Below are positions 1 through 64,000 of a DNA stretch of 64,000 bases, in pieces (position 1 is the stretch's first letter; every line of letters begins with the position of its first letter). Source of the DNA: an uncultured Granulosicoccaceae bacterium (GTDB lineage Bacteria > Pseudomonadota > Gammaproteobacteria > Granulosicoccales > Granulosicoccaceae); assembly GCA_937922675.1 (NCBI GenBank), contig CALAJN010000014.1:62001-126000 (forward strand). The letters are read 5' to 3'. The position numbers and the translations under genes were made by a program. Under the pieces are notes generated by a model. The model did not search any database. It was not told the origin of the DNA and was given only the letters and a program-made list of their open reading frames with translations.

Positions 1-1443
1 GATGCCGCGCTCAGGCACGAGATACGGGTTCCACGGCCGAGTAACATCCATCTGCAGGGGCGATGCATCGGCGACGGATACAGCGGCTCCAGTAACCAGC
101 CTCTGACCGTCCAGACCTGAAGTGGCGTCAGCGGCTGACGATTCGCCGCTGCTATTGATGGCCGTTGCAGGAGCTACAGCAGGCGCTGCAACAGCACCTG
201 TCGCGCCGTTTGAGACAACACCGAGGCCGGCTACGCGATCAATGTCGCCCTCTTGAAGCGCAGCAGGATCAGCCTCGACTGACCCATCCAACGGAGCCTC
301 AGCCGCGCCCAATGAGAGGCTCGGATGAACCCCATCTACAGGCTTTGTGCGCGCACTGGACGCGGGGGTTACATCAGAGGTTACTTGCCCGGCAACAGCC
401 ATCGCAGCGGCGGCTGCTATCGGTGCTGAAGATGCGCGAGATGGACTTGGATCAATACCAGCGCCAGAAACACCACTATCGCTTGTGCCCATCGTCGACA
501 CGCTGACGGACTCTGTTGGGCCCAGGCTACGCAAACGGTCATTGCGTGATGGCACGGGAGACTCGCCAGTATTTTGAGCATTCGATGCCGGCAGGCCAGT
601 AGCGTCTTCTCTCGCGTAGGCACTCGCACCCGGCCGCTCTGCTCCTCTGGTCACAGACTCGCCGGCGACAAGGTCTGCGCCTGGGTTCTCGCCTGGGTTC
701 TCGCCTGGATTCTCGCCTGAGTTCTCACCTGGGTTCTCGCTTCGGTTCTCGCCTGCGTTCAAGCCTGGGCCTGAAGTAGAGCTAGCGTTGGTCGCTGCGG
801 CGGCATTCGACGGATCACGCGAGAATCTTGCGGCACTATCGTGTCCGAACCTGTCATCGCTCGTCTCGGTATCTGACTGCACAACAGCGCGGCCCAGTTG
901 TTCATGGGTCTCACTCCCGGCCCCCACGGATTCGCCACTCACAGCTTGCGTGCCCGGCAGGAGCTCGCCTGGCTCAGCCTTTGATGACTCAGCTGCCGCA
1001 GGGTTGCTTTCGTTTTCGTCTGGCAGCAGTGGATCGGGTGTCTCGCGAGTCATTTCATCGTGATCGCTTGCACCCTGAAGCGCCTGTTCGGATAGCACGT
1101 CCTCCGCTGTGTCTGCGGATCCCTGCAGCCTCAGCTCATCGCCCCTTGTCGCCTCAACAAGATTTGAGCTCCGATCGGCAGCTGTAACAGCGGCTTCTCG
1201 AGCGGCCTGTTCGGCGGACGTGTCTGCTTCTGAGCCCGTGTTTTGTTTGCGCGCCTGCTCTAGTTGAACTTCAAAGCTTGCACCCGCCACAGACGAATCT
1301 GCCGCTACCAACCCGTCGTCAAGCGCTGTGCTTCCAGCCGCCGTGGTTGACCCCGTGGCGGGTCCCGCAGCCGACACACTGACTGACGCGTTGGCGTTGA
1401 GCAGACTGACTACCGACGCTTGCTGTTGAGAGACTGCAACCAT
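1..1443 (-). CDS. fliK: Flagellar hook-length control protein FliK, N-terminal part (partial)
   Basis: The minus strand is open from the ATG at 1443 to the left window edge (481 codons, no stop). The start overlaps the fliJ stop in a TAATG arrangement, so the two are translationally coupled. The visible part is low-complexity, rich in Ala, Ser, Glu, Gly and Thr, starting MVAVSQQQASVVSL, with a run of PGEN-like tetrapeptides near residues 228-255. FliK N-termini are long, disordered and poorly conserved; the diagnostic C-terminal switch domain would lie outside the window. The call therefore rests on position directly after fliJ and on composition. FliK is secreted during hook assembly and switches export from hook to filament substrates. 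Confidence 0.7.
   Translation of the reverse strand, partial: MVAVSQQQASVVSLLNANASVSVSAAGPATGSTTAAGSTALDDGLVAADSSVAGASFEVQLEQARKQNTGSEADTSAEQAAREAAVTAADRSSNLVEATRGDELRLQGSADTAEDVLSEQALQGASDHDEMTRETPDPLLPDENESNPAAAESSKAEPGELLPGTQAVSGESVGAGSETHEQLGRAVVQSDTETSDDRFGHDSAARFSRDPSNAAAATNASSTSGPGLNAGENRSENPGENSGENPGENPGENPGADLVAGESVTRGAERPGASAYAREDATGLPASNAQNTGESPVPSRNDRLRSLGPTESVSVSTMGTSDSGVSGAGIDPSPSRASSAPIAAAAAMAVAGQVTSDVTPASSARTKPVDGVHPSLSLGAAEAPLDGSVEADPAALQEGDIDRVAGLGVVSNGATGAVAAPAVAPATAINSSGESSAADATSGLDGQRLVTGAAVSVADASPLQMDVTRPWNPYLVPERGI
679..762 (-). repeat. 12-bp tandem repeat inside fliK
   Basis: Seven head-to-tail copies of a 12-bp unit (GCCTGGGTTCTC on the plus strand, with one to three changes in the outer copies) lie in frame within fliK. 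They encode a PGEN-type tetrapeptide ladder in the minus-strand product. The unit length keeps the frame, so copy-number changes would lengthen or shorten the protein without breaking it. Confidence 0.85.
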
Positions 1444-1865
1444 TACAGCCCCCTGCAATGTGCTGGCGCGCTGATCGGGTCAATCAGATAGTCACGACGA
1501 CGCTGCTCACGTTGTTCCTGCTCGTTGGCACGCCGCTCAAGCATCTTGATTGATTCGCACTTGAGCAGAGCGGCGCGCAGACCAAGCTCGATGTGTGAGC
1601 GCTGCTCACGTACAGTCGCAATATGCTCGTCAACCGAGTCAAAACGCTCAACAAGACTTGCACTAAAACGCAAGCGTTGTTCGAGCATGGCGACACTCGT
1701 ATCGTCGCCCGCAGGTCGTCGGTAGCCCGCAGCGAGCATACCAAGCTCTCCGCGACGCAGCTCAAGCGCTTGCACATCAGCGTCGTGCTTGAGCAATCTG
1801 TGTCGCTGTTGTGTGGCACCCAGTTCTGCCACTTTCCTCAATGCCGCCATTCTCTGCGTTTTCAT
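1443..1865 (-). CDS. fliJ: Flagellar export chaperone FliJ
   Basis: A 140-residue, highly charged, largely helical protein (starts MKTQRMAALRKVAE), consistent with the coiled-coil FliJ family of about 145 residues. FliJ is the central stalk-like component that couples the FliI ATPase ring to the FlhA export gate. I chose the ATG at 1865 over the GTG one codon upstream because a GGGAGG ribosome-binding site (1874-1879) is then 8 nt away. The gene follows fliI after a 143-bp gap containing a hairpin and is coupled to fliK. Sequence conservation in FliJ is low, so position supports the call strongly. Confidence 0.85.
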   Translation of the reverse strand: MKTQRMAALRKVAELGATQQRHRLLKHDADVQALELRRGELGMLAAGYRRPAGDDTSVAMLEQRLRFSASLVERFDSVDEHIATVREQRSHIELGLRAALLKCESIKMLERRANEQEQREQRRRDYLIDPISAPAHCRGL

Positions 1866-1930
1866 CACGAGAGCCTCCCGTTGTGGGTTTGTTCACGTAA
1901 TCGGCAGATGTGAGACAGGATCGAGATTCT

Positions 1931-1954
1931 GATGCGTAATCAGTGTTACGCATC
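1931..1954 (-). other. Stem-loop between fliI and fliJ
   Basis: Perfect 9-bp inverted repeat: GATGCGTAA at 1931-1939 and TTACGCATC at 1946-1954, with a 6-nt loop. It lies in the only sizeable gap of the operon. No T-run follows on the minus strand, so it looks more like an mRNA processing or attenuation structure, or an operator, than a canonical terminator. The function is inferred. Confidence 0.5.
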
Positions 1955-2008
1955 GGGGTTACGCGCCTGGTGTAGTGCGACTAACCCGTGTAAGCAAACC
2001 GCAACCGA

Positions 2009-3388
2009 CTATTGAGTACCGGCGTCCTGTGCACTCTGAGCACTATCCACAAGCTCCGCCAGCATGGCCATGGCGCTGTCAATGGATACCCCTTCACCGA
2101 TATTCTGCTCAAGAAAAGCCTTGAGCCTCGGCTGAAACGCCATGGCCCGATCCAACTCGGCATCTGTGCCGCGCTCATACAAACCGGCTTGTACAAGATC
2201 CTCCTTCTGTCGCCAGACCGCGGCTAACTTGAGCACCCGGGACACCCGCTTCTGGGTTGTGCTGTCAGTGACTGAGGTACGCGTACGACTCACTGAAGAG
2301 CCAATATCAATCGCCGGATGACTGGCGGCATCGGCCAACGCTCGACTGAGCACAATATGGCCATCCAACACCGCTCGAGCCGCATCCACAACCGGATCAT
2401 TTTGATCGTCGCCTTCGGCGAGCACGGTGTAGAGGCCTGTGATGGTGCCACGCCCACTCAAGGACCCGGCACGTTCTACGTACTGTGGTAGCAAACTGAA
2501 TACCGACGGCGGATAGCCCTTGACCGTGGGCGGCTCACCACCGGCAAGACCGATCTCACGTTGTGCCTGAGCGATACGCGTCAGAGAATCGACCAACAGC
2601 AGAACATCACGCCCTGCATCGCGAAAGCCTTCTGCAATCGCTGATGCAAGCCAGGCCCCTCTGAGCCGTGCCAACGGGGGCCTGTCAGCAGGCACTGCAA
2701 CCACCACAGAGCGCGCCAATCCCTCGGGGCCCAGGGTATCGCGCACAAAATCACTGACCTCTCTTCCACGTTCCCCGATCAGGGCAATGACAGTAATCTC
2801 GGCACTGGAGTGCCGGGTCATCATGCCCAACAAGGAACTCTTGCCAACACCGCTACCGGCAAACAATCCCACACGCTGGCCTCGACCGAGGGTCAGCAAG
2901 GCATTGATTGAACGTACGCCCACATCAAAGGCCTGATCAACCGGTGCGCGTTCCAGCGGCTCAAGCTCTGCCCGTTCCATCGAGGCCCAGGTACAACCTG
3001 ACAAGGGACCTTTGTTGTCAACGGGCTCACCGGTCGCATCAATTACGCGGCCCAACAAGGCATCGCCGGTTGGAACATCAAGTGCACAGCCCAGTGGGCG
3101 TACACGGGCACCTCTGGACATACCCCTTGCAGCGGCTGTCAATGGCATCAATAGCGTACGTTCGCCGTCAAACCCAATGACTTCAGCTTCTATGGCCTGT
3201 ACACCCTGGCCCACACGACACCGCTCACCGAGAGACGCATCACAGCCCTCGGCAACCAGCGTCAGTCCGACCTGTGAAACCAGTCTCCCTTCGAGTACAG
3301 GTACCGTGGACACCAGTGACTCGCGATGCTGTGACAAGGCCTTGCACAGACGCTCGGTTGCAGCAACGCTCTGTGCTGAATCGCTCAT
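2009..3388 (-). CDS. fliI: Flagellar type III export ATPase FliI
   Basis: A 459-residue protein of the family's usual length. Walker A (GSGVGKSS) is near residues 178-185, Walker B-like LLLVDSLTR follows, and then the FliI/SctN stretch GLAGGEPPTVKGYPPSVF. It is homologous to F1 beta and forms a hexameric ring at the cytoplasmic base of the export apparatus, energising substrate unfolding and chaperone release. Its start overlaps the fliH stop by 4 nt (3385-3388), as expected for genes whose products form a FliH2-FliI complex. Confidence 0.97.
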   Translation of the reverse strand: MSDSAQSVAATERLCKALSQHRESLVSTVPVLEGRLVSQVGLTLVAEGCDASLGERCRVGQGVQAIEAEVIGFDGERTLLMPLTAAARGMSRGARVRPLGCALDVPTGDALLGRVIDATGEPVDNKGPLSGCTWASMERAELEPLERAPVDQAFDVGVRSINALLTLGRGQRVGLFAGSGVGKSSLLGMMTRHSSAEITVIALIGERGREVSDFVRDTLGPEGLARSVVVAVPADRPPLARLRGAWLASAIAEGFRDAGRDVLLLVDSLTRIAQAQREIGLAGGEPPTVKGYPPSVFSLLPQYVERAGSLSGRGTITGLYTVLAEGDDQNDPVVDAARAVLDGHIVLSRALADAASHPAIDIGSSVSRTRTSVTDSTTQKRVSRVLKLAAVWRQKEDLVQAGLYERGTDAELDRAMAFQPRLKAFLEQNIGEGVSIDSAMAMLAELVDSAQSAQDAGTQ

Positions 3389-4032
3389 CGTTCAACGACA
3401 GCGTCAATCCAGGCATCAGCGCCTGCATCGATCTCGGCAGATCCGGACGTGATACGACAGTCTCCACGCGACAAGCGCGAGTCGGACTTCAGGCAAGCAT
3501 GATCAAAGGTGTATCCGCCTGCATTCAGCAAGGCGATATCATCAGGATGCAGATAGATCGTTGGCTTTTCAGCAAACGAAGGCAACTGCTCAAGCGCTCG
3601 ATTGATAATGCGTCTGAACGCATCTCCATCCTGTTCAATCTCACGTCTCAATACCAGACGCGCCATCGAATCAATACACGCCAGCACTTCATCTTCAAGT
3701 CGGGTGTCGACCCGTGCACGCTCACGCTGAAGCGAGTGTACAAGTGCTGCAGCAGATGCCCCTGCCGAGGCTAGAGCTTCAGCGCGCCCTTCGCGATGAC
3801 CGCGCTCAAGACCGGCCTCAAGGCCAGCTCTCTCACCAGCCGCATGTCCTTCTGCCCAGGCTTGCTTGCGCGCGATCTCGGCATCAGAATCAAACGCTAT
3901 GGTCTCAGTCGGCACCGCATCGGCGACGCTCGTGGCCCTCCGCGGCACCCTCGAATCCGGCATTTCCAGACGCGGTGCGTGCCAGGTTCGAACGCGCGGC
4001 TCATCCGTGAGTCCCGAATCAGACGAAGTCAT
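3385..4032 (-). CDS. fliH: Flagellar assembly protein FliH
   Basis: A 215-residue protein from the ATG at 4032. The frame is open further upstream, but this start has GGGAGG about 9 nt before it and gives the normal FliH length. The middle carries the Gly/Glu/Arg-spaced helix typical of FliH (GHAAGERAGLEAGLERGHREGRAEA). The C-terminal half resembles the F1Fo b/delta-like FliH domain. FliH binds FliI, negatively regulates its ATPase and docks it to the C ring. The gene overlaps fliG by 14 nt and fliI by 4 nt. Confidence 0.93.
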   Translation of the reverse strand: MTSSDSGLTDEPRVRTWHAPRLEMPDSRVPRRATSVADAVPTETIAFDSDAEIARKQAWAEGHAAGERAGLEAGLERGHREGRAEALASAGASAAALVHSLQRERARVDTRLEDEVLACIDSMARLVLRREIEQDGDAFRRIINRALEQLPSFAEKPTIYLHPDDIALLNAGGYTFDHACLKSDSRLSRGDCRITSGSAEIDAGADAWIDAVVER

Positions 4033-5038
4033 CGCCTTTGCCTCCCAGCTGAATCTTGTCTTCATCAGCAAGACGCTTGGCAAGCGTGATGATGTCACGC
4101 TGCGCCTGCTCTACCTCAGACAAACGGACAGGCCCCTTGGCTGCCAGATCATCTCGCAGGATATCGGCCGCACGTGAGGACATGTTCTTGAACACCTTTT
4201 CGCTGAACAACTCTGATGCGCCCTTGAGTGCAATCAGCAGCATTTCGCTCTGAATCTCTCGCAACAGGTTCTGCATGTTGCGATCAGAGAGCATCTCAAG
4301 GCTTTCGAAGAGGAACATGCCTTCACGCAGCACACGTCCAAGTTCGTCATCTCGCTCATCTATGATCTCGAGTATTTTTTCCTCGGTGTCCTTGGGTACT
4401 GCATTCAATAGATCCGAGGCGCTCTGTACCCCGCCAATACCGGTGAGTTCCACCGTACTGTCTCGGTCAAACAGCTCGGTTATGATTTCATCAAGCTCCT
4501 TGAGCGCGGCCGGATGAATCTTGTCCAGACGCGTGACACGCATGATCAGATCAGCATGTATGTCTTCAGGCAAGCGACCTAAAACGTCTCCTGCCTGTTC
4601 ACTCGGCATGCGACACAGCACAGTAGCGATGATTTGTGGGTGCTCATCGCGCAACACTCGCGCAACGACACTGGGGTGCATCCATTTCAAGGCATCCAGT
4701 GCATTGCCGTTTTCAACTTCGGACATGCTCGACAACACATTCTCGGCCTTGCCTTCACCGATTGCGCGCTTGAGCGTGGTGGTAAAGTATTCCGCTGAGT
4801 CGAGTCCGAGTGAAGACTCACCGCGCACCTCACCTACAAACCCGTCCAGGGTGGCGCCGATTTCATCCTGACTGACCCCCTTGATGGCGCCCATGGCCTC
4901 TCCGAGAGACTGCACCTCATCGGGTTCCATGTGACGGAGTACGTTGGCGGCCTCCTCTTCGCCAAGTGCCATCAAGAGAATGGCTGCCTGGGATGCACCT
5001 CTCACCGAATCAGAGTTCTGACCGTCGCGATCAGCCAT
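4019..5038 (-). CDS. fliG: Flagellar motor switch protein FliG
   Basis: A 339-residue protein matching FliG in length. It contains the characteristic EHPQIIA motif of the middle domain (in DEHPQIIATVL) and the charged C-terminal torque helix region (DDELGRVLREGMFLFESL). FliG sits on the cytoplasmic face of the MS ring and interacts with the MotA stator and with FliM to generate and reverse torque. The ATG overlaps the fliF stop in TGATG, giving coupled translation. Confidence 0.97.
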   Translation of the reverse strand: MADRDGQNSDSVRGASQAAILLMALGEEEAANVLRHMEPDEVQSLGEAMGAIKGVSQDEIGATLDGFVGEVRGESSLGLDSAEYFTTTLKRAIGEGKAENVLSSMSEVENGNALDALKWMHPSVVARVLRDEHPQIIATVLCRMPSEQAGDVLGRLPEDIHADLIMRVTRLDKIHPAALKELDEIITELFDRDSTVELTGIGGVQSASDLLNAVPKDTEEKILEIIDERDDELGRVLREGMFLFESLEMLSDRNMQNLLREIQSEMLLIALKGASELFSEKVFKNMSSRAADILRDDLAAKGPVRLSEVEQAQRDIITLAKRLADEDKIQLGGKGDDFV

Positions 5039-6711
5039 CAGGACTCACCCACCCAGTCCTTGACCACTCGGGCAACGCGCTTGGGATCCTCTGCTGCCAT
5101 GGCGCGCGCCATGTTAAGTATGTCACCGTAGACAACCGGCGGATCAGGCAACAATGAGCCGTCGGCTTTGTCACTTTTGCCGTCTTCGTCGCCAGCAGTC
5201 TTGTCACTGTCGGCGCCGTCTTCATTCGCGGGCGCACCGAGTTGCGCGTTGCTCTCTGCAGGTGGCTCCGGTCTATTCAATACTCCGAGGCGTCGAACGG
5301 CAGGTCGGACAACCAGCATCACCAGTAGCAGCACCGCCAATCCAACCAGACTCTGGCGAACCATAGTCCAGACCCAGTCTTGCTGCCAGATCGGCAGAGG
5401 CTCTGGACCGTCAAACTCTTCTACCGGCTCAAAGCTCTGATTAGAAACGACAACTGTGTCTCCACGTGCCTGATCGAAGCCAATAGCCTCACGCGCCAGC
5501 TGCTCAAAGATGGCAAGCTGTTCTGGCTCCAGCGGAACACGTTCTACACTACCATCATCAGCCAAGGCCAGGCGGTCGTCGATGATCACTGCCGCCGACA
5601 ATCGGATGATCGAGCCTGGCGACTGGCGTAGATGTGTAATAGAGCGATCAAGCTCGAAGTTGCGTATCGCAGAGGCATCTGTCGGCACAGTCTCCGGCTG
5701 CTCTTCCGGGGCCTCTTGCGGGGCCTCTTGCGGGTCTACAAAGCCGTCACCCGGCGGTTGATTGGTCAGGGCGCCAGGAACGCCAGCAGCATCGGCCAGC
5801 ACATTACGTCGTGTCTCGGTCTGTTCACTACGCAGTTGCGCAGGGTCGGGCTCAAAGAGCTCCTCAGTCCTCTCAAGCGCTGAAAAGTCCAGCTCGGCGG
5901 TAACGACGGCCCGCACGCGCCCGGGACCTACCATAGGCGTGAGCAGTGACTCGATACGCTCTGCATAGAGAGACTCGAGCCGCCTCGCTTCCTGAAATCG
6001 CTCACGCGCCTGCCCACTTTCCTCATCACCACCGGACAGCAACCGTCCATATTGGTCAACCACTGTGACTTGAGTGGCATCCAGATACGGAATGCTGGAT
6101 GAGACAAGGCCGACGATAGCGCTGACCTGCTCCTCACCGATGCTGCCGCCACGCATGGGACGAATCATCACCGAAGCAGAAGCCTGCTCACGGTCACGCA
6201 CAAAGACCGATTGCTTGGGTACGGCAAGGTGAACACGGGCCGATTCAATACCCCGCATACTGCCAACCGTCCGGCTGAGCTCGGTCTCAAGCGCATGCTG
6301 ATAGCGCATCGTCTCGGTAAAATGACTCGTTCCAAGAGACGCATCCTGGTCGAGCATCTCAAGACCCACGTCGGAACGGTCAGAGAGTCCTGCGGCAGCA
6401 AGTTCCAGCCTGATGCTGCTCAGTTTGTCCTTGGGCACAAGGACCAGACCACTGCCTGGATCCATACGGTAGTCGGTGCCCGATGCGCTCAAGACCTCGA
6501 TGATCTGCAGCGCGTCCTGCCGGGAACCCTGCTCACCCAAGGGCACATAGTCAGGACGCAGACTCCAGAGAATCAAGCCTGCACCCAGCGCAGCAGCTGC
6601 TGCCAGTGTCAACAATGCACCCAGCTTGGGTGACGCCAGCGTCGCTGCCAGCACCGATGCAACGGTTGCCGGAGTCTCGGGTTGAGGAAGGTTACCGGAG
6701 GTAGTACTCAT
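5038..6711 (-). CDS. fliF: Flagellar MS-ring protein FliF
   Basis: A 557-residue membrane protein with two transmembrane segments (about residues 33-52 and 455-475) flanking the large periplasmic ring-building region, as in FliF (about 550 residues). Recognisable family stretches include VPLGEQGSRQDALQIIEVL and ESARVHLAVPKQSVFVRDR. The C-terminal tail after the second membrane segment is the FliG-binding part. FliF forms the inner-membrane MS ring, the foundation of the basal body. It lies between fliE (109-bp gap) and fliG (coupled). Confidence 0.97.
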   Translation of the reverse strand: MSTTSGNLPQPETPATVASVLAATLASPKLGALLTLAAAAALGAGLILWSLRPDYVPLGEQGSRQDALQIIEVLSASGTDYRMDPGSGLVLVPKDKLSSIRLELAAAGLSDRSDVGLEMLDQDASLGTSHFTETMRYQHALETELSRTVGSMRGIESARVHLAVPKQSVFVRDREQASASVMIRPMRGGSIGEEQVSAIVGLVSSSIPYLDATQVTVVDQYGRLLSGGDEESGQARERFQEARRLESLYAERIESLLTPMVGPGRVRAVVTAELDFSALERTEELFEPDPAQLRSEQTETRRNVLADAAGVPGALTNQPPGDGFVDPQEAPQEAPEEQPETVPTDASAIRNFELDRSITHLRQSPGSIIRLSAAVIIDDRLALADDGSVERVPLEPEQLAIFEQLAREAIGFDQARGDTVVVSNQSFEPVEEFDGPEPLPIWQQDWVWTMVRQSLVGLAVLLLVMLVVRPAVRRLGVLNRPEPPAESNAQLGAPANEDGADSDKTAGDEDGKSDKADGSLLPDPPVVYGDILNMARAMAAEDPKRVARVVKDWVGES

Positions 6712-6820
6712 TGCAGCGTCGCCTCAGTCACGTAAATCATCGACCCAGGATCCGGGGTTGGAACAACAAGCCGTGGATGGACAAGCCAGGTGTCTATAAA
6801 CAACAGGTGGGTAAGTACAG

Positions 6821-7153
6821 TCACAACGGCGTACTCATGATGTCTTGATACGCAGACATCATCTTGTTGCGGACCTGAGTCAGCGCCTCAAAGGAAATTC
6901 GAGCTTTCTGTGCCGCGATCATCACGTCTGTCAGTTCGACATCCGGGCTACCCGCTTCAAAAGCTCGCGTCAATTCGGCCGAGTGTTGGCTACGGGCATT
7001 GACGTTCTCGACAGAGCTCTTTACCAAGTCCGCAAAATCGACGCGCTGGGCGTCAGACTCAGCGGCTATCGGCTTTGCATCCGGTATACCTGCGTCGCGC
7101 GCCAAAGCGCTCATCTGCGAAAGCAGCGAGCTGGTGTCGATGGAGTTGGACAT
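6821..7153 (-). CDS. fliE: Flagellar hook-basal body protein FliE
   Basis: A 110-residue protein from the ATG at 7153. An upstream in-frame extension exists but would exceed the family length of about 105-110. The C-terminus has the conserved FliE stretch (VELTDVMIAAQKARISFEAL, then VRNKMMSAYQDIM). FliE is the first axial component and links the MS ring to the rod. It heads the fliEFGHIJK operon, with a sigma-54-like promoter about 60 nt upstream. No strong Shine-Dalgarno is visible. Confidence 0.95.
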   Translation of the reverse strand: MSNSIDTSSLLSQMSALARDAGIPDAKPIAAESDAQRVDFADLVKSSVENVNARSQHSAELTRAFEAGSPDVELTDVMIAAQKARISFEALTQVRNKMMSAYQDIMSTPL

Positions 7154-7212
7154 GCGTGTAAGTGTCGGATCCGATCCGTCTGCCGAGGACGTGACGCCTC
7201 GGGAAAACCGAC

Positions 7213-7227
7213 GCAATCGGTATGCCC
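7213..7227 (-). promoter_or_regulatory. Candidate sigma-54 (-24/-12) promoter for fliEFGHIJK
   Basis: On the minus strand the sequence reads GGGCAT-N5-TTGC, against the RpoN consensus TGGCAC-N5-TTGC. The diagnostic GG and GC doublets are 10 nt apart. The -12 element would place the transcript start about 48 nt before the fliE ATG. In Pseudomonas and Vibrio the fliE operon is RpoN-dependent and activated by FleR/FlrC, which fits. Two positions differ from consensus, and no activator gene is in view. Confidence 0.5.
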
Positions 7228-7681
7228 CGGCCGGTCGAAAAGCAGGAAACTGAAGCCCAGCTAACCGTTACATGCCGCTGCAATGCGGGAATTCGGGAAG
7301 TCGGTCAGCGTTACGTACTGCGCAGCTCAACCACGCGCTCATGCAATCGGCTCAGCTCCAGGCCTTCTGGCGCCAAAGTGTCACCAGACACGACACCGAC
7401 ACGGGCAAACATTCGCCTCGGCCATTTCCACTGTGCCCTCCCACCACGACGGCTGAACAAGCCATGCTGCAAGGCGACCGGGTATACAGGTACTGGTGGG
7501 TCCTGAGCATTGCAGGTTACCGGGACGGAATTCGCCCGCCTCGCCGTCTCGCGTCCGATTGGAATCCGCTCGGGCGGTTCGCCACACAAAATTGAGCAAT
7601 GGCAATCGGTACTACGCTGCCAGCAGTCGCTGTGACGAGTTGCGTGCCGGCAATAGTCGTTAGCAGAATGGCCACGTTCTA
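7228..7681. other. Gene-free stretch between the flagellar operon and csp
   Basis: About 450 bp without a convincing gene. The open frames here give compositionally odd peptides rich in Cys, Arg and His, with no recognisable domain and no ribosome-binding site. It may contain the enhancer region for a sigma-54 activator upstream of fliE; no clear site was identified by eye. Confidence 0.4.
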
Positions 7682-7713
7682 CTGATACCTGCCGAGGGTG
7701 TGGCAAGTATCAG
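7682..7713 (-). terminator. Hairpin downstream of csp, candidate terminator
   Basis: A 12-bp inverted repeat (CTGATACCTGCC at 7682-7693 and GGCAAGTATCAG at 7702-7713, one wobble pair, 8-nt loop) begins 21 nt after the csp stop. There is no T-tract on the minus strand, so it may act as a Rho-assisted or mRNA-stabilising structure rather than a textbook intrinsic terminator. Confidence 0.5.
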
Positions 7714-7734
7714 GCCGGTCTGCAACATCACAAA

Positions 7735-7953
7735 TCAGGCAATCGTCGCCACCTCTGACGCTTGCCAGCCCTTGTCACCCTGAGAGGCGACAAATTCGAC
7801 CTGCTGACCCTCTGTCAATGAGCGATAACCTTCACCAACAATAGCGCGATAGTGGACAAACACATCATCACCTTCCGGGCTGATGATGAAACCGTACCCC
7901 TTGGCATTATCAAACCACTTCACTGTTCCCTGCTTTCTTTGTCCTTCAGTCAT
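7735..7953 (-). CDS. Cold-shock domain protein (CspA family)
   Basis: A 72-residue single cold-shock domain. The RNP1-like motif KGYGFI and the RNP2-like VFVHY are present, preceded by the usual [11 protein letters not shown] opening. Such proteins bind single-stranded RNA and DNA and melt mRNA structure, as in E. coli CspA-E (about 70 residues). The ATG at 7953 is favoured over the GTG one codon upstream because AGGA (7961-7964) is 7 nt away. It is monocistronic. Whether it is cold-induced cannot be told from the sequence. Confidence 0.96.
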
Positions 7954-8134
7954 CACATTTTCCTACCTACAGACCGCAACTCCTAAACATCCAGACTGGA
8001 AATCCGGACGCACTGAATCTGAACCTAGCATGCAGCGGCAGCGCCTTCCCTTCTCGCAAGGCCTGTGAAAAACTTGTTCACAATCATGGGAAGCAGGCAC
8101 GTACACTCACGTTCCCAAGAGCGATTGGTAGCGC

Positions 8135-10819
8135 TTATACGAGACTTTTGCTGACTAACTCATACACGTCAGGAGATCGTTTACCACTGTCGAGTATGCG
8201 TGTCAGTTGCACTCTCATGGACTCAGCCGCCCCCGGCTCTCTCCTTTGCCATCGGGTCAGCGGAGCTACCAACCGAGCCGCTGTCAGGGGATTGATTTCA
8301 TCGACCCGGATTACCCAATCCGCCAACCATGCATGACCCTGACCGCCTTCGGCATGAAACCCGGTTGGGTTACCGGTAGCAAAGCTTGCGACTAGCGAAC
8401 GCAAGCGGTTCGGATTGGTTATGTCAAAGTCCGCTCGCTGGGCAAGTAGCTCCAGGTGCGCCAGGGTGTCATCACGACGCGACACCGCCTGCAAGGCAAA
8501 CCATTTGTCCATGACCAAGGGATTATCGTGAAATCGTGACTCAAACTCCGCAAAGCAGGCATCACGCGCGGGTGATTCTGCGTGGCACAAAGCAGCGAGT
8601 GCAGACACACGATCTGTCATGGTCGAGGCCGCTCGGTAGTATTCCACCGCCAGCGGCACCCACAATGCTTCTTCAGCCAGGCAGAGCAAACTGAGCGCAA
8701 CCCCTGCCAGGGCCCGTGCTGCGGTGGCTTGCCCACCAAAACCAAATTTATCAGCCGCGGGGTCCTTGATGCCCTGACGAGCCTGCTCGATGGCTGACAT
8801 GACAGGGTGACTCAAGGCATCGAGATGTGTTTTCACCAGCGCTTGTACGACATCATCGCGCGCCTTGCTGACAGCAAGCACATCGATCACGTCGCGCTCT
8901 TCGGCCAACAGGGAGACCGACGGCAGGCTCAACATCTCGGCCGTCATCAAAAGATCAGTTGATCGTCCCGATGCAGCGGCGTCAGCTGCTTGCGCAAGCA
9001 GTGTTTGAACAACCGACGATAGTTGCACTTGTGCAGCATTGCCAACATCATCGTTCTGACCTGCACGGCTATCAAGGCGTGAGCTGACAGCCCGATGTGA
9101 CAGTTGCTGAATAGCATCCCAGCGATTGAAACCATCGCTATCGTGGTTTGCTAAAAAGCCTAGTGTGGCTATATCTATTTCACGCTCGATACGCACCGGC
9201 GCTGAGAAACCACGCAACAGTGACACAACCGGTCGCGCAGCCAACCCACTGAATTCAAAATCCTGACTTGATTCTGTCAGCTCGAGAACCGTATCTCCAG
9301 TGTCATTGACCTGGTTGAGCGCATCTTTGCCGTCTGCATCTATCAAGCCTATGGACACGGGAATATGCATCGGCTTCTTGTTCGATTGCCCGGGTGTGTC
9401 CGGACAGTGTTGCGACAAACTCAACCTCAGGCGCCCATGCGTGGCATCCCAGTGTTCGGTGCACCGCACCACAGGTGTCCCAGCGTAGCTGTACCAATAT
9501 CGGAATTGCGTCAAATCTCGACCACAGGCGTGCTCCATGGCGCCAACAAAGTCCTCGCATGTAGCTGCTGTCCGATCATGTCGTGCGATATAGAGATCCA
9601 TCCCACGACGCCAGGCCGCCTCGCCGATCAGCGTGTGCAGCATGCGGATGACTTCTGCACCTTTTTCATAAATCGTCGTGGTGTAAAAATTGTTGATCTC
9701 GATATAACTATCGGGTCGGATCGGATGAGCCAGTGGCCCGGCATCCTCCACAAACTGCCCTTGTCGCAGCCGTCGTACATCATCGATGCGCTTAACAGTT
9801 GCCGAGTGCAGATCTGCTGTAAAAGATTGGTCCCTGAATACCGTCAGGCCTTCCTTGAGACTTAGCTGAAACCAGTCTCTGCAAGTCACTCGATTACCTG
9901 TCCAGTTATGAAAATATTCGTGGGCAATAACAGCCTCGACCCACAGGAAATCAGTATCTGTTGCGGTCTCCGGATCAGCGAGAACAAATTTCGAGTTGAA
10001 TACGTTGAGCCCCTTGTTTTCCATCGCCCCCATGTTGAAGTCATCGACGGCAACAATCATGTAGCGGTCAAGATCGTATTCCAGAGCATAAACCTGCTCG
10101 TCCCATACCATGGCGCGCTTGAGGGCTGCCATGGCAAAGTCGCAGCGTCCGAGATTATGAGCTTCAACATAAATTGAAAGCGCGACTTCTCGGCCTGACA
10201 TTGTCACAAAGGTATCGGCAACCTCGTGCAAGTCACCGGCTACGAGAGCAAAGAGATAACCGGGTTTTGCAAATGGATCATGCCAGCACGCCTGATGCCT
10301 TCCATCAGCAAGGGACCGGGTATTGAGCAGATTGCCGTTTGACAGCAACACGGGCGCATGCCGTTTGTCTGCATTGATCTCGACATCAAACACTGACAAG
10401 ACATCCGGCCTGTCTGGATACCAGGTGATCTTGCGAAACCCTTCCGCCTCACATTGCGTGCAATAGGTACCGCTGGATCGATAAAGTCCCTCAAGACTCG
10501 TATTGGACTCTGGATTTATCACAGCGGTTGTCTGCAACTCACACCGTGCTGGCAAGCCGGTGACCGTCAAGCTGGAATCGCTCAGAGTCCAGCTGTCCTC
10601 ATCAGGCTCATCGCCATCGATCCGCAAGGCTTCGAGCACCAGGTCCACACCGTCGAGAACCAGCGGCACCTCAGTACCCGCTACACGCTCGAGCGAAAGG
10701 GTAGCGGTTACGCGGGTCGCATCGGGCGCCAGATCAAATACCAGACGCGTATGTGGAATGCGCCAATCAAAGGGCACATAGTCTTTTCGATGGATCGTGA
10801 CAGGTTCGATTGTTCGCAT
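8135..10819 (-). CDS. pepN: Aminopeptidase N (M1 family)
   Basis: An 894-residue protein, close to the roughly 870-890 of gammaproteobacterial PepN. It has the substrate-binding exopeptidase motif GAMENKGLN and the zinc motif HEYFHNWTGNRVTCRDWFQL, with the downstream Glu ligand in LKEGLT. The C-terminal half is the helical M1 domain IV. PepN is a cytosolic broad-specificity aminopeptidase completing protein turnover. I used the ATG at 10819; a TTG two codons upstream is possible. It is divergent from the neighbouring metalloprotease gene with a 65-bp shared promoter region. Confidence 0.97.
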   Translation of the reverse strand: MRTIEPVTIHRKDYVPFDWRIPHTRLVFDLAPDATRVTATLSLERVAGTEVPLVLDGVDLVLEALRIDGDEPDEDSWTLSDSSLTVTGLPARCELQTTAVINPESNTSLEGLYRSSGTYCTQCEAEGFRKITWYPDRPDVLSVFDVEINADKRHAPVLLSNGNLLNTRSLADGRHQACWHDPFAKPGYLFALVAGDLHEVADTFVTMSGREVALSIYVEAHNLGRCDFAMAALKRAMVWDEQVYALEYDLDRYMIVAVDDFNMGAMENKGLNVFNSKFVLADPETATDTDFLWVEAVIAHEYFHNWTGNRVTCRDWFQLSLKEGLTVFRDQSFTADLHSATVKRIDDVRRLRQGQFVEDAGPLAHPIRPDSYIEINNFYTTTIYEKGAEVIRMLHTLIGEAAWRRGMDLYIARHDRTAATCEDFVGAMEHACGRDLTQFRYWYSYAGTPVVRCTEHWDATHGRLRLSLSQHCPDTPGQSNKKPMHIPVSIGLIDADGKDALNQVNDTGDTVLELTESSQDFEFSGLAARPVVSLLRGFSAPVRIEREIDIATLGFLANHDSDGFNRWDAIQQLSHRAVSSRLDSRAGQNDDVGNAAQVQLSSVVQTLLAQAADAAASGRSTDLLMTAEMLSLPSVSLLAEERDVIDVLAVSKARDDVVQALVKTHLDALSHPVMSAIEQARQGIKDPAADKFGFGGQATAARALAGVALSLLCLAEEALWVPLAVEYYRAASTMTDRVSALAALCHAESPARDACFAEFESRFHDNPLVMDKWFALQAVSRRDDTLAHLELLAQRADFDITNPNRLRSLVASFATGNPTGFHAEGGQGHAWLADWVIRVDEINPLTAARLVAPLTRWQRREPGAAESMRVQLTRILDSGKRSPDVYELVSKSLV

Positions 10820-10884
10820 GTTCAAGACTCAAGAGCGTGTTGGCATTCTCCGACAACAGCCCGTATCACGGGGAATTGATCTGC

Positions 10885-11670
10885 ATGCGACTGCCACGTC
10901 TTGCAACCGCGCGCATGCTGTTACTGTTGCTGATACTGATCGTGGTCGCTTTTGTCACCGCGTATCAGCACATACAATCGCGTAGCTGGCAGAACACGCT
11001 AGACGTCTCCATATACCCTGTAAACGGTGACGCGGCAAACGAGTTCAGGGAGGCAACTGCGCGCTACATCGATACGCTGACAAGCGCTGATTTCAACAAC
11101 ATCGATCGCTGGGCAACACGCGAAGCGAAGCGCTACGGACTCGCGGTTGGGCAGCCATTCAAGACTACTTTGGGGCGCACTGTCGATGCCATCCCACCCA
11201 CACTTGGAAGTGACCCATCGCTACTCGAGATCGTTACATGGAGTTTGCGCTTTCGTTGGTGGGTCTGGCAGAACACACCCGACCACGGCAGCCTGGCTCG
11301 GGTGCGCGTGTTCGTGGTCTACCAACAAGGTCGCGACGGTGAGGCGCTGGCACATTCTCTGGGTCTGCAGAAGGGTCTGCTCGGATTGGTCAACGCATTT
11401 GCCCGCAAGCCTCAACACGAGCAAAACCTGATAGTCATTGCTCATGAACTGATGCACACCGTGGGTGCTGTAGACAAGTACAACGCGGATGGCAGCCCCA
11501 TGTGGCCGCAGGGCTTTGCCGATCCGGACAAGGGGCCGAGGCGTTTGCAAACCCATGCCGAGATCATGGCAGGGCGCGTGACGACACACGAAGGGGTGAC
11601 GATGGCTGCCAGCCTCGCACAGGTTGTAGTCAACCCATGGACCGCTAGAGAAATCAACTGGGTACACTGA
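10885..11670 (+). CDS. Membrane-anchored putative zinc metalloprotease (HExxHxxG)
   Basis: A 261-residue protein from the ATG at 10885. One N-terminal transmembrane segment (residues 11-26) is followed by a soluble domain with HELMHTVG (His187, Glu188, His191) and, further on, AEIMAGR. This is the layout of a small zinc peptidase facing the periplasm. I recognise it as a conserved hypothetical type but not a named family. A longer frame reaches 10810, but the chosen start has a GGGG stretch upstream and puts the membrane segment first. It precedes the EnvC fusion gene by 30 bp and could be co-transcribed. The substrate is unknown. Confidence 0.75.
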   Translation: MRLPRLATARMLLLLLILIVVAFVTAYQHIQSRSWQNTLDVSIYPVNGDAANEFREATARYIDTLTSADFNNIDRWATREAKRYGLAVGQPFKTTLGRTVDAIPPTLGSDPSLLEIVTWSLRFRWWVWQNTPDHGSLARVRVFVVYQQGRDGEALAHSLGLQKGLLGLVNAFARKPQHEQNLIVIAHELMHTVGAVDKYNADGSPMWPQGFADPDKGPRRLQTHAEIMAGRVTTHEGVTMAASLAQVVVNPWTAREINWVH

Positions 11671-11700
11671 GCCCTCGTCTCATTTGACCCATCCCCGACA

Positions 11701-13338
11701 GTGCCTTCAGTACCGGCTTTCAGCTCGTTCTATACGTTGACAGGAGCATTGGCACTCGTTGTTTCTCTGGCGTTGCTGGCCTGCACTGTTCTTTTAGCCC
11801 CTCGTCTGATCGCGGCACTGCCTGAGGATCACTTCGTGGCTCCAGAAACACCGCCCACTCCCGGCGTTGGCGGACTCCTGCGCAGACTGGGTCTCAATGT
11901 GCTTGGTGCGGTGTTCGCACTGCTCGGGCTTGTCATGTTGTTTACTCCGGGCCCGGGAATCGTTTTCTTGTTGATTGGCCTGTCACTGACACGCTTTCCA
12001 GGCCGGCGCCGACTGATGGTAAATCTGGTGTCAGCTCCGAATGTGCTGGACGCGCTTAACTGGATTCGCAAGCGACACGATCGCCCTCCTCTACTGGCAC
12101 CTGCGAACACCGGATCAAGCACCAAAAACGATGCACCTTCTGCCGCATGGTTGCCAGGCGCCTTGTTGGTCGCGAGCTGCTATCAGCCGACACCAGCTCA
12201 AGCCCAGGCTCAAACACAGGCTCAAACACAGGCCCAAAGCCAGGAACAAGCGCCGTCATCAGACGCGATCACAGATATCACTGCCGATGATGTCGCCAGT
12301 CAGATTGAGGACACCACTCGGCGCCTTGAAGCACTCGATGCGCAGCTGGCCGCCAACCGCGCTGAACGGCAACGGCTCGCCGAGCGACTGACCGAAGCCG
12401 AGACAGCAGCGGCAGAGCGAAACACGCGTGTTCAGGGCCTGGATCAGGACATTGGTCGCTTCGAATCGACATTGACCGAACTGGAAACGCAGATCGCGGC
12501 CGAACGCGCCACCATAGAGCTGCGTCGCCAGCAGATCGCCACCACCGTGCTCCAGTCACACAGAGCTGAGGACACCAACCCTGTCGCTGTGCTGCTCGCC
12601 CACGAGGATCCGGCTCTTGCCGATCGTTTGTCGGTCTGGACAGGCTATGTCCTGCGCGCTCAGCGCGAGCAGATTCGCGTGCAACAAGTCGCTATCGAAC
12701 GTATTGAAGCCGCTCAGCAACGCGCTCTCAAAGATCGCAACTGGCTCGCACACATACGCCGCAAAGCGACCTCGCAACGCGATACCCAGCGCGCCCGCGA
12801 AGCTGAATCCCTGGCCGACATCTCGACGGTTGACTTGCGTATCACCGAAACTACCCGCAGCGTCGAGACCTTGCGTGCCGATGCCAGCCGACTCTCCACA
12901 CTCCTTGATGAGCTACGTGCTGCCGAGCAGGCACGCTCGGGTTACTTCGAGGCCGGCAAGGGAGGCTGGCCACTACCGGTCCAAGGGCGGATAGATGCGC
13001 GCTTCGGCGACACCAAATCCGTCGGCCGCCTTGCCTGGGAAGGCTGGTTCATACGTGCCGATGGGGGGGGTGACGTCACTGCCGTAGCGGACGGCGAAGT
13101 GGTGTACAGCGACTGGCTGAGGGGGTTTGGAATGCTGGTCATCGTGGATCACGGTGACGGGTACATGACGCTCTACGGCGGTAACCGAGACGTCACCGCG
13201 CAGCCAGGTGACTGGGTGGAGTCAGGTGCAACAATTGCAACTGTTGGAGACTCTGGAGGTCAGAGCACTACCGGGCTGTACTTCGAAATTCGACACGATG
13301 CCAAACCGGTGGATCCCGCGCTCTGGATTGGCAATTGA
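11701..13338 (+). CDS. PGPGW-domain / EnvC-like murein hydrolase activator fusion
   Basis: One uninterrupted 545-codon frame from a GTG start. Residues 10-40 and 63-95 are membrane segments, the second containing FTPGPG and RFPGRRR of the PGPGW family of small membrane proteins. A relic-like hydrophobic patch ending VASC (residues 151-160) and a Gln/Ala repeat linker follow. Next come a long coiled coil (about 190-415) and a C-terminal M23/LytM domain (about 420-543). The LytM domain lacks the metal ligands (YGGN and LYFE where active enzymes have YxHL and HxH), as in E. coli EnvC, which activates AmiA/AmiB during septal peptidoglycan splitting. The envC-ctpA order is typical; the fusion is not. 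Confidence 0.85.
   Translation: MPSVPAFSSFYTLTGALALVVSLALLACTVLLAPRLIAALPEDHFVAPETPPTPGVGGLLRRLGLNVLGAVFALLGLVMLFTPGPGIVFLLIGLSLTRFPGRRRLMVNLVSAPNVLDALNWIRKRHDRPPLLAPANTGSSTKNDAPSAAWLPGALLVASCYQPTPAQAQAQTQAQTQAQSQEQAPSSDAITDITADDVASQIEDTTRRLEALDAQLAANRAERQRLAERLTEAETAAAERNTRVQGLDQDIGRFESTLTELETQIAAERATIELRRQQIATTVLQSHRAEDTNPVAVLLAHEDPALADRLSVWTGYVLRAQREQIRVQQVAIERIEAAQQRALKDRNWLAHIRRKATSQRDTQRAREAESLADISTVDLRITETTRSVETLRADASRLSTLLDELRAAEQARSGYFEAGKGGWPLPVQGRIDARFGDTKSVGRLAWEGWFIRADGGGDVTAVADGEVVYSDWLRGFGMLVIVDHGDGYMTLYGGNRDVTAQPGDWVESGATIATVGDSGGQSTTGLYFEIRHDAKPVDPALWIGN
12197..12250 (+). repeat. Short Gln/Ala-coding tandem repeat in the EnvC fusion linker
   Basis: Repeated CAGGCTCAAACA-like 12-bp units encode a QAQTQAQTQAQSQ ladder just after the VASC patch, at the junction between the membrane part and the coiled coil. 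It is likely a flexible linker with potential for length variation. Confidence 0.7.
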
Positions 13339-13514
13339 GACACAGAACACGCTATCCGGGATCTGTAGCGTATAAATAGTACCGTCGGTTGCTTTCCGAC
13401 GCGATTTGACTCAGGTCAGGCACCTGTTCGGCCGCCGACCCTGAATACACATGGCAGACTGATTTCCCATTGGACCTGAGGGTCCGCTGGCTCACAGTGG
13501 AGTGACAGACATAT

Positions 13515-14825
13515 ATGTCCGCAAAGACTCGTTCGGCAACGCTTTTGCTCGCCGGCACCGTCATCGGTGCCTCGCTGACCTTGGGGCAAGCCGTTCTCGG
13601 TGCACGCACAGCCGAGTTACCGCTCGAGCAGATGCGCACATTCACCGATGTGTTCTCCCGCATCAAGAGCGATTATGTCGAGGAGGTCTCGGATGATGAG
13701 CTGCTTGAATATGCCATTCGCGGCATGCTCAACGGCCTTGATCCGCACTCGGCCTATCTCAATGCCGAGGAGTTCAACGAGCTTCGCATTGGCACTACCG
13801 GTGAATTCGGTGGGCTGGGTATCGAGGTGGGTATGGAGGATGGTTTTGTTCGCGTGGTCTCGCCGATCGACGATACGCCGGCAGCACGCGCGGGCATGCA
13901 GGCCGGAGACCTGATCATTCGCCTCGACGATACGCCCGTGAGGGGATTGTCGCTGAATGACGCGGTCAAGCTAATGCGTGGCAAACCTGGCAGCGTGCTG
14001 ACCCTGACCGTTATCCGCGAGGGTGAAGACCAACCGCTCAGCATCGATATCGAACGTGACATCATCAAGGTCACCAGCGTGCGCAACCGCATGCTGGACG
14101 ACGGTTATGGCTATGTGCGTATCTCCAATTTCCAGACCAAGACCACCGCCGATATGCTCAAGGCAATCCGCTCCCTGAAAGAGGAAGCCGGAGGCGAGCT
14201 CGACGGCCTGGTACTCGATCTTCGCAACAACCCCGGTGGCGTTCTATCCGGAGCCGTTGGCGTGTCGGATGCCTTCTTGAACGACGGCAACATCGTCTAC
14301 ACCGATGGACGTGAAGACGATTCAAAGCTGCGCTACGACGCCACCAACGGTGACATTCTGAACGGCAAGCCACTGGTGGTACTCGTGAATGGCGGCTCAG
14401 CCTCTGCCAGCGAGATCGTTGCCGGCGCCATGCAGGATCACGGTCGCGGCATCGTGCTCGGCTCCAAGACCTTCGGCAAGGGCTCCGTCCAGACCATTCA
14501 GGATTTACCCGCTGGCGGTGCGGTAAAGCTGACCACCTCGCGGTACTACACACCCGACGGTCGCTCGATTCAGGCGCTGGGCATTGAGCCGGACATTGTC
14601 ACTCAGCCCGGCCTCTGGAACCGTCCTGAGGAAGAGGAATCGGAGTTCAGCCCACTGAGCGAGTCCAGCCTGCGTGGCAGCCTCAGCAACGAAAACGCCG
14701 ATGACGAGAACACCGACGGTGATCAGGAAGACGAGCAGGATTCGCTGGTCTATGACGACTATCAGCTCTACGAAGCACTGAATCTGCTGCGCGGCCTGTC
14801 CATCCTCAGCCGCAACGACAATTAA
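13515..14825 (+). CDS. ctpA: C-terminal processing peptidase CtpA (S41 family)
   Basis: A 436-residue protein with an N-terminal signal or anchor segment (residues 7-28) and a PDZ domain (about 95-185, including GGLGIEVGMEDG). The S41 catalytic core has the serine in the GGSASASEI stretch (residues 293-301) and the lysine in KTFGKGS (Lys322). The acidic tail (about 380-420) is variable. CtpA acts in the periplasm, trimming or degrading proteins such as peptidoglycan hydrolases in species where it has been studied. It follows the EnvC-like gene, the usual gammaproteobacterial pairing, after a 176-bp gap that may hold its own promoter. Confidence 0.95.
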   Translation: MSAKTRSATLLLAGTVIGASLTLGQAVLGARTAELPLEQMRTFTDVFSRIKSDYVEEVSDDELLEYAIRGMLNGLDPHSAYLNAEEFNELRIGTTGEFGGLGIEVGMEDGFVRVVSPIDDTPAARAGMQAGDLIIRLDDTPVRGLSLNDAVKLMRGKPGSVLTLTVIREGEDQPLSIDIERDIIKVTSVRNRMLDDGYGYVRISNFQTKTTADMLKAIRSLKEEAGGELDGLVLDLRNNPGGVLSGAVGVSDAFLNDGNIVYTDGREDDSKLRYDATNGDILNGKPLVVLVNGGSASASEIVAGAMQDHGRGIVLGSKTFGKGSVQTIQDLPAGGAVKLTTSRYYTPDGRSIQALGIEPDIVTQPGLWNRPEEEESEFSPLSESSLRGSLSNENADDENTDGDQEDEQDSLVYDDYQLYEALNLLRGLSILSRNDN

Positions 14826-14852
14826 AGCCTTCGGTTCAACCGTATGGAAATT

Positions 14853-14882
14853 GCCCGGCGGCCGCTTGTTGCAGCCGCCGGC
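14853..14882. terminator. GC-rich hairpin between convergent ctpA and FAH genes
   Basis: An 8-bp GC stem (CCGGCGGC at 14855-14862 with GCCGCCGG at 14874-14881), extendable inward, sits 27 nt after ctpA and 27 nt after the opposing gene. Its central placement suggests a bidirectional terminator. No T-tract is present on either strand. Confidence 0.55.
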
Positions 14883-14909
14883 TGAGTGCCACAAGACCTG
14901 CTGAGAGCA

Positions 14910-15770
14910 TCAGGCTACAGCAGCACGAACCTTCTGGGTCTGCTCCCCGAGCTTGTCTATACCGAGACGCATCGTCTCGCCGCCCTTGAGATACACCGGC
15001 GGCTTGTGCCCCATACCGACTCCCGGTGGTGTGCCCGTGGATATCACATCGCCGGGCTGTAATGACATGAAGCGCGAACAATAGGCGATCAGAAACGGCA
15101 CCTTGAAGTGCATGGTGGACGATGATCCATTCTGATAACGGTGCCCATCGACCTCGCACCACATATCCAGTGCGTCAAAGTCACCGACTTCGTCAGGAGT
15201 GACGAGCCACGGGCCAGTGGGGCCAAAGGTATCGCACCCCTTGCCCTTGTCCCAGGTACCAGCTCGGTGTAGCTGAAAATCCCGCTCGGACACATCGTTG
15301 ACCACGCAGAAACCTGCAATGTGTGACACCGCATCTGCCTCTTCGATGTAGCTACCGCCCTTGCCGATCACAATCGCAAGCTCGACTTCCCAGTCCGTGC
15401 TTACCGAGCCACGCGGGATCTGCACATCATCGTCCGGTCCGATAACCGCCGAGGTCCATTTGTTGAAGATCACAGGCTCCGGCGGCAACTCCAGGCCGGA
15501 CTCGGCAGCATGATCGGCGTAGTTCAGTCCGATGCAGATGAATTTGCCTATGCCCTTGACGCAGGGTCCGAGACGAAGGTCTACCTGTGGCTTACCATCC
15601 ACCAGCGGAAAACCCTCAGGATTGCGGGCGGCAAGCGCTGCCAGCTTCTCTGGCAGCAAAGCCTCACCGGCAAGGGCCGGAATCTCGCCTGATAGATCTC
15701 TGACGCGACCTTCGGCATCCAGAAAGCCGGGCTTTTCCTGGCCAGCCGGCCCGTAGTGCAGGTATTTCAT
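14910..15770 (-). CDS. Fumarylacetoacetate hydrolase family protein
   Basis: A 286-residue protein. The C-terminal FAH fold (about residues 75-280) shows IGLNYADHAAE, the metal-binding acidic residues in DWEVELAIVIGKGG, VNDVSERDFQ, and the late STGTPPGVGMG loop. Family members cleave or isomerise beta-diketo or enol acids (5-oxovalerate decarboxylases, ureidoglycolate lyase, 2-keto-3-deoxy sugar acid hydrolases, acylpyruvases), needing Mg2+ or Mn2+. The sequence most resembles the catabolic ureidoglycolate-lyase/HpcE-like subgroup, but the substrate cannot be fixed. It stands alone, convergent with ctpA. Confidence 0.9.
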   Translation of the reverse strand: MKYLHYGPAGQEKPGFLDAEGRVRDLSGEIPALAGEALLPEKLAALAARNPEGFPLVDGKPQVDLRLGPCVKGIGKFICIGLNYADHAAESGLELPPEPVIFNKWTSAVIGPDDDVQIPRGSVSTDWEVELAIVIGKGGSYIEEADAVSHIAGFCVVNDVSERDFQLHRAGTWDKGKGCDTFGPTGPWLVTPDEVGDFDALDMWCEVDGHRYQNGSSSTMHFKVPFLIAYCSRFMSLQPGDVISTGTPPGVGMGHKPPVYLKGGETMRLGIDKLGEQTQKVRAAVA

Positions 15771-15996
15771 GGTTCAGCGACTGATGGGTGGGGACCCGAG
15801 AGCTTACCCCCTGGATCGCAAATGAGGTGAGCGCTCCTTACCGTCCTGCTCTCTGACTGGATGCCGCCATCCGGGCGCTCTGTTAGTCAAAATCCGCGAT
15901 TGAAAACGCCTTGATCTGCAACAGATCCAAAGGCAGGAAACAGCGTGACCCACACGGTGTCAACAGGGAAGTCGCAGCCTTTATATCGTATCAACT

Positions 15997-16010
15997 AATT
16001 ACGTAATTAC
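15997..16010. promoter_or_regulatory. Perfect 14-bp palindrome upstream of the KfrA-like gene
   Basis: TAATTACGTAATTA is fully self-complementary. KfrA of plasmid RK2 represses its own gene by binding an inverted repeat at its promoter, so this is a reasonable candidate operator for the adjacent KfrA-like protein. The link is inferred. Confidence 0.45.
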
Positions 16011-16055
16011 AGTACACCCATGGTGGTGCCAGTTTCCTTATACAGAGGTTGGCGC

Positions 16056-16075
16056 ATCAACATTCTTGTGTTGAT
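16056..16075. promoter_or_regulatory. 7-bp inverted repeat upstream of the KfrA-like gene
   Basis: ATCAACA (16056-16062) and TGTTGAT (16069-16075) flank a 6-nt spacer, 67 bp before the gene. It could be a second operator or a leader hairpin. Confidence 0.35.
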
Positions 16076-16141
16076 TATTGATAACGCTGCTACGCTTTTC
16101 ATCCAACGAGCCGGTTTCGGCGGCCAGACTACCTTTACACA

Positions 16142-17074
16142 ATGTCGAGCGCCATACAGGCGCTCCAATCTCTCGACATGAACCAGAATTCACATCCTGA
16201 GGAGGATAAATCCGACCCACAGGGGAACGCCAAACAGGAGCCTGACAGTACGCCAAAGCGTCGAGGTCGCCAAGGTATCTCGCGCGAAACCGTGCAGGCA
16301 GCGATGCTGACATTGCGCTCCCGACTGGGCCGCGAGGCGACCTTGGCCGAGCTGCGGGCCGAGACCGGCACAGGCTCGATGACGACCCTCACTCGCCATC
16401 GTCGCGCGGTCCTCGATGAGCGCTTGATGCAATCGCGCACACCGATCTCAAGAAGTACAGAAGCAAGCCTGTTGGCCGCGGTCAGCTCTGTACACGCGGC
16501 CCTGTCCAAAGAGATCGCAGAGGCTGCCGAGGTCGACCTTGCCAACGAAGTCGAGCGGATTGAGCGCGATGCCTGGGATCGGATTACGCGAATGGATCAG
16601 GAGCGCCTCCTTGCCGAACAGCAGCGCGATGAAGGGGTACGTGAGTTGATTGGCGCGCGCGCCACGATCACAGCTTTGGAGGCGCGGGTCGAGGCAGCCG
16701 AGACTGCTCGGCAGACCGTGGCGGCTCCTCTTGAAATGCAGACGAATACCGTGCAGCCTGAGTCGCCGCCTGAAAGGGCGCAACAACTCGAACAGCTTGA
16801 ACATTCCCGGCAAGCAGCCGAATCTCGCATCGCGCAGCTCGAGAAGGCCGAGCTGGTGCTGCAAACCCGACTGGACAGCGCGAATAAGGCCCTGGCGAAT
16901 TCCGAAGCCCGAATGGAGCTGATCAGCAACGATCTGGCGCTCGCGGTAGCGTCATTGAAAAATCGCAGCGAAGACCAGGCACAGACGCTGTTGGCTCAGA
17001 GCCAGACACTGACAGAGCGCCTGCAGCTGGCCCTTGAGACACTCACCGCAAACTCGCCGGGCAATCGCAGATAA
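16142..17074 (+). CDS. KfrA-like DNA-binding coiled-coil protein
   Basis: A 310-residue protein. Residues 45-92 (ISRETVQAAMLTLRSRLGRE and the following GTGSMTTLTRHRRAV) fit the KfrA N-terminal DNA-binding domain. The remainder (about 110-305) is a long, charged coiled coil rich in Glu, Ala, Gln and Leu. Plasmid KfrA combines sequence-specific DNA binding with an alpha-helical tail and supports partition and stability. Chromosomal relatives are known but poorly characterised. An alternative ATG exists at 16178. The gene is flanked by ordinary metabolic genes, with no plasmid or phage signature nearby. Confidence 0.75.
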   Translation: MSSAIQALQSLDMNQNSHPEEDKSDPQGNAKQEPDSTPKRRGRQGISRETVQAAMLTLRSRLGREATLAELRAETGTGSMTTLTRHRRAVLDERLMQSRTPISRSTEASLLAAVSSVHAALSKEIAEAAEVDLANEVERIERDAWDRITRMDQERLLAEQQRDEGVRELIGARATITALEARVEAAETARQTVAAPLEMQTNTVQPESPPERAQQLEQLEHSRQAAESRIAQLEKAELVLQTRLDSANKALANSEARMELISNDLALAVASLKNRSEDQAQTLLAQSQTLTERLQLALETLTANSPGNRR

Positions 17075-17146
17075 CAACAGACCTTGACGCGCCGGGCGCG
17101 CGAGAACGTATGCTTGCAGCCAGACTTCAGCCACTAACTCTGCCTG

Positions 17147-18463
17147 ATGGGTTGCCAACACCACGATCCGTATCACAAGCGCACCGCCGGCGGCGCGGAT
17201 TCCTTCACTGTTGCCATGCCCCGATTGTCGTTTGGCAGAGGCGTACTGGACGAACTTGGCGCTCGCGCCGCGTGGCGTGGAATCACTCGCGCAGCCCTGT
17301 TTACCGACCCGAACTTACTCGGTGGACCACTGGTAGCACGAGCCACACAGTCACTCAAAGAAGCGGCCATCGATTTCGCAATTTTCAGTGACATTCGCGT
17401 GGAACCGGACGATGACAGCGTCATGCGCGGCGCTGACTTCTTGTCAGAGGGCGGCTTTGACGGCTTGGTATCCGTTGGCGGAGGTTCGGTCATAGACACG
17501 GCGAAAGGGGCGGCTGTCATTGCTGCCCACGGTGGCAACATCGTGGACTATTTCGCGCCGCCCGCCGGTGGCGGTCGCGGTGTGCCAGGCCCCGTTTTGG
17601 ATCACATCGCCTGTCCGACTACAGCCGGCACAGGCTCCGAGTGCACCTCAATATCCGTTATCCGTATCAACGCGCTGGACTGCAAGTTCGTGGTCGCATC
17701 CCCGTGGCTACTACCGGTAGATGCACTGGTGGATCCGTCCTGCCTGGACTCCTTGCCCACCAATGCACTTGCCTCCACAGGCTTTGACCTCTGTTGCCAC
17801 GCACTGGAATGCTGGACAGCACGAGCCTATGTGCACCACGCACGCGTTGAAGATCCGCGTGCACGCCAATTCATTCAGGGCAGCAACCCGTTCAGTGACC
17901 TCGCTGCACAAGAGGCTATGCAAATCGTTGATCGCTATCTGGTTCGTGGCGTCAATGATTCAAATGATCATGAGGCGCGCGACAAGTTGATGTGGGGTGC
18001 ATCCCTGGCGGGTATCGCATTTGGTAATTCAGGCACTCATCTGCCACATGCGATGAGCTATGGCATTACCCACTTGATGAAAGACATCACCACACCTGGC
18101 TATTCAATACCATCACCGTTCGTACCCCACGGCATTAGTGTGATAGTCAATGCGCCCGCGATTTTTCGTTTTACTGCAAGTGGTGCACCTGAAAGACACC
18201 TGGAGGGCGCAGCTTTTCTCGGTGCCGACGACAAAGGTGCTACCCCGGATGATGCCGGCGAGGTTCTGGCAAATCGCCTTGTCGACTTGATGCGGGCTAC
18301 TGATATGCCCAATGGCCTTGCCGCACTAGGCTTTTCCGCTGACCAAGTGGGTGAGCTGACCACCTCTTCATTGCGCCAGGGTCGCGCCATTGCCAATGCG
18401 CCACGAGAGTCCAATGCAGTTGACATGGAAAACATGTACAACGCTGCGATGAGCTATTGGTAG
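17147..18463 (+). CDS. Hydroxyacid-oxoacid transhydrogenase / iron-containing alcohol dehydrogenase
   Basis: A 438-residue protein of the Fe-ADH superfamily. SVGGGSVIDTAKG binds the dinucleotide, PTTAGTGSEC is the conserved mid-domain motif, and metal-binding histidines are supplied by FDLCCHALEC, THLPHAMSYG and VPHG. Its length and the HLPHAMSYG wording match the ADHFE1-type hydroxyacid-oxoacid transhydrogenase, which oxidises 4-hydroxybutyrate to succinate semialdehyde while reducing 2-oxoglutarate. A plain alcohol dehydrogenase cannot be excluded. It is first of a three-gene plus-strand run with an IMPase (9-bp gap) and an EamA transporter. Confidence 0.87.
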   Translation: MGCQHHDPYHKRTAGGADSFTVAMPRLSFGRGVLDELGARAAWRGITRAALFTDPNLLGGPLVARATQSLKEAAIDFAIFSDIRVEPDDDSVMRGADFLSEGGFDGLVSVGGGSVIDTAKGAAVIAAHGGNIVDYFAPPAGGGRGVPGPVLDHIACPTTAGTGSECTSISVIRINALDCKFVVASPWLLPVDALVDPSCLDSLPTNALASTGFDLCCHALECWTARAYVHHARVEDPRARQFIQGSNPFSDLAAQEAMQIVDRYLVRGVNDSNDHEARDKLMWGASLAGIAFGNSGTHLPHAMSYGITHLMKDITTPGYSIPSPFVPHGISVIVNAPAIFRFTASGAPERHLEGAAFLGADDKGATPDDAGEVLANRLVDLMRATDMPNGLAALGFSADQVGELTTSSLRQGRAIANAPRESNAVDMENMYNAAMSYW

Positions 18464-18472
18464 GCTGCCACC

Positions 18473-19279
18473 ATGCCAAACAACACTGCTTTGAGCGACG
18501 ACGCTGTTCTTGTTGAAGCTACTCGCATCGTACGCGCTGCAGGCGATGTCGCCGCAGAGCGTTTTCGTGATGATACAGCGCTGCGCATCGAGCGCAAGGG
18601 TGCCCAGGACTGGGTATCCGAGGTCGATCGCGACATCGAAACGATGATCCGCAAGGCGCTCGCTGACACCTTCCCCGACGACGGTATCGTCGGTGAAGAG
18701 CACGCTCCTGTTGAGGGGAGTAGTGGCCGTATTTGGGTGATTGATCCGATCGATGGCACTTCCTTGTACGTCAATCGCAGCCCTGGCTGGTGTGTCAATG
18801 TGGCAGCGATTGTCGAGGAGAATGTTGTGCAGGCGATAACCTATGATCCGTTGCTCGATGAATGCTTTACGGCTCGTCGCTGTGGCGGAGCTCAACTCAA
18901 TGGTCGATCGATTCGAGTGCAGGATGCACAGTCACTGAAAGATTGCATTCTGTTTGTGGGGCATTCAGGTCGTGTACCACCCAACAAGGTACTTGCAACG
19001 CTTGATCAGGTGCTCAATGCCGGCGCCATGTATCGTCAAACAGGCTCTGGTGCCATGGGACTTGCCAGCGTCGCTGCAGGGCGAGTTGCGGGTTATATAG
19101 AGTCGCAAATGTTTGCCTGGGATTGTCTTGCCGGCTTGTTGCTCATTGAAGAGGCAGGCGGTCAAGCCATGAGCTTCGACATGCACCACATGCTGACCCA
19201 GGGTGGACCTGTCATCGCAGCCTGCAAGGGTATTCACGACACCTTGATAGACATCGCAGACAACTGCTTTGCTGATTGA
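18473..19279 (+). CDS. Inositol monophosphatase family protein
   Basis: A 268-residue Mg2+-dependent phosphatase of the IMPase/CysQ/HisN superfamily. It carries the metal-binding Glu in VGEEHAP, the core motif WVIDPIDGTSLYV and the C-terminal AWDCLAG. Family members dephosphorylate inositol phosphates, PAP, histidinol phosphate or similar. The residues after DPIDGT (SLYVNRSPGW rather than NF) differ from SuhB, so the substrate is open; a HisN or IMPase-like role is plausible. Its stop overlaps the next gene's TTG start. Confidence 0.9.
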   Translation: MPNNTALSDDAVLVEATRIVRAAGDVAAERFRDDTALRIERKGAQDWVSEVDRDIETMIRKALADTFPDDGIVGEEHAPVEGSSGRIWVIDPIDGTSLYVNRSPGWCVNVAAIVEENVVQAITYDPLLDECFTARRCGGAQLNGRSIRVQDAQSLKDCILFVGHSGRVPPNKVLATLDQVLNAGAMYRQTGSGAMGLASVAAGRVAGYIESQMFAWDCLAGLLLIEEAGGQAMSFDMHHMLTQGGPVIAACKGIHDTLIDIADNCFAD

Positions 19280-20241
19280 CCAGACCATTGAATACCAGGG
19301 GCGCTATCGCCGTTGCTGCAGGCGCTGCTGTCTGGGGACTGTTCTGGATACCCTTGCGATGGATCGATGACTCGGGGCTTGATGGATTGATCGTCGTTGC
19401 CATCGCCAATGGCGCAGCAGCACTTGTACTGACCGGCTATCTCGGCGCTACGGGGCGTCGGAGCCTACTCAAGAGCTTGCAAAGCTCGCAGGCACGACTG
19501 GTAGGCGCCACTCTTGGTGCCTCTAGCGTCCTGTACATGCTGGCCCTGATATACACCGACGTGATCAGAGCGGTCTTTCTGTTCTATCTGCTCCCGATCT
19601 GGGCAGCACTAGCCGCACGCTGGTTGACTGCCGAGCCAATAAGCCTGCGACAGCTATCCGCTATAGCCCTCACTATCGCAGGGGTCTGGTTGTTGCTCGG
19701 TGGCAGTGCGGAGCAGCTGCAAGCAAGACCCGGTTTTGGTGATTCTCTGGCCATCGCCGCAGGCATGACCTGGGGTCTTGGTCTTGCCTTGCTTGGCGGG
19801 CACAAGCGATTGGCTACCTCAACAAGTTGTCTGGCTACCTTTGCAGGTGCTACCGCATTTGCATTATTGGCCTTTGGGTCGGTTCAACTGTTACCCGAAT
19901 CCTGGACGAACAGCATCCGGATCTCGACTCACACAACAGGATCAGTAACGCATTCCGAAGCACCTGAAAACCTCAAGCCAGCGATACTGTCAACAATCCT
20001 GTTTGGGCTGTTCTTGCTACTGCCATCAGTGACCAGCCAGGTCTGGGGGGCCGAGCGCTTACCGGCATCAACCGCCGCGATGTTGACCACCACCGAGATT
20101 GTGGTGGCAACCATATCCTCGGTCTGGCTGATTGGTACCTCAGTGGACGCAAGCGGTGCGCTGGGTGCCGGCTTGATTACCCTCGCTATTTTACAGACGC
20201 TACGACCAGGCAATAACAAGGATTCTGCAAGAGGGAATTAG
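19276..20241 (+). CDS. EamA/DMT-family transporter
   Basis: A 321-residue protein with about ten hydrophobic helices arranged as two EamA repeats (first about 8-140, second about 155-310), the signature of drug/metabolite exporters. The frame begins with TTG overlapping the IMPase stop (19276-19279); another TTG lies at 19288. There is no clear ribosome-binding site, so re-initiation after the upstream gene is likely. The substrate is unknown. It ends one base from the stop of the convergent GH16 gene. Confidence 0.85.
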   Translation: MTRPLNTRGAIAVAAGAAVWGLFWIPLRWIDDSGLDGLIVVAIANGAAALVLTGYLGATGRRSLLKSLQSSQARLVGATLGASSVLYMLALIYTDVIRAVFLFYLLPIWAALAARWLTAEPISLRQLSAIALTIAGVWLLLGGSAEQLQARPGFGDSLAIAAGMTWGLGLALLGGHKRLATSTSCLATFAGATAFALLAFGSVQLLPESWTNSIRISTHTTGSVTHSEAPENLKPAILSTILFGLFLLLPSVTSQVWGAERLPASTAAMLTTTEIVVATISSVWLIGTSVDASGALGAGLITLAILQTLRPGNNKDSARGN

Positions 20242-20242
20242 C

Positions 20243-21919
20243 TCAGCGCTGATAGACACGTATCCAGTCCAGCTCATAGCGTGACGGAAATGGCGTGCTT
20301 TCATCGGCAGGACCCGGGAAGGTGCCACCGATGGCAAGATTGGCAATCAGGTACATCTGCTCATCGGACACTTGCTCTCCTTCGACTCTGTGCGTCTCTA
20401 TGCCATCTACTGTCCAGACAATACGCCCGGGCTCCCAGATGACGCCATAGACATGGAAGTCGGACGAAAAGTCATCGATCGTTGCACGCCCTTCCGATGA
20501 CACGAGGTCGGTGTGGAAGCCATCACCGTCCAGATCACTGAAATAGTGGTAGGCATGATTAGCCACTGTCGGGCGATCACCCAGAGCCTCGATGATGTCG
20601 ATCTCGGGGTCTTCGGGTTGATCCTGGTTGTAGTAAGCATTGAGAAGCCAGAAGGCGCTCCAGAATCCTTGTCCAGCAGGCATCCGCGCACGCGCTTCAA
20701 TACGGCCGTAGCGAAAGCGAAAGCTGTTGTAACTTGTGATGATACCGGACAGAAAAGGTTGCCGATTCAAAGCAAAGCTGTTGTCTGCGGTGTTGACCGT
20801 ACGTGTAGTGGCATCGATCTGCCGCCCATCAGCGTCATAGGCAATAACCCGAAAGCGTCGATCTTCGCCGGGTACAAGGTCATCGATGAACAGCGAACGC
20901 GCATCGCTATCAAGCACCTGAGAACCGTTGTCGGTCACTGTATATCGGCGCGCCCCAAGTACAGCTCCCCACGCAATCTCCGCCGAGGTGTCACTGAAGC
21001 TGGTCAGACGAACGATGAGACGCTCAACGGTACGTGGCCCGGTAGAGCCTGCGTTGGCATCGAGTTTTACCTCCTCGGCAATGATCAAGTCGTCGCAGCT
21101 GTCATAGGCCGCTACGCGGTACTGATACATTTCACCAGCTTGCAGGCCTGCCTCAAAAAGACTCGTGAAGTTTGCACCGTTCAACTCCCGGTACAGGCGC
21201 CCATCGCGATAAACCTCAAAGCGTGTCGCTCTATTGGGTGCATCCCAGATAATCTCACCACTGGTCGCCGAGTAGACGTTGGCACGCAGCCCCAATGAGA
21301 ACGCTTGCGGCGGAACCGACACGACACGCTCATCAGTATTGATGGTGATATCCGCTGTCAATATCTCACTGCCACTGGCATCAAGTGCCGTTACCGCATA
21401 CGCATACTCGATCCCCTCGCGAAGCCCGCTATCAAGAAAGGAGCCTCCGGTTGCCGAGCCCAACTGCACGCCATCCCGGTAGACCTGATAACTGACCGCA
21501 CCGTCTGGCACACGCCAGAGGAGTTCAATGGTGGATGGCCCGTAGATGGATCGAGTGAGATACAACTGATCACGTGCAAAGGGCGTCTTGATAGCAGTGA
21601 TAGCGAGCGTCCCATCCTGAACGCTGAACGGATCAAAGCCGAACTGAGCATTATTGACGTAGTACTGCTGCTCGTCATTGATGACAACACCGGGCCCCCA
21701 CAAAAACTCTGTCTCCCACTTGTTACGATCCAGAGTATTGCCGTTGAACTCATCGGCAAAGACCAGTCTCCATTCAGCATCACTGTCGGGGATATCGCAA
21801 GTGTCCGCTGCGACCACACCACTGGCAAGTGACCCGAGCAGTATAAGCCCGGCGCCACTGAGCCCACGAACACCGCGGGACTCAGCCAGCCAACGAAATA
21901 ACCGGTGTTGTCTTGTCAT
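20243..21919 (-). CDS. GH16 family glucanase split by three Fn3-like domains
   Basis: A 558-residue secreted protein from the ATG at 21919, with a signal peptide of about 38 residues ending VVAADT. Residues 49-115 begin a GH16 fold (EWRLVFADEFNG, NDEQQYYVNN, DGTLAITA). Three beta-sandwich repeats resembling fibronectin type III then intervene (about 116-197, 205-290 and 298-376, each with an E-I/L-x-W-x-x-P/A pattern and VYRDG turns). GH16 resumes at about 385 and holds the catalytic motif EIDIIEALG (Glu439 nucleophile, Glu444 acid/base). Such enzymes are laminarinases or related endo-glucanases. The discontinuous layout is unusual. Confidence 0.9.
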   Translation of the reverse strand: MTRQHRLFRWLAESRGVRGLSGAGLILLGSLASGVVAADTCDIPDSDAEWRLVFADEFNGNTLDRNKWETEFLWGPGVVINDEQQYYVNNAQFGFDPFSVQDGTLAITAIKTPFARDQLYLTRSIYGPSTIELLWRVPDGAVSYQVYRDGVQLGSATGGSFLDSGLREGIEYAYAVTALDASGSEILTADITINTDERVVSVPPQAFSLGLRANVYSATSGEIIWDAPNRATRFEVYRDGRLYRELNGANFTSLFEAGLQAGEMYQYRVAAYDSCDDLIIAEEVKLDANAGSTGPRTVERLIVRLTSFSDTSAEIAWGAVLGARRYTVTDNGSQVLDSDARSLFIDDLVPGEDRRFRVIAYDADGRQIDATTRTVNTADNSFALNRQPFLSGIITSYNSFRFRYGRIEARARMPAGQGFWSAFWLLNAYYNQDQPEDPEIDIIEALGDRPTVANHAYHYFSDLDGDGFHTDLVSSEGRATIDDFSSDFHVYGVIWEPGRIVWTVDGIETHRVEGEQVSDEQMYLIANLAIGGTFPGPADESTPFPSRYELDWIRVYQR

Positions 21920-21999
21920 GACCAGAGTGTAGATATCGGCTTCTTGTGTGAGCGCTCTTGTCGCCATTCCCTTTGGCGGCGTCTTGTAGCAGGGGCAGC

Positions 22000-22608
22000 C
22001 TAGGCGACCGCCTCGATAGCCGCCTCTAGAAAATCCAGGCGATCCTGACCCCAGAAGCGTTCTTCACCGACCATGAAAGTCGGCGAGCCAAACACACCGC
22101 GGCTGTGCGCCTCCGTGGTGGTCGCAGTGTAGCGCTCGGCAATCGCATCGCCCTCGGCCGCAGCCAGAAGCGTATCGGCATCCATTCCAAGCCCTGTCAC
22201 CAGAGCCTGTAGCGTCGCTCGATCAGCCACATTGGCTTGATCCCGCCAACACGCTGTCAGTACCGCGTCCGACAAGCGACCTGCGCTCACCCCCGCATCA
22301 AGATCACCCGCCGCCAGCACCAGGCGCGCGGCTAGCGACTGATCAGCCGGGAAAAAGGCCGGTTGAAGATTGATGGGCACAGAGAGAAAATCCGAAAAAC
22401 GCTTGAGCTCTTCAAGACGCCAGCTCTGGCGCGATGGGTGCCGTTTGGCTGGCGGTGTTCCACCCATTTCGCCGAAGGTGCTACCGACATCGATGGGTAG
22501 ATAACGCACGGTACAACCGGTGCGCTCACGCAGCGCGTTGAGACGTCCAATCGACAGATAGCTCCAGGGTGATATCAGAAAGTGGTAGTAATCGACAGTG
22601 ACGGCCAT
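22000..22608 (-). CDS. DsbA-like 2-hydroxychromene-2-carboxylate isomerase family protein
   Basis: A 202-residue protein of the thioredoxin-like DSBA/HCCA isomerase family. The N-terminus DYYHFLISPWSYL has a serine-containing SPWSYL in place of a CxxC, as in glutathione-dependent HCCA isomerases (kappa GST relatives). The C-terminal GVFGSPTFMVGEERFWGQDRL is diagnostic. Such enzymes isomerise naphthalene-pathway intermediates, but many homologues occur outside aromatic pathways, so the physiological substrate is unclear. It is monocistronic. Confidence 0.9.
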   Translation of the reverse strand: MAVTVDYYHFLISPWSYLSIGRLNALRERTGCTVRYLPIDVGSTFGEMGGTPPAKRHPSRQSWRLEELKRFSDFLSVPINLQPAFFPADQSLAARLVLAAGDLDAGVSAGRLSDAVLTACWRDQANVADRATLQALVTGLGMDADTLLAAAEGDAIAERYTATTTEAHSRGVFGSPTFMVGEERFWGQDRLDFLEAAIEAVA

Positions 22609-22794
22609 GTGACACTCAGTATGTATTCCCGGTCGCTAGTGTAGCGGCCATCAGGTAGTGCTGCCTCGGTACTGCTCCCTTGTGTTCCAGCGGCGACATA
22701 AGCGGCCACCAGGCGACATGGGTTTTACAAGGCCCCGCTAAGTCCTATAAAAGCGCACCATACCGTTCTCGTATTCCACAGGCGTATCACTACC

Positions 22795-24108
22795 GTGTTG
22801 TTGGTCCTCAAGCAATCCTGGGCATTGATGTTGGGCATGCTGCTGCTGATGCTGGGCAACGGCTTGCAGGGCTCACTGCTCGGTGTGCGCGGATCCCTTG
22901 AAGGCATCAACTCAGCGACCCTGGGTCTGGTGATGTCAGCCTACTTCGTAGGCTTTTTGGCAGGCTCCTGGTACTCGCCAGTCATGCTCCGACGTGTGGG
23001 TCATGTCCGCGTGTTTGCAGCCCTCGGTTCACTCGCATCGGCGGCTTTCATTCTCTATGCCGTCTACGTCAATCCCTTCAGCTGGTTTGCGCTGCGACTT
23101 GTGGTCGGTTTCTGCTTTTCAGGCATCTATGTCGTTGCCGAGAGCTGGCTGAACCATTCGGCAACCAACGAGACGCGCGGCCAGACCTTGTCGATGTACC
23201 TGATCGTGCAGATGAGCGGCATGGTGCTTGGGCAGTTATTGCTCAATGCCGCAGATCCGTCGGGCTATAACCTGTTTGTACTGATCTCCGTCCTGGTGTC
23301 GATTTCCTTCGCACCCATCCTGCTCAGCACATCACCTACACCGCGACACGACACCGCTCGCTCCATGACCTTGCGGCGATTGATCGAGGTATCACCACTG
23401 GCCTGTGTTGGCATGTTCCTCCTCGGTGGTGTGTTCTCGGCGCTCTATGCCATGTCGTCGGTCTATGCGTCCGCCATCGGCTTGACCGTGGCGTCCACAT
23501 CAGCCTTCATCACCGCCATATTTTTAGGTGGCCTGACCTTGCAATACCCTATCGGCTGGCTGTCCGACCGTATTGATCGACGCTGGCTGACCATCGCAGC
23601 GGCAGGTATCGGTTTTGCAACTTGTCTGATCGCTACTCTGGCAGGTAGTTCTATCCAGCTGCTAGTGGCCTGTGCGTTTGTTCTCGGTGGCATTGCCAAT
23701 CCCATGTACGGCCTGCTACTCGCCTACGCCAACGACTACCTCGATGTTGAAGACATGCCAAGCGCCGCTTCCGGCTTGTTGTTCATCAACGGCTCGGGAG
23801 CTGTTGCAGGTCCTGTTGTCGTGGGTCGCGCTATGGATACCGCAGGCGCTGCAAGCTTCTTTGTGCTTATCGGCGTCTTGTTCGCCTGTATTGCCGTTTA
23901 CGCCCTATGGCGTATGACACAACGCGAACACGTGGTTGTCGAGAGCGCGGCGCCCTACGTCGCGGTCACGTCCAGAACATCCGCCTATGCCACAGGTATT
24001 GCCGTGGAGCTCGCGGACGAGGCGCAGCTGGAAGCACTGGAAGAGGCGGATGAAGATCTGGAGTACCGCGCCAGCGATGAGGACCCGCCTGCAAGTCGGC
24101 AGGACTGA
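22795..24108 (+). CDS. MFS transporter (YcaD-like)
   Basis: A 437-residue protein with twelve hydrophobic segments in two halves, the MFS cytoplasmic-loop motif in PIGWLSDRIDRRW (between helices 8 and 9), and the FVGFLAGSWYSP and ESWLNHSATNETRG stretches seen in YcaD-type transporters. The GTG start at 22795 fits the first helix. The C-terminus carries an acidic tail (about 395-437). It is probably a solute or drug exporter of unknown substrate in the inner membrane. Its stop is one base away from that of convergent glmS. Confidence 0.88.
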   Translation: MLLVLKQSWALMLGMLLLMLGNGLQGSLLGVRGSLEGINSATLGLVMSAYFVGFLAGSWYSPVMLRRVGHVRVFAALGSLASAAFILYAVYVNPFSWFALRLVVGFCFSGIYVVAESWLNHSATNETRGQTLSMYLIVQMSGMVLGQLLLNAADPSGYNLFVLISVLVSISFAPILLSTSPTPRHDTARSMTLRRLIEVSPLACVGMFLLGGVFSALYAMSSVYASAIGLTVASTSAFITAIFLGGLTLQYPIGWLSDRIDRRWLTIAAAGIGFATCLIATLAGSSIQLLVACAFVLGGIANPMYGLLLAYANDYLDVEDMPSAASGLLFINGSGAVAGPVVVGRAMDTAGAASFFVLIGVLFACIAVYALWRMTQREHVVVESAAPYVAVTSRTSAYATGIAVELADEAQLEALEEADEDLEYRASDEDPPASRQD

Positions 24109-24109
24109 C

Positions 24110-25942
24110 TTATTCCACCGTCACCGACTTGGCAAGGTTTCGCGGTTGGTCAACATCGGTGCCTTTGATCAAGGCCACGTGGTAGGACAACAGCTGTAGC
24201 GGCACGGTGTAGATGATCGGTGCGATCACAGGATCACAATGAGGCACTTCGAGCACCTTCATCGTGTCATCACTGCCAAACGATGCTGCAGAATCTGCAA
24301 AAACATACATCAGACCTCCGCGCGCACGCACCTCTTCAACATTGGATTGCAACTTGGCTACCAACTCATTGTTGGGCGCAACCACGATCACAGGCATGTC
24401 AGCATCAATCAATGCCAGAGGGCCATGCTTTAACTCACCGGCTGCATAAGCCTCAGCGTGAATATAGGAAATTTCCTTGAGCTTTAGCGCCCCTTCCATG
24501 GCAATCGGATACTGATCCCCGCGACCCAGAAAGAGGCTGTGGTGCTTGTCGGCAAAGTCCTCTGCCAGAGACTGTATAGCACCGTCCATGTCGAGAGTCT
24601 GTTCCAGCTTGGAGGGTAAGCTCATGAGTGCAGCGCCAATAGAGCGCGCTTGCTCCTCGCTCATCCCCTTGTGACGACCAATGGCTGCCGCGAGCATCAG
24701 CAGGCCAGCGAGCTGTACCGTGAAAGCCTTGGTACTTGCCACGCCAATCTCAACGCCTGCTTTCATCAGGTAATTCATCTCGGACTCGCGCACCAGAGAT
24801 GAACCTGGCACGTTGCAAATTGCCAGACTGGTCATATAGCCCTGCTCCTTGGAGAGCTTGAGCGCTGCCAGGGTGTCGGCGGTCTCACCCGACTGGGAAA
24901 TTGTGACCAACAGACTATTGGGTCTGACGACACTCTCACGGTAGCGATACTCGGAGGCAATCTCTACATTGCACGAGACCCTGCCAAAGCTCTCAAACCA
25001 GTAGCGTGCTGTCATTCCGGCGTGGTAACTGGTACCGCAGGCAATGATCTGTACATGCTCCACTTTTGCAAGCAATTCGCTAGCGCCTTCACCGAAGGCA
25101 CTATCGAGCACCAGACCATCAGCGATACGGCCTTCGAGCGTATGTTGAATGGCAACTGGCTGCTCGTGGATTTCCTTTTCCATGTAGTGCCGAAACTTTC
25201 CCCTGTCACTCGCATCATGGGACACAGTGGACTCTTCAACAGGGCGCTCAACCTCGCGACCTTCGCTGTCCACGATCACCACCTTGTGCCGCGTGATCTC
25301 AGCCACATCTCCCTCTTCAAGAATGGCAAAACGACGCGTCACTGGCAGCAGAGCCAACTGATCTGAAGCGATGAAGTGCTCTCCGATGCCATAGCCAATC
25401 ACAAAGGGGCTGCCCGAACGCGAGCCAATCAAACGCCCGGGTTGCTCACGATCCATGATGACCATGCCGTAGGCACCCTCGAGTTGTCGTGCCGCTGACT
25501 GCACTGCTCCAAACAAGGAATTGCTGCTCTTGAGCTCATGATCGACCAGGTGCGCAATCACTTCGGTATCGGTATCCGAGGTAAAGTTGTAGCCAAGGCC
25601 TTGCAGCTTCTCGCGCAAGGGCGCATGGTTTTCAATGATGCCGTTGTGTACCACCGCAATTCGATCAGCAGATACGTGCGGGTGAGCATTGTTCTCGTTG
25701 GGCTCACCGTGGGTGGCCCACCGCGTGTGCGCGATACCTGTGCCTCCCGGTAATCCATGCTCACCAACAGCATCGGCGAGCATCTTGACCTTGCCGACAC
25801 GTCGGATGCGGTTGAGCGTATTGTCGCTCTCCACCGTTGCGATACCTGCCGAGTCATAGCCTCGGTATTCCAGGCTCTGCAAACCCGCGAGCAAGATGTC
25901 TGCGATGTCGCGCTGAGCTACTGCGCCTACGATGCCGCACAT
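24110..25942 (-). CDS. glmS: Glutamine-fructose-6-phosphate aminotransferase GlmS
   Basis: A 610-residue protein matching E. coli GlmS (609). The N-terminal glutaminase domain starts MCGIVGAV with the Cys2 nucleophile after Met removal, and has the HTRWATHG motif. Two SIS isomerase domains follow (about 290-430 and 460-600, with [11 protein letters not shown]), and the C-terminus ends KSVTVE as in the family. It makes glucosamine-6-phosphate from fructose-6-phosphate and glutamine, the first step to UDP-GlcNAc. It lies 45 bp after glmU on the same strand, so the two probably form an operon. No glmS ribozyme is present, nor expected. Confidence 0.98.
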
Positions 25943-25987
25943 GATGATCTCTCCGAGGTTGCCTGAATACTATTCACGAGTTGCTAC

Positions 25988-27358
25988 TCACTTGACGCTC
26001 TTTACAGGACGTATCCAGTCGAGCATTCTCTGACGCGCACGTGTCAGCGCAAGCTTGCCGGCAGGCACATCTTGCGAAATGGTGGAACCAGCACCGATCG
26101 TTGCACCCGTGGCGATAGTAAGCGGGGCCACAAGCGCTGTGTTGGAGCCGACAAACACATCATCCTCGATGGTGGTCTGATGCTTGTTGGCACCGTCGTA
26201 GTTACAGAAGATGGTCCCAGCACCGATATTGACCTTGGTACCGATGCTCGAATCGCCCACATAGGACAAGTGGTTGACCTTGCTGCCGTTGCCAAGAAGC
26301 GTGTTCTTGGTCTCGACAAAATTACCTATATGGGTGCTGTCGCCCAGCTGTGTGCCAGGGCGCAGACGCGCATACGGTCCAATAGAAGCGTTCTCACCCA
26401 CTGAACTATCTTCGATGGTGGTGTGCGCCCGCACAACCGTACCTGCACCGACGCGAGCATTGCGCAGCACACAGTTCGGTCCGATGGATACACCATCCCC
26501 CAGCGTACAGCTGCCTTCAAAGACGACGTTCACATCAATCAGCACATCTTGCCCTGTCACAAGCTTTCCTCGAACGTCGACACGCGCAGGATCTGCCAAG
26601 GTGGCCCCGAGACTCATGAGCTCCTCGGCGATATCCAGCTGATGCAGTCGCTCAAGCCTTGCAAGCTGATGGCGACTGTTAACACCATCCACCTCGTGAT
26701 TACTGCCTGGGTGAACCGCCTTGATCTCGAGGCCGTCCTCAACAGCCAGGCCTACGATGTCGGTCAGGTAGTACTCGCCCTGTGCATTGTCATTGCCGAT
26801 CTTGCCAAGCAGGGATTTCAAATGCTTGCCGCGGATAGCAATTACCCCTGCATTGACCTCGGTTATCGTGAGTTGCTCAGCAGAGGCGTCCTTCTGTTCG
26901 ACAATACCCACTATGGCCCCAGCCTCTCGCAAGATACGGCCGTAGCCTGTCGGCTCGACAGCTTCCAGCGTCAAAAGACCAAGTGTGGAGTCGTTGGCTG
27001 CATCCACAAGCGCGCGGTAGGTGTCAACGCGGGTAAGCGGCACATCTCCGTAGGTGATAAGCGCAATCTCGTCATCGCCCAGGGTATCGAGTGCCATACG
27101 TACTGCATGCCCGGTACCGAGTTGTTCAGTTTGTGTCGCCCACTCGGGCCGGTGCCCGGTCTCATCAGCAACACATGCCTTGACCGCATCGGCCCCATGT
27201 CCGACGACCACTGTGACACCCACAGGGGCAAGCTCTGCCACAGTATCCAGTACGTGCACCAACAACGGCCGGCCAGCCAGTCGGTGCAGCACCTTGGGCA
27301 AGGCCGAACGCATGCGGGTGCCTTTACCAGCAGCCAGGACAATCGGTCGAATGGACAT
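25988..27358 (-). CDS. glmU: Bifunctional N-acetylglucosamine-1-phosphate uridyltransferase GlmU
   Basis: A 456-residue protein as in E. coli. The N-terminal pyrophosphorylase has VLAAGKGTRMRSALPKVLH at residues 7-25, then a linker. The C-terminal left-handed beta-helix of hexapeptide repeats has the acetyltransferase residues (VNHLSYVGD, NIGAGTIFCNYDGANKH). It acetylates glucosamine-1-phosphate and then forms UDP-GlcNAc for peptidoglycan and LPS. It is upstream of glmS on the same strand; the usual atpC-glmU adjacency is broken by an oxidoreductase gene. Confidence 0.98.
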   Translation of the reverse strand: MSIRPIVLAAGKGTRMRSALPKVLHRLAGRPLLVHVLDTVAELAPVGVTVVVGHGADAVKACVADETGHRPEWATQTEQLGTGHAVRMALDTLGDDEIALITYGDVPLTRVDTYRALVDAANDSTLGLLTLEAVEPTGYGRILREAGAIVGIVEQKDASAEQLTITEVNAGVIAIRGKHLKSLLGKIGNDNAQGEYYLTDIVGLAVEDGLEIKAVHPGSNHEVDGVNSRHQLARLERLHQLDIAEELMSLGATLADPARVDVRGKLVTGQDVLIDVNVVFEGSCTLGDGVSIGPNCVLRNARVGAGTVVRAHTTIEDSSVGENASIGPYARLRPGTQLGDSTHIGNFVETKNTLLGNGSKVNHLSYVGDSSIGTKVNIGAGTIFCNYDGANKHQTTIEDDVFVGSNTALVAPLTIATGATIGAGSTISQDVPAGKLALTRARQRMLDWIRPVKSVK

Positions 27359-27578
27359 ACGCTGAGGGGTCGTTTAGGTCACAGGGACTATTTAGCAGTC
27401 AGGATTATCGACTTCCTGATGAAAAATGTATGAATCCTGTCCGCAAAGTGTTCAGAGACAGCCGGGGACACTCTGCCAATGCCCCCGGCATTCACTGCTA
27501 TTGGCCGGATGCGTGTCTCTGATCACGTTTTGCATCGGCCCACCCATCCCTTATTGCCACCCATCAATTACCACGGGT

Positions 27579-27609
27579 TTGTCGCGCTGCATCCAACGTG
27601 CAGCGACAA
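27579..27609 (-). terminator. Hairpin after the 3-hydroxyisobutyrate-dehydrogenase-like gene
   Basis: An inverted repeat (TTGTCGC at 27579-27585 with GCGACAA at 27603-27609, and an inner TGCA/TGCA pair) starts 8 nt after the stop of the minus-strand gene at 27617. It is probably a terminator separating that gene from glmU, although no T-tract follows. Confidence 0.5.
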
Positions 27610-27616
27610 CACTCGC

Positions 27617-28507
27617 TCAGCCGCGCTTGAGCCGCTGGCAGTGGTACTCGGTCAGCTCGGACACCATGGATTCACCCATGCCTTTCGCCTCAGCATCCTT
27701 CAGCGCAGATAACGGCGCTGCTGCCATCATCGAAGGCGCACCAAGATCGCTGCACATCTGATCGTAATAGCCGACGTCCTTGCCTGCGTTCTTGATCGAA
27801 AAGGCAAGCTTGCTTGGATCACCGTCCAGTGCATAGGCTGCCATCAGATCCATGAACTGTGAGCCAAGCGGCCCTGCCGACATGACTTCATATAGCTGTC
27901 GACGATCAACCCCTGCAAGGTCTGCCACGGCAAAGGCCTCACCAAGAGCGTTGGCGACAGTCTGACCAAAGAAATTATTGAGCAACTTTATGGCATTGCC
28001 ATTGCCAAGCGCTCCCAGGTGGAACACGTTGTCACCAATATCTTGCAACACAGGTTCAATGCGATCAAAGGTCGCCTTGTCACCGGAGCACATCAGATTG
28101 ATCATCCCCTCACGCGCCTGTAGCGGCGTGCGTCCGATCGGAGCGTCCATATAGCTTGCCCCGACAGCGGCTACTTCCTCACCAAGCGCCTTGGTGGAGG
28201 CTGGCAAGGAGGTTCCAAAATCGATCACGACCTTGCCAGCCGACAGCCCGGCAATGACCCCATCATCACCACGCATGCGGCTCTCCACCTGCGCCGAGGT
28301 GCCCACACAAATCATGATGATGTCACTGGCCTCGGCCACTGCCTTGGCGCTGACAGCTTCGGTGGCGCCACGTGCAACCGCCTTGTCCAGCTCGGTACGA
28401 TCCCGGTTACCCAGTACAGCGAGGCTGTAACCGCGGTCCTGAAGGTTGGCGACCATTGCTCCGCCCATGAGGCCAAGGCCGATAAAGCCGATTGAAGGTT
28501 TGGACAT
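27617..28507 (-). CDS. 3-hydroxyisobutyrate dehydrogenase-like NAD(P)-dependent oxidoreductase
   Basis: A 296-residue beta-hydroxyacid dehydrogenase. The N-terminal Rossmann motif is FIGLGLMGGAMVANL (residues 7-21), the substrate loop is DAPIGRTPLQAREG, and the catalytic-lysine helix is GNGNAIKLLNNFF. Relatives act on 3-hydroxyisobutyrate, tartronate semialdehyde or succinate semialdehyde (GLYR); PIGRTPLQA rather than PVSGG argues against classical MmsB. It lies between atpC and glmU, a place where most relatives have nothing, and seems to be an insertion into that block. Confidence 0.9.
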   Translation of the reverse strand: MSKPSIGFIGLGLMGGAMVANLQDRGYSLAVLGNRDRTELDKAVARGATEAVSAKAVAEASDIIMICVGTSAQVESRMRGDDGVIAGLSAGKVVIDFGTSLPASTKALGEEVAAVGASYMDAPIGRTPLQAREGMINLMCSGDKATFDRIEPVLQDIGDNVFHLGALGNGNAIKLLNNFFGQTVANALGEAFAVADLAGVDRRQLYEVMSAGPLGSQFMDLMAAYALDGDPSKLAFSIKNAGKDVGYYDQMCSDLGAPSMMAAAPLSALKDAEAKGMGESMVSELTEYHCQRLKRG

Positions 28508-28598
28508 GGATGTTTCCTGTTGAGCCGACGCAAGGTCGGTTAGTGAATCGCTGGGGTGATTATGGTAACGCCGAGTAGGCCTGCGATCCAGAACGAGC

Positions 28599-28639
28599 GA
28601 AGGCCGCGCGATCGAGGATCGAGCGGCCTTCCACTTTTT
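28599..28639. terminator. Strong hairpin downstream of the atp operon
   Basis: A 9-bp arm pair (28599-28607 with 28623-28631) continues after one mismatch into a further 5-bp pair, giving a stem of about 15 with a 3-nt GAG loop. It lies 58 nt after atpC, where the operon should end. The T-run (28635-28639) is on the plus strand, so the textbook form would stop plus-strand transcription. For atp mRNA it would be a hairpin without U-tract. Confidence 0.55.
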
Positions 28640-28689
28640 CTTGTTCAGACCAAGCGGCCCCGAGGGACCGCCTGGGAGTGACCTGAGAC

Positions 28690-29130
28690 TCAGGTATTAC
28701 GGCGGATCTTCTTGACCAACTGTAGCTGCGCGGAGGCCTCTGCAAGCTGTTGCTGAACCGCAGCGTAGTCAATCTCGCCACTTGGAGCACCTGTGAGGGC
28801 AGCTTCTGCCTCGGCGCGTACCTTTTCAATAGCCGCCTCGTCGATGTCGTCTGCACGCAGCACGGTATCGGCAAGTATTGTGACTTCATGGGGCTGAACT
28901 TCCAGAAGACCGCCGGAGACATACACATCAAGATCGTCGGCATCACCCGGCGTCGCCACGCGAATTTCGCCCGGCTTTATGCGAGTGATAAACGGCGTGT
29001 GCCCGGGAGCGATACCGACTTCTCCCATCATGGCCGACGCACTGACGAGTGTTGCTTCGCCAGAGAAGATCTCGCTCTCGGCGGACACAATCTCGACCTG
29101 CAGAGTCGCTGTACCTTTGCCGGTAGCCAC
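28690..29130 (-). CDS. atpC: ATP synthase epsilon subunit
   Basis: A 146-residue protein of typical length (E. coli 139). The N-terminal beta-sandwich includes GEVGIAPGHTPFITRIKPGE and DVYVSGGLLEVQP; a C-terminal helical hairpin (about 95-140) follows. Epsilon sits on the central stalk and inhibits ATP hydrolysis. It is the last gene of the atp operon, 4 bp after atpD. Confidence 0.97.
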   Translation of the reverse strand: MATGKGTATLQVEIVSAESEIFSGEATLVSASAMMGEVGIAPGHTPFITRIKPGEIRVATPGDADDLDVYVSGGLLEVQPHEVTILADTVLRADDIDEAAIEKVRAEAEAALTGAPSGEIDYAAVQQQLAEASAQLQLVKKIRRNT

Positions 29131-29134
29131 GGAA

Positions 29135-31403
<2,269 letters not shown>

Positions 31404-31409
31404 GGCGGC

Positions 31410-32951
31410 TTACCAGGTACCGTTTGCCTTGAAGGCGTCAAGACCTTTTGTGAAGGCGGCTTCAATGTTTTCGTTCCAGTCACCGGACTGCTCTACCTGA
31501 TCAAGCAGGTCCTGATGGTTGGAGCGGAAGTGCGCATGCATGGCGGCTTCAAAGTCCACGATCTTCTCGACCGGCACGTCATCGAGGAAGCCCTCGTTGG
31601 CAGCGAACAGCGAGACGCCCATTTCCGAGATGGACAGAGGCGAGTACTGCTTCTGCTTCATCAACTCGGTAACACGCTGACCGCGCTCGAGTTGCTTACG
31701 AGTGGTTTCGTCAAGATCAGAGGCGAACTGGGCAAAGGCTGCCAACTCACGATATTGAGCGAGTGCCAGACGAACACCGCCACCCAATTTCTTGATGATC
31801 TTGGTCTGTGCAGCACCACCCACACGAGACACCGAAAGACCCGCGTTGATCGCAGGGCGGATACCCGCGTTGAACAGATCGGTCTCGAGGAAGATCTGCC
31901 CATCGGTGATCGAAATCACGTTGGTCGGTACGAAGGCAGATACGTCACCGGCCTGCGTCTCGATGATCGGCAGAGCGGTAAGCGAACCTGTCTGCCCCTT
32001 GACTTCACCATTGGTGAATTTCTCGACGTAGCCAGCATTGACGCGGCAAGCCCGCTCGAGAAGACGCGAGTGCAGGTAGAAAACATCACCCGGGTAAGCT
32101 TCACGACCTGGCGGACGACGCAGCAGCAGAGACACCTGACGGTAGGCCCAGGCCTGCTTGGTGAGATCGTCATACACGATCAGTGCATCTTCGCCACGAT
32201 CGAGAAAGTACTCACCCATGGCGCAACCAGAGTAGGCCGAAACGTACTGCATGGCAGCAGAATCGGAAGCACCAGCAGCAACCACGATGGTGTTATCCAT
32301 CGCGCCATACTCTTCGAGCTTGGCAACCACATTGGCAATGGTGGACTGCTTTTGACCGATAGCCACGTAGACGCACTTGATACCGGACTTGGCCTGGTTG
32401 ATGATTGCGTCGACAGCAACCGCGGTCTTGCCCGTCTGGCGGTCACCGATGATGAGCTCACGCTGGCCTCGGCCGACGGGGACCATCGCATCGATAGCCT
32501 TGAGACCGGTTTGAATCGGCTGATCAACTGACTGACGCTCGATGACACCAGGAGCGATACGTTCGATCGGAGAGGTCATCGAGGTCTCGATCGGGCCTTT
32601 ACCATCGATCGGCTCACCCAGTGCATTGACTACACGGCCCAGTAGTTCGGGGCCCACAGGCACCTCCAGGATACGTCCGGTGCACTGCACCTTGTCGCCT
32701 TCCGAAAGATCCTCATAGTCACCCAGTACAACCGCACCGACTGATTCGCGCTCGAGGTTGAGCGCCAGACCGTAGAGGTTCTCGTTGAATTGGATCATCT
32801 CGCCCGACATCGCGTCGGTGAGACCGTGAATGCGCACGATGCCGTCGTTCAAGCTGACGATCGTGCCTTCGGTGCGAGCGTCGGCGGTGGTCTCGAAGTT
32901 ACCGATCCGCTGCTTGATCAGCTCGCTGATTTCTGATGGGTTGAGTTGCAT
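31410..32951 (-). CDS. atpA: ATP synthase alpha subunit
   Basis: A 513-residue protein, the same length as E. coli AtpA. The N-terminus is [16 protein letters not shown], Walker A is [11 protein letters not shown] (about 169-179), and [20 protein letters not shown] and the arginine-finger region [11 protein letters not shown] follow. Alpha provides non-catalytic nucleotide sites alternating with beta. It lies 54 bp after atpH. Confidence 0.98.
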
Positions 32952-33005
32952 GACTTGAAATCTCTGTTGGGTTGCGCGCGTCTGCGTCCTGCCGCTTGTG
33001 TGCGG

Positions 33006-33542
33006 TCAGCTCGCGACGGCGTGCTGCATCTTTTCTACGCGGCCGCTGAGTGACCCGTCTATGACGAGATCACCGGCCTGAATAACCGCACCACCGATCA
33101 GATCCTTATCGATCACGATCTGCAGGCGTACCTTGCGTTCCAGCCGCTTTGACAGCGACGCGGCAATCCCGGCCTGCTGCTCATCCGACAAGGGAAAGGC
33201 CGTGCGAACAACGGCCTCGATCTCGCCCTGAGCATCGCTTCGAAACGTCTCATAGTGTTCGTAAACCTCCGGCAACAAGCTCAGCCGGTCGTTTTCGACC
33301 AACAAACGGATCAGGTTACGACCGTAATCGTCGTTGCCATCAGCGACAACAGCCTCGAACATATCGATCTGCTGTTGACGCGTGACGGACGGATCCGTAA
33401 GCCGTTGCGACATTTCCGGGTTGGACACGACTGCAGCCCAGAATTCGAGACGCCCAGCCCAGGCGTCCAGACTGCCTTCGCCCTCGGCCAGTTCGAATAA
33501 CGCGCGTGCATAGGGCCGCGCCACTGTGCTCATGTCAGTCAT
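33006..33542 (-). CDS. atpH: ATP synthase delta subunit
   Basis: A 178-residue protein with the OSCP/delta opening STVARPYARALFELA and the C-terminal KVRLQIVIDKDLIGGAVIQA stretch. Delta tethers F1 to the b-subunit stalk. The ATG at 33542 is preferred over the one three codons later because GAGG is 5 nt upstream of it. It follows atpF by 7 bp. Confidence 0.97.
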   Translation of the reverse strand: MTDMSTVARPYARALFELAEGEGSLDAWAGRLEFWAAVVSNPEMSQRLTDPSVTRQQQIDMFEAVVADGNDDYGRNLIRLLVENDRLSLLPEVYEHYETFRSDAQGEIEAVVRTAFPLSDEQQAGIAASLSKRLERKVRLQIVIDKDLIGGAVIQAGDLVIDGSLSGRVEKMQHAVAS

Positions 33543-33549
33543 GGCCGCC

Positions 33550-34020
33550 TCAGATCTGCTTGATCAGGTCGTCGATGACCTGTGAATGCGAGCCTTCGTT
33601 GACCTCACCGCCGAGAATACGACGGGCTCCATCAACGGCCAGCGAGCCGACCTGCTTACGCAGTGACTCGCGAGCACCGACCACCTCGCGATCCAGATCA
33701 GCCATGGCTTTACTGGCGATTTGCTCCTGCTTGGCAGTCGCTTCAGACGCCGCCTTCTCGATCATCTCGTTACGCTGCTTCTGGGCCTGGGCAACAATCT
33801 CGGCCGCCTGGGCCTTGGCATCCTGAAGCATGGTCGCGATCTCGGCCTCGGCCTCCTCGCGACGCTGCGCGCCCTTCTCGGCTTCTGCAAGACCTTGCGC
33901 GATCTTTTCCTGACGTTCGCGCAGCGCCTGTATGACCGGAGGCCACACATGACGCATGCAGAAAGTGACGAAGATGGCGAACGAGATGGCCTGACCCACC
34001 AATGTGAGATTCAGGTTCAT
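33550..34020 (-). CDS. atpF: ATP synthase b subunit
   Basis: A 156-residue protein, the same as E. coli. The opening [20 protein letters not shown] is the membrane anchor, followed by a long charged helix (about 30-150) that dimerises as the peripheral stalk. It lies 30 bp downstream of atpE. Confidence 0.97.
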
Positions 34021-34050
34021 CGTGGTTCTCCTCTGTTACTGACCGCAGCC

Positions 34051-34371
<321 letters not shown>

Positions 34372-34390
34372 TTATTGACCGGTACGCCGA

Positions 34391-35866
<1,476 letters not shown>

Positions 35867-37027
35867 TCAGTTGATGTGACCGAGAATGCCTTCCAACTCC
35901 TCCACCGAGGTATAGCGAATCTCGAGCCGACCAGCACCGTTTGGGCGATGCTTGATCTGCACCGGGGCACCGAGCACGCCACCCAGACGCTCGGCCAGAC
36001 GTGTGATATCCGGATCAGAGACCGCCTCGGGGGCTGGCGGAGCCTTGCCCTCACGCAACTCGCGAACCAGTTTCTCAACGGCGCGGGTGGTCAGCCGCTG
36101 CTTGACGATGCGATCCGCCAAGCCAGGCTGCTCATCGATGGGTGCCCCCAGCAAGGCTCGTGCATTGCCCATTTCCAACTCACCTCGATCGACCATCGAC
36201 TTTACATCCTCGTTCAGGTCGAGCAGGCGCATCATGTTGGAGACCGCCACTCGCGATCGACCAACCGATTCGGCCACTTCCTGATGAGTCATGCTGAATT
36301 CGGAACACAGCCGCTTGAACGCTGCCGCCTCTTCGAGCGGATTCAGGTCCTTTCTCTGAATGTTCTCGATCAGGGATACCGAGGCGACATCGCGGTCCTG
36401 CAGCTCGCGCACAATCGCTGGAATCTCGTGCAGCCCCGCCAGCTGAGCAGCTCGCCAGCGACGCTCGCCGGCGATAAGTTCGTACCCACCGTCACGCTCG
36501 CGCACGAGAATCGGCTGAATGAGCCCCTGGGCCTTGAGACTGTCGGCGAGCTCTTGCAACAGCGCATCGTCAAAATGCCGCCGCGGCTGATACGCCCCGC
36601 GGCGGACCTGATCGATCCCGATCGTGCGCAACCGATCACCCGGCTGCGAATCCTGCTCCGGCCTTGCTGCCACCGAGGCTTCCATTGAGGCGGCCTTGGG
36701 TGGCGCCATTGAAGCCGTAGACTCACCAGCAGCCGCGGGCACCGAGCGCAGCTCAGGTGTGACACGGGTTACTGAGGATCCCGGACTTGCAGTAGGACTA
36801 CTCGTAGCGGGGCTCGCTGCAGAACTCTGCGCATCAGCTGTCGCGGCCGCCGATGTGGGCGCGGCCGTTGTCACTGCGTCCGCTGTCGCCGTGCCGCCGG
36901 CAGGTCTACGGTCCTCCGCGCGAGCCTGGCCTTGCGAAATCTCACCACTGCCGCTGTCCGTGCGCTCACGTGCAGAGCCACCGAGCAAGGCATTCAGGTT
37001 GCGACCCATGCGGGGTTTTCTAGCCAT
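35867..37027 (-). CDS. parB: Chromosome partitioning protein ParB
   Basis: A 386-residue protein. The N-terminal RNLNALLGG is the ParA-interaction segment. A Pro/Ala/Ser-rich spacer (about 20-110) is longer than usual. The CTPase/ParB core has GAYQPRRHFDD, LIAGERRWRAAQ and ENIQRKDLNPLEEA. A helix-turn-helix (MTHQEVAESVGRSRVAVSNM) and a C-terminal dimerisation domain follow. ParB loads at parS, spreads by CTP-dependent clamping and directs origin segregation with ParA. It overlaps parA by 8 nt. No parS site was recognised in the window. Confidence 0.97.
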   Translation of the reverse strand: MARKPRMGRNLNALLGGSARERTDSGSGEISQGQARAEDRRPAGGTATADAVTTAAPTSAAATADAQSSAASPATSSPTASPGSSVTRVTPELRSVPAAAGESTASMAPPKAASMEASVAARPEQDSQPGDRLRTIGIDQVRRGAYQPRRHFDDALLQELADSLKAQGLIQPILVRERDGGYELIAGERRWRAAQLAGLHEIPAIVRELQDRDVASVSLIENIQRKDLNPLEEAAAFKRLCSEFSMTHQEVAESVGRSRVAVSNMMRLLDLNEDVKSMVDRGELEMGNARALLGAPIDEQPGLADRIVKQRLTTRAVEKLVRELREGKAPPAPEAVSDPDITRLAERLGGVLGAPVQIKHRPNGAGRLEIRYTSVEELEGILGHIN

Positions 37028-37871
37028 CGATCTCTACTGCCAGTTCGTGAGTAGGCGACGCAGCTCCAGCGGTAACCGGGGCGCTATCGAAAGCGCGGCG
37101 TCTGACAATCTCGCCGGCGAGCGAGAGGTAGGCCAAGGCGCCACGAGAGCTGCGATCGTATTCCACAATCGACATCCCGTGACTCGGCGCCTCGGCCAAG
37201 CGTACGTTACGCGGCACCAGGGTACGAAAGACTTGATCGCCGAAGTGCTCGAGCAATTGCGCGGACACCTCTGCCCCCAGATTGTTGCGCCCGTCGTACA
37301 TCGTGCGCAACAGACCCTCAACGGTGAGCGCCGGGTTGACCGACTCACGCACCCCTTCGATGGTGTCGAGCAAGGCGGACAAACCTTCGAGTGCGTAGTA
37401 CTCACACTGGATCGGAACCAACACGCTGTCAGCGGCGACAAATGCATTCAGGGTGAGGATGTTGAGAGACGGAGGGCAGTCGATAAGCGTGTAGTCATAG
37501 TCCGCCTCCACAGCGGCCAGCGCATCGCGCAAGCGTTGCTCGCGGCGCTCCAATGACATGAGCTCAACCTCAGCTGCCGTCAGGTCGGAGTTGGCGGCAA
37601 CCAGATGGTTGACGCCGCCACTGCGCAAGGCCCCGGCGGCCACCGCCAGTCGCACCTCACGGATAGGCACTGCATCCACGAGCACCTCGAAGATGCCCGC
37701 TTCGATCTCGTACTTGTCGACCCCACAGCCCATCGTGGCATTGCCCTGGGGGTCAAGATCAATCAGCAGAGTGCGCTTGCCGAGACTCGCCAGCGCAGCG
37801 GACAGATTGACCGCCGTGGTGGTCTTGCCAACTCCGCCTTTCTGATTAGCAATAGCAATTGTACGACTCAT
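37020..37871 (-). CDS. parA: Chromosome partitioning ATPase ParA (Soj)
   Basis: A 283-residue protein with the deviant Walker A AIANQKGGVGKTTT near residues 5-18, LLIDLDPQGNAT, and the Walker B-like YTLIDCPPSLN. It has no N-terminal DNA-binding extension, so it is the chromosomal Soj type. It binds DNA non-specifically as an ATP dimer and pulls ParB-parS complexes. The C-terminal tail (about 255-283) is slightly longer than in many homologues. It is coupled to parB by an 8-nt overlap and follows rsmG by 36 bp. Confidence 0.97.
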   Translation of the reverse strand: MSRTIAIANQKGGVGKTTTAVNLSAALASLGKRTLLIDLDPQGNATMGCGVDKYEIEAGIFEVLVDAVPIREVRLAVAAGALRSGGVNHLVAANSDLTAAEVELMSLERREQRLRDALAAVEADYDYTLIDCPPSLNILTLNAFVAADSVLVPIQCEYYALEGLSALLDTIEGVRESVNPALTVEGLLRTMYDGRNNLGAEVSAQLLEHFGDQVFRTLVPRNVRLAEAPSHGMSIVEYDRSSRGALAYLSLAGEIVRRRAFDSAPVTAGAASPTHELAVEIDG

Positions 37872-37907
37872 ACCTGCCAGTGTAGCGGTTAAGCGCTCTG
37901 TGGAACG

Positions 37908-38588
37908 TCACACACCGCGCATGATACAGACGGCAATGTGTCTCTCAGCGTCACTCGCAGGCGTCGACACTTTCTGCAGGCTTGATAACTGCCATCCTGC
38001 AGGTAGAGTTTTGGGCATACGCTCGGCACAACCGAGCATGACTATCGCAAGCCCCCCCTTGACGATGTAGCCGGACGCCAATTCGAGAAAGTCTGCCGGG
38101 GCGGTGAAGGCTCGCGAGGTCACGATGCGCGCTTGCGCGTGTACGTCCTGGATCCGATCCGATCGCACATCAACATCATGAAGCTCCAATTCAAGCACCA
38201 CCTGGCGTTGAAATCGCGCCTTTTTCATCGTCCGCTCAACCGATAGACAGCGTAGACCTCGGCGCGCGATGGCAAGCGGCAGCACCGGCAACCCGGCGCC
38301 GCTGCCCATATCGAGCAGGTCCACGTCCGCAGGCCCCGCATCGACGAATGTGTCGATGTAATTGTCAATGACCGGCAACAGGCTGAGGGAATCGACGACA
38401 TGCCGGGACAGCATCTCCTTGGGATCGCGAACCGCAGTGAGGTTCCAGACCCGATTCCACTTGCTCAAAAGTTCAACGAATCGCTGCAGATCGGCGCGTG
38501 ATCGCTCGCCCAGAGCATCAAGCGAGTGCATGCTGAGCAAATGATCCAGCTCCTGTCGCAACGCCTGAGCTGACACCTCAGCGGGCAT
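37908..38588 (-). CDS. rsmG: 16S rRNA (guanine527-N7)-methyltransferase RsmG (GidB)
   Basis: A 226-residue SAM-dependent methyltransferase. It has KWNRVWNLTAVRDPKEML, the SAM motif LLDMGSGAGLPVLPLAIA, and VTSRAFTAPADFL. RsmG methylates G527 of 16S rRNA; its loss gives low-level streptomycin resistance. It is just upstream of parAB as usual, but mnmG, the normal upstream neighbour, is 11 kb away. Confidence 0.96.
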   Translation of the reverse strand: MPAEVSAQALRQELDHLLSMHSLDALGERSRADLQRFVELLSKWNRVWNLTAVRDPKEMLSRHVVDSLSLLPVIDNYIDTFVDAGPADVDLLDMGSGAGLPVLPLAIARRGLRCLSVERTMKKARFQRQVVLELELHDVDVRSDRIQDVHAQARIVTSRAFTAPADFLELASGYIVKGGLAIVMLGCAERMPKTLPAGWQLSSLQKVSTPASDAERHIAVCIMRGV

Positions 38589-38769
38589 GCGCCGCCCTCG
38601 TCACGTCATGAACCCTTCGTCCAATGATCATTGCATTGCCAACGCAGCCGGTCAAAACAGCGAACAATAGCGGGAAATTTCTATCCAAGGCACCATCGCA
38701 CCATATGCAGGTAATTTCCTCGAACATACCTTCTTTGCACAGCTCCCTTCACCAACTTGCACCTGAATC

Positions 38770-39645
38770 ATGACTGACTCCTCTGACTACACCCCGCCCG
38801 AGATCTGGCAATCACCGAGCGATAGCGGCGGGACCTTCGCCAGCATCAATCGCCCCACAGCTGGCGCAACCCATGACAAGGAGTTACCCGTTGGCAAGCA
38901 TCCACTTCAGCTGTACTCACTCGCCACGCCAAACGGCGTGAAGGTCGCGCTGATGCTTGAGGAGCTTCTCGCTCTTGGACATAGCGGCGCCGAGTACGAC
39001 GCCTGGTTGATTCGTATTGGCGAGGGTGATCAGTTCAGCTCGGGATTCGTCAGCGCCAACCCCAACTCGAAGATCCCAGCTCTGGTCGATCACAGTGGAG
39101 CCAAACCGCAACGGGTGTTCGAGTCCGGCGCCATCCTGATGTATCTGGCCGAGAAATTTGGTGAGTTCCTGCCGACGGATCCAGCAGAGCGCACCGCTTG
39201 TCTCTCATGGCTGTTCTGGCAGATGGGCAGCGCGCCTTACCTCGGAGGAGGCTTTGGCCACTTTTACAGCTATGCACCAACCAAGATCGAGTACTGCATT
39301 GACCGCTTCTCGATGGAGACCAAGCGCCAGCTCGACGTGCTCGATCAGCATCTGGCCACCAACGAATGGATGTCTGGAGGCCACTACAGCATCGCCGACA
39401 TCGCCATCTGGCCCTGGTACGGTGGGCTCTGCCTGGACAGACTCTACCCAGGCTCAGCGACCTTTTTACAAGTCGCTGACTACACGCACGTGCAGCGCTG
39501 GGCAAAGGCTATCGATACGAGGCCTGCGGCGGTTCGCGGGCGCATGGTCAACAAGACCTCGGGCGAGCCTGCAACACAACTGCACGAGCGCCACGACGCC
39601 AGTGACTTCGATACGAAAACCGAGGACAAGCGCCAAGCGACCTGA
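38770..39645 (+). CDS. yghU: YghU-type glutathione S-transferase (disulfide-bond reductase)
   Basis: A 291-residue protein with the Nu-class GST pattern of E. coli YghU: the opening YTPPEIWQ, NRPTAGATHDKELPVGKHPL, YSLATPNGVKVALMLEELL, GEGDQFSSGFV, NPNSKIPAL, and ESGAILMYLAEKFG. The C-terminal helical domain starts at about 150. YghU has glutathione-dependent disulfide reductase and peroxidase activity, protecting against oxidative damage in the cytosol. It is divergent from rsmG and convergent with the xylanase gene (60 bp between stops). Confidence 0.93.
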   Translation: MTDSSDYTPPEIWQSPSDSGGTFASINRPTAGATHDKELPVGKHPLQLYSLATPNGVKVALMLEELLALGHSGAEYDAWLIRIGEGDQFSSGFVSANPNSKIPALVDHSGAKPQRVFESGAILMYLAEKFGEFLPTDPAERTACLSWLFWQMGSAPYLGGGFGHFYSYAPTKIEYCIDRFSMETKRQLDVLDQHLATNEWMSGGHYSIADIAIWPWYGGLCLDRLYPGSATFLQVADYTHVQRWAKAIDTRPAAVRGRMVNKTSGEPATQLHERHDASDFDTKTEDKRQAT

Positions 39646-39705
39646 GCCGGCAGCAACCCCCTGCTCAGCTGACTCGAGCCCGTTGCTCTGACTACGGCTC
39701 GGCCT

Positions 39706-41613
39706 CTACCCGCCCAGCGCGTTCTGCAACGCGCTGTAGGCGGGTTTGGCCGAGTAGTCGGCATCAAATGGCAGAGGATCAAAAATGCTGCGAAACGAGT
39801 ACCGATCCGTGAATCCCCATGTCTGTATGACGGTACAACGCGGCTGCTCAAGACAAATCTCTACCACACGCTGATAGACATCAGCCTGTTGCTGCTCGTC
39901 GGTCGCATCAGTCAAGGACACGTCCAGCTCGGTGATATGAACATCCAGGCCGCGAGCCGCCACGGCAGCAAAATTGTCGGCAAGCGCATCGAAGTCGTCA
40001 TAGCTGGCAAACAGGTGCATCTGAAAGCCAACCGCATCTACCGGCACCTCACGCTGGAGTAATCGATCCAGCAATGCCAGCAGACCATCGATCTTGGGTC
40101 CGGCAAAACCGATATCGAACTCGTTGAGTACCAGAATGGCATCCGGGTCGAGCGCGCGGGCCTGCGCAAAAGCGATGTCTATATAGCGCTCACCCATGCT
40201 GTCTGACCAGATCGAACTGCGCAAACCACCTCCCTCGTCGGCAATCGGCTCATTGACCACGTCCCACAGATCCACATCATCGGCGTAGCGTGTCATCACC
40301 CGCGTGATGAACTCACGCATGTGCACTTCACGCTCATCCGCTGCAGTCTCAAGCACCCAATCCGGCAGCACGCGATGCCAGACCAGCGTGTGACCACGCA
40401 CCTGCATCGCATTAGCACGAGCAAAGGCCATCAGGTTGTCTGCATCAGCAAATTCATAGCGCCCCGGCGAGGGATTGATCGGCGCCATCTTCAACGAGGC
40501 CTCAGGACTTACGATATCGAATTCCTCCGCGGCAATCGCTGCGTATATCGCACCATCAGCACGGCGATAGAACGAGGGCGCTGCGGCAAAACCAAAGCTC
40601 ACGCCCTGACCCGCCGCAAGATCCCTCAAGCGTGCACCGCTTCTCACAAAATTGGCGGGAGTCTCAACGATCAAGCGAATGCTCTCGATCGCTGTGAGTG
40701 AAGGATCAACGGCATCACGAACCAGCACGTCAATAGTCAGTTCGCCTGCCGCTGCAGGCACAACCCGCAAAACATGAATTTCCTCAAAGCGCGGATGCGG
40801 CAGCAAACTAGCGCCTGCCGGTGCATTCACCAGCTCAAGCGTTGGCAGGGTGCCATTGCGATCGACACCTTCGATCTCGATGACCACAGGATCTCCGGCA
40901 CGTACGGTAAAGGCCAATACCTCCTTGATGCCGGGTGCCACATTTGGAATCGTCGCAGGATCTGTGGGAGCGTCTACTGCGATCAGCACGGTCTGCGAGG
41001 TGCGATACGCCGACTCTGCCGGATCAATGGCCACAGCTGTAAACGAGGTGATACCAATATCTGCCTGCAAAGGCTGCCATATCAACGAGCGAGTGCCATC
41101 GAAGTTATCGATGAAACTACCGCCCTGAGGTATCTCTTGTGGAAACATGCCGGGCAGCTCACCCTCGGGGTCACGTGGGACAAAACGTATCTCGAGGGTC
41201 TCTCCAGCGACCACCCGCTGGTTATCGAGATCTTCAAAAAACGGGGCGGCATTTGCGGTGCTGTCCACACCTGCGGGTACCGTAACAACAGCCTCAGGCA
41301 GCCCGAGCGCAAAATCAGCCTCGGTCAGAGCAATCACCGGCGCCTCGGGCAGCGGCTCAGCCGCCTCGCGCACTACTGCAAAATTACTCGCAGTATGGAA
41401 GGCATCAGTATCAGTAACCGGCTCATCATCTGCAGAGGGCGCCGCGGTGAGGGGCGGGTTTGGTAGCGCCGACAATCCTGTTGTGGTTTCGCCCGGGTTT
41501 GATCCTGCTCCATCGCCATTGTCCCCACCACTGCAGGCAACCAACAGCGCTGCCAGCGATGGGGCGAGAAGTCGGCGAGATAGAGCGTCGGTCGGGAGTA
41601 GTCTGGTCTGCAC
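39706..41613 (-). CDS. GH10 endo-1,4-beta-xylanase lipoprotein with Ig-like modules
   Basis: The GTG at 41613 gives 635 residues beginning with a lipoprotein signal (LAALLVACSGG, Cys27); the frame is open further upstream but that part is not signal-like. Residues 30-120 are a low-complexity linker. Two beta-sandwich (Ig/cadherin-like) modules span about 125-215 and 225-320. The GH10 barrel covers about 330-633, with HTLVWHRVLPDWV, acid/base Glu in WDVVNEPIADE and nucleophile Glu in HITELDVSL. It should hydrolyse xylan at the outer surface or periplasm. It is downstream of the lactonase on the same strand, 446 bp apart. Confidence 0.92.
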   Translation of the reverse strand: MQTRLLPTDALSRRLLAPSLAALLVACSGGDNGDGAGSNPGETTTGLSALPNPPLTAAPSADDEPVTDTDAFHTASNFAVVREAAEPLPEAPVIALTEADFALGLPEAVVTVPAGVDSTANAAPFFEDLDNQRVVAGETLEIRFVPRDPEGELPGMFPQEIPQGGSFIDNFDGTRSLIWQPLQADIGITSFTAVAIDPAESAYRTSQTVLIAVDAPTDPATIPNVAPGIKEVLAFTVRAGDPVVIEIEGVDRNGTLPTLELVNAPAGASLLPHPRFEEIHVLRVVPAAAGELTIDVLVRDAVDPSLTAIESIRLIVETPANFVRSGARLRDLAAGQGVSFGFAAAPSFYRRADGAIYAAIAAEEFDIVSPEASLKMAPINPSPGRYEFADADNLMAFARANAMQVRGHTLVWHRVLPDWVLETAADEREVHMREFITRVMTRYADDVDLWDVVNEPIADEGGGLRSSIWSDSMGERYIDIAFAQARALDPDAILVLNEFDIGFAGPKIDGLLALLDRLLQREVPVDAVGFQMHLFASYDDFDALADNFAAVAARGLDVHITELDVSLTDATDEQQQADVYQRVVEICLEQPRCTVIQTWGFTDRYSFRSIFDPLPFDADYSAKPAYSALQNALGG

Positions 41614-42059
41614 GTCAAATGGATCCTGAAAAGCGAGCGCCCAATACAGAGCAGCAATGCGCGTACGGACCGGAATCTTAGCCGAAGGGCCTGACAGAAC
41701 GACGGCAGGAATAACACTGCCGCGTTTTGCTATCGAATTCGCAACACAAACCGGCTCACCACGATCATGTACTGCCGAGATCTGCGTGTGTGCGATGTGC
41801 GGTATCAGCGCCTTGACAGGCTCGAGCTTCATCGATTCGGTCTGGTCGTGCTGCAACACCAGAATCTTCTGCCCCGTTGACGCCTGGCCTTGTATCAAGC
41901 CCCAGCATTGGCAAGCTACCGTCATCCGGAGACGCAATGACCTCGGACGCGGGCGTGTCATGGGGAAGTGACCGTCAACGGCCTCGAAGCCGCTGCGATA
42001 CGGTCTGTGAATTCAAGCTCTGGCCACAAGAAAACCGAGGCTCGCGGAAAAGCGTCGCA
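41614..42059 (-). other. Region between lactonase and xylanase genes
   Basis: About 450 bp. The xylanase frame is open back to 41961, but residues encoded there show no domain, no signal and no homology I recognise, so I treat it as leader and promoter sequence. No copy of the palindromic operator seen at 43226 was found here. Confidence 0.4.
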
Positions 42060-43190
42060 TCAGTTCTGAAGAAACCGCAGGTAACAGGGCGCCGGTACAT
42101 TGAAGCTCTCCGCGGTTATGCTGATGTCACCTGATTCAATATCTCGATCAAACAGGCTGAGCGTGCCCGAATCCTGATTTGCCGCAATCAGCCCCTTGCC
42201 GCAAGGTGTGATCGCGAAATGACGAGGGAACTTGCCACCGGTGGGTACAAGACCCGTTCGGCTCAGCGTCCCGTCATCAGCCACCTGGAAGATGGCAATC
42301 GAATCATCACCACGGTTGGACACGTAGAGAAAACGCGCATCCGGCGACAACTTGACCTCGGAGACGTAGCTGATCGATTCACGGTTATCGACCGTCGATT
42401 CATACTGGAAGGGCTCAAGGCGTGGTTTGACCATCTCAGGGTCAGACTTGTCGAGACGTGCTACACAAACGGTGTTGAACAGTTCATTCGAGATGTAGCA
42501 GATGTCGAGCGTCGGGTGCATGGCCATGTGGCGCGGTCCGGAGCCCGGCTCAAACTCGATATGTGTCTGTGGAATCAGTCGCTTTGCTTTTGCATCGTAT
42601 CCATACTGGAACACCGCGTTTTCACCCAGATCCGGTATGAACACCCAGTCGCGCCAAAAGTGCGCGCAGTGCGCATGCGGCCCCACCTGACGATTGCCCC
42701 AGTGATCCTCACGGTTTGCAACCTGCCGCCAATCCGATTCTGCTCGATAGTACTGCTTGAAACTTTGCACCACCTTGCCGATCTTGCCGTGCTCATCGAC
42801 CTCACAGACATCAACGATAGCGTCCCAGTAGTTGATCACCACAGCAATATCCTTTTGCGGTGATAGCGCGAGGTAGCAGGTCGAACGCCCTGACGCCTCG
42901 AAGGTATCGCAGTACTCAAGCTTGCCGGAATCGTCGACGTGATAGCGCGCAATCTGACCCTGCTCGCGAATCGTCTCCAGGATGGCGTACAGGTGCTCGC
43001 CATCGCTGTGCGGAATCAGCACAGCCGGATTCAGTGCGGAGGTTGTGTCCACTTGGCTCAATTGACCATCCGCAGACAGGTTCATCGAATAGATGCCTTC
43101 GCCCGGAACCGGCGCGTAGGGCTGATGCGCCAGCGCATCAAGATCGCTGTAAGTGCCGACCAGCAACTTGTAGGAACGGTCAAGATTCAT
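42060..43190 (-). CDS. Beta-propeller lactonase (6-phosphogluconolactonase/YbhE-like)
   Basis: A 376-residue protein from the ATG at 43190, preceded by GGAGT 6 nt away; an extended frame to 43244 would run through the operator. It shows the seven-bladed lactonase pattern: LLVGTYSD near the start, GPHAHCAHF, GSGPRHMAMHP, FLYVSNRGDDSIAIF, GGKFPRHFAITP and LIAANQDSGTL. Such enzymes open sugar-acid lactones (6-phosphogluconolactone or other aldonolactones). It carries no signal peptide, so it is cytosolic. Its gene is divergent from the LacI regulator and preceded by the palindromic operator. Confidence 0.88.
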   Translation of the reverse strand: MNLDRSYKLLVGTYSDLDALAHQPYAPVPGEGIYSMNLSADGQLSQVDTTSALNPAVLIPHSDGEHLYAILETIREQGQIARYHVDDSGKLEYCDTFEASGRSTCYLALSPQKDIAVVINYWDAIVDVCEVDEHGKIGKVVQSFKQYYRAESDWRQVANREDHWGNRQVGPHAHCAHFWRDWVFIPDLGENAVFQYGYDAKAKRLIPQTHIEFEPGSGPRHMAMHPTLDICYISNELFNTVCVARLDKSDPEMVKPRLEPFQYESTVDNRESISYVSEVKLSPDARFLYVSNRGDDSIAIFQVADDGTLSRTGLVPTGGKFPRHFAITPCGKGLIAANQDSGTLSLFDRDIESGDISITAESFNVPAPCYLRFLQN

Positions 43191-43225
43191 GTATCGACTC
43201 CTGCCCAGCGGGGCAACCTCTGTGT

Positions 43226-43239
43226 TGTTAACGTTAACA
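43226..43239. promoter_or_regulatory. LacI-type operator (perfect 14-bp palindrome)
   Basis: TGTTAACGTTAACA is fully palindromic with a central CG, the hallmark of LacI-family operators. It lies 36 bp before the lactonase ATG in the divergent lacI-lactonase promoter region. A 12/14 match is at 48850-48863 before the transporter operon. Confidence 0.7.
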
Positions 43240-43362
43240 GACAATGCAACTCAAGGTCAACAGCCGTAAATCACGCAAGGCAGGCAGGCGAGCGCCACTG
43301 AGGATGCGCGGCGCGGGGTAGCATTCCGTACTCCAGCCACACAGCAAGCCATCCCGGGTCAC

Positions 43363-44433
43363 ATGCCCAAGTCTACGAACGCAGGCCGAGCAACGCTCAA
43401 GGAAGTCGCCGAACTGGCGGGCGTATCGCTGATGACCGTTTCACGAGCGGTGCGTCACCCCGAAGTGCTTGCCGAAACCACGCGCAAGAAAGTTCAGGCT
43501 GCGATCAAGAAGCTGAACTACATCCCCGACGATGCTGCAGGGGATTTGTCCTCCAGAAAGAGCACGACCGTCGCGGTGGTGATCCCCTCACTGCATTTTG
43601 AAGGCCATGCGCGCACGCTTGACGGCTTGTCCAGCGAACTCCGTAAACACGGTCTGTATATTCTGATCGCAGACAGTTTTTACTCCAGGAGCGAAGACGC
43701 CGAGTTACTGCGACGCATTCTCGGTCGCCGCCCGGCAGGCTTGGTGTTGATCAACAGTGCACATTCTTCCGAGGGTGTAGAGGTACTGCAAAGTGCAGGC
43801 GTACCCGTCATTGAAACCTGGGATATACCGGCGAACCCTCTTGATTCTGTGGTGGGCTTTTCACACGCCGAGGTTGGTGCCGCATTAACGACCCATCTGA
43901 TCGATCAGGGCCATGAGTACATTACCTTCCTCGGAGGCCCGCTCGATACTGACCCTCGCGGGAACGAGCGCCTTGCTGGCTTCAAACGCACCATGACTGA
44001 GCGCGGGCTTGATGCCTCCCGCGTGGTTACCGTCGAGCAGGACCACCTGACGATCAATGCCGGCAAGATCGGCATTGCCCGGGTACTGGACAGATTTCCG
44101 GACACCACAGCGAGTATCTGCCTGACTGATCGCGTGGCCATGGGAGCCATGATGGAGTGTCGCCGCCGGGGTGTGAGCGTACCGGACGATCTTGCTCTGA
44201 CTGGACACGGAGATTTCGAATTCAGCGAGCACCTGGTGCCATCACTGACAACGACGCGCATAGACGCCTTCGGCATTGGGGTGCACGCGGCGAGAATTCT
44301 CCACGAGCGCATAACCACAAACTCGATGAACGATACCGAGCGTCATGTGGATGTGGGCTTCGAGGTCGTTGTGCGTGACAGCAGCCAAGCAATGCGGCCT
44401 TCCACCCGCGTGAAGCAGCGGTTGCACGACTAA
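43363..44433 (+). CDS. LacI-family transcriptional regulator (GntR-like subgroup)
   Basis: A 356-residue protein. The N-terminal helix-turn-helix ATLKEVAELAGVSLMTVSRA (residues 10-29) is followed by the hinge region LNYIPDDAAGDLSSRKS. The periplasmic-binding-protein fold (about 66-340) has TVAVVIPSLHFEGHARTLDG and the late GHGDFEFSEHLVPSLTTTRI. The wording is closest to gluconate-type regulators (GntR of E. coli), which fits an aldonate or sugar-acid inducer. It likely represses the divergent lactonase and the ABC transporter. Its end overlaps the convergent permease gene by 4 nt. Confidence 0.93.
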   Translation: MPKSTNAGRATLKEVAELAGVSLMTVSRAVRHPEVLAETTRKKVQAAIKKLNYIPDDAAGDLSSRKSTTVAVVIPSLHFEGHARTLDGLSSELRKHGLYILIADSFYSRSEDAELLRRILGRRPAGLVLINSAHSSEGVEVLQSAGVPVIETWDIPANPLDSVVGFSHAEVGAALTTHLIDQGHEYITFLGGPLDTDPRGNERLAGFKRTMTERGLDASRVVTVEQDHLTINAGKIGIARVLDRFPDTTASICLTDRVAMGAMMECRRRGVSVPDDLALTGHGDFEFSEHLVPSLTTTRIDAFGIGVHAARILHERITTNSMNDTERHVDVGFEVVVRDSSQAMRPSTRVKQRLHD

Positions 44434-45308
44434 CCCTTGACGGCGCCGGCTGTCATGCCGGTGATGATCTGCTTGGACGCGACAAAGGTAAAGATGATCG
44501 GCGGTATCGCGAGCAGGCTGCCAGTCGCCATGATCACTCCCCAGTCAATATCGTACTCGGTGAGCGAATTGACGATAGTGACTGGTACGGTACGAGTGTT
44601 TCTGTCAAGCAACGCATTCGCGAGCAGAAACTCATTCCAGGCGATACGAAAGGTGAAGATGGCTGCTGCGGCAAGGCCGGGCTTGATCAACGGAATCACC
44701 ACCAGAAAGAACACCTGAAAGGGCCCCGCACCGTCCATGCGTGCAGCCTCTTCCAGTTGTATCGGGACCTGCACGATGAAACTCTGCAGTATCCAGATCA
44801 CAAATGGCAGGTTCATCGCCACGTACACCAGGATAATGCCGCTGTAGGTACCGTCGAGGCCGAAGTTGAACGTCCAGATACCAAACACCGGCACCAGCAG
44901 TACCGCAGGCGGCACCATGCGCATCATCAGTGTGGTCATGGAGATGGTGCCACGACCAAAGAATCGGAAACGTACCAGCGCATAGGCTGCCATGGTGCCG
45001 AGAATCAAGGTGATGGCCGTTGATACGAGAGCAATGATCAGGGAATTTTTCAAGGCACGGCCAAAGGTCGGGTCGCAGTAGTCGACATGTGCCGGGTCGT
45101 ACCAAAGCACATCGCACAATACGGTCTCGTAATTCTGCATCGTGGGCATGAACAGTAGCCGCGCCGAATCGCTCATCACGTCCACATTGAGCTTCAGGGA
45201 GGTAGTGATCATCAGCATGATCGGCCCCATGGCCATGATCACGAGCACAACCATCAACGCATAGAAGGCAGGATTGGCACCAGTGCCCTGTGTAGTTTCG
45301 CGGCTCAT
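44430..45308 (-). CDS. Carbohydrate ABC transporter permease (MalG/UgpE type)
   Basis: A 292-residue protein with six hydrophobic segments and the EAA loop EAARMDGAGPFQVFFLVVIPL (about 190-210), which docks to the ATPase. The C-terminus ends MTAGAVKG, typical of the MalG group. It is the inner-membrane partner of the next permease; the stop-to-start gap is a single base. It is last in the four-gene operon ATPase-SBP-MalF-MalG. Confidence 0.95.
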   Translation of the reverse strand: MSRETTQGTGANPAFYALMVVLVIMAMGPIMLMITTSLKLNVDVMSDSARLLFMPTMQNYETVLCDVLWYDPAHVDYCDPTFGRALKNSLIIALVSTAITLILGTMAAYALVRFRFFGRGTISMTTLMMRMVPPAVLLVPVFGIWTFNFGLDGTYSGIILVYVAMNLPFVIWILQSFIVQVPIQLEEAARMDGAGPFQVFFLVVIPLIKPGLAAAAIFTFRIAWNEFLLANALLDRNTRTVPVTIVNSLTEYDIDWGVIMATGSLLAIPPIIFTFVASKQIITGMTAGAVKG

Positions 45309-45309
45309 G

Positions 45310-46218
45310 TCAGCTTTCCTCTGCAGCCTGTCGAATACGGGCAGCGCGTGCCTCGCTTACACGGCTGTACACAAACATGAGCACCGTCAACAACATCAGC
45401 ATCAGCAACAGGTAGTTGGACATGGCAGCAGCCACACCCAGCTCCCTGAATTCCGACGCGGTGCGCGAAATACGCAACGACAGGATCTCGGTTGATAGCC
45501 CTGGCCCACCGTTAGTCATGACCAGCACCACCTCCAGCACCTTGAAGGCATCGATCAGACGTAGCAGGCAGGTCACGATTAGCACCGGCATCATCAACGG
45601 CAGCTTGATATGCCAGATCTGCTGCCATCCGGTAGCACCGTCTATACGAGCGGCCTCCAGTGCAGAACGCGGCAAGGACTGCAAGGCCGCCAGAGACAGA
45701 ATGAAAATGAAGGGTGTCCACTGCCAGACATCAGCAATGATGATTGATGTCAGCGCCCAGAAGCTGTCTGATAGCCAAGGGACCGATTCCACACCTATCG
45801 CGTTCAAGGTTTTGTTGAAGATGCCAACGGTGGGGTGGTACATGTAGCGCCAGATGAGCCCCACCACAATAGGTGCAATCATCATCGGCAAGATAAAAAT
45901 GGTGCGCAAAGCGGTCATGCCGCGAATGCTACGGTCCAGTAGTAATGCAAGGCCAACGCCTATCAGCATTTCCAGGCTGACCACAAAGAAGGCAAACTTG
46001 AGCGTGACGCCTAGAGACTCACGAAACGAGGCGTCACCGAGCAACCAGGTGTAGTTGCGAAGGCCAACAAACTCGGCTTGCCCGATTCTTTGGCTGGGAT
46101 TCCAGTCCAGAAAGCTCGCGTAGATCATGTACGCGATCGGGTACAGCAGAGCCACTCCCAGGATGAACGCTGCCGGAGCCATGAACAGGTATGGGGTGAG
46201 GCGTCTACCGTTCATCAA
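45310..46218 (-). CDS. Carbohydrate ABC transporter permease (MalF/UgpA type)
   Basis: A 302-residue protein with six hydrophobic segments, an N-terminal LTPYLFMAPAAFILGVALLYP opening seen in sugar permeases and the EAA loop EAARIDGATGWQQIWHIKLPL. It forms the heterodimeric channel with the MalG-type partner. It sits 98 bp after the binding-protein gene, the gap holding a hairpin. Confidence 0.95.
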   Translation of the reverse strand: MMNGRRLTPYLFMAPAAFILGVALLYPIAYMIYASFLDWNPSQRIGQAEFVGLRNYTWLLGDASFRESLGVTLKFAFFVVSLEMLIGVGLALLLDRSIRGMTALRTIFILPMMIAPIVVGLIWRYMYHPTVGIFNKTLNAIGVESVPWLSDSFWALTSIIIADVWQWTPFIFILSLAALQSLPRSALEAARIDGATGWQQIWHIKLPLMMPVLIVTCLLRLIDAFKVLEVVLVMTNGGPGLSTEILSLRISRTASEFRELGVAAAMSNYLLLMLMLLTVLMFVYSRVSEARAARIRQAAEES

Positions 46219-46278
46219 GTGTTCACGTGGTTAAAGAGCGCGGGATAGGACTCAAGGAATCAAATTTGCACCGGTGTC

Positions 46279-46308
46279 GGAGCTGCCGCGCGCAAACGCG
46301 ACAGCTCC
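46279..46308 (-). other. Intercistronic hairpin after the solute-binding protein gene
   Basis: A 12-bp stem (46279-46290 with 46297-46308; a single G-U pair on the transcribed strand, 6-nt loop) starts 8 nt after the binding-protein stop and before the permease genes. There is no T-run. Such hairpins between binding-protein and permease genes usually stabilise the upstream mRNA or partly terminate, giving excess binding protein. Confidence 0.6.
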
Positions 46309-46316
46309 CGATCACA

Positions 46317-47639
46317 TTACTTCCAGGTGTTGTACCCGGCTTCGTCCATCACAGCTGCGGTGCGTTCAGCTACACCGTCCAGAGCTTCCTGGATATCAAG
46401 ATCCTCTGTCAGGACCTTTGACAATGTAGTGCCAAGGTCTGCATTGATCTTGCCCCAGACCGGGATGATCGGACGCCAGTCAGGATCAGCGTATTTCAAT
46501 GCTTCACCGAAAGTCGCCATGTGCGGAAATTTCTCGTTGACCTCGGCATCTGCGTGCGTGGAGTAGCGCGACGGGTTACCACCGGCAAGAGCAATTTGCT
46601 TGTCGGCCTCCTTGGAGGTCAGCCACTGCATCAGCAGGAAGGCTGCATCCTTGTTCTCGGCGTTAGCTGGTATGCCGATACCAAAGCCACCAGTCTGTGA
46701 GCCACGGCGAACACCCATCGGGTGTGGTGCCCAACCGACCTTACCGACCACCTTGGACTTGGCCGGATCGTTGATCGATCCTGCAAATACCGTAGAGTCG
46801 AGGAACATCGCGGTGTCACCCTGCAAAAAGGCTGCGCCCGCCTCAGCGAAGCCAAAGGTCTGTGCACCTTCAGGTCCGCAATCAACGATCGTCTTCAGAG
46901 CTTCTGCGGCGGCAACGCCCGCTTCGTCATTGACGCGAACGTTCCATTCGTCATCAAAGATGCGACCGCCAAGGGGAGCGAGGTGCAACAAAAAGGCATG
47001 CGAGGCGTGGTGACCAGAAGCCGCACGTGAGGACAAGCCACCCATCCCGGGCTCGAGCTCCGGAATCTGACAGGCAATCTCGAGCATTTCGTCATAGGTC
47101 TCGGGGACCTTGAGGCCGTGCTTGTCAAAAATGTCTTGACGGTAGCCGAGGATCGACGTTTCTGAACCGAAGGGGATGCCATAGAGCGAACCGGTTGGCC
47201 CATCCATATAGCCCTTGTCGCCACCGGCGACACCAATGTTGGCGACATAACCTTCGATAAGATCATCCGGATCGTAGGCGGGGTTCGCAAGCTTGGGGTT
47301 CATGAAGAAGCGCGCGAGATTTTCCAGCTGACTGGCGTAGACGTAATCAGCCTTGGAGAACACCACGTAAGCGATCAGGTCATAGTCGCCGCGGTTCTTG
47401 GTGAGTTCAAGGGTCTGCTTTTCTCGCATCTTCAGGTATTGGAGCTGGTCCACCTCAACCTTGATGCCGGTCTCTTCCGTGAACTGCGGCAGGACCTTCA
47501 TCACCGCGTCGTAATGCGGATGGGCCGGGAAGTTAACCACCAGGGTCTGGCCTGCGTACTCCTCGTAAGGGTTGGCAAGGGCGCTACCCGCCAATGCCAG
47601 GCCGGCAGCAGCGCCAGCCATTGTCTTCATGAAATTCAT
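46317..47639 (-). CDS. Sugar ABC transporter solute-binding protein (family 1)
   Basis: A 440-residue periplasmic protein. The signal peptide is MNFMKTMAGAAAGLALAGSA with cleavage after ALA-N (about residue 22). The family-1 binding-protein body has QTLVVNFPAHPHYDAVMKVL, YGIPFGSETSILGYRQDIFD, and ADKQIALAGGNPSRYS. Relatives bind oligosaccharides or polyols. The substrate cannot be read from the sequence; the neighbourhood suggests xylan-derived or aldonate sugars. It follows the ATPase gene by 58 bp. Confidence 0.94.
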   Translation of the reverse strand: MNFMKTMAGAAAGLALAGSALANPYEEYAGQTLVVNFPAHPHYDAVMKVLPQFTEETGIKVEVDQLQYLKMREKQTLELTKNRGDYDLIAYVVFSKADYVYASQLENLARFFMNPKLANPAYDPDDLIEGYVANIGVAGGDKGYMDGPTGSLYGIPFGSETSILGYRQDIFDKHGLKVPETYDEMLEIACQIPELEPGMGGLSSRAASGHHASHAFLLHLAPLGGRIFDDEWNVRVNDEAGVAAAEALKTIVDCGPEGAQTFGFAEAGAAFLQGDTAMFLDSTVFAGSINDPAKSKVVGKVGWAPHPMGVRRGSQTGGFGIGIPANAENKDAAFLLMQWLTSKEADKQIALAGGNPSRYSTHADAEVNEKFPHMATFGEALKYADPDWRPIIPVWGKINADLGTTLSKVLTEDLDIQEALDGVAERTAAVMDEAGYNTWK

Positions 47640-47697
47640 CGCTCTTCTCCGTGGTAAGGGTCAGTAACAGCATTGTTGTAACGCAGCGATACACGAT

Positions 47698-48783
47698 TTA
47701 GATCGAAAGACCTGTCTCGCTGTCAAACAGGTGCATGCCGTCTTTTTGAACAGAACAGTGAAGGGGTTGTCCCAACGCTACAGGCGCGCTGGAATTCATC
47801 TCGACGCTGACCTTGTGCGGGCCGCATTCGGTAAGCAGGATGGACTGCGCGCCGATGTACTCTGATACCAGCACCTTGAGCAGCAGCGCATCACTGCTAC
47901 CTGCCTCGGCAGGCACAAGATCCGATGGTCGAACCCCTAGTGCGACAGTGTCTCTTGGGTGTTTCAATGCACGTTGGGCCAACTCGACAGGAAGGCTGAG
48001 CTTGAAGCCCTCACCTTCGATAAAGGCAACATCGCCTCGTCGGGTGATCTGACCATCGAGAAAATTCATCGGCGGGCTGCCAATGAAGCCCGCTACAAAG
48101 CGACTGTTCGGCCGTTTGAATAGTTCTTCTGCAGTTCCCTGCTGACGGATATGACCGTCCTGCATGACCACGATTCTTTGACCCAGAGTCATGGCCTCGA
48201 CCTGATCGTGTGTGACGTAAACCATGCTTTTCTGGACCTGCTGACTCATCAAGGCGAGTTCGGCACGCATCTGTCCACGAAGCTTCGCATCAAGATTTGA
48301 CAAGGGCTCGTCGAACAGGAAGGTCGATGCATCACGCGTTAGCGCACGCCCCATGGCAACGCGCTGGCGCTGCCCACCCGAAAGCTCCGCAGGCTTTCGG
48401 TCGAGCAATTTCTCAAGCCCCAGCATCTCGGCCACCTCGCCGACCTTGTGCTGGATCTCCTTTCTGGGTCGCTTCTCGAGCCGCAGCGCAAACGACATGT
48501 TCTTCGCCACGTTCATGTGCGGGTAGAGCGCGTAGTCCTGAAAGACCATCGCGATATCCCGATCCTTGGGCTCGAGCTTGCTGACCGGGCGCTCATCGAT
48601 ATAGATCTCACCGCCGGAGACGGTCTCAAGGCCTGCGATCATCCTCAACGTGGTGGACTTGCCGCACCCGGAAGGTCCCACAAGCACTGTGAACTCGTTG
48701 TCCTCGGTCGTCAGGTCAATACCGTGAATCACTTCCAGTGAGCCATAGCGCTTGACGAGCTTATCGAGGCGGATTTTCGGCAT
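47698..48783 (-). CDS. Sugar ABC transporter ATP-binding protein (UgpC/MalK type)
   Basis: A 361-residue protein. Walker A is GPSGCGKST, then FQDYALYPHMNV, the signature LSGGQRQRVAMGRAL, Walker B FLFDEPLSNLDAKLR and the switch His in VTHDQ. A C-terminal TOBE/MalK regulatory domain (about 235-361) includes LGVRPSDLVPAE. It energises the two permeases and is the first gene of the operon, with the second operator copy 67 bp upstream. Some MalK-type ATPases serve several transporters. Confidence 0.96.
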   Translation of the reverse strand: MPKIRLDKLVKRYGSLEVIHGIDLTTEDNEFTVLVGPSGCGKSTTLRMIAGLETVSGGEIYIDERPVSKLEPKDRDIAMVFQDYALYPHMNVAKNMSFALRLEKRPRKEIQHKVGEVAEMLGLEKLLDRKPAELSGGQRQRVAMGRALTRDASTFLFDEPLSNLDAKLRGQMRAELALMSQQVQKSMVYVTHDQVEAMTLGQRIVVMQDGHIRQQGTAEELFKRPNSRFVAGFIGSPPMNFLDGQITRRGDVAFIEGEGFKLSLPVELAQRALKHPRDTVALGVRPSDLVPAEAGSSDALLLKVLVSEYIGAQSILLTECGPHKVSVEMNSSAPVALGQPLHCSVQKDGMHLFDSETGLSI

Positions 48784-48849
48784 TGGGCGGTTGCAACCAG
48801 TGGCGGTTTTCGGTAATCAGGAACCCGGAGCCTTGCAACAAGGCGCCAG

Positions 48850-48863
48850 TGTTAACGCTACCA
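48850..48863. promoter_or_regulatory. Second LacI-type operator copy before the transporter operon
   Basis: TGTTAACGCTACCA matches the palindrome at 43226-43239 in 12 of 14 positions, with the left half intact and two changes in the right half. It is 67 bp upstream of the ATPase ATG, a promoter-proximal position that suits repression by the LacI-family protein encoded in the island. Confidence 0.6.
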
Positions 48864-48958
48864 GACAAACCTACACTAGTATTCCGACCGCTGCAATGAC
48901 TTGAGAATGCGTGCGAGGTAGCGAGCTCTAATTACCGACACTCGATCGGTACAACTGG

Positions 48959-49711
48959 CTACGGGCAGCGACTGCCGCCGACGATCGGCCCCAACAGAGG
49001 GCTCTGTACGATAACGACACAGCCTTGCATCGCCGGATTGGATGCAACGCGGAAGGTCTGTTCAAGCCCCTCATGTGTTTTCCCTAGTGTTTCGATGGAG
49101 CGCACGATATGGTGGTTGGTCAGCACCATGTTGCGGTTTTCACCCGCTGTGATCTCGGTCACTGCTCGCTTCTTGTAACGAAGCAGCACGATGTTCAAGT
49201 CTGCGGCATGTTCATCAGCCGCCCCTACGTTGACGTCCAGAAACCCACCCACACGCTCTACGTCCACGTCAACCAATGCTTCGGTAGAGGCCTTCAGCGC
49301 CTTGTTTACACGCCTCACATCAGATCCAACAACCGCGTAGCGACCGTTTATCACCATTTGCGGTGTGTACACCCCTCGTCGACCTTCGAGCTTTGCGGCG
49401 TGATAGTCACGTTGGCGCTCAGTCCACGCCTCGTCACTGAAAGGGTCTACCCACCTGGTGCCGCGATGCACGAGGGAGTTCCAGTAATCCACATGGAATT
49501 CAAGGGCAATGAGGTCCGGATCATCCTCGATAAGCTGACTGAGTAGCATGTCAGCTGGTGGGCAGGAGTAACAACCGTGGGAGGTGAATAGCTCAACCAC
49601 CTTGAGCCGATTCTGTTCATCGGCCATCACTACTGTCGGGTTTGCGCCAAAGAGCGCAACGAGGGACAAGGCGGCAAAGGAACGCAGAAACATGTCGAGT
49701 ACCAGATTCAT
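48959..49711 (-). CDS. DUF1223 secreted thioredoxin-like protein
   Basis: A 250-residue protein. The signal peptide ends near MADE (about residue 32; an alternative start is six codons later). The DUF1223 core begins VVELFTSHGCYSCPPAD with a CxxC pair (CYSC), continues ALEFHVDYWNSL and WTERQRDYHA, and includes VYTPQMVINGR. The family has a thioredoxin-like fold, and its function is not established; a periplasmic redox role is plausible. It is between the transporter operon and mnmG, all on the minus strand. Confidence 0.9.
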   Translation of the reverse strand: MNLVLDMFLRSFAALSLVALFGANPTVVMADEQNRLKVVELFTSHGCYSCPPADMLLSQLIEDDPDLIALEFHVDYWNSLVHRGTRWVDPFSDEAWTERQRDYHAAKLEGRRGVYTPQMVINGRYAVVGSDVRRVNKALKASTEALVDVDVERVGGFLDVNVGAADEHAADLNIVLLRYKKRAVTEITAGENRNMVLTNHHIVRSIETLGKTHEGLEQTFRVASNPAMQGCVVIVQSPLLGPIVGGSRCP

Positions 49712-49803
49712 TGCAACGAGGCCGGCGGGGTCGCAAGCGCATGCTGATTACAACGTATAGAAGCTCTCTGGCAATGAGCGAGCCATTGAGTTCCGTAACT
49801 GGC

Positions 49804-51690
49804 TCACGCGCTAGCCCGAGATCCGAGCTTTTTAACGTGCACCAACAGCAGAGATACCGCCGCAGGTGTTACCCCGGGGATGCGTGACGCTTGCCCCACA
49901 GTTGACGGCCGATGGTCGGAGAACTTTTGACGCACCTCGTTAGAGAGCCCACGTATGGCCTCCCAGTCAATGTCATCCGGCAGCACCATCTGATCATTGA
50001 CGCGCGCCTTGTCAATATCCGCTTGCTGCCTGCCAAGATACCCGGCGTAACGAGCCTCGGTCTCTACCAGTGAGACTACACGGGGGTCACGTGCCTCACA
50101 CTCATCATCCACCGCCTCAAGCACAGCACGCAATGGAACCCCGGGCATGCGCACCAGCTCGCTGCCACTGCGATCGCGCGACAGATTCACATCACAGCTT
50201 TGCTTGAGCCGCGCGGCAGCCGTAGAACCTGGATGAACCCGAATTGCCTCGACATCGGTTGTCAGCTGTGCGATGGCCTCTTGCTTTTGCGAGAAGGCTT
50301 TCCAGCGCAAGTCATCGACCAGCCCAAACTGTCTACCCTGCTCGGTTAAACGAAGATCCGCATTGTCTTCTCTCAGCAGCAGCCGGTATTCAGCACGACT
50401 GGTAAACATGCGATAAGGCTCAGTTGTGCCACGAGTAATCAAATCATCAATCAACACACCGATATAGGCCTCATCGCGGCGCGGTGTCCACGAAGACTCA
50501 CCGCGTGTGGCACGTGCAGCATTCAAGCCCGCCACCAAGCCCTGAGCACCAGCCTCTTCATAACCCGTGGTGCCATTGATCTGGCCCGCAAAATACAAAC
50601 CCGGCACAGCTCGTGTTTCCAGTGACGGGCGCAATCCACGAGGGTCAAAGTAGTCATACTCGATGGCATAGCCCGGGCGCGTGATATGCGCTCTTTCAAA
50701 CCCCTTGATGGAATGCACGTAGTCGATCTGAACATCAAAAGGCAGGCTGGTCGATATCCCGTTGGGATAAATCTCATATGTGTTCAAGCCTTCCGGCTCA
50801 ATAAAGATCTGGTGCGAATCGCGATCTGAGAAACGCACTACCTTGTCTTCAATCGACGGACAGTAGCGCGGCCCCGTACCTTCGATCTGACCACCAAACA
50901 AGGGCGAGCGATGGAGGGAGGCCTCAATGATCTCGTGAGTACGCCGGTTGGTCGCCGTGATATGACAGTGCACCTGCGATGGATGATCCGCCTCGCTGCC
51001 GAGATAACTAAACACGGGTCTGGGTTCGTCACCCGGCTGCACTTCCAGATGGCTGTAGTCAATACTTCGACCATCGATACGTGGCGGCGTGCCCGTCTTC
51101 AGGCGCCCGGTACCCAGATTCATCTCGCGCAGGCGATGAGCCAATGTCGTAGAAGGCCTGTCACCCATACGGCCAGCGGACTGCTGAGCTTCACCGACGT
51201 GAATGCGCCCGGCGAGAAACGTGCCCGCTGTCAGCACGACGGTTTGTGCATTGATCCGTACACCCAGTTGAGTCACAACACCTGCGACACGCCCTCCTTC
51301 CATGAGCAGATCATCAACTCCCTGCTGGAACAACGTCAGGTTTTGCTGATTCTCGACAATGCCCCTTATCGCCTCGCGATACAGCTGACGGTCCGCCTGC
51401 GCACGCGTGGCTCGAACAGCCGGCCCCTTGCGTGCGTTCAGGGTCCTGAAATGAATCCCGGCGCTGTCGGCAGCCATCGCCATAGCGCCGCCCAGCGCGT
51501 CAATCTCCTTGACCAGGTGACCCTTGCCAATACCCCCGATAGCCGGGTTACAGCTCATCTGCCCAAGCGTCTCTATGCTGTGGGTAACGAGAAGTGTGCG
51601 CGCGCCTGTGCGCGCCGCAGCCAGCGCGGCCTCGGTGCCGGCATGGCCTCCACCGACGACAAGCACATCGAATTGTTCGGGGAACTGCAT
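49804..51690 (-). CDS. mnmG: tRNA uridine-5-carboxymethylaminomethyl modification enzyme MnmG (GidA)
   Basis: A 628-residue protein (E. coli 629). The FAD-binding motif [20 protein letters not shown] is at the N-terminus. The Cys-containing [39 protein letters not shown], and the C-terminal MnmE-interaction region ([26 protein letters not shown]) follow. With MnmE it installs cmnm5 at U34 of several tRNAs. In related genomes it directly precedes rsmG; here it is separated by the sugar island. Confidence 0.98.
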
Positions 51691-52001
51691 CAGGATGTCC
51701 GCGCGGCGAGGACCACAGGTGATCGGAACCTTGCAGTATAAGGCTCACAACGACGATAGACTGCGACCCTCAGCAACGATTGACCCTGCTTTGCCATAGG
51801 CCCGCAAAGACGCGCGACATGACCACATCGAGCCAAAGGTTTATCTTGCACCACTTTGGTCCCTCACCGATTGCGCGCAAGCTCCGAGCTATGGCGATCG
51901 AACCAGGAATTGAAGAGCGCGAGCGTTACGCGCCGGTGGCGCTCGCTTCACCCGAGCCGCCAGCAAACACTCGCCCGGCTACCTGACCTGCAGCAGTAGC
52001 A
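51691..52001. other. mnmG / ABC exporter divergent region
   Basis: A 311-bp gap between divergent mnmG and the exporter gene. It must contain both promoters. The only candidate gene is the short frame at 51819-51986, listed separately. No clear promoter or repeat was made out. Confidence 0.4.
51819..51986 (+). CDS. Short frame with GST-N-like opening, possibly a remnant
   Basis: A 55-residue frame (MTTSSQRFILHHFGPSPIAR...). The opening beta strand plus SPIARKLR resembles the start of a glutathione-transferase thioredoxin fold (pattern LYxxxxSPxxRKVR), but the rest of the domain is missing and the frame stops 15 bp before the exporter gene. It may be a decayed GST fragment or chance. No strong ribosome-binding site is visible. 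Confidence 0.25.
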   Translation: MTTSSQRFILHHFGPSPIARKLRAMAIEPGIEERERYAPVALASPEPPANTRPAT

Positions 52002-53822
52002 ATGACAATGCTGAACGGCAACAATCACAGCGACGTCACTGATAGCCGCAACCGCTCGGCAGGTGCAACGCTCGGCCGCTTGATGCCGTTTTTGCGCCCC
52101 TACCGGGGACGTATCCTGATAGCGGCAGGTGCCTTGCTGGTAGCCGCCGCTGCAACGCTTGCGCTGCCACTCGCCTTTCGTTTCCTGATTGACCGTGGCT
52201 TTAGTACACCTGGTGCAATCAATAGTGACGTAAGCCTGATCTTTGTCGGTCTGTTTTGCCTGGCCTTGTTGCTCGCCATCACAACCGCCATCCGGTTTTA
52301 CTGTGTCTCGTGGCTGGGCGACCGCATTGTTGCTGACCTTCGCAAGGCGGTTTTCTCCAGTGTTCTCAGGCAAGACCCGGTGTTCTTCGAGACACTTCGA
52401 GCAGGTGAAGTACTGTCGCGACTGTCCAGCGACACCACACTGATCCAGTCTCTGGTCGGTTCCAGCATCTCTCTGGGGCTTCGCAATGTGCTGCTGTTCA
52501 TCGGAGGCTTGATTCTGATGATCTGGTCAAGCCCCTCACTGGCCAGTCTGATCGTATTCCTGCTGGTACTTGTGGTTGCACCCATCCTGATTATCGGCAG
52601 GCAAGTGCGTCGTTTATCGCGTGACAGTCAGGATCGACTCGCCGATACCAGCGTACGCGCCAGCGAGACCCTGGGGGCCATGACAACGGTGCAAAGCTAT
52701 GTGCAGGAAGCACTCGAGTCCACGCGTTACTCAAGTGTTGTCGAGCAAGCCTTTGATACTGCCGTACGTCGAAATCAACGCCGTGCGATTCTCACAGCCT
52801 TGGTGATCTCACTGGTCTTCGGCTCAGTCGTGTTCGTCTTGTGGCTAGGTGCGCAAGCGGTTGCAGACGCACGTATGTCAACCGGTGTGTTGACACAGTT
52901 CATGCTCTATGCCGCCATCGTGGCAGGCTCTACAGGTGCCTTGTCAGAGGTACTGGGTGATGTGCAACGTGCCGCCGGTGCTACCGAACGCCTGCTGGAA
53001 TTGCTCGACGCAAAGCCTGTCATTGTCGGTGGTCACACCCGCCTGCCAGATCCATCCACACACACAAGCTCAGGATCTACCGTGGCCTTTCAGCACGTCG
53101 ATTTCAGCTACCCCAGCCGGCAAAACGAACAGGCGCTGGCTGATGTCAGTTTTGACCTCAAGCCGGGCGAGACGCTTGCACTCGTCGGGCCATCGGGTGC
53201 CGGCAAGACCACGGTGTTCCAATTGCTGATGCGCTTTCATGATCCCTTGGCAGGCCGCATCCTCGTTGACGGGCATCCACTACCTGCATTGACGCTCGAA
53301 TCGCTGCGTGCCTCCATCGGTTTTGTATCTCAGGAGAGCGTGGTGTTCTCGGATGATGTTGCCAGCAATCTGCGCTTTGGGAAACCCGATGCCACCGACG
53401 ATGAACTGATCGCCGCGGCCAGTGCTGCGCAAGCGCACGATTTTATAGAGCGTCTACCACAAGGCTATGAAACACCACTCGGAGAACGCGGTGTACGCCT
53501 GTCTGGCGGACAGCGTCAGCGACTATCCATTGCACGTGCACTTCTCAAGAATCCACCATTGCTCTTGCTCGACGAGGCCACAAGTGCACTGGATGCCGAG
53601 GCCGAACGCAAGGTGCAACTCGCACTTGACGCCGCGATGTCTGGACGTACTACGCTGGTAATTGCACATCGTCTGGCGACCGTTACCGGAGCTGACCGCA
53701 TACTGGTACTGGACCGGGGCCGTATCGTGGAGAGTGGCACTCACAACGAGCTGGTTGTTGCAGGTGGCCTGTATTCAGAGCTGGCCGCGCTGCAGTTTGA
53801 TTCACCCGGCAACGCGAAATGA
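52002..53822 (+). CDS. ABC exporter, fused permease and ATPase (MsbA-like)
   Basis: A 606-residue half-transporter. The membrane domain has about six helices (about 25-330, starting RLMPFLRPYRGRIL). The nucleotide-binding domain (about 350-600) has Walker A GPSGAGKTT, signature LSGGQRQRLSIARAL, Walker B LLLLDEATSALDAEA and VIAHRLAT. It works as a homodimer exporting lipids or drugs. The type common in proteobacteria is annotated as lipid-A/multidrug exporter, but this is not necessarily MsbA itself. Another ATG lies two codons downstream. Confidence 0.92.
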   Translation: MTMLNGNNHSDVTDSRNRSAGATLGRLMPFLRPYRGRILIAAGALLVAAAATLALPLAFRFLIDRGFSTPGAINSDVSLIFVGLFCLALLLAITTAIRFYCVSWLGDRIVADLRKAVFSSVLRQDPVFFETLRAGEVLSRLSSDTTLIQSLVGSSISLGLRNVLLFIGGLILMIWSSPSLASLIVFLLVLVVAPILIIGRQVRRLSRDSQDRLADTSVRASETLGAMTTVQSYVQEALESTRYSSVVEQAFDTAVRRNQRRAILTALVISLVFGSVVFVLWLGAQAVADARMSTGVLTQFMLYAAIVAGSTGALSEVLGDVQRAAGATERLLELLDAKPVIVGGHTRLPDPSTHTSSGSTVAFQHVDFSYPSRQNEQALADVSFDLKPGETLALVGPSGAGKTTVFQLLMRFHDPLAGRILVDGHPLPALTLESLRASIGFVSQESVVFSDDVASNLRFGKPDATDDELIAAASAAQAHDFIERLPQGYETPLGERGVRLSGGQRQRLSIARALLKNPPLLLLDEATSALDAEAERKVQLALDAAMSGRTTLVIAHRLATVTGADRILVLDRGRIVESGTHNELVVAGGLYSELAALQFDSPGNAK

Positions 53823-53854
53823 TGCGTGAGCCCAAGCGTATGCACGACCGATGA

Positions 53855-54493
53855 CTAATCTCTGCTACCCACTTTCTCCACCAAGCTCTGCAAGCGCGCC
53901 AGACCATTCGCATCGGTCATTCGCGCCGCAAGCTCAAGTACATCTGCGCTTGGGAAATCCTTCTGCCAATCAATGAGCTGCTGTTCGGCATCCAATTGAT
54001 CCCCCTGCTCCAATGTCTGAAAAATCTGCGACAAACGTGCACTCGGGTCAAGATCTGCAGAGGCTGCGCCGCCTTTGCCCTCGGCAGGCGTGGCAAGCCT
54101 TGCAGCCGCGACTCTCTCAGTGAGCACACCCTGACCCTGTGCGGCCTCATTGATTGCATTCACAGACAAGCCTGAGACGTCTTGCGCCGGGATCGCGCGA
54201 TGCTCCGCTGGCCTTTGCCACAGTTGTGTGACTACCCCTGCGGACACCACAAGCAGAGCCGCCACGGGCAGACGGCGTTGCCAAGCGGCCCATCTGCCAT
54301 GACTAGAAATGGTCTCGTCTGATGAGGGGGGGTTACTGGATACCGAGTCGGCCGCAGCCTGGTGAGCCAACTCTCTGATATGCGCATCAATGTCAGCTGG
54401 AGCAGCCCCTACACCGTGTGACAACACAGCGGTGATGTCGTCAGCTTCAGATGACTGCCCTGATGTCTCCATCGGTTTTTCTGGATTATTCAC
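53855..54493 (-). CDS. Single-pass membrane protein after the ECF sigma gene (probable anti-sigma partner)
   Basis: A 212-residue protein starting at GTG 54493, supported by GGAG at 54499-54502, 6 nt upstream; it overlaps the sigma gene by 8 nt. The N-terminal cytoplasmic part (about 1-80) is followed by one membrane segment (LPVAALLVVSAGVVTQLW, about 87-104). The periplasmic part has helices ending in a tetratricopeptide-like stretch (FQTLEQGDQLDAEQQLIDWQ). It has no classical zinc-ZAS HxxxCxxC motif, so the anti-sigma assignment rests on context and topology. Confidence 0.65.
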   Translation of the reverse strand: MNNPEKPMETSGQSSEADDITAVLSHGVGAAPADIDAHIRELAHQAAADSVSSNPPSSDETISSHGRWAAWQRRLPVAALLVVSAGVVTQLWQRPAEHRAIPAQDVSGLSVNAINEAAQGQGVLTERVAAARLATPAEGKGGAASADLDPSARLSQIFQTLEQGDQLDAEQQLIDWQKDFPSADVLELAARMTDANGLARLQSLVEKVGSRD

Positions 54494-55115
54494 GCGTGGC
54501 TCCAAGAGTCTGTCTCAGACGATTGACCCCATAACGCAGACGACTTCTTATCGCCTCACGTTTGCTGCCAGTAGCAGACCCGATTTCCTCGAGCGTCATG
54601 CCAGCGACATGATGCAGGAGAACCGCCTCACGCTGGGCTGAAGGCAGCTGATCCAGCGCCTGCTCGATGCGATCGGCATCCGCTGCCAACTCAGCACACC
54701 TGTCTGGTGTCAATGGCCGAGCAATTGAAGTCACGCTCGGCAGATCGACTGTGCCATCCACATCAATTTCCCGTGAAATCGACGGCGTTCGATCCTGAGC
54801 ACGATGATGATCGATCAGTCGATGACGTGCGATAGCGAAAAGCCAACCGACAAAGCGCCCACTGGCTTGCCAGTCTGTACGTCGATCAATAACGCGCGTC
54901 CAGACATCCTGATACAGCTCCCGCGCCTGCTCTTCGTCGTTGACCGAACGCCGCACATAACGCCAGAGCCGATCACGGTAGCGCGTATGCAGCAGATCAA
55001 AAGCTGCCGCATCACCGCCAATCCATGCTTGCATGCACCTCGCGTCTTCCTGTGCCCCACCACTATCGTCGTCAAGGCACAAGGAAGAGTCCTTGAGCGA
55101 GCCTAACCTGGCCAT
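54486..55115 (-). CDS. ECF-type RNA polymerase sigma factor
   Basis: A 209-residue sigma-70 family protein with only regions 2 and 4. Region 2 (about 35-105) has ELYQDVWTRVI and GWLFAIARHRLIDHHR; region 4 (about 150-205) has LDQLPSAQREAVLLHHVAGMTLEEIG and KREAIRSRLRYGVNRLR. It should direct RNA polymerase to a small regulon, held in check by the overlapping downstream membrane protein. It is 36 bp after the VWA lipoprotein gene. Confidence 0.95.
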   Translation of the reverse strand: MARLGSLKDSSLCLDDDSGGAQEDARCMQAWIGGDAAAFDLLHTRYRDRLWRYVRRSVNDEEQARELYQDVWTRVIDRRTDWQASGRFVGWLFAIARHRLIDHHRAQDRTPSISREIDVDGTVDLPSVTSIARPLTPDRCAELAADADRIEQALDQLPSAQREAVLLHHVAGMTLEEIGSATGSKREAIRSRLRYGVNRLRQTLGATRE

Positions 55116-55151
55116 CGACTTACCAACGGAACCATGACGGACGGATATCGG

Positions 55152-56993
55152 TCAACCTCGCCTTGAGCGAGGACGCAGATCTTGCGAGCCGTTCTGCTGA
55201 CCAGGGTCCATTCCCCCATCAAGCGCACCACGTGACAAGCGGGACCGATCGTCGAGGCTTGCCGCCAGATCAACCAGACCAAGGAATGCTGAACGATAGC
55301 CAAAAGCATCATCACCCCGCGCCCCACGCGCCAACTGCGACACATCAGAGTAACTGAAATCACCCAAATACTTGTCATCCCGTAGTAGCTCACCCCAAGC
55401 AGCGACCGCCACCGCAAAACGAAAATCCTCGTCTGCATCCGAGAGTGATGTCAGGTCAGTATCTGCCCCCAGTACCACTGCGATGAACTTGCTAGCAGCG
55501 TCACTCTCGCCTCCTTCGGGGTCCTTGTAACGCAAGCGCAGCTCTCCCAGTTCATCGATCAGCGAACTCGCAGCCTCTGAGGCAGCATTGCCATAACGCC
55601 GCTGTGCCAAGCGCCCCGGCTTGCCCAAACGTGTAATTTCATAGAGAGCGGTAACAGAATGCCCGGCACCGACGTCACCAGCATCCACCTTGTCGTTGGC
55701 AAAATCCTCTTCGGCCAACAGGCGATTATCGTATCCGATGAGCCGATATTCCGACACAACTGCTGGATTGAACTCCAGTTGAATCTTGACGTCCTTGGCA
55801 ATCGTGAAGAGTGTGCCAGCGAGTTGTTGAGACAACACCTTCTGTGCCTCACTCAGCGTGTCGATGTAGGCATGGTGTCCATTTCCTGCATCAGCGAGCC
55901 GCTCCATCAGTTCATCGTTGTAGTTGCCAGTTCCAAACCCAAGTGTTGTCAGTGCAACACCGGAACTACGACGTTTTTCGATTAGCTGCAATAGGGAATC
56001 AACATCAGAAGTGCCCACATTGAAGTCACCATCGGTTGCCAGAATCACTCGGTCCACAGTGTCTTCCCGACTGTTTTCAGCGGCCAGACGATACGCGGTT
56101 TCGATGCCGGACTCACCCGCTGTTGCACCTCCAGCCTGCAATTGATCAAGCGCTGCATCAATGGTTGCAAGATCATTACCTGCAGCAGAATCCAGTACAA
56201 CGCCCGCAGCGCCCGCATAGGTAACGATCGACACACGATCCTCGGCATCTAGCCCGCGTATCAGCAGCGACAGGCTCGACGTCAACAATCCGAGTTTGTC
56301 CGGTGATGCCATGGAACCCGAGACATCAATCAGAAAGACGAGATTGGCAGCGCGTGATGCATCTGCCGGTACATCCTGTCCCTGTATACCAATGCGTAGC
56401 AGCTCTACTTGATCATTCCAGGGGGCCGGTGCGAGCGACGTGGTAACCGAGAAGGGCACATCCGAGCGTTCGGGTGCCGGGTAGTCGTAGTCAAAGTAAT
56501 TGACCAACTCCTCGATCCGGACAGCGTCGCCTGGTGGCAGCCCACCTTGCTGCAGCAGACGTCGAACATTGGCGTAGCTACCGGTATCCACGTCAATCGA
56601 AAAGGTAGATACCGGCTCGTCTTGTGCGCGTTGTACGGGGCTTGGCCTGCTATCAGCGTAACGCTCCCGGTCTGGCTCCGTTTGAGCGAGGTAGACCTGC
56701 GACGTCTCAACAAGCTGCTTGCCTACTGATCGGTTCATCACAGGCGGTTGCTCCAGTACCGTCAGCTCGAAGGTTGCTGCATCAGATGTCTGTGTCACTT
56801 CCGGGTGGGTGCACGCGCCCACACTGACAGTCAACACAGCCGCCAACAGGCACGTCTTGAGCTTGCAGCTCGTAGTGCTGCCCGGACTGCAACCCAGGCT
56901 ACACGCGTTGTGTCCCGAAACGTTGCCAGCACTGGTCTGCGGCACACTGAGATAGCCTTGTCGGAACTCTGCCTTGGCCTGCATCTTTGTCAT
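55152..56993 (-). CDS. VWA-domain lipoprotein (YfbK-like)
   Basis: A 613-residue protein from the ATG at 56993. A hydrophobic stretch ending SVGAC (Cys61) resembles a lipobox, but is unusually far from the start; a GTG at residue 17 shortens this only partly. The N-terminal YfbK-type domain has STFSIDVDTGSYANVRR and IEELVNYFDYDY. The VWA domain has the complete MIDAS motif DVSGSM (223-228) and ATDGDFNVG. The C-terminal DUF3520-like domain ends near SLDDRSRLSRG. The function of YfbK relatives is unclear; they occur in envelope-stress-like sigma loci. It is the first gene of the sigma/partner operon. Confidence 0.9.
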   Translation of the reverse strand: MTKMQAKAEFRQGYLSVPQTSAGNVSGHNACSLGCSPGSTTSCKLKTCLLAAVLTVSVGACTHPEVTQTSDAATFELTVLEQPPVMNRSVGKQLVETSQVYLAQTEPDRERYADSRPSPVQRAQDEPVSTFSIDVDTGSYANVRRLLQQGGLPPGDAVRIEELVNYFDYDYPAPERSDVPFSVTTSLAPAPWNDQVELLRIGIQGQDVPADASRAANLVFLIDVSGSMASPDKLGLLTSSLSLLIRGLDAEDRVSIVTYAGAAGVVLDSAAGNDLATIDAALDQLQAGGATAGESGIETAYRLAAENSREDTVDRVILATDGDFNVGTSDVDSLLQLIEKRRSSGVALTTLGFGTGNYNDELMERLADAGNGHHAYIDTLSEAQKVLSQQLAGTLFTIAKDVKIQLEFNPAVVSEYRLIGYDNRLLAEEDFANDKVDAGDVGAGHSVTALYEITRLGKPGRLAQRRYGNAASEAASSLIDELGELRLRYKDPEGGESDAASKFIAVVLGADTDLTSLSDADEDFRFAVAVAAWGELLRDDKYLGDFSYSDVSQLARGARGDDAFGYRSAFLGLVDLAASLDDRSRLSRGALDGGMDPGQQNGSQDLRPRSRRG

Positions 56994-57159
56994 TCTCTTA
57001 CTCGTGTGTGGTCTGTCCCTTGTTGAACGATGACGTGACCAAAGCGGGGTTAAGCCATCGATGAAAAAATCGCAGAGAACACCAGAGGGTGACATCCATC
57101 ACACTCATTGACAGCCTGGTCTGACCGACTATTCCGGACTCTCGAGCCTGTTACACGCA

Positions 57160-57387
57160 ATGGTCAATTGGCGGCACACCATGACTTTTGAATGGTTTTC
57201 GCGCTCGATGACAGGGTGGCCATTGAAGGTGGCCGCAGAAGTGCAACGGGCTGACCAACACGCAACTGTGATGCAAGTCGCGCTATGGATAGCAATAGCC
57301 GTTAGTGCTCTGACCAACGTCAGACGCATGCTTGCACTGTCAAGGCGGCAGAAAAATACCTTCGAAGAACCCTCAAAGAACGCATAG
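57160..57387 (+). CDS. Small predicted membrane protein (uncertain)
   Basis: A 75-codon frame (alternative ATG at 57181) with one hydrophobic segment (VMQVALWIAIAVSALTNV) and a basic tail. It fills the gap between the divergent VWA operon and the 424-residue protein. No homology is recognised and there is no obvious ribosome-binding site, so it may not be translated. If not a gene, the 57096-57496 stretch is a 401-bp divergent promoter region. Confidence 0.3.
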   Translation: MVNWRHTMTFEWFSRSMTGWPLKVAAEVQRADQHATVMQVALWIAIAVSALTNVRRMLALSRRQKNTFEEPSKNA

Positions 57388-57496
57388 ACCAGCGACGAAC
57401 CCAGACAGCGTTCACAGGCTCGGTATCTTGCGTTGATGACAACGCATACCGTGCCGAAACCATGGAGGTCTGCCGGCTACACACCAGCGTCTTTCC

Positions 57497-58771
57497 ATGT
57501 CAGCAATACTTACCGCCACCGCAGTCATCAGCGGCTTTGCCGCGACCGCCTTGTCTGCAGGCCTGCTCAGCAGCAAGGCACGCAGGTCCAGAGCTGATGC
57601 TCTGCTTGAGCTACTAGAAGGAGACTTCAAGCCGACCCACCAGCACCCTGATGCCAAAGGACGCTATTTGCTGGCCTTCGATGTAAAGACTGCGCGGGTG
57701 TTTGTCGCCGAAAGGGGCAAAAATGCCATGGAGCCGCAATGTCTCCCTGCCAGTCAGCTTGAAAGCGTAAACATTGTCGAGGTTGGTGAAAAACGGATCA
57801 CCGAGTTAAGGATTGACATCCTCTTTGCCGATGATCGCAGGACACTGGTTCGCATACACTTCCTGCGAAGTGCGGTGAGCCTTTCGTCACCCGAGCTTGA
57901 ACAAGCCCGTACCCTGGCACATCTATGGGACACTCGGCTCAAAGCACATCAGGCAGATGCGTCATCCCTGCGTGTCGCCATGGCAGCAGATGTTGTCCCG
58001 GACGACAGCGGCGCGCCACGTTGGCAAACAGCCAGTGCTGCAGGATTTGCCAGTGTGTCAGCGCTGGCCATTGCTGTAAGCCTGCTGATACCCGCAACGG
58101 CACCTGACAGACCAGCAATGGCTGCCTCCGTACCTGCCACTATGCAACCGGTCAGCGCTCTAGCAGAGATAGACAACAATACGGGCAGCGATGACGTTAC
58201 TGATTCGGTCAAGAAATCAAGGCCATCCGAGTCGGATCTAGTGAGTTTGCTTGCACCCTTCGCACAGCGTATAGATGACATCAGTGAACAATCATTGGTA
58301 CACACTCGAAGAACCAGTACCAACAACGTACGTGCGGTACTCGATGCGCTCGACAGCATCGCATCGGATCTACTGCTTGCGCAAGTCATGGTCGACAGTA
58401 AGGAGGATCAACAGCGCGTTGAAAAAACACGCTTGCATTTCGTCGCCACTCTGCAGGATGTTCTGCCACGATACCGCCGTCTTTACACTACCGCCCTTCT
58501 TCAAGACGCAGACCTCTCGCTACAGGCGCAGGCAGGGGGCTATGCCTCGCGAGATCTTGTGCTAACCAACCGCAGTTTTAAAGACGAGATAACACGCAAC
58601 GCTTTTGTCGAGACGATCGCTGATGATCTGGATCGTTTGCGATTTGATACTGTCCGAATCAGAGCATCCGGCAACGGGGAATACCTCGAAGTGCACGATT
58701 TGGATAACCCCGACGACAGCGTGCTGGCCGCTGCCCTCCCGACCGCAAGTACAAACAAGTTGGTGGATTAG
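57497..58771 (+). CDS. Unrecognised 424-residue membrane protein
   Basis: I do not recognise a family. An N-terminal hydrophobic stretch (residues 3-24) is followed by a basic/acidic helix and a beta-rich segment (about 58-130: YLLAFDVKTARVFVAERG, ELRIDILFADDRRTLVRIHF). A second hydrophobic segment (about 180-200) leads to a Ser/Thr/Asp-rich linker and a helical C-terminal domain (about 240-420). Topology suggests a cytoplasmic domain of about 150 residues and a periplasmic domain of about 220. It is divergent from the VWA/sigma operon and convergent with ada (19-bp gap). A link to the sigma module is possible but unproven. Confidence 0.75.
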   Translation: MSAILTATAVISGFAATALSAGLLSSKARRSRADALLELLEGDFKPTHQHPDAKGRYLLAFDVKTARVFVAERGKNAMEPQCLPASQLESVNIVEVGEKRITELRIDILFADDRRTLVRIHFLRSAVSLSSPELEQARTLAHLWDTRLKAHQADASSLRVAMAADVVPDDSGAPRWQTASAAGFASVSALAIAVSLLIPATAPDRPAMAASVPATMQPVSALAEIDNNTGSDDVTDSVKKSRPSESDLVSLLAPFAQRIDDISEQSLVHTRRTSTNNVRAVLDALDSIASDLLLAQVMVDSKEDQQRVEKTRLHFVATLQDVLPRYRRLYTTALLQDADLSLQAQAGGYASRDLVLTNRSFKDEITRNAFVETIADDLDRLRFDTVRIRASGNGEYLEVHDLDNPDDSVLAAALPTASTNKLVD

Positions 58772-58790
58772 GGCGAGCCAGAAGCTGATA

Positions 58791-59873
58791 TCAACTAGCC
58801 TTGCTATCCACCCGCTCTCGCTCGCAGGCAAGTAGCAGGGCCTTGCGCTCTACACCCCATCGGTAGCCGGAAAGACTACCATCGGCACGCACCACTCGAT
58901 GACAGGGCACCACGATAGCCAAGGTGTTTGAAGCGCACGCGGTCGCCACTGCACGGCTGGAACGTGGCGCACCCATACCTTGGGCAAGCTCCGAGTAGCT
59001 CACCGTTTCGCCGACTGGAATCTCGAGCAGCGCCCGCCACACCCGTTGCTGAAAAGCTGTGCCCCTGAGATCAAGCGGCAGATGCCGTGCTGCCCGCGGC
59101 TCCTCCACACAAGCAACAACAGATTGCACCAGATCTACTCCTGCGCCGTCGTCACGCACCAACTGCGCGCGTGCATAGCGTTTGTGTAACTGCGCTTGCA
59201 GGCGCTCATCCTCGCTACCGGAACCCTCAGGAGCAAACTCTATTGCACACAGGCCCTTGTCACTCCAGGCAACCAGCAAACGGCCCAATGGACAGTCTGC
59301 CAATGCATAGCGCAGCAGCTCACCCTCGGCACCGCCTCGGATAGCCGTTGGTGTCATCGCCAGAGCCGACTGTGTATCGGCATAAAAACGGGTGGCCGAA
59401 CCATAGCCTGCATTGAACACCGCCTCGCTGACTCGCTCAGCGTCAAGTGTGCTCTGAGCTACCTGATGTCGACGGTGCGCCAGCTGCCACTGCTTGGGCT
59501 TCAGTCCGGTTACGTTCCGAAACAAGCGGACCAGTCGCTCGCGGCCGATATCAAGCTCTACCGCAACCGCTGCCACCGTGGCAGGCTCTTGTGCCGCCAG
59601 CAAACGACACGCCACTTCGACCAGATGCGCACTCTGTTCAGCCGGCGTTCCCTGTTCCGGACGGCAACGCTGGCAGGCACGATAACCCTCTGCCCGAGCC
59701 TCTGCAGCCGTAGTGAAAATGCGCAGGTTGTCGCGCCGTGGCGCACGCGAGGGGCATGAGGGGTGGCAGTACACGCCTGTTGATATAACACCGTAGAAGA
59801 AGAGACCGTCCGCCGAGGGATCACGAGACTGGACTGCCTGCCAGCGTTCCTCGTTCAGTCTGTCTTGCTTCAT
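58791..59873 (-). CDS. ada: Ada: methylphosphotriester/O6-methylguanine-DNA methyltransferase and regulator
   Basis: A 360-residue protein (E. coli 354) from the ATG at 59873, which has GGAGGG 7 nt upstream. Domains: zinc-binding Ada domain with GVYCHPSC (Cys36, Cys40) and ACQRC (Cys67, Cys70), where Cys36 accepts methyl from phosphotriesters; AraC helix-turn-helix (about 80-165, PATVAAVAVELDIGRERLVR); and O6-alkylguanine transferase at the C-terminus with VVPCHRVVRADGSLSGYRWG. All three activities seem intact. The frame stays open 49 codons upstream with several cysteines, but that lacks a start with better support. Confidence 0.96.
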   Translation of the reverse strand: MKQDRLNEERWQAVQSRDPSADGLFFYGVISTGVYCHPSCPSRAPRRDNLRIFTTAAEARAEGYRACQRCRPEQGTPAEQSAHLVEVACRLLAAQEPATVAAVAVELDIGRERLVRLFRNVTGLKPKQWQLAHRRHQVAQSTLDAERVSEAVFNAGYGSATRFYADTQSALAMTPTAIRGGAEGELLRYALADCPLGRLLVAWSDKGLCAIEFAPEGSGSEDERLQAQLHKRYARAQLVRDDGAGVDLVQSVVACVEEPRAARHLPLDLRGTAFQQRVWRALLEIPVGETVSYSELAQGMGAPRSSRAVATACASNTLAIVVPCHRVVRADGSLSGYRWGVERKALLLACERERVDSKAS

Positions 59874-60102
59874 GAGCTTGCCCTCCAATGCATCTATCAC
59901 CTGACTGCCAATCATCATGCCGACACAACGCGGCAGACGCATTCCGTTTTTGTCGCACCAATTGCAGACTCGTTTCCATGAGCCACTACTACCCGATGCA
60001 CACACCTTGCAAGCCGTCACCCGCCTGCTGGCGGGTCACCGGATATCGGGCTGCGTGAATGACTTCGACTTCACAGGTTGCCAGCAGACGACAAACGCCG
60101 GA

Positions 60103-61071
60103 TCAGACCAGTCGATCGCCTGGTTCTCGACCCGCGAAGTAAGCATCAAGATTGTCGAGAGCCCGGGCCCCCATCGCATCACGCGTCTGCACCGTAGCGC
60201 TGCCAAGGTGCGGCAACATGAAGATATTCTCGTGGGCTGCAAAGAGTGGATTACCTCCAGGCTCTTGCTCGAAACAATCAAGTCCCGCAGCCGCCAAATG
60301 CCCTGATTTGATGGCGTCAAGCAAAGCATCTTCGTCAACTACGGCACCGCGCGCGGCATTCACAAGAATGGCACCACGCGGCAACAAGGCAAGCGTTTCG
60401 CGATTGATGATGTGTCGCGTGGCAGGAGTCGATGGACAATTAATGCTCAAAAACTGCGACACCGCAAGCAGACTCTCCAGTGTGTCGTGATAGATCGCCC
60501 CCTGCTCCTGATCAACTGGCAGACGCGAGCGATTGTGATAGTGCACGTGCATATCAAAGCCGCGGGCACGCCTGGCCACCACCTTGCCGATACCACCCAT
60601 CCCGACAATACCGAGCCGATGCCCACTGACCTGTTGACCGAGCAGAAAGGCAGGATTCCAGTCATTCCACACGCCACTTCTGACCGTGCGCTCACCTTCC
60701 GGTGCACGGCGCGCAGCACCGAGCATCAACAACATGACGATCTCGGCTGTCGCATCGTCCAGCACTTCAGGGGTGTTGGTCACAACGATACCGCGCGCCT
60801 TGAGCGCATCCAGATCGCAATGATCAACACCGACCGAGTGGTTGGCGATGATTTTGGTGCGAGAGTCGAGTCTTGCGACTGTCGCGGCATCGAATACTTC
60901 AGAATGGCAGGGCAAGATGCCATCCACTCGGGCGCTCATGTCAACGATGCGGTCCGCATCATTGGCTGAGTCCACCTCATCGATCAGGACGTTGTAGTCA
61001 CGCTGTGCACGGGCGAGTGTTGCGTCCGTGAGAGTGCGGGCAATCCAGATGGTCGGACGCTGGCTACTCAT
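60103..61071 (-). CDS. D-2-hydroxyacid dehydrogenase (glyoxylate/hydroxypyruvate reductase type)
   Basis: A 322-residue protein from the ATG at 61071; the frame extends upstream through the preceding small gene. NAD-binding GIVGMGGIGKVVARRARGF is at about 150-168. The catalytic residues are in LVNAARGAVVDEDAL (Arg), the Glu in DCFEQEP, and LPHLGSATVQTR (His). The family reduces glyoxylate, hydroxypyruvate or related keto acids, and some members act on gluconate. It is last in the operon with the TRAP permease, amidase and 64-residue protein, overlapping the latter by 8 nt. Confidence 0.92.
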   Translation of the reverse strand: MSSQRPTIWIARTLTDATLARAQRDYNVLIDEVDSANDADRIVDMSARVDGILPCHSEVFDAATVARLDSRTKIIANHSVGVDHCDLDALKARGIVVTNTPEVLDDATAEIVMLLMLGAARRAPEGERTVRSGVWNDWNPAFLLGQQVSGHRLGIVGMGGIGKVVARRARGFDMHVHYHNRSRLPVDQEQGAIYHDTLESLLAVSQFLSINCPSTPATRHIINRETLALLPRGAILVNAARGAVVDEDALLDAIKSGHLAAAGLDCFEQEPGGNPLFAAHENIFMLPHLGSATVQTRDAMGARALDNLDAYFAGREPGDRLV

Positions 61072-61258
61072 CGTCGGATGACGAATCCAGTCGCGCTGCA
61101 CGCTTGCGGACCCGTTCATGGAAAAACAGATCCCAACACGCCAGCAGCAGTGTCGCGGCAATCACTCCGAGCAGATCAAGACGCGGCACCTTGGAGCCGA
61201 GTACGTAGAGGTAACCACACAAAAAGGCAAAGGCAACGACAGTGAGCAAGGTCTTCAT
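61064..61258 (-). CDS. 64-residue two-helix membrane protein
   Basis: MKTLLTVVAFAFLCGYLYVL followed by a second hydrophobic stretch (LLGVIAATLLLACWDLFF) and a basic/acidic tail. It begins 3 nt after the amidase stop and overlaps the dehydrogenase start by 8 nt. This tight, same-strand packing is the main sign that it is a real gene. The family is not recognised. It may be an accessory of the transporter or a stray small inner-membrane protein. Confidence 0.65.
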   Translation of the reverse strand: MKTLLTVVAFAFLCGYLYVLGSKVPRLDLLGVIAATLLLACWDLFFHERVRKRAARLDSSSDDE

Positions 61259-61261
61259 GAA

Positions 61262-62644
61262 TTACTGTTCCTCGTTCTCGAGTTGCGCAACCAACCAACG
61301 TGCGGTGCGCAACAAACGCGCATCGTCACCACGACGCCCCACCAGTTGTACACCCATAGGCCGACCATCGGCAGACTGCAACAAGGGTAACGTGATGCAG
61401 GGCACGCCACACAGGGTCCACAAGCCGTTGAAGGCTGGGTCTCCAGTGCTATCGAGCCCTTCAGGGGCTGCACCTGGCGCCGCCGGGCACATGATCGCAT
61501 CACATCGCTCAAACAGTGCTTCAAGGCCTGCCTCCAGCACTGTCGGCCAGTCTCGCGCTCTGAGGTAATCTGCAGCGCTTATTGAACCACCTTCCTCTAT
61601 CGCCTCGAGCAAGGTATCGGACACAGCACTACTGGCAGTCGCGTCTCGCGCATAGCGCGCGAAGTGCTTGGACAATTCGGCGAGTTGGATGCAGCGCTGC
61701 GCAGGCAAGCTTTGCTCAAAAGCATCCGGTAGCTCTGTTGCAAAGCAGTTGTCGCCGAGAAAGCTACCCAACTCATCGAGCGCCTCGAGCATGTCTGCAT
61801 CGGCACGGGCAGCGAAGGGTGTCTTGACCAGGGCCAACACCGGAGGTGCGGGCGGATCTTCAAGCGACACTTTCAACAAGCGTGGAGGCGGTGAGGGGCT
61901 GGTTGCAGAGTCACCGCCATCAAAGCCGAACAGTGCGTCGGCGAGTAGCGCAACATCTTCCACTCTCGTTGCAAAGGCTCCCACCGTATCAAGGCTCGGC
62001 GCCTGCGCCAGGATACCGGTGCGAGGGATTGCCCCGAAACTCGGCTTGTAACCGACCACACCGCAAAAAGCTGCTGGCCGAATGACCGAACCGGCTGTTT
62101 GCGTGCCGATAGCCATCGGCACATGCCCCGCTGCGACGGCGGCAGCGGAACCCGAAGAAGAACCGCCAGGCGTACAACCGGGAGCGGCCGGATTGCGCGT
62201 GTGCGAGGGCTGCATGAAGGCAAGCTCTGTAGTAACCGTCTTGCCCAGCACAACGGCACCAGCAGCTGACAGCCGCGACACAATGGCAGCATCCGATGTC
62301 GGCACACGCCCCTCATCCAGCTGACACCCGTTGGCGGTGGGTATTCCTTTCGTGTCGATGATGTCCTTGAGGCCTATGGGTAGACCATGCAACGGACCAA
62401 CACCGCGTCCGCGACGCCTGAGCACATCGAGCTCACGTGCTCGCTCAAGAGCAGACTCACCATCAAGCCAGGCCCAGGCGCCAATTGCCTTGTCAGGTTC
62501 GGTTTCAGTTGCCGCGATGGTATCCAGACAGGTCGAGACCAGGGTTTCGCAGTCCAGCGCACCTGCGCCGAGACGATCCCGCAAGTCAAGCGCTGACAAC
62601 GCGCCCGCACCTGACGAAGCTGCTGGTGTGTCAGTCACGCTCAA
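61262..62644 (-). CDS. Amidase signature family enzyme
   Basis: A 460-residue serine amidase (GatA/AtzF family). The catalytic triad consists of Lys in LHGLPIGLKDIIDTKGI, the cis-Ser and Ser in GGSSSGSAAAVAAG and the TAGSVIRPAAFCGVVGYKPS stretch. It differs from true GatA by context and the lack of gatB/gatC. It hydrolyses an amide such as an allophanate, malonamate or aryl amide; the substrate is unknown. Its start overlaps the TRAP permease stop by 4 nt, hinting that the imported substrate is its target. Confidence 0.92.
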   Translation of the reverse strand: MSVTDTPAASSGAGALSALDLRDRLGAGALDCETLVSTCLDTIAATETEPDKAIGAWAWLDGESALERARELDVLRRRGRGVGPLHGLPIGLKDIIDTKGIPTANGCQLDEGRVPTSDAAIVSRLSAAGAVVLGKTVTTELAFMQPSHTRNPAAPGCTPGGSSSGSAAAVAAGHVPMAIGTQTAGSVIRPAAFCGVVGYKPSFGAIPRTGILAQAPSLDTVGAFATRVEDVALLADALFGFDGGDSATSPSPPPRLLKVSLEDPPAPPVLALVKTPFAARADADMLEALDELGSFLGDNCFATELPDAFEQSLPAQRCIQLAELSKHFARYARDATASSAVSDTLLEAIEEGGSISAADYLRARDWPTVLEAGLEALFERCDAIMCPAAPGAAPEGLDSTGDPAFNGLWTLCGVPCITLPLLQSADGRPMGVQLVGRRGDDARLLRTARWLVAQLENEEQ

Positions 62645-64000
62645 CGTGCTCCGTAGATCGCGTCAGGGAGGTGGAACACGATCGCCGGAAAGGTGTACAT
62701 CAGCACCATGCTGACGATGACCATCGCAAGAAAGGGCAGCACGCCCTTGAAGATCTGTACCAGCTGCACTTGCGGTGGTGCTATGCCCTTGAGGTAGTAC
62801 GCCGACATGGCCATTGGCGGGGTCAGAAAACTCGTTTGCAAGTTCAACGCGACCAGAATGCCAAAGAACAGGGGATCAATGCCAAAGATCTCAAGCAGAG
62901 GCAGAAAGATCGGCACGAAGATGATGATGATCTCGGACCATTCGAGCGGCCAGCCCAACAAAAAGATGATCAGCTGTGCCAGCAACAGGAACTGCAGAGG
63001 CGTCAGATCAAGACCACCCACAAACTCCCCGATCAACTCCTCGCCGCCGAGATAGCTGAACACGGAGCTGAAGATGTAGCTACCCACAAATAGCCAGCAC
63101 ACCATGGCTGTGGTACGCACGGTCAGATAGACCGACTCACGCAGTCGCTGAAACGTCAGCGCCCTGTACACCAGTGCGAGCAGCAAGCCGCCCAGCGCGC
63201 CGATGGACGCCGCCTCGGTTGGTGTGGCGAGTCCAAACAGGATCGAACCAAGCACTGACAGGATCAGCACGGCAAGAGGGAAGAACGAGGTCAACACCAT
63301 CCACAAGAGCCTGCTGAACGGCACATCGGGGATCTCGTCCTTGGTCGGTTTGGGTGCTGCCGAAGGTTGGAGCATAGACCGAACCACGATGTAGATCAGG
63401 TACAGCCCCACCAGGGTAACGCCCGGTAACAAAGCCGCGGCGTACAAACGCACAATGGAAACCCCCGAGGCCGCTGCATAGACGATCAGCATGATCGACG
63501 GGGGTATCAATATGCCGAGCGTACCGCCCGCACAAATGATCCCCGATGCAAAGCTTGTGTCGTAACGCGCCTTGAGCATCTGCGGTAACGCCAGCAGGCC
63601 CATGAGTGTGACCACCGCACCAACGATACCGGTAGCGGTTGCGAACAAACCGCAGGTAATCAATGCAGCCACACCCATCGACCCTGGCACGTTGCGAGTG
63701 GCAATCGCGAGCGTTGAAAACAAGCGGTCAACGATGTTTGCACGCTCTACCACGTAGCCCATGAACAAGAACAAGGGCACAGCGGTGAGTACCTCGTTGG
63801 ACATTACCGTAAAGGTCTGATTGACGAACAGGTCGAACACTCGGCTATTGAGCAGGCCCTCTACATAGGTCGATAACTGTTCAAACAAGCCAGCGTCTTC
63901 TTCCAGACGATTGAATGAGCGGAACTGGCGCCGGTCATCAAAGTAGGCGTAGTAGCCAAAGCCAATACCCATTGCCATCAAGGTGAACGCAATGGGAAAG
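62641..64000 (-). CDS. TRAP transporter large permease subunit DctM (partial)
   Basis: The frame is open from the stop at 62641 to the right edge, where in-frame sequence FPIAFTLMAMGIGFGYYAYF continues upstream of the first ATG. That stretch matches the start of the first DctM helices, so the true start is just outside the window. About 453 codons are present, with roughly 12 hydrophobic segments, TGIVGAVVTLMGLLALPQML, GGTLGILIPPSIMLIVYA, and FGLATPTEAASIGALGG. It drives Na+-dependent uptake of organic acids together with a DctQ and a DctP partner, presumably beyond the edge. Confidence 0.93.
   Translation of the reverse strand, partial: FPIAFTLMAMGIGFGYYAYFDDRRQFRSFNRLEEDAGLFEQLSTYVEGLLNSRVFDLFVNQTFTVMSNEVLTAVPLFLFMGYVVERANIVDRLFSTLAIATRNVPGSMGVAALITCGLFATATGIVGAVVTLMGLLALPQMLKARYDTSFASGIICAGGTLGILIPPSIMLIVYAAASGVSIVRLYAAALLPGVTLVGLYLIYIVVRSMLQPSAAPKPTKDEIPDVPFSRLLWMVLTSFFPLAVLILSVLGSILFGLATPTEAASIGALGGLLLALVYRALTFQRLRESVYLTVRTTAMVCWLFVGSYIFSSVFSYLGGEELIGEFVGGLDLTPLQFLLLAQLIIFLLGWPLEWSEIIIIFVPIFLPLLEIFGIDPLFFGILVALNLQTSFLTPPMAMSAYYLKGIAPPQVQLVQIFKGVLPFLAMVIVSMVLMYTFPAIVFHLPDAIYGAR

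Follow-up and report, generated by a model that had tools for sequence, protein, structure and literature searches.

The window, the whole stretch of 64,000 nucleotides that was analysed, belongs to the marine bacterium Granulosicoccus and carries on its minus strand a gene for a GH16 enzyme with a predicted signal peptide, and the features assigned to the gene were as follows.

20243..21919, minus strand: complete gene of a secreted GH16 enzyme (558 aa) that has Fn3 modules inside the chain
21806..21919, minus strand: signal peptide, residues 1-38, assigned by inspection, with cleavage before D39-T40-C41
21797..21799, minus strand: Cys41, one of two cysteines in the mature protein
21569..21775, minus strand: N-terminal part of GH16, residues 49-117, strands as far as beta4
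21329..21568, minus strand: Fn3-like module 1, residues 118-197, seven model strands and repeat model
21056..21304, minus strand: Fn3-like module 2, residues 206-288, Pfam, model strands and repeat model
21095..21097, minus strand: Cys275 in module 2, predicted partner of Cys41
20786..21028, minus strand: Fn3-like module 3, residues 298-378, model strands and repeat model
20756..20785, minus strand: return junction, residues 379-388, from conservation
20246..20767, minus strand: C-terminal part of GH16, residues 385-558, from beta5 through the final strand
20588..20605, minus strand: catalytic motif EIDIIE, residues 439-444 (Glu439, Asp441, Glu444), conserved in orthologues

The boundaries were refined to 49-117 for the GH16 N part, approximately 118-385 (about 268 residues) for the insert and 385-558 for the GH16 C part. 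An alternative ATG at 21967 in the same reading frame on the minus strand would give a protein of 574 aa instead of 558. The putative signal peptide contained a helix at residues 24-33, at low confidence, in the AlphaFold2 model, and A38-D-T-C41 was unchanged in all 15 aligned orthologues. No lipobox was seen by eye in the signal region, and ADTC does not match the lipobox rule. An EamA-like gene, named by eye (19276-20241, plus strand), and the GH16 gene are convergent, with a single base separating them; this pair was kept at locus L021 and also, with wider spacing, at L022. The neighbours, named by inspection as EamA-like, thiol-isomerase-like, MFS and GlmS, were partly kept at L021, L022 and L024 and were not found at L023.

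Pfam GH16 matched residues 371-553 with 81.5 bits, above the cut-off of 22, while residues 49-117 alone matched no Pfam family at E up to 1. The ExDxxE motif of the family was present as EIDIIE, with E, D and E invariant in 15 of 15 orthologues. Pfam fn3 reached 28.8 bits when summed over the whole protein against a cut-off of 25, and the modules taken singly scored 12.6, 14.6 and 14.9 bits, all below that cut-off. Each of the three inserted modules had seven strands in the AlphaFold2 model, and Foldseek matched Fn3 arrays such as 6tpw and 6q9m with low TM-scores (0.13 by query). The modules are called Fn3-like because of the summed Pfam score, the seven strands in each and the Foldseek matches. 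The preliminary description had placed three similar Fn3-like modules between the GH16 N part and the catalytic part. The separation was borne out, with the same split in 16 of 16 orthologues examined; the similarity held for modules 1 and 2 (29% over 78 residues by BLASTP) and for modules 2 and 3 (36% over 66) but not for modules 1 and 3, for which BLASTP gave no match.

The subfamily was less clear-cut. The motifs WPA ... WXX ... WPX are 'largely conserved' in GH16_3, the laminarinase subfamily, according to a section of PMC6827312; here W420-S-A and F534-P-G stood instead of WPA and WPX, so the enzyme was not filed as GH16_3. The GH16_3 histidine was present as His458 in 15 of 15 orthologues, which counts to His137 of ULam111, and GH16_3 is the subfamily that the enzyme appears to resemble most. 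The nearest NCBIfam model was EglC (NF052454), with 132.7 bits and an expected value of 1.7e-38, below its cut-off of 700.

The structural model was produced with AlphaFold2 from an alignment of 16 sequences, namely the window protein, four orthologues and eleven GH16 domains from viral contigs, and had a mean pLDDT of 76.4 and a pTM of 0.59; a single-sequence run gave a pLDDT of 34.9 and an unusable model. Five strands were modelled in residues 49-117 and 12 in residues 385-558. The predicted jelly roll superposed on known GH16 structures, with the best results in VIA-align 2 for 2vy0_A (Z 29.2, 2.2 Å, 227 of 264 residues aligned) and 6jh5 (Z 28.9, 1.9 Å, 222 of 232), over model ranges 46..558 and 48..558, followed by lichenases at about Z 25, porphyranase B (24.5), AgaC (23.6) and kappa-carrageenase (23.2). 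Since residues 385-558 number only 174, at least 48 of the aligned residues come from upstream of residue 385. In two paralogues of the same genome, matched with a query of residues 49-379, a homologue of the GH16 N part adjoins the catalytic part at a distance of 3 bases (contig C1) and 18 bases (contig C11). The model is not independent of the homology argument because its GH16 rows are gapped at the insert. Overall, the results support residues 49-117 and 385-558 together forming one predicted GH16 jelly roll, in agreement with the earlier proposal that the modules lie inside the catalytic fold; a model with residues 49-115 as an independent domain and 385-558 alone as the complete fold was not obtained.

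The position of the insert was read against ULam111, in which beta4 spans residues 55-63, beta5 spans 66-73 and the turn between them consists of residues 64-65 and is placed opposite the cleft in this one laminarinase (PMC5595797). ULam111 residue 67 aligned with residue 389 of the window protein, and Arg71, which lies on beta5 and contacts sugar (PMC5595797), corresponds to residue 393 by count. Model strands 104-111 and 392-395 flank the insert, which together with this alignment indicates that the insert replaces the beta4-beta5 turn. The permuted GH16 chains 1mve, 1cpn and 1cpm had their N-termini at approximately residues 385-391 of the window protein when counted back from the aligned stretches; the turn thus tolerates being broken, and the cleft need not be affected by an insertion at this site. 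The position opposite the cleft argues against direct shaping of substrate binding, which the preliminary description had suggested and which found no support here; it appears less likely than the side-arm reading. Binding could still be affected, as beta5 also holds the counterpart of Arg71. The model does not fix the direction of the arm because pLDDT was below 50 at junction residues 377-385 and in linker 199-207.

The distribution of the split was surveyed with separate profiles for the N and C parts, which gave 94 rows among the matches listed, at most 30 for each search and with some repeats. The gap between the two parts was 275-278 residues in 16 distinct orthologue rows, the window gene included, and 11-42 residues in 50 other GH16 rows, in which one double-GH16 protein is counted in two overlapping loci. 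Among the remaining rows, 23 of the 94 had no N-part match, one had a gap of 83 (27 with a broader model) and four were the second pieces of C-part matches that had been split (gaps 144, 187, 199 and 270). A further set, of 61 ORFs that came largely from searches of the class and the phylum and were again taken from the matches listed with some repeats, had both parts in 61 of 61, with gaps of 4-41 residues in 60 and 272 for the window's own. In a midpoint-rooted tree of 61 GH16 rows, from which rows without an N part, with a C part below 80 bits or with gaps of 61-269 had been dropped together with L149 and L152, the 16 rows with the insert formed one side of a branch with support of 100/100 that was present in 100% of 200 bootstrap trees. 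This clade fell in a poorly resolved group of Granulosicoccus GH16s.

At the level of genomes, a full-length match to the insert (residues 118-385) without internal stops was found in 16 of 27 genomes of the genus. For genomes with a completeness of 90% or more and a contamination of 5% or less, the insert was present in 11 of 16 and no full-length match was found in the other five. In the class (369 genomes, best 5 candidates per genome) a match to all or all but one of residues 49-379 occurred in three genomes, all of this genus, and in the phylum (398 genomes, best 3 per genome) a full match to these residues occurred only in the genome of the window. A plasmid collection gave 282 matching records, none covering 80% of the protein. 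Four contigs matched in a species collection by a method that finds close relatives only; all were Granulosicoccus or Granulosicoccaceae, and three of them carried proteins identical to those from the genus genomes. The arrangement was thereby confirmed as real and inherited, and within the genomes searched the split architecture was seen only in Granulosicoccaceae. The simplest reading would be one insertion event within the GH16 expansion of the genus.

One Granulosicoccus genome (G000) had 8 GH16 matches and another (G023) had 15; according to a motif scan, 21 of the 23 loci carried an ExDxxE-like motif. A study of kelp-associated genomes, in the portion consulted of PMC9238374, reports laminarinase genes as surprisingly absent at a KEGG cut-off of 1e-20; the 8 and 15 GH16 matches are at odds with that absence, with laminarin activity putative. 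One paralogue clade (L029 at G000:C1:213397-213909, L040, L154 and L155) had degenerate motifs, ELFIME or ELYVME and, in L029, RVFIAE; its members are probably not catalytic because ExDxxE has been lost. L029 lies approximately 3 kb from the intact GH16 gene L026 on the opposite strand, and similar close opposite-strand pairs occurred in other genomes. In addition, one ORF of 818 aa in G023 (L037:652-3105) had two tandem GH16 modules.

Proteins of the genus other than this enzyme also had units related to the insert. A VYS-x-TAAELFW-like signature marks an Fn3 subtype that recurred, mostly in twos or threes (L098-L101, L114-L131), and the hosts of related units included CotH proteins, an alginate lyase with a carbohydrate-binding domain, GH115_C-matching proteins, a YHYH protein, a SASA esterase and others, which fits a pool of modules common to many proteins of the genus. 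With the repeat model of the insert, 63 units of other proteins scored above 35 bits and the Fn3 units of the GH16 paralogues tested scored 12.7-30.8 bits, which weakens a derivation of the trio from the paralogue units; the comparison is biased because the other proteins (22 stretches, four of six from one set and 18 from another) were picked for matching the insert. Acquisition of the trio as a ready-made block was unsupported, as most outside units were nearest to module 1 and their order was not 1-2-3. Nor were outside units always at chain ends: many were N- or C-terminal, but those of L127 (residues 131-307 of 722) and L130 (200-364 of 686) lay mid-chain.

All 16 orthologues have exactly two cysteines, Cys41 and Cys275, in the chain that begins with the ADTC motif, a conservation pattern that is new here. 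Counted from the cleavage site placed by eye, Cys41 is the third residue, and all 63 related Fn3 units that scored above 35 bits in other genus proteins lacked cysteine. Two conserved cysteines and no others in an exported protein suggest an intramolecular Cys41-Cys275 disulfide, which would link the start of the catalytic domain to the middle Fn3 module and pin the arm. A disulfide-linked dimer is conceivable as an alternative.

The split, its conservation and the single clade of its carriers were shown by computation, as was that a single GH16 fold accommodates both parts. The gene is best explained, with good though not full confidence, as encoding a two-part GH16 endo-beta-glucanase of the laminarinase type with a putatively disulfide-pinned Fn3 side arm, probably away from the cleft. 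In the exported enzyme the catalytic jelly roll would be built from two separated parts of the chain, and the three Fn3-like modules would loop out at the beta4-beta5 turn, on the side facing away from the cleft. By tying the middle module to where the catalytic domain begins, the putative disulfide would keep the arm held rather than floppy. Both ends of the cleft would be left open, and the arm may serve as a spacer or as a docking surface for the cell surface, the matrix or a partner protein. The likely substrate is a beta-1,3-glucan such as laminarin, which ULam111 prefers (PMC5595797). The laminarinase type was assigned because the best sequence matches and the top structure rows were endo-1,3-beta-glucanases, Glu439, Asp441, Glu444 and His458 are invariant, and Phe534, which is Phe in 14 of 15 orthologues, counts to Phe212 of ULam111.

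The least likely reading treats residues 49-117 as a domain of their own, or the arrangement as an artefact of assembly or fusion. It would be consistent with the confinement of the Pfam GH16 match to 371-553, but it is highly improbable given the adjoining N part in the paralogues, the joint superposition, and the recovery of the uninterrupted insert from the genus genomes and the four contigs. It is somewhat less improbable, though still unlikely, that the insert shapes substrate binding, with the modules covering or extending the cleft or serving, within the enzyme, as a carbohydrate-binding arm by which glucan is fed to the cleft. Stretch 376-388 had a mean identity of 89%, the highest of the seven stretches measured, and this return junction leads into beta5 with the Arg71 counterpart; furthermore, inserted CBMs in SusG and Pm25 appear to aid action on insoluble substrates in the excerpts used of PMC7848910. 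The position of the turn in the ULam111 description speaks against such a role, as does the insert itself, in which no carbohydrate-binding Pfam family reached its cut-off.

The substrate was a separate question. The same architecture could act on the cell's own exopolysaccharide, with the arm retaining the enzyme in the biofilm matrix, which is compatible with the preferred explanation and carries perhaps one chance in a handful or slightly better. Rhizobial EglC and ExoK act on the exopolysaccharide of the cell itself. EglC was the best NCBIfam name, far under its cut-off, and as the nearest model it does not point to laminarin; no other gene for polysaccharide degradation was seen beside the gene by inspection, and related Fn3 units occur on CotH and on other proteins that have no obvious role in feeding. 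However, the closest structures were laminarinases, related units also occur on the alginate lyase and the SASA esterase, and a Sinorhizobium GH16 (L192, without annotation) had no insertion, its gap being 27. L192 was accordingly discarded as a precedent for the insertion.

For the side arm of the preferred explanation, a tentative and rather doubtful extension is that the three Fn3 modules form a closed triangle whose middle is clamped to the catalytic domain by Cys41-Cys275. Because the chain exits the fold into the insert and returns to it at a single turn, three rods could close in this way. If true, the triangle would be a rigid docking ring on the back of a glycoside hydrolase and a new way to mount modules, and it would explain the invariant module number and the two cysteines in the 16 orthologues. 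More generally, the protein shows that the GH16 fold accommodates a large inherited insertion at the type of turn that evolution and protein engineering have used for chain termini, and it may offer a natural scaffold for placing modules at a distance from the active site.

Compared with the GH16 laminarinases 2vy0 (P. furiosus), 3azx (T. maritima), 6jh5, 4crq (ZgLamC) and 5wut (ULam111), the window protein shares the jelly roll and ExDxxE, and its invariant Gly103 and Asp551 count to the calcium-site residues Gly54 and Asp229 of ULam111; those enzymes, however, have no Fn3 in the beta4-beta5 turn, and the matched chains were mostly of 230-280 residues. In the permuted Fibrobacter glucanase 1mve and the engineered 1cpm, 1cpn and 1axk (GluXyn-1), the chain is broken near the same turn, by counting. 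Tsai et al. in 2003 are said to have described a natural circular permutant, and GluXyn-1 holds an inserted xylanase. The permutants and GluXyn-1 have termini or an engineered foreign domain at the turn, whereas the window protein has an inherited Fn3 trio. Two GH16 paralogues of the same genome (L026 and L027) also have Fn3-like units, but placed before the catalytic domain. The GH16 protein L149 from another genus of the class (L149:526-2877, G226:C5; 784 aa) is likewise interrupted, but in a different loop and by CBM96 (104.1 bits, best stretch 147-285), which lies inside the catalytic domain before ExDxxE.

No Fn3 insertion in GH16 was found by titles and abstract openings in a literature collection made up mostly of non-subscription papers, and the words 'insertion', 'inserted', 'circular' and 'fibronectin' were absent from the portion covered of the main text of the GH16 subfamily paper (PMC6827312). 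In other folds, CBM58 is inserted in the GH13 enzyme SusG and CBM4 in the GH10 enzyme Xyn10C/Pm25, according to parts of PMC7848910; these enzymes also have accessory modules inside the catalytic domain, but their inserts are carbohydrate-binding modules. Domain insertion in glycoside hydrolases is thus already known, and Fn3 within GH16 is a further variant of that theme.
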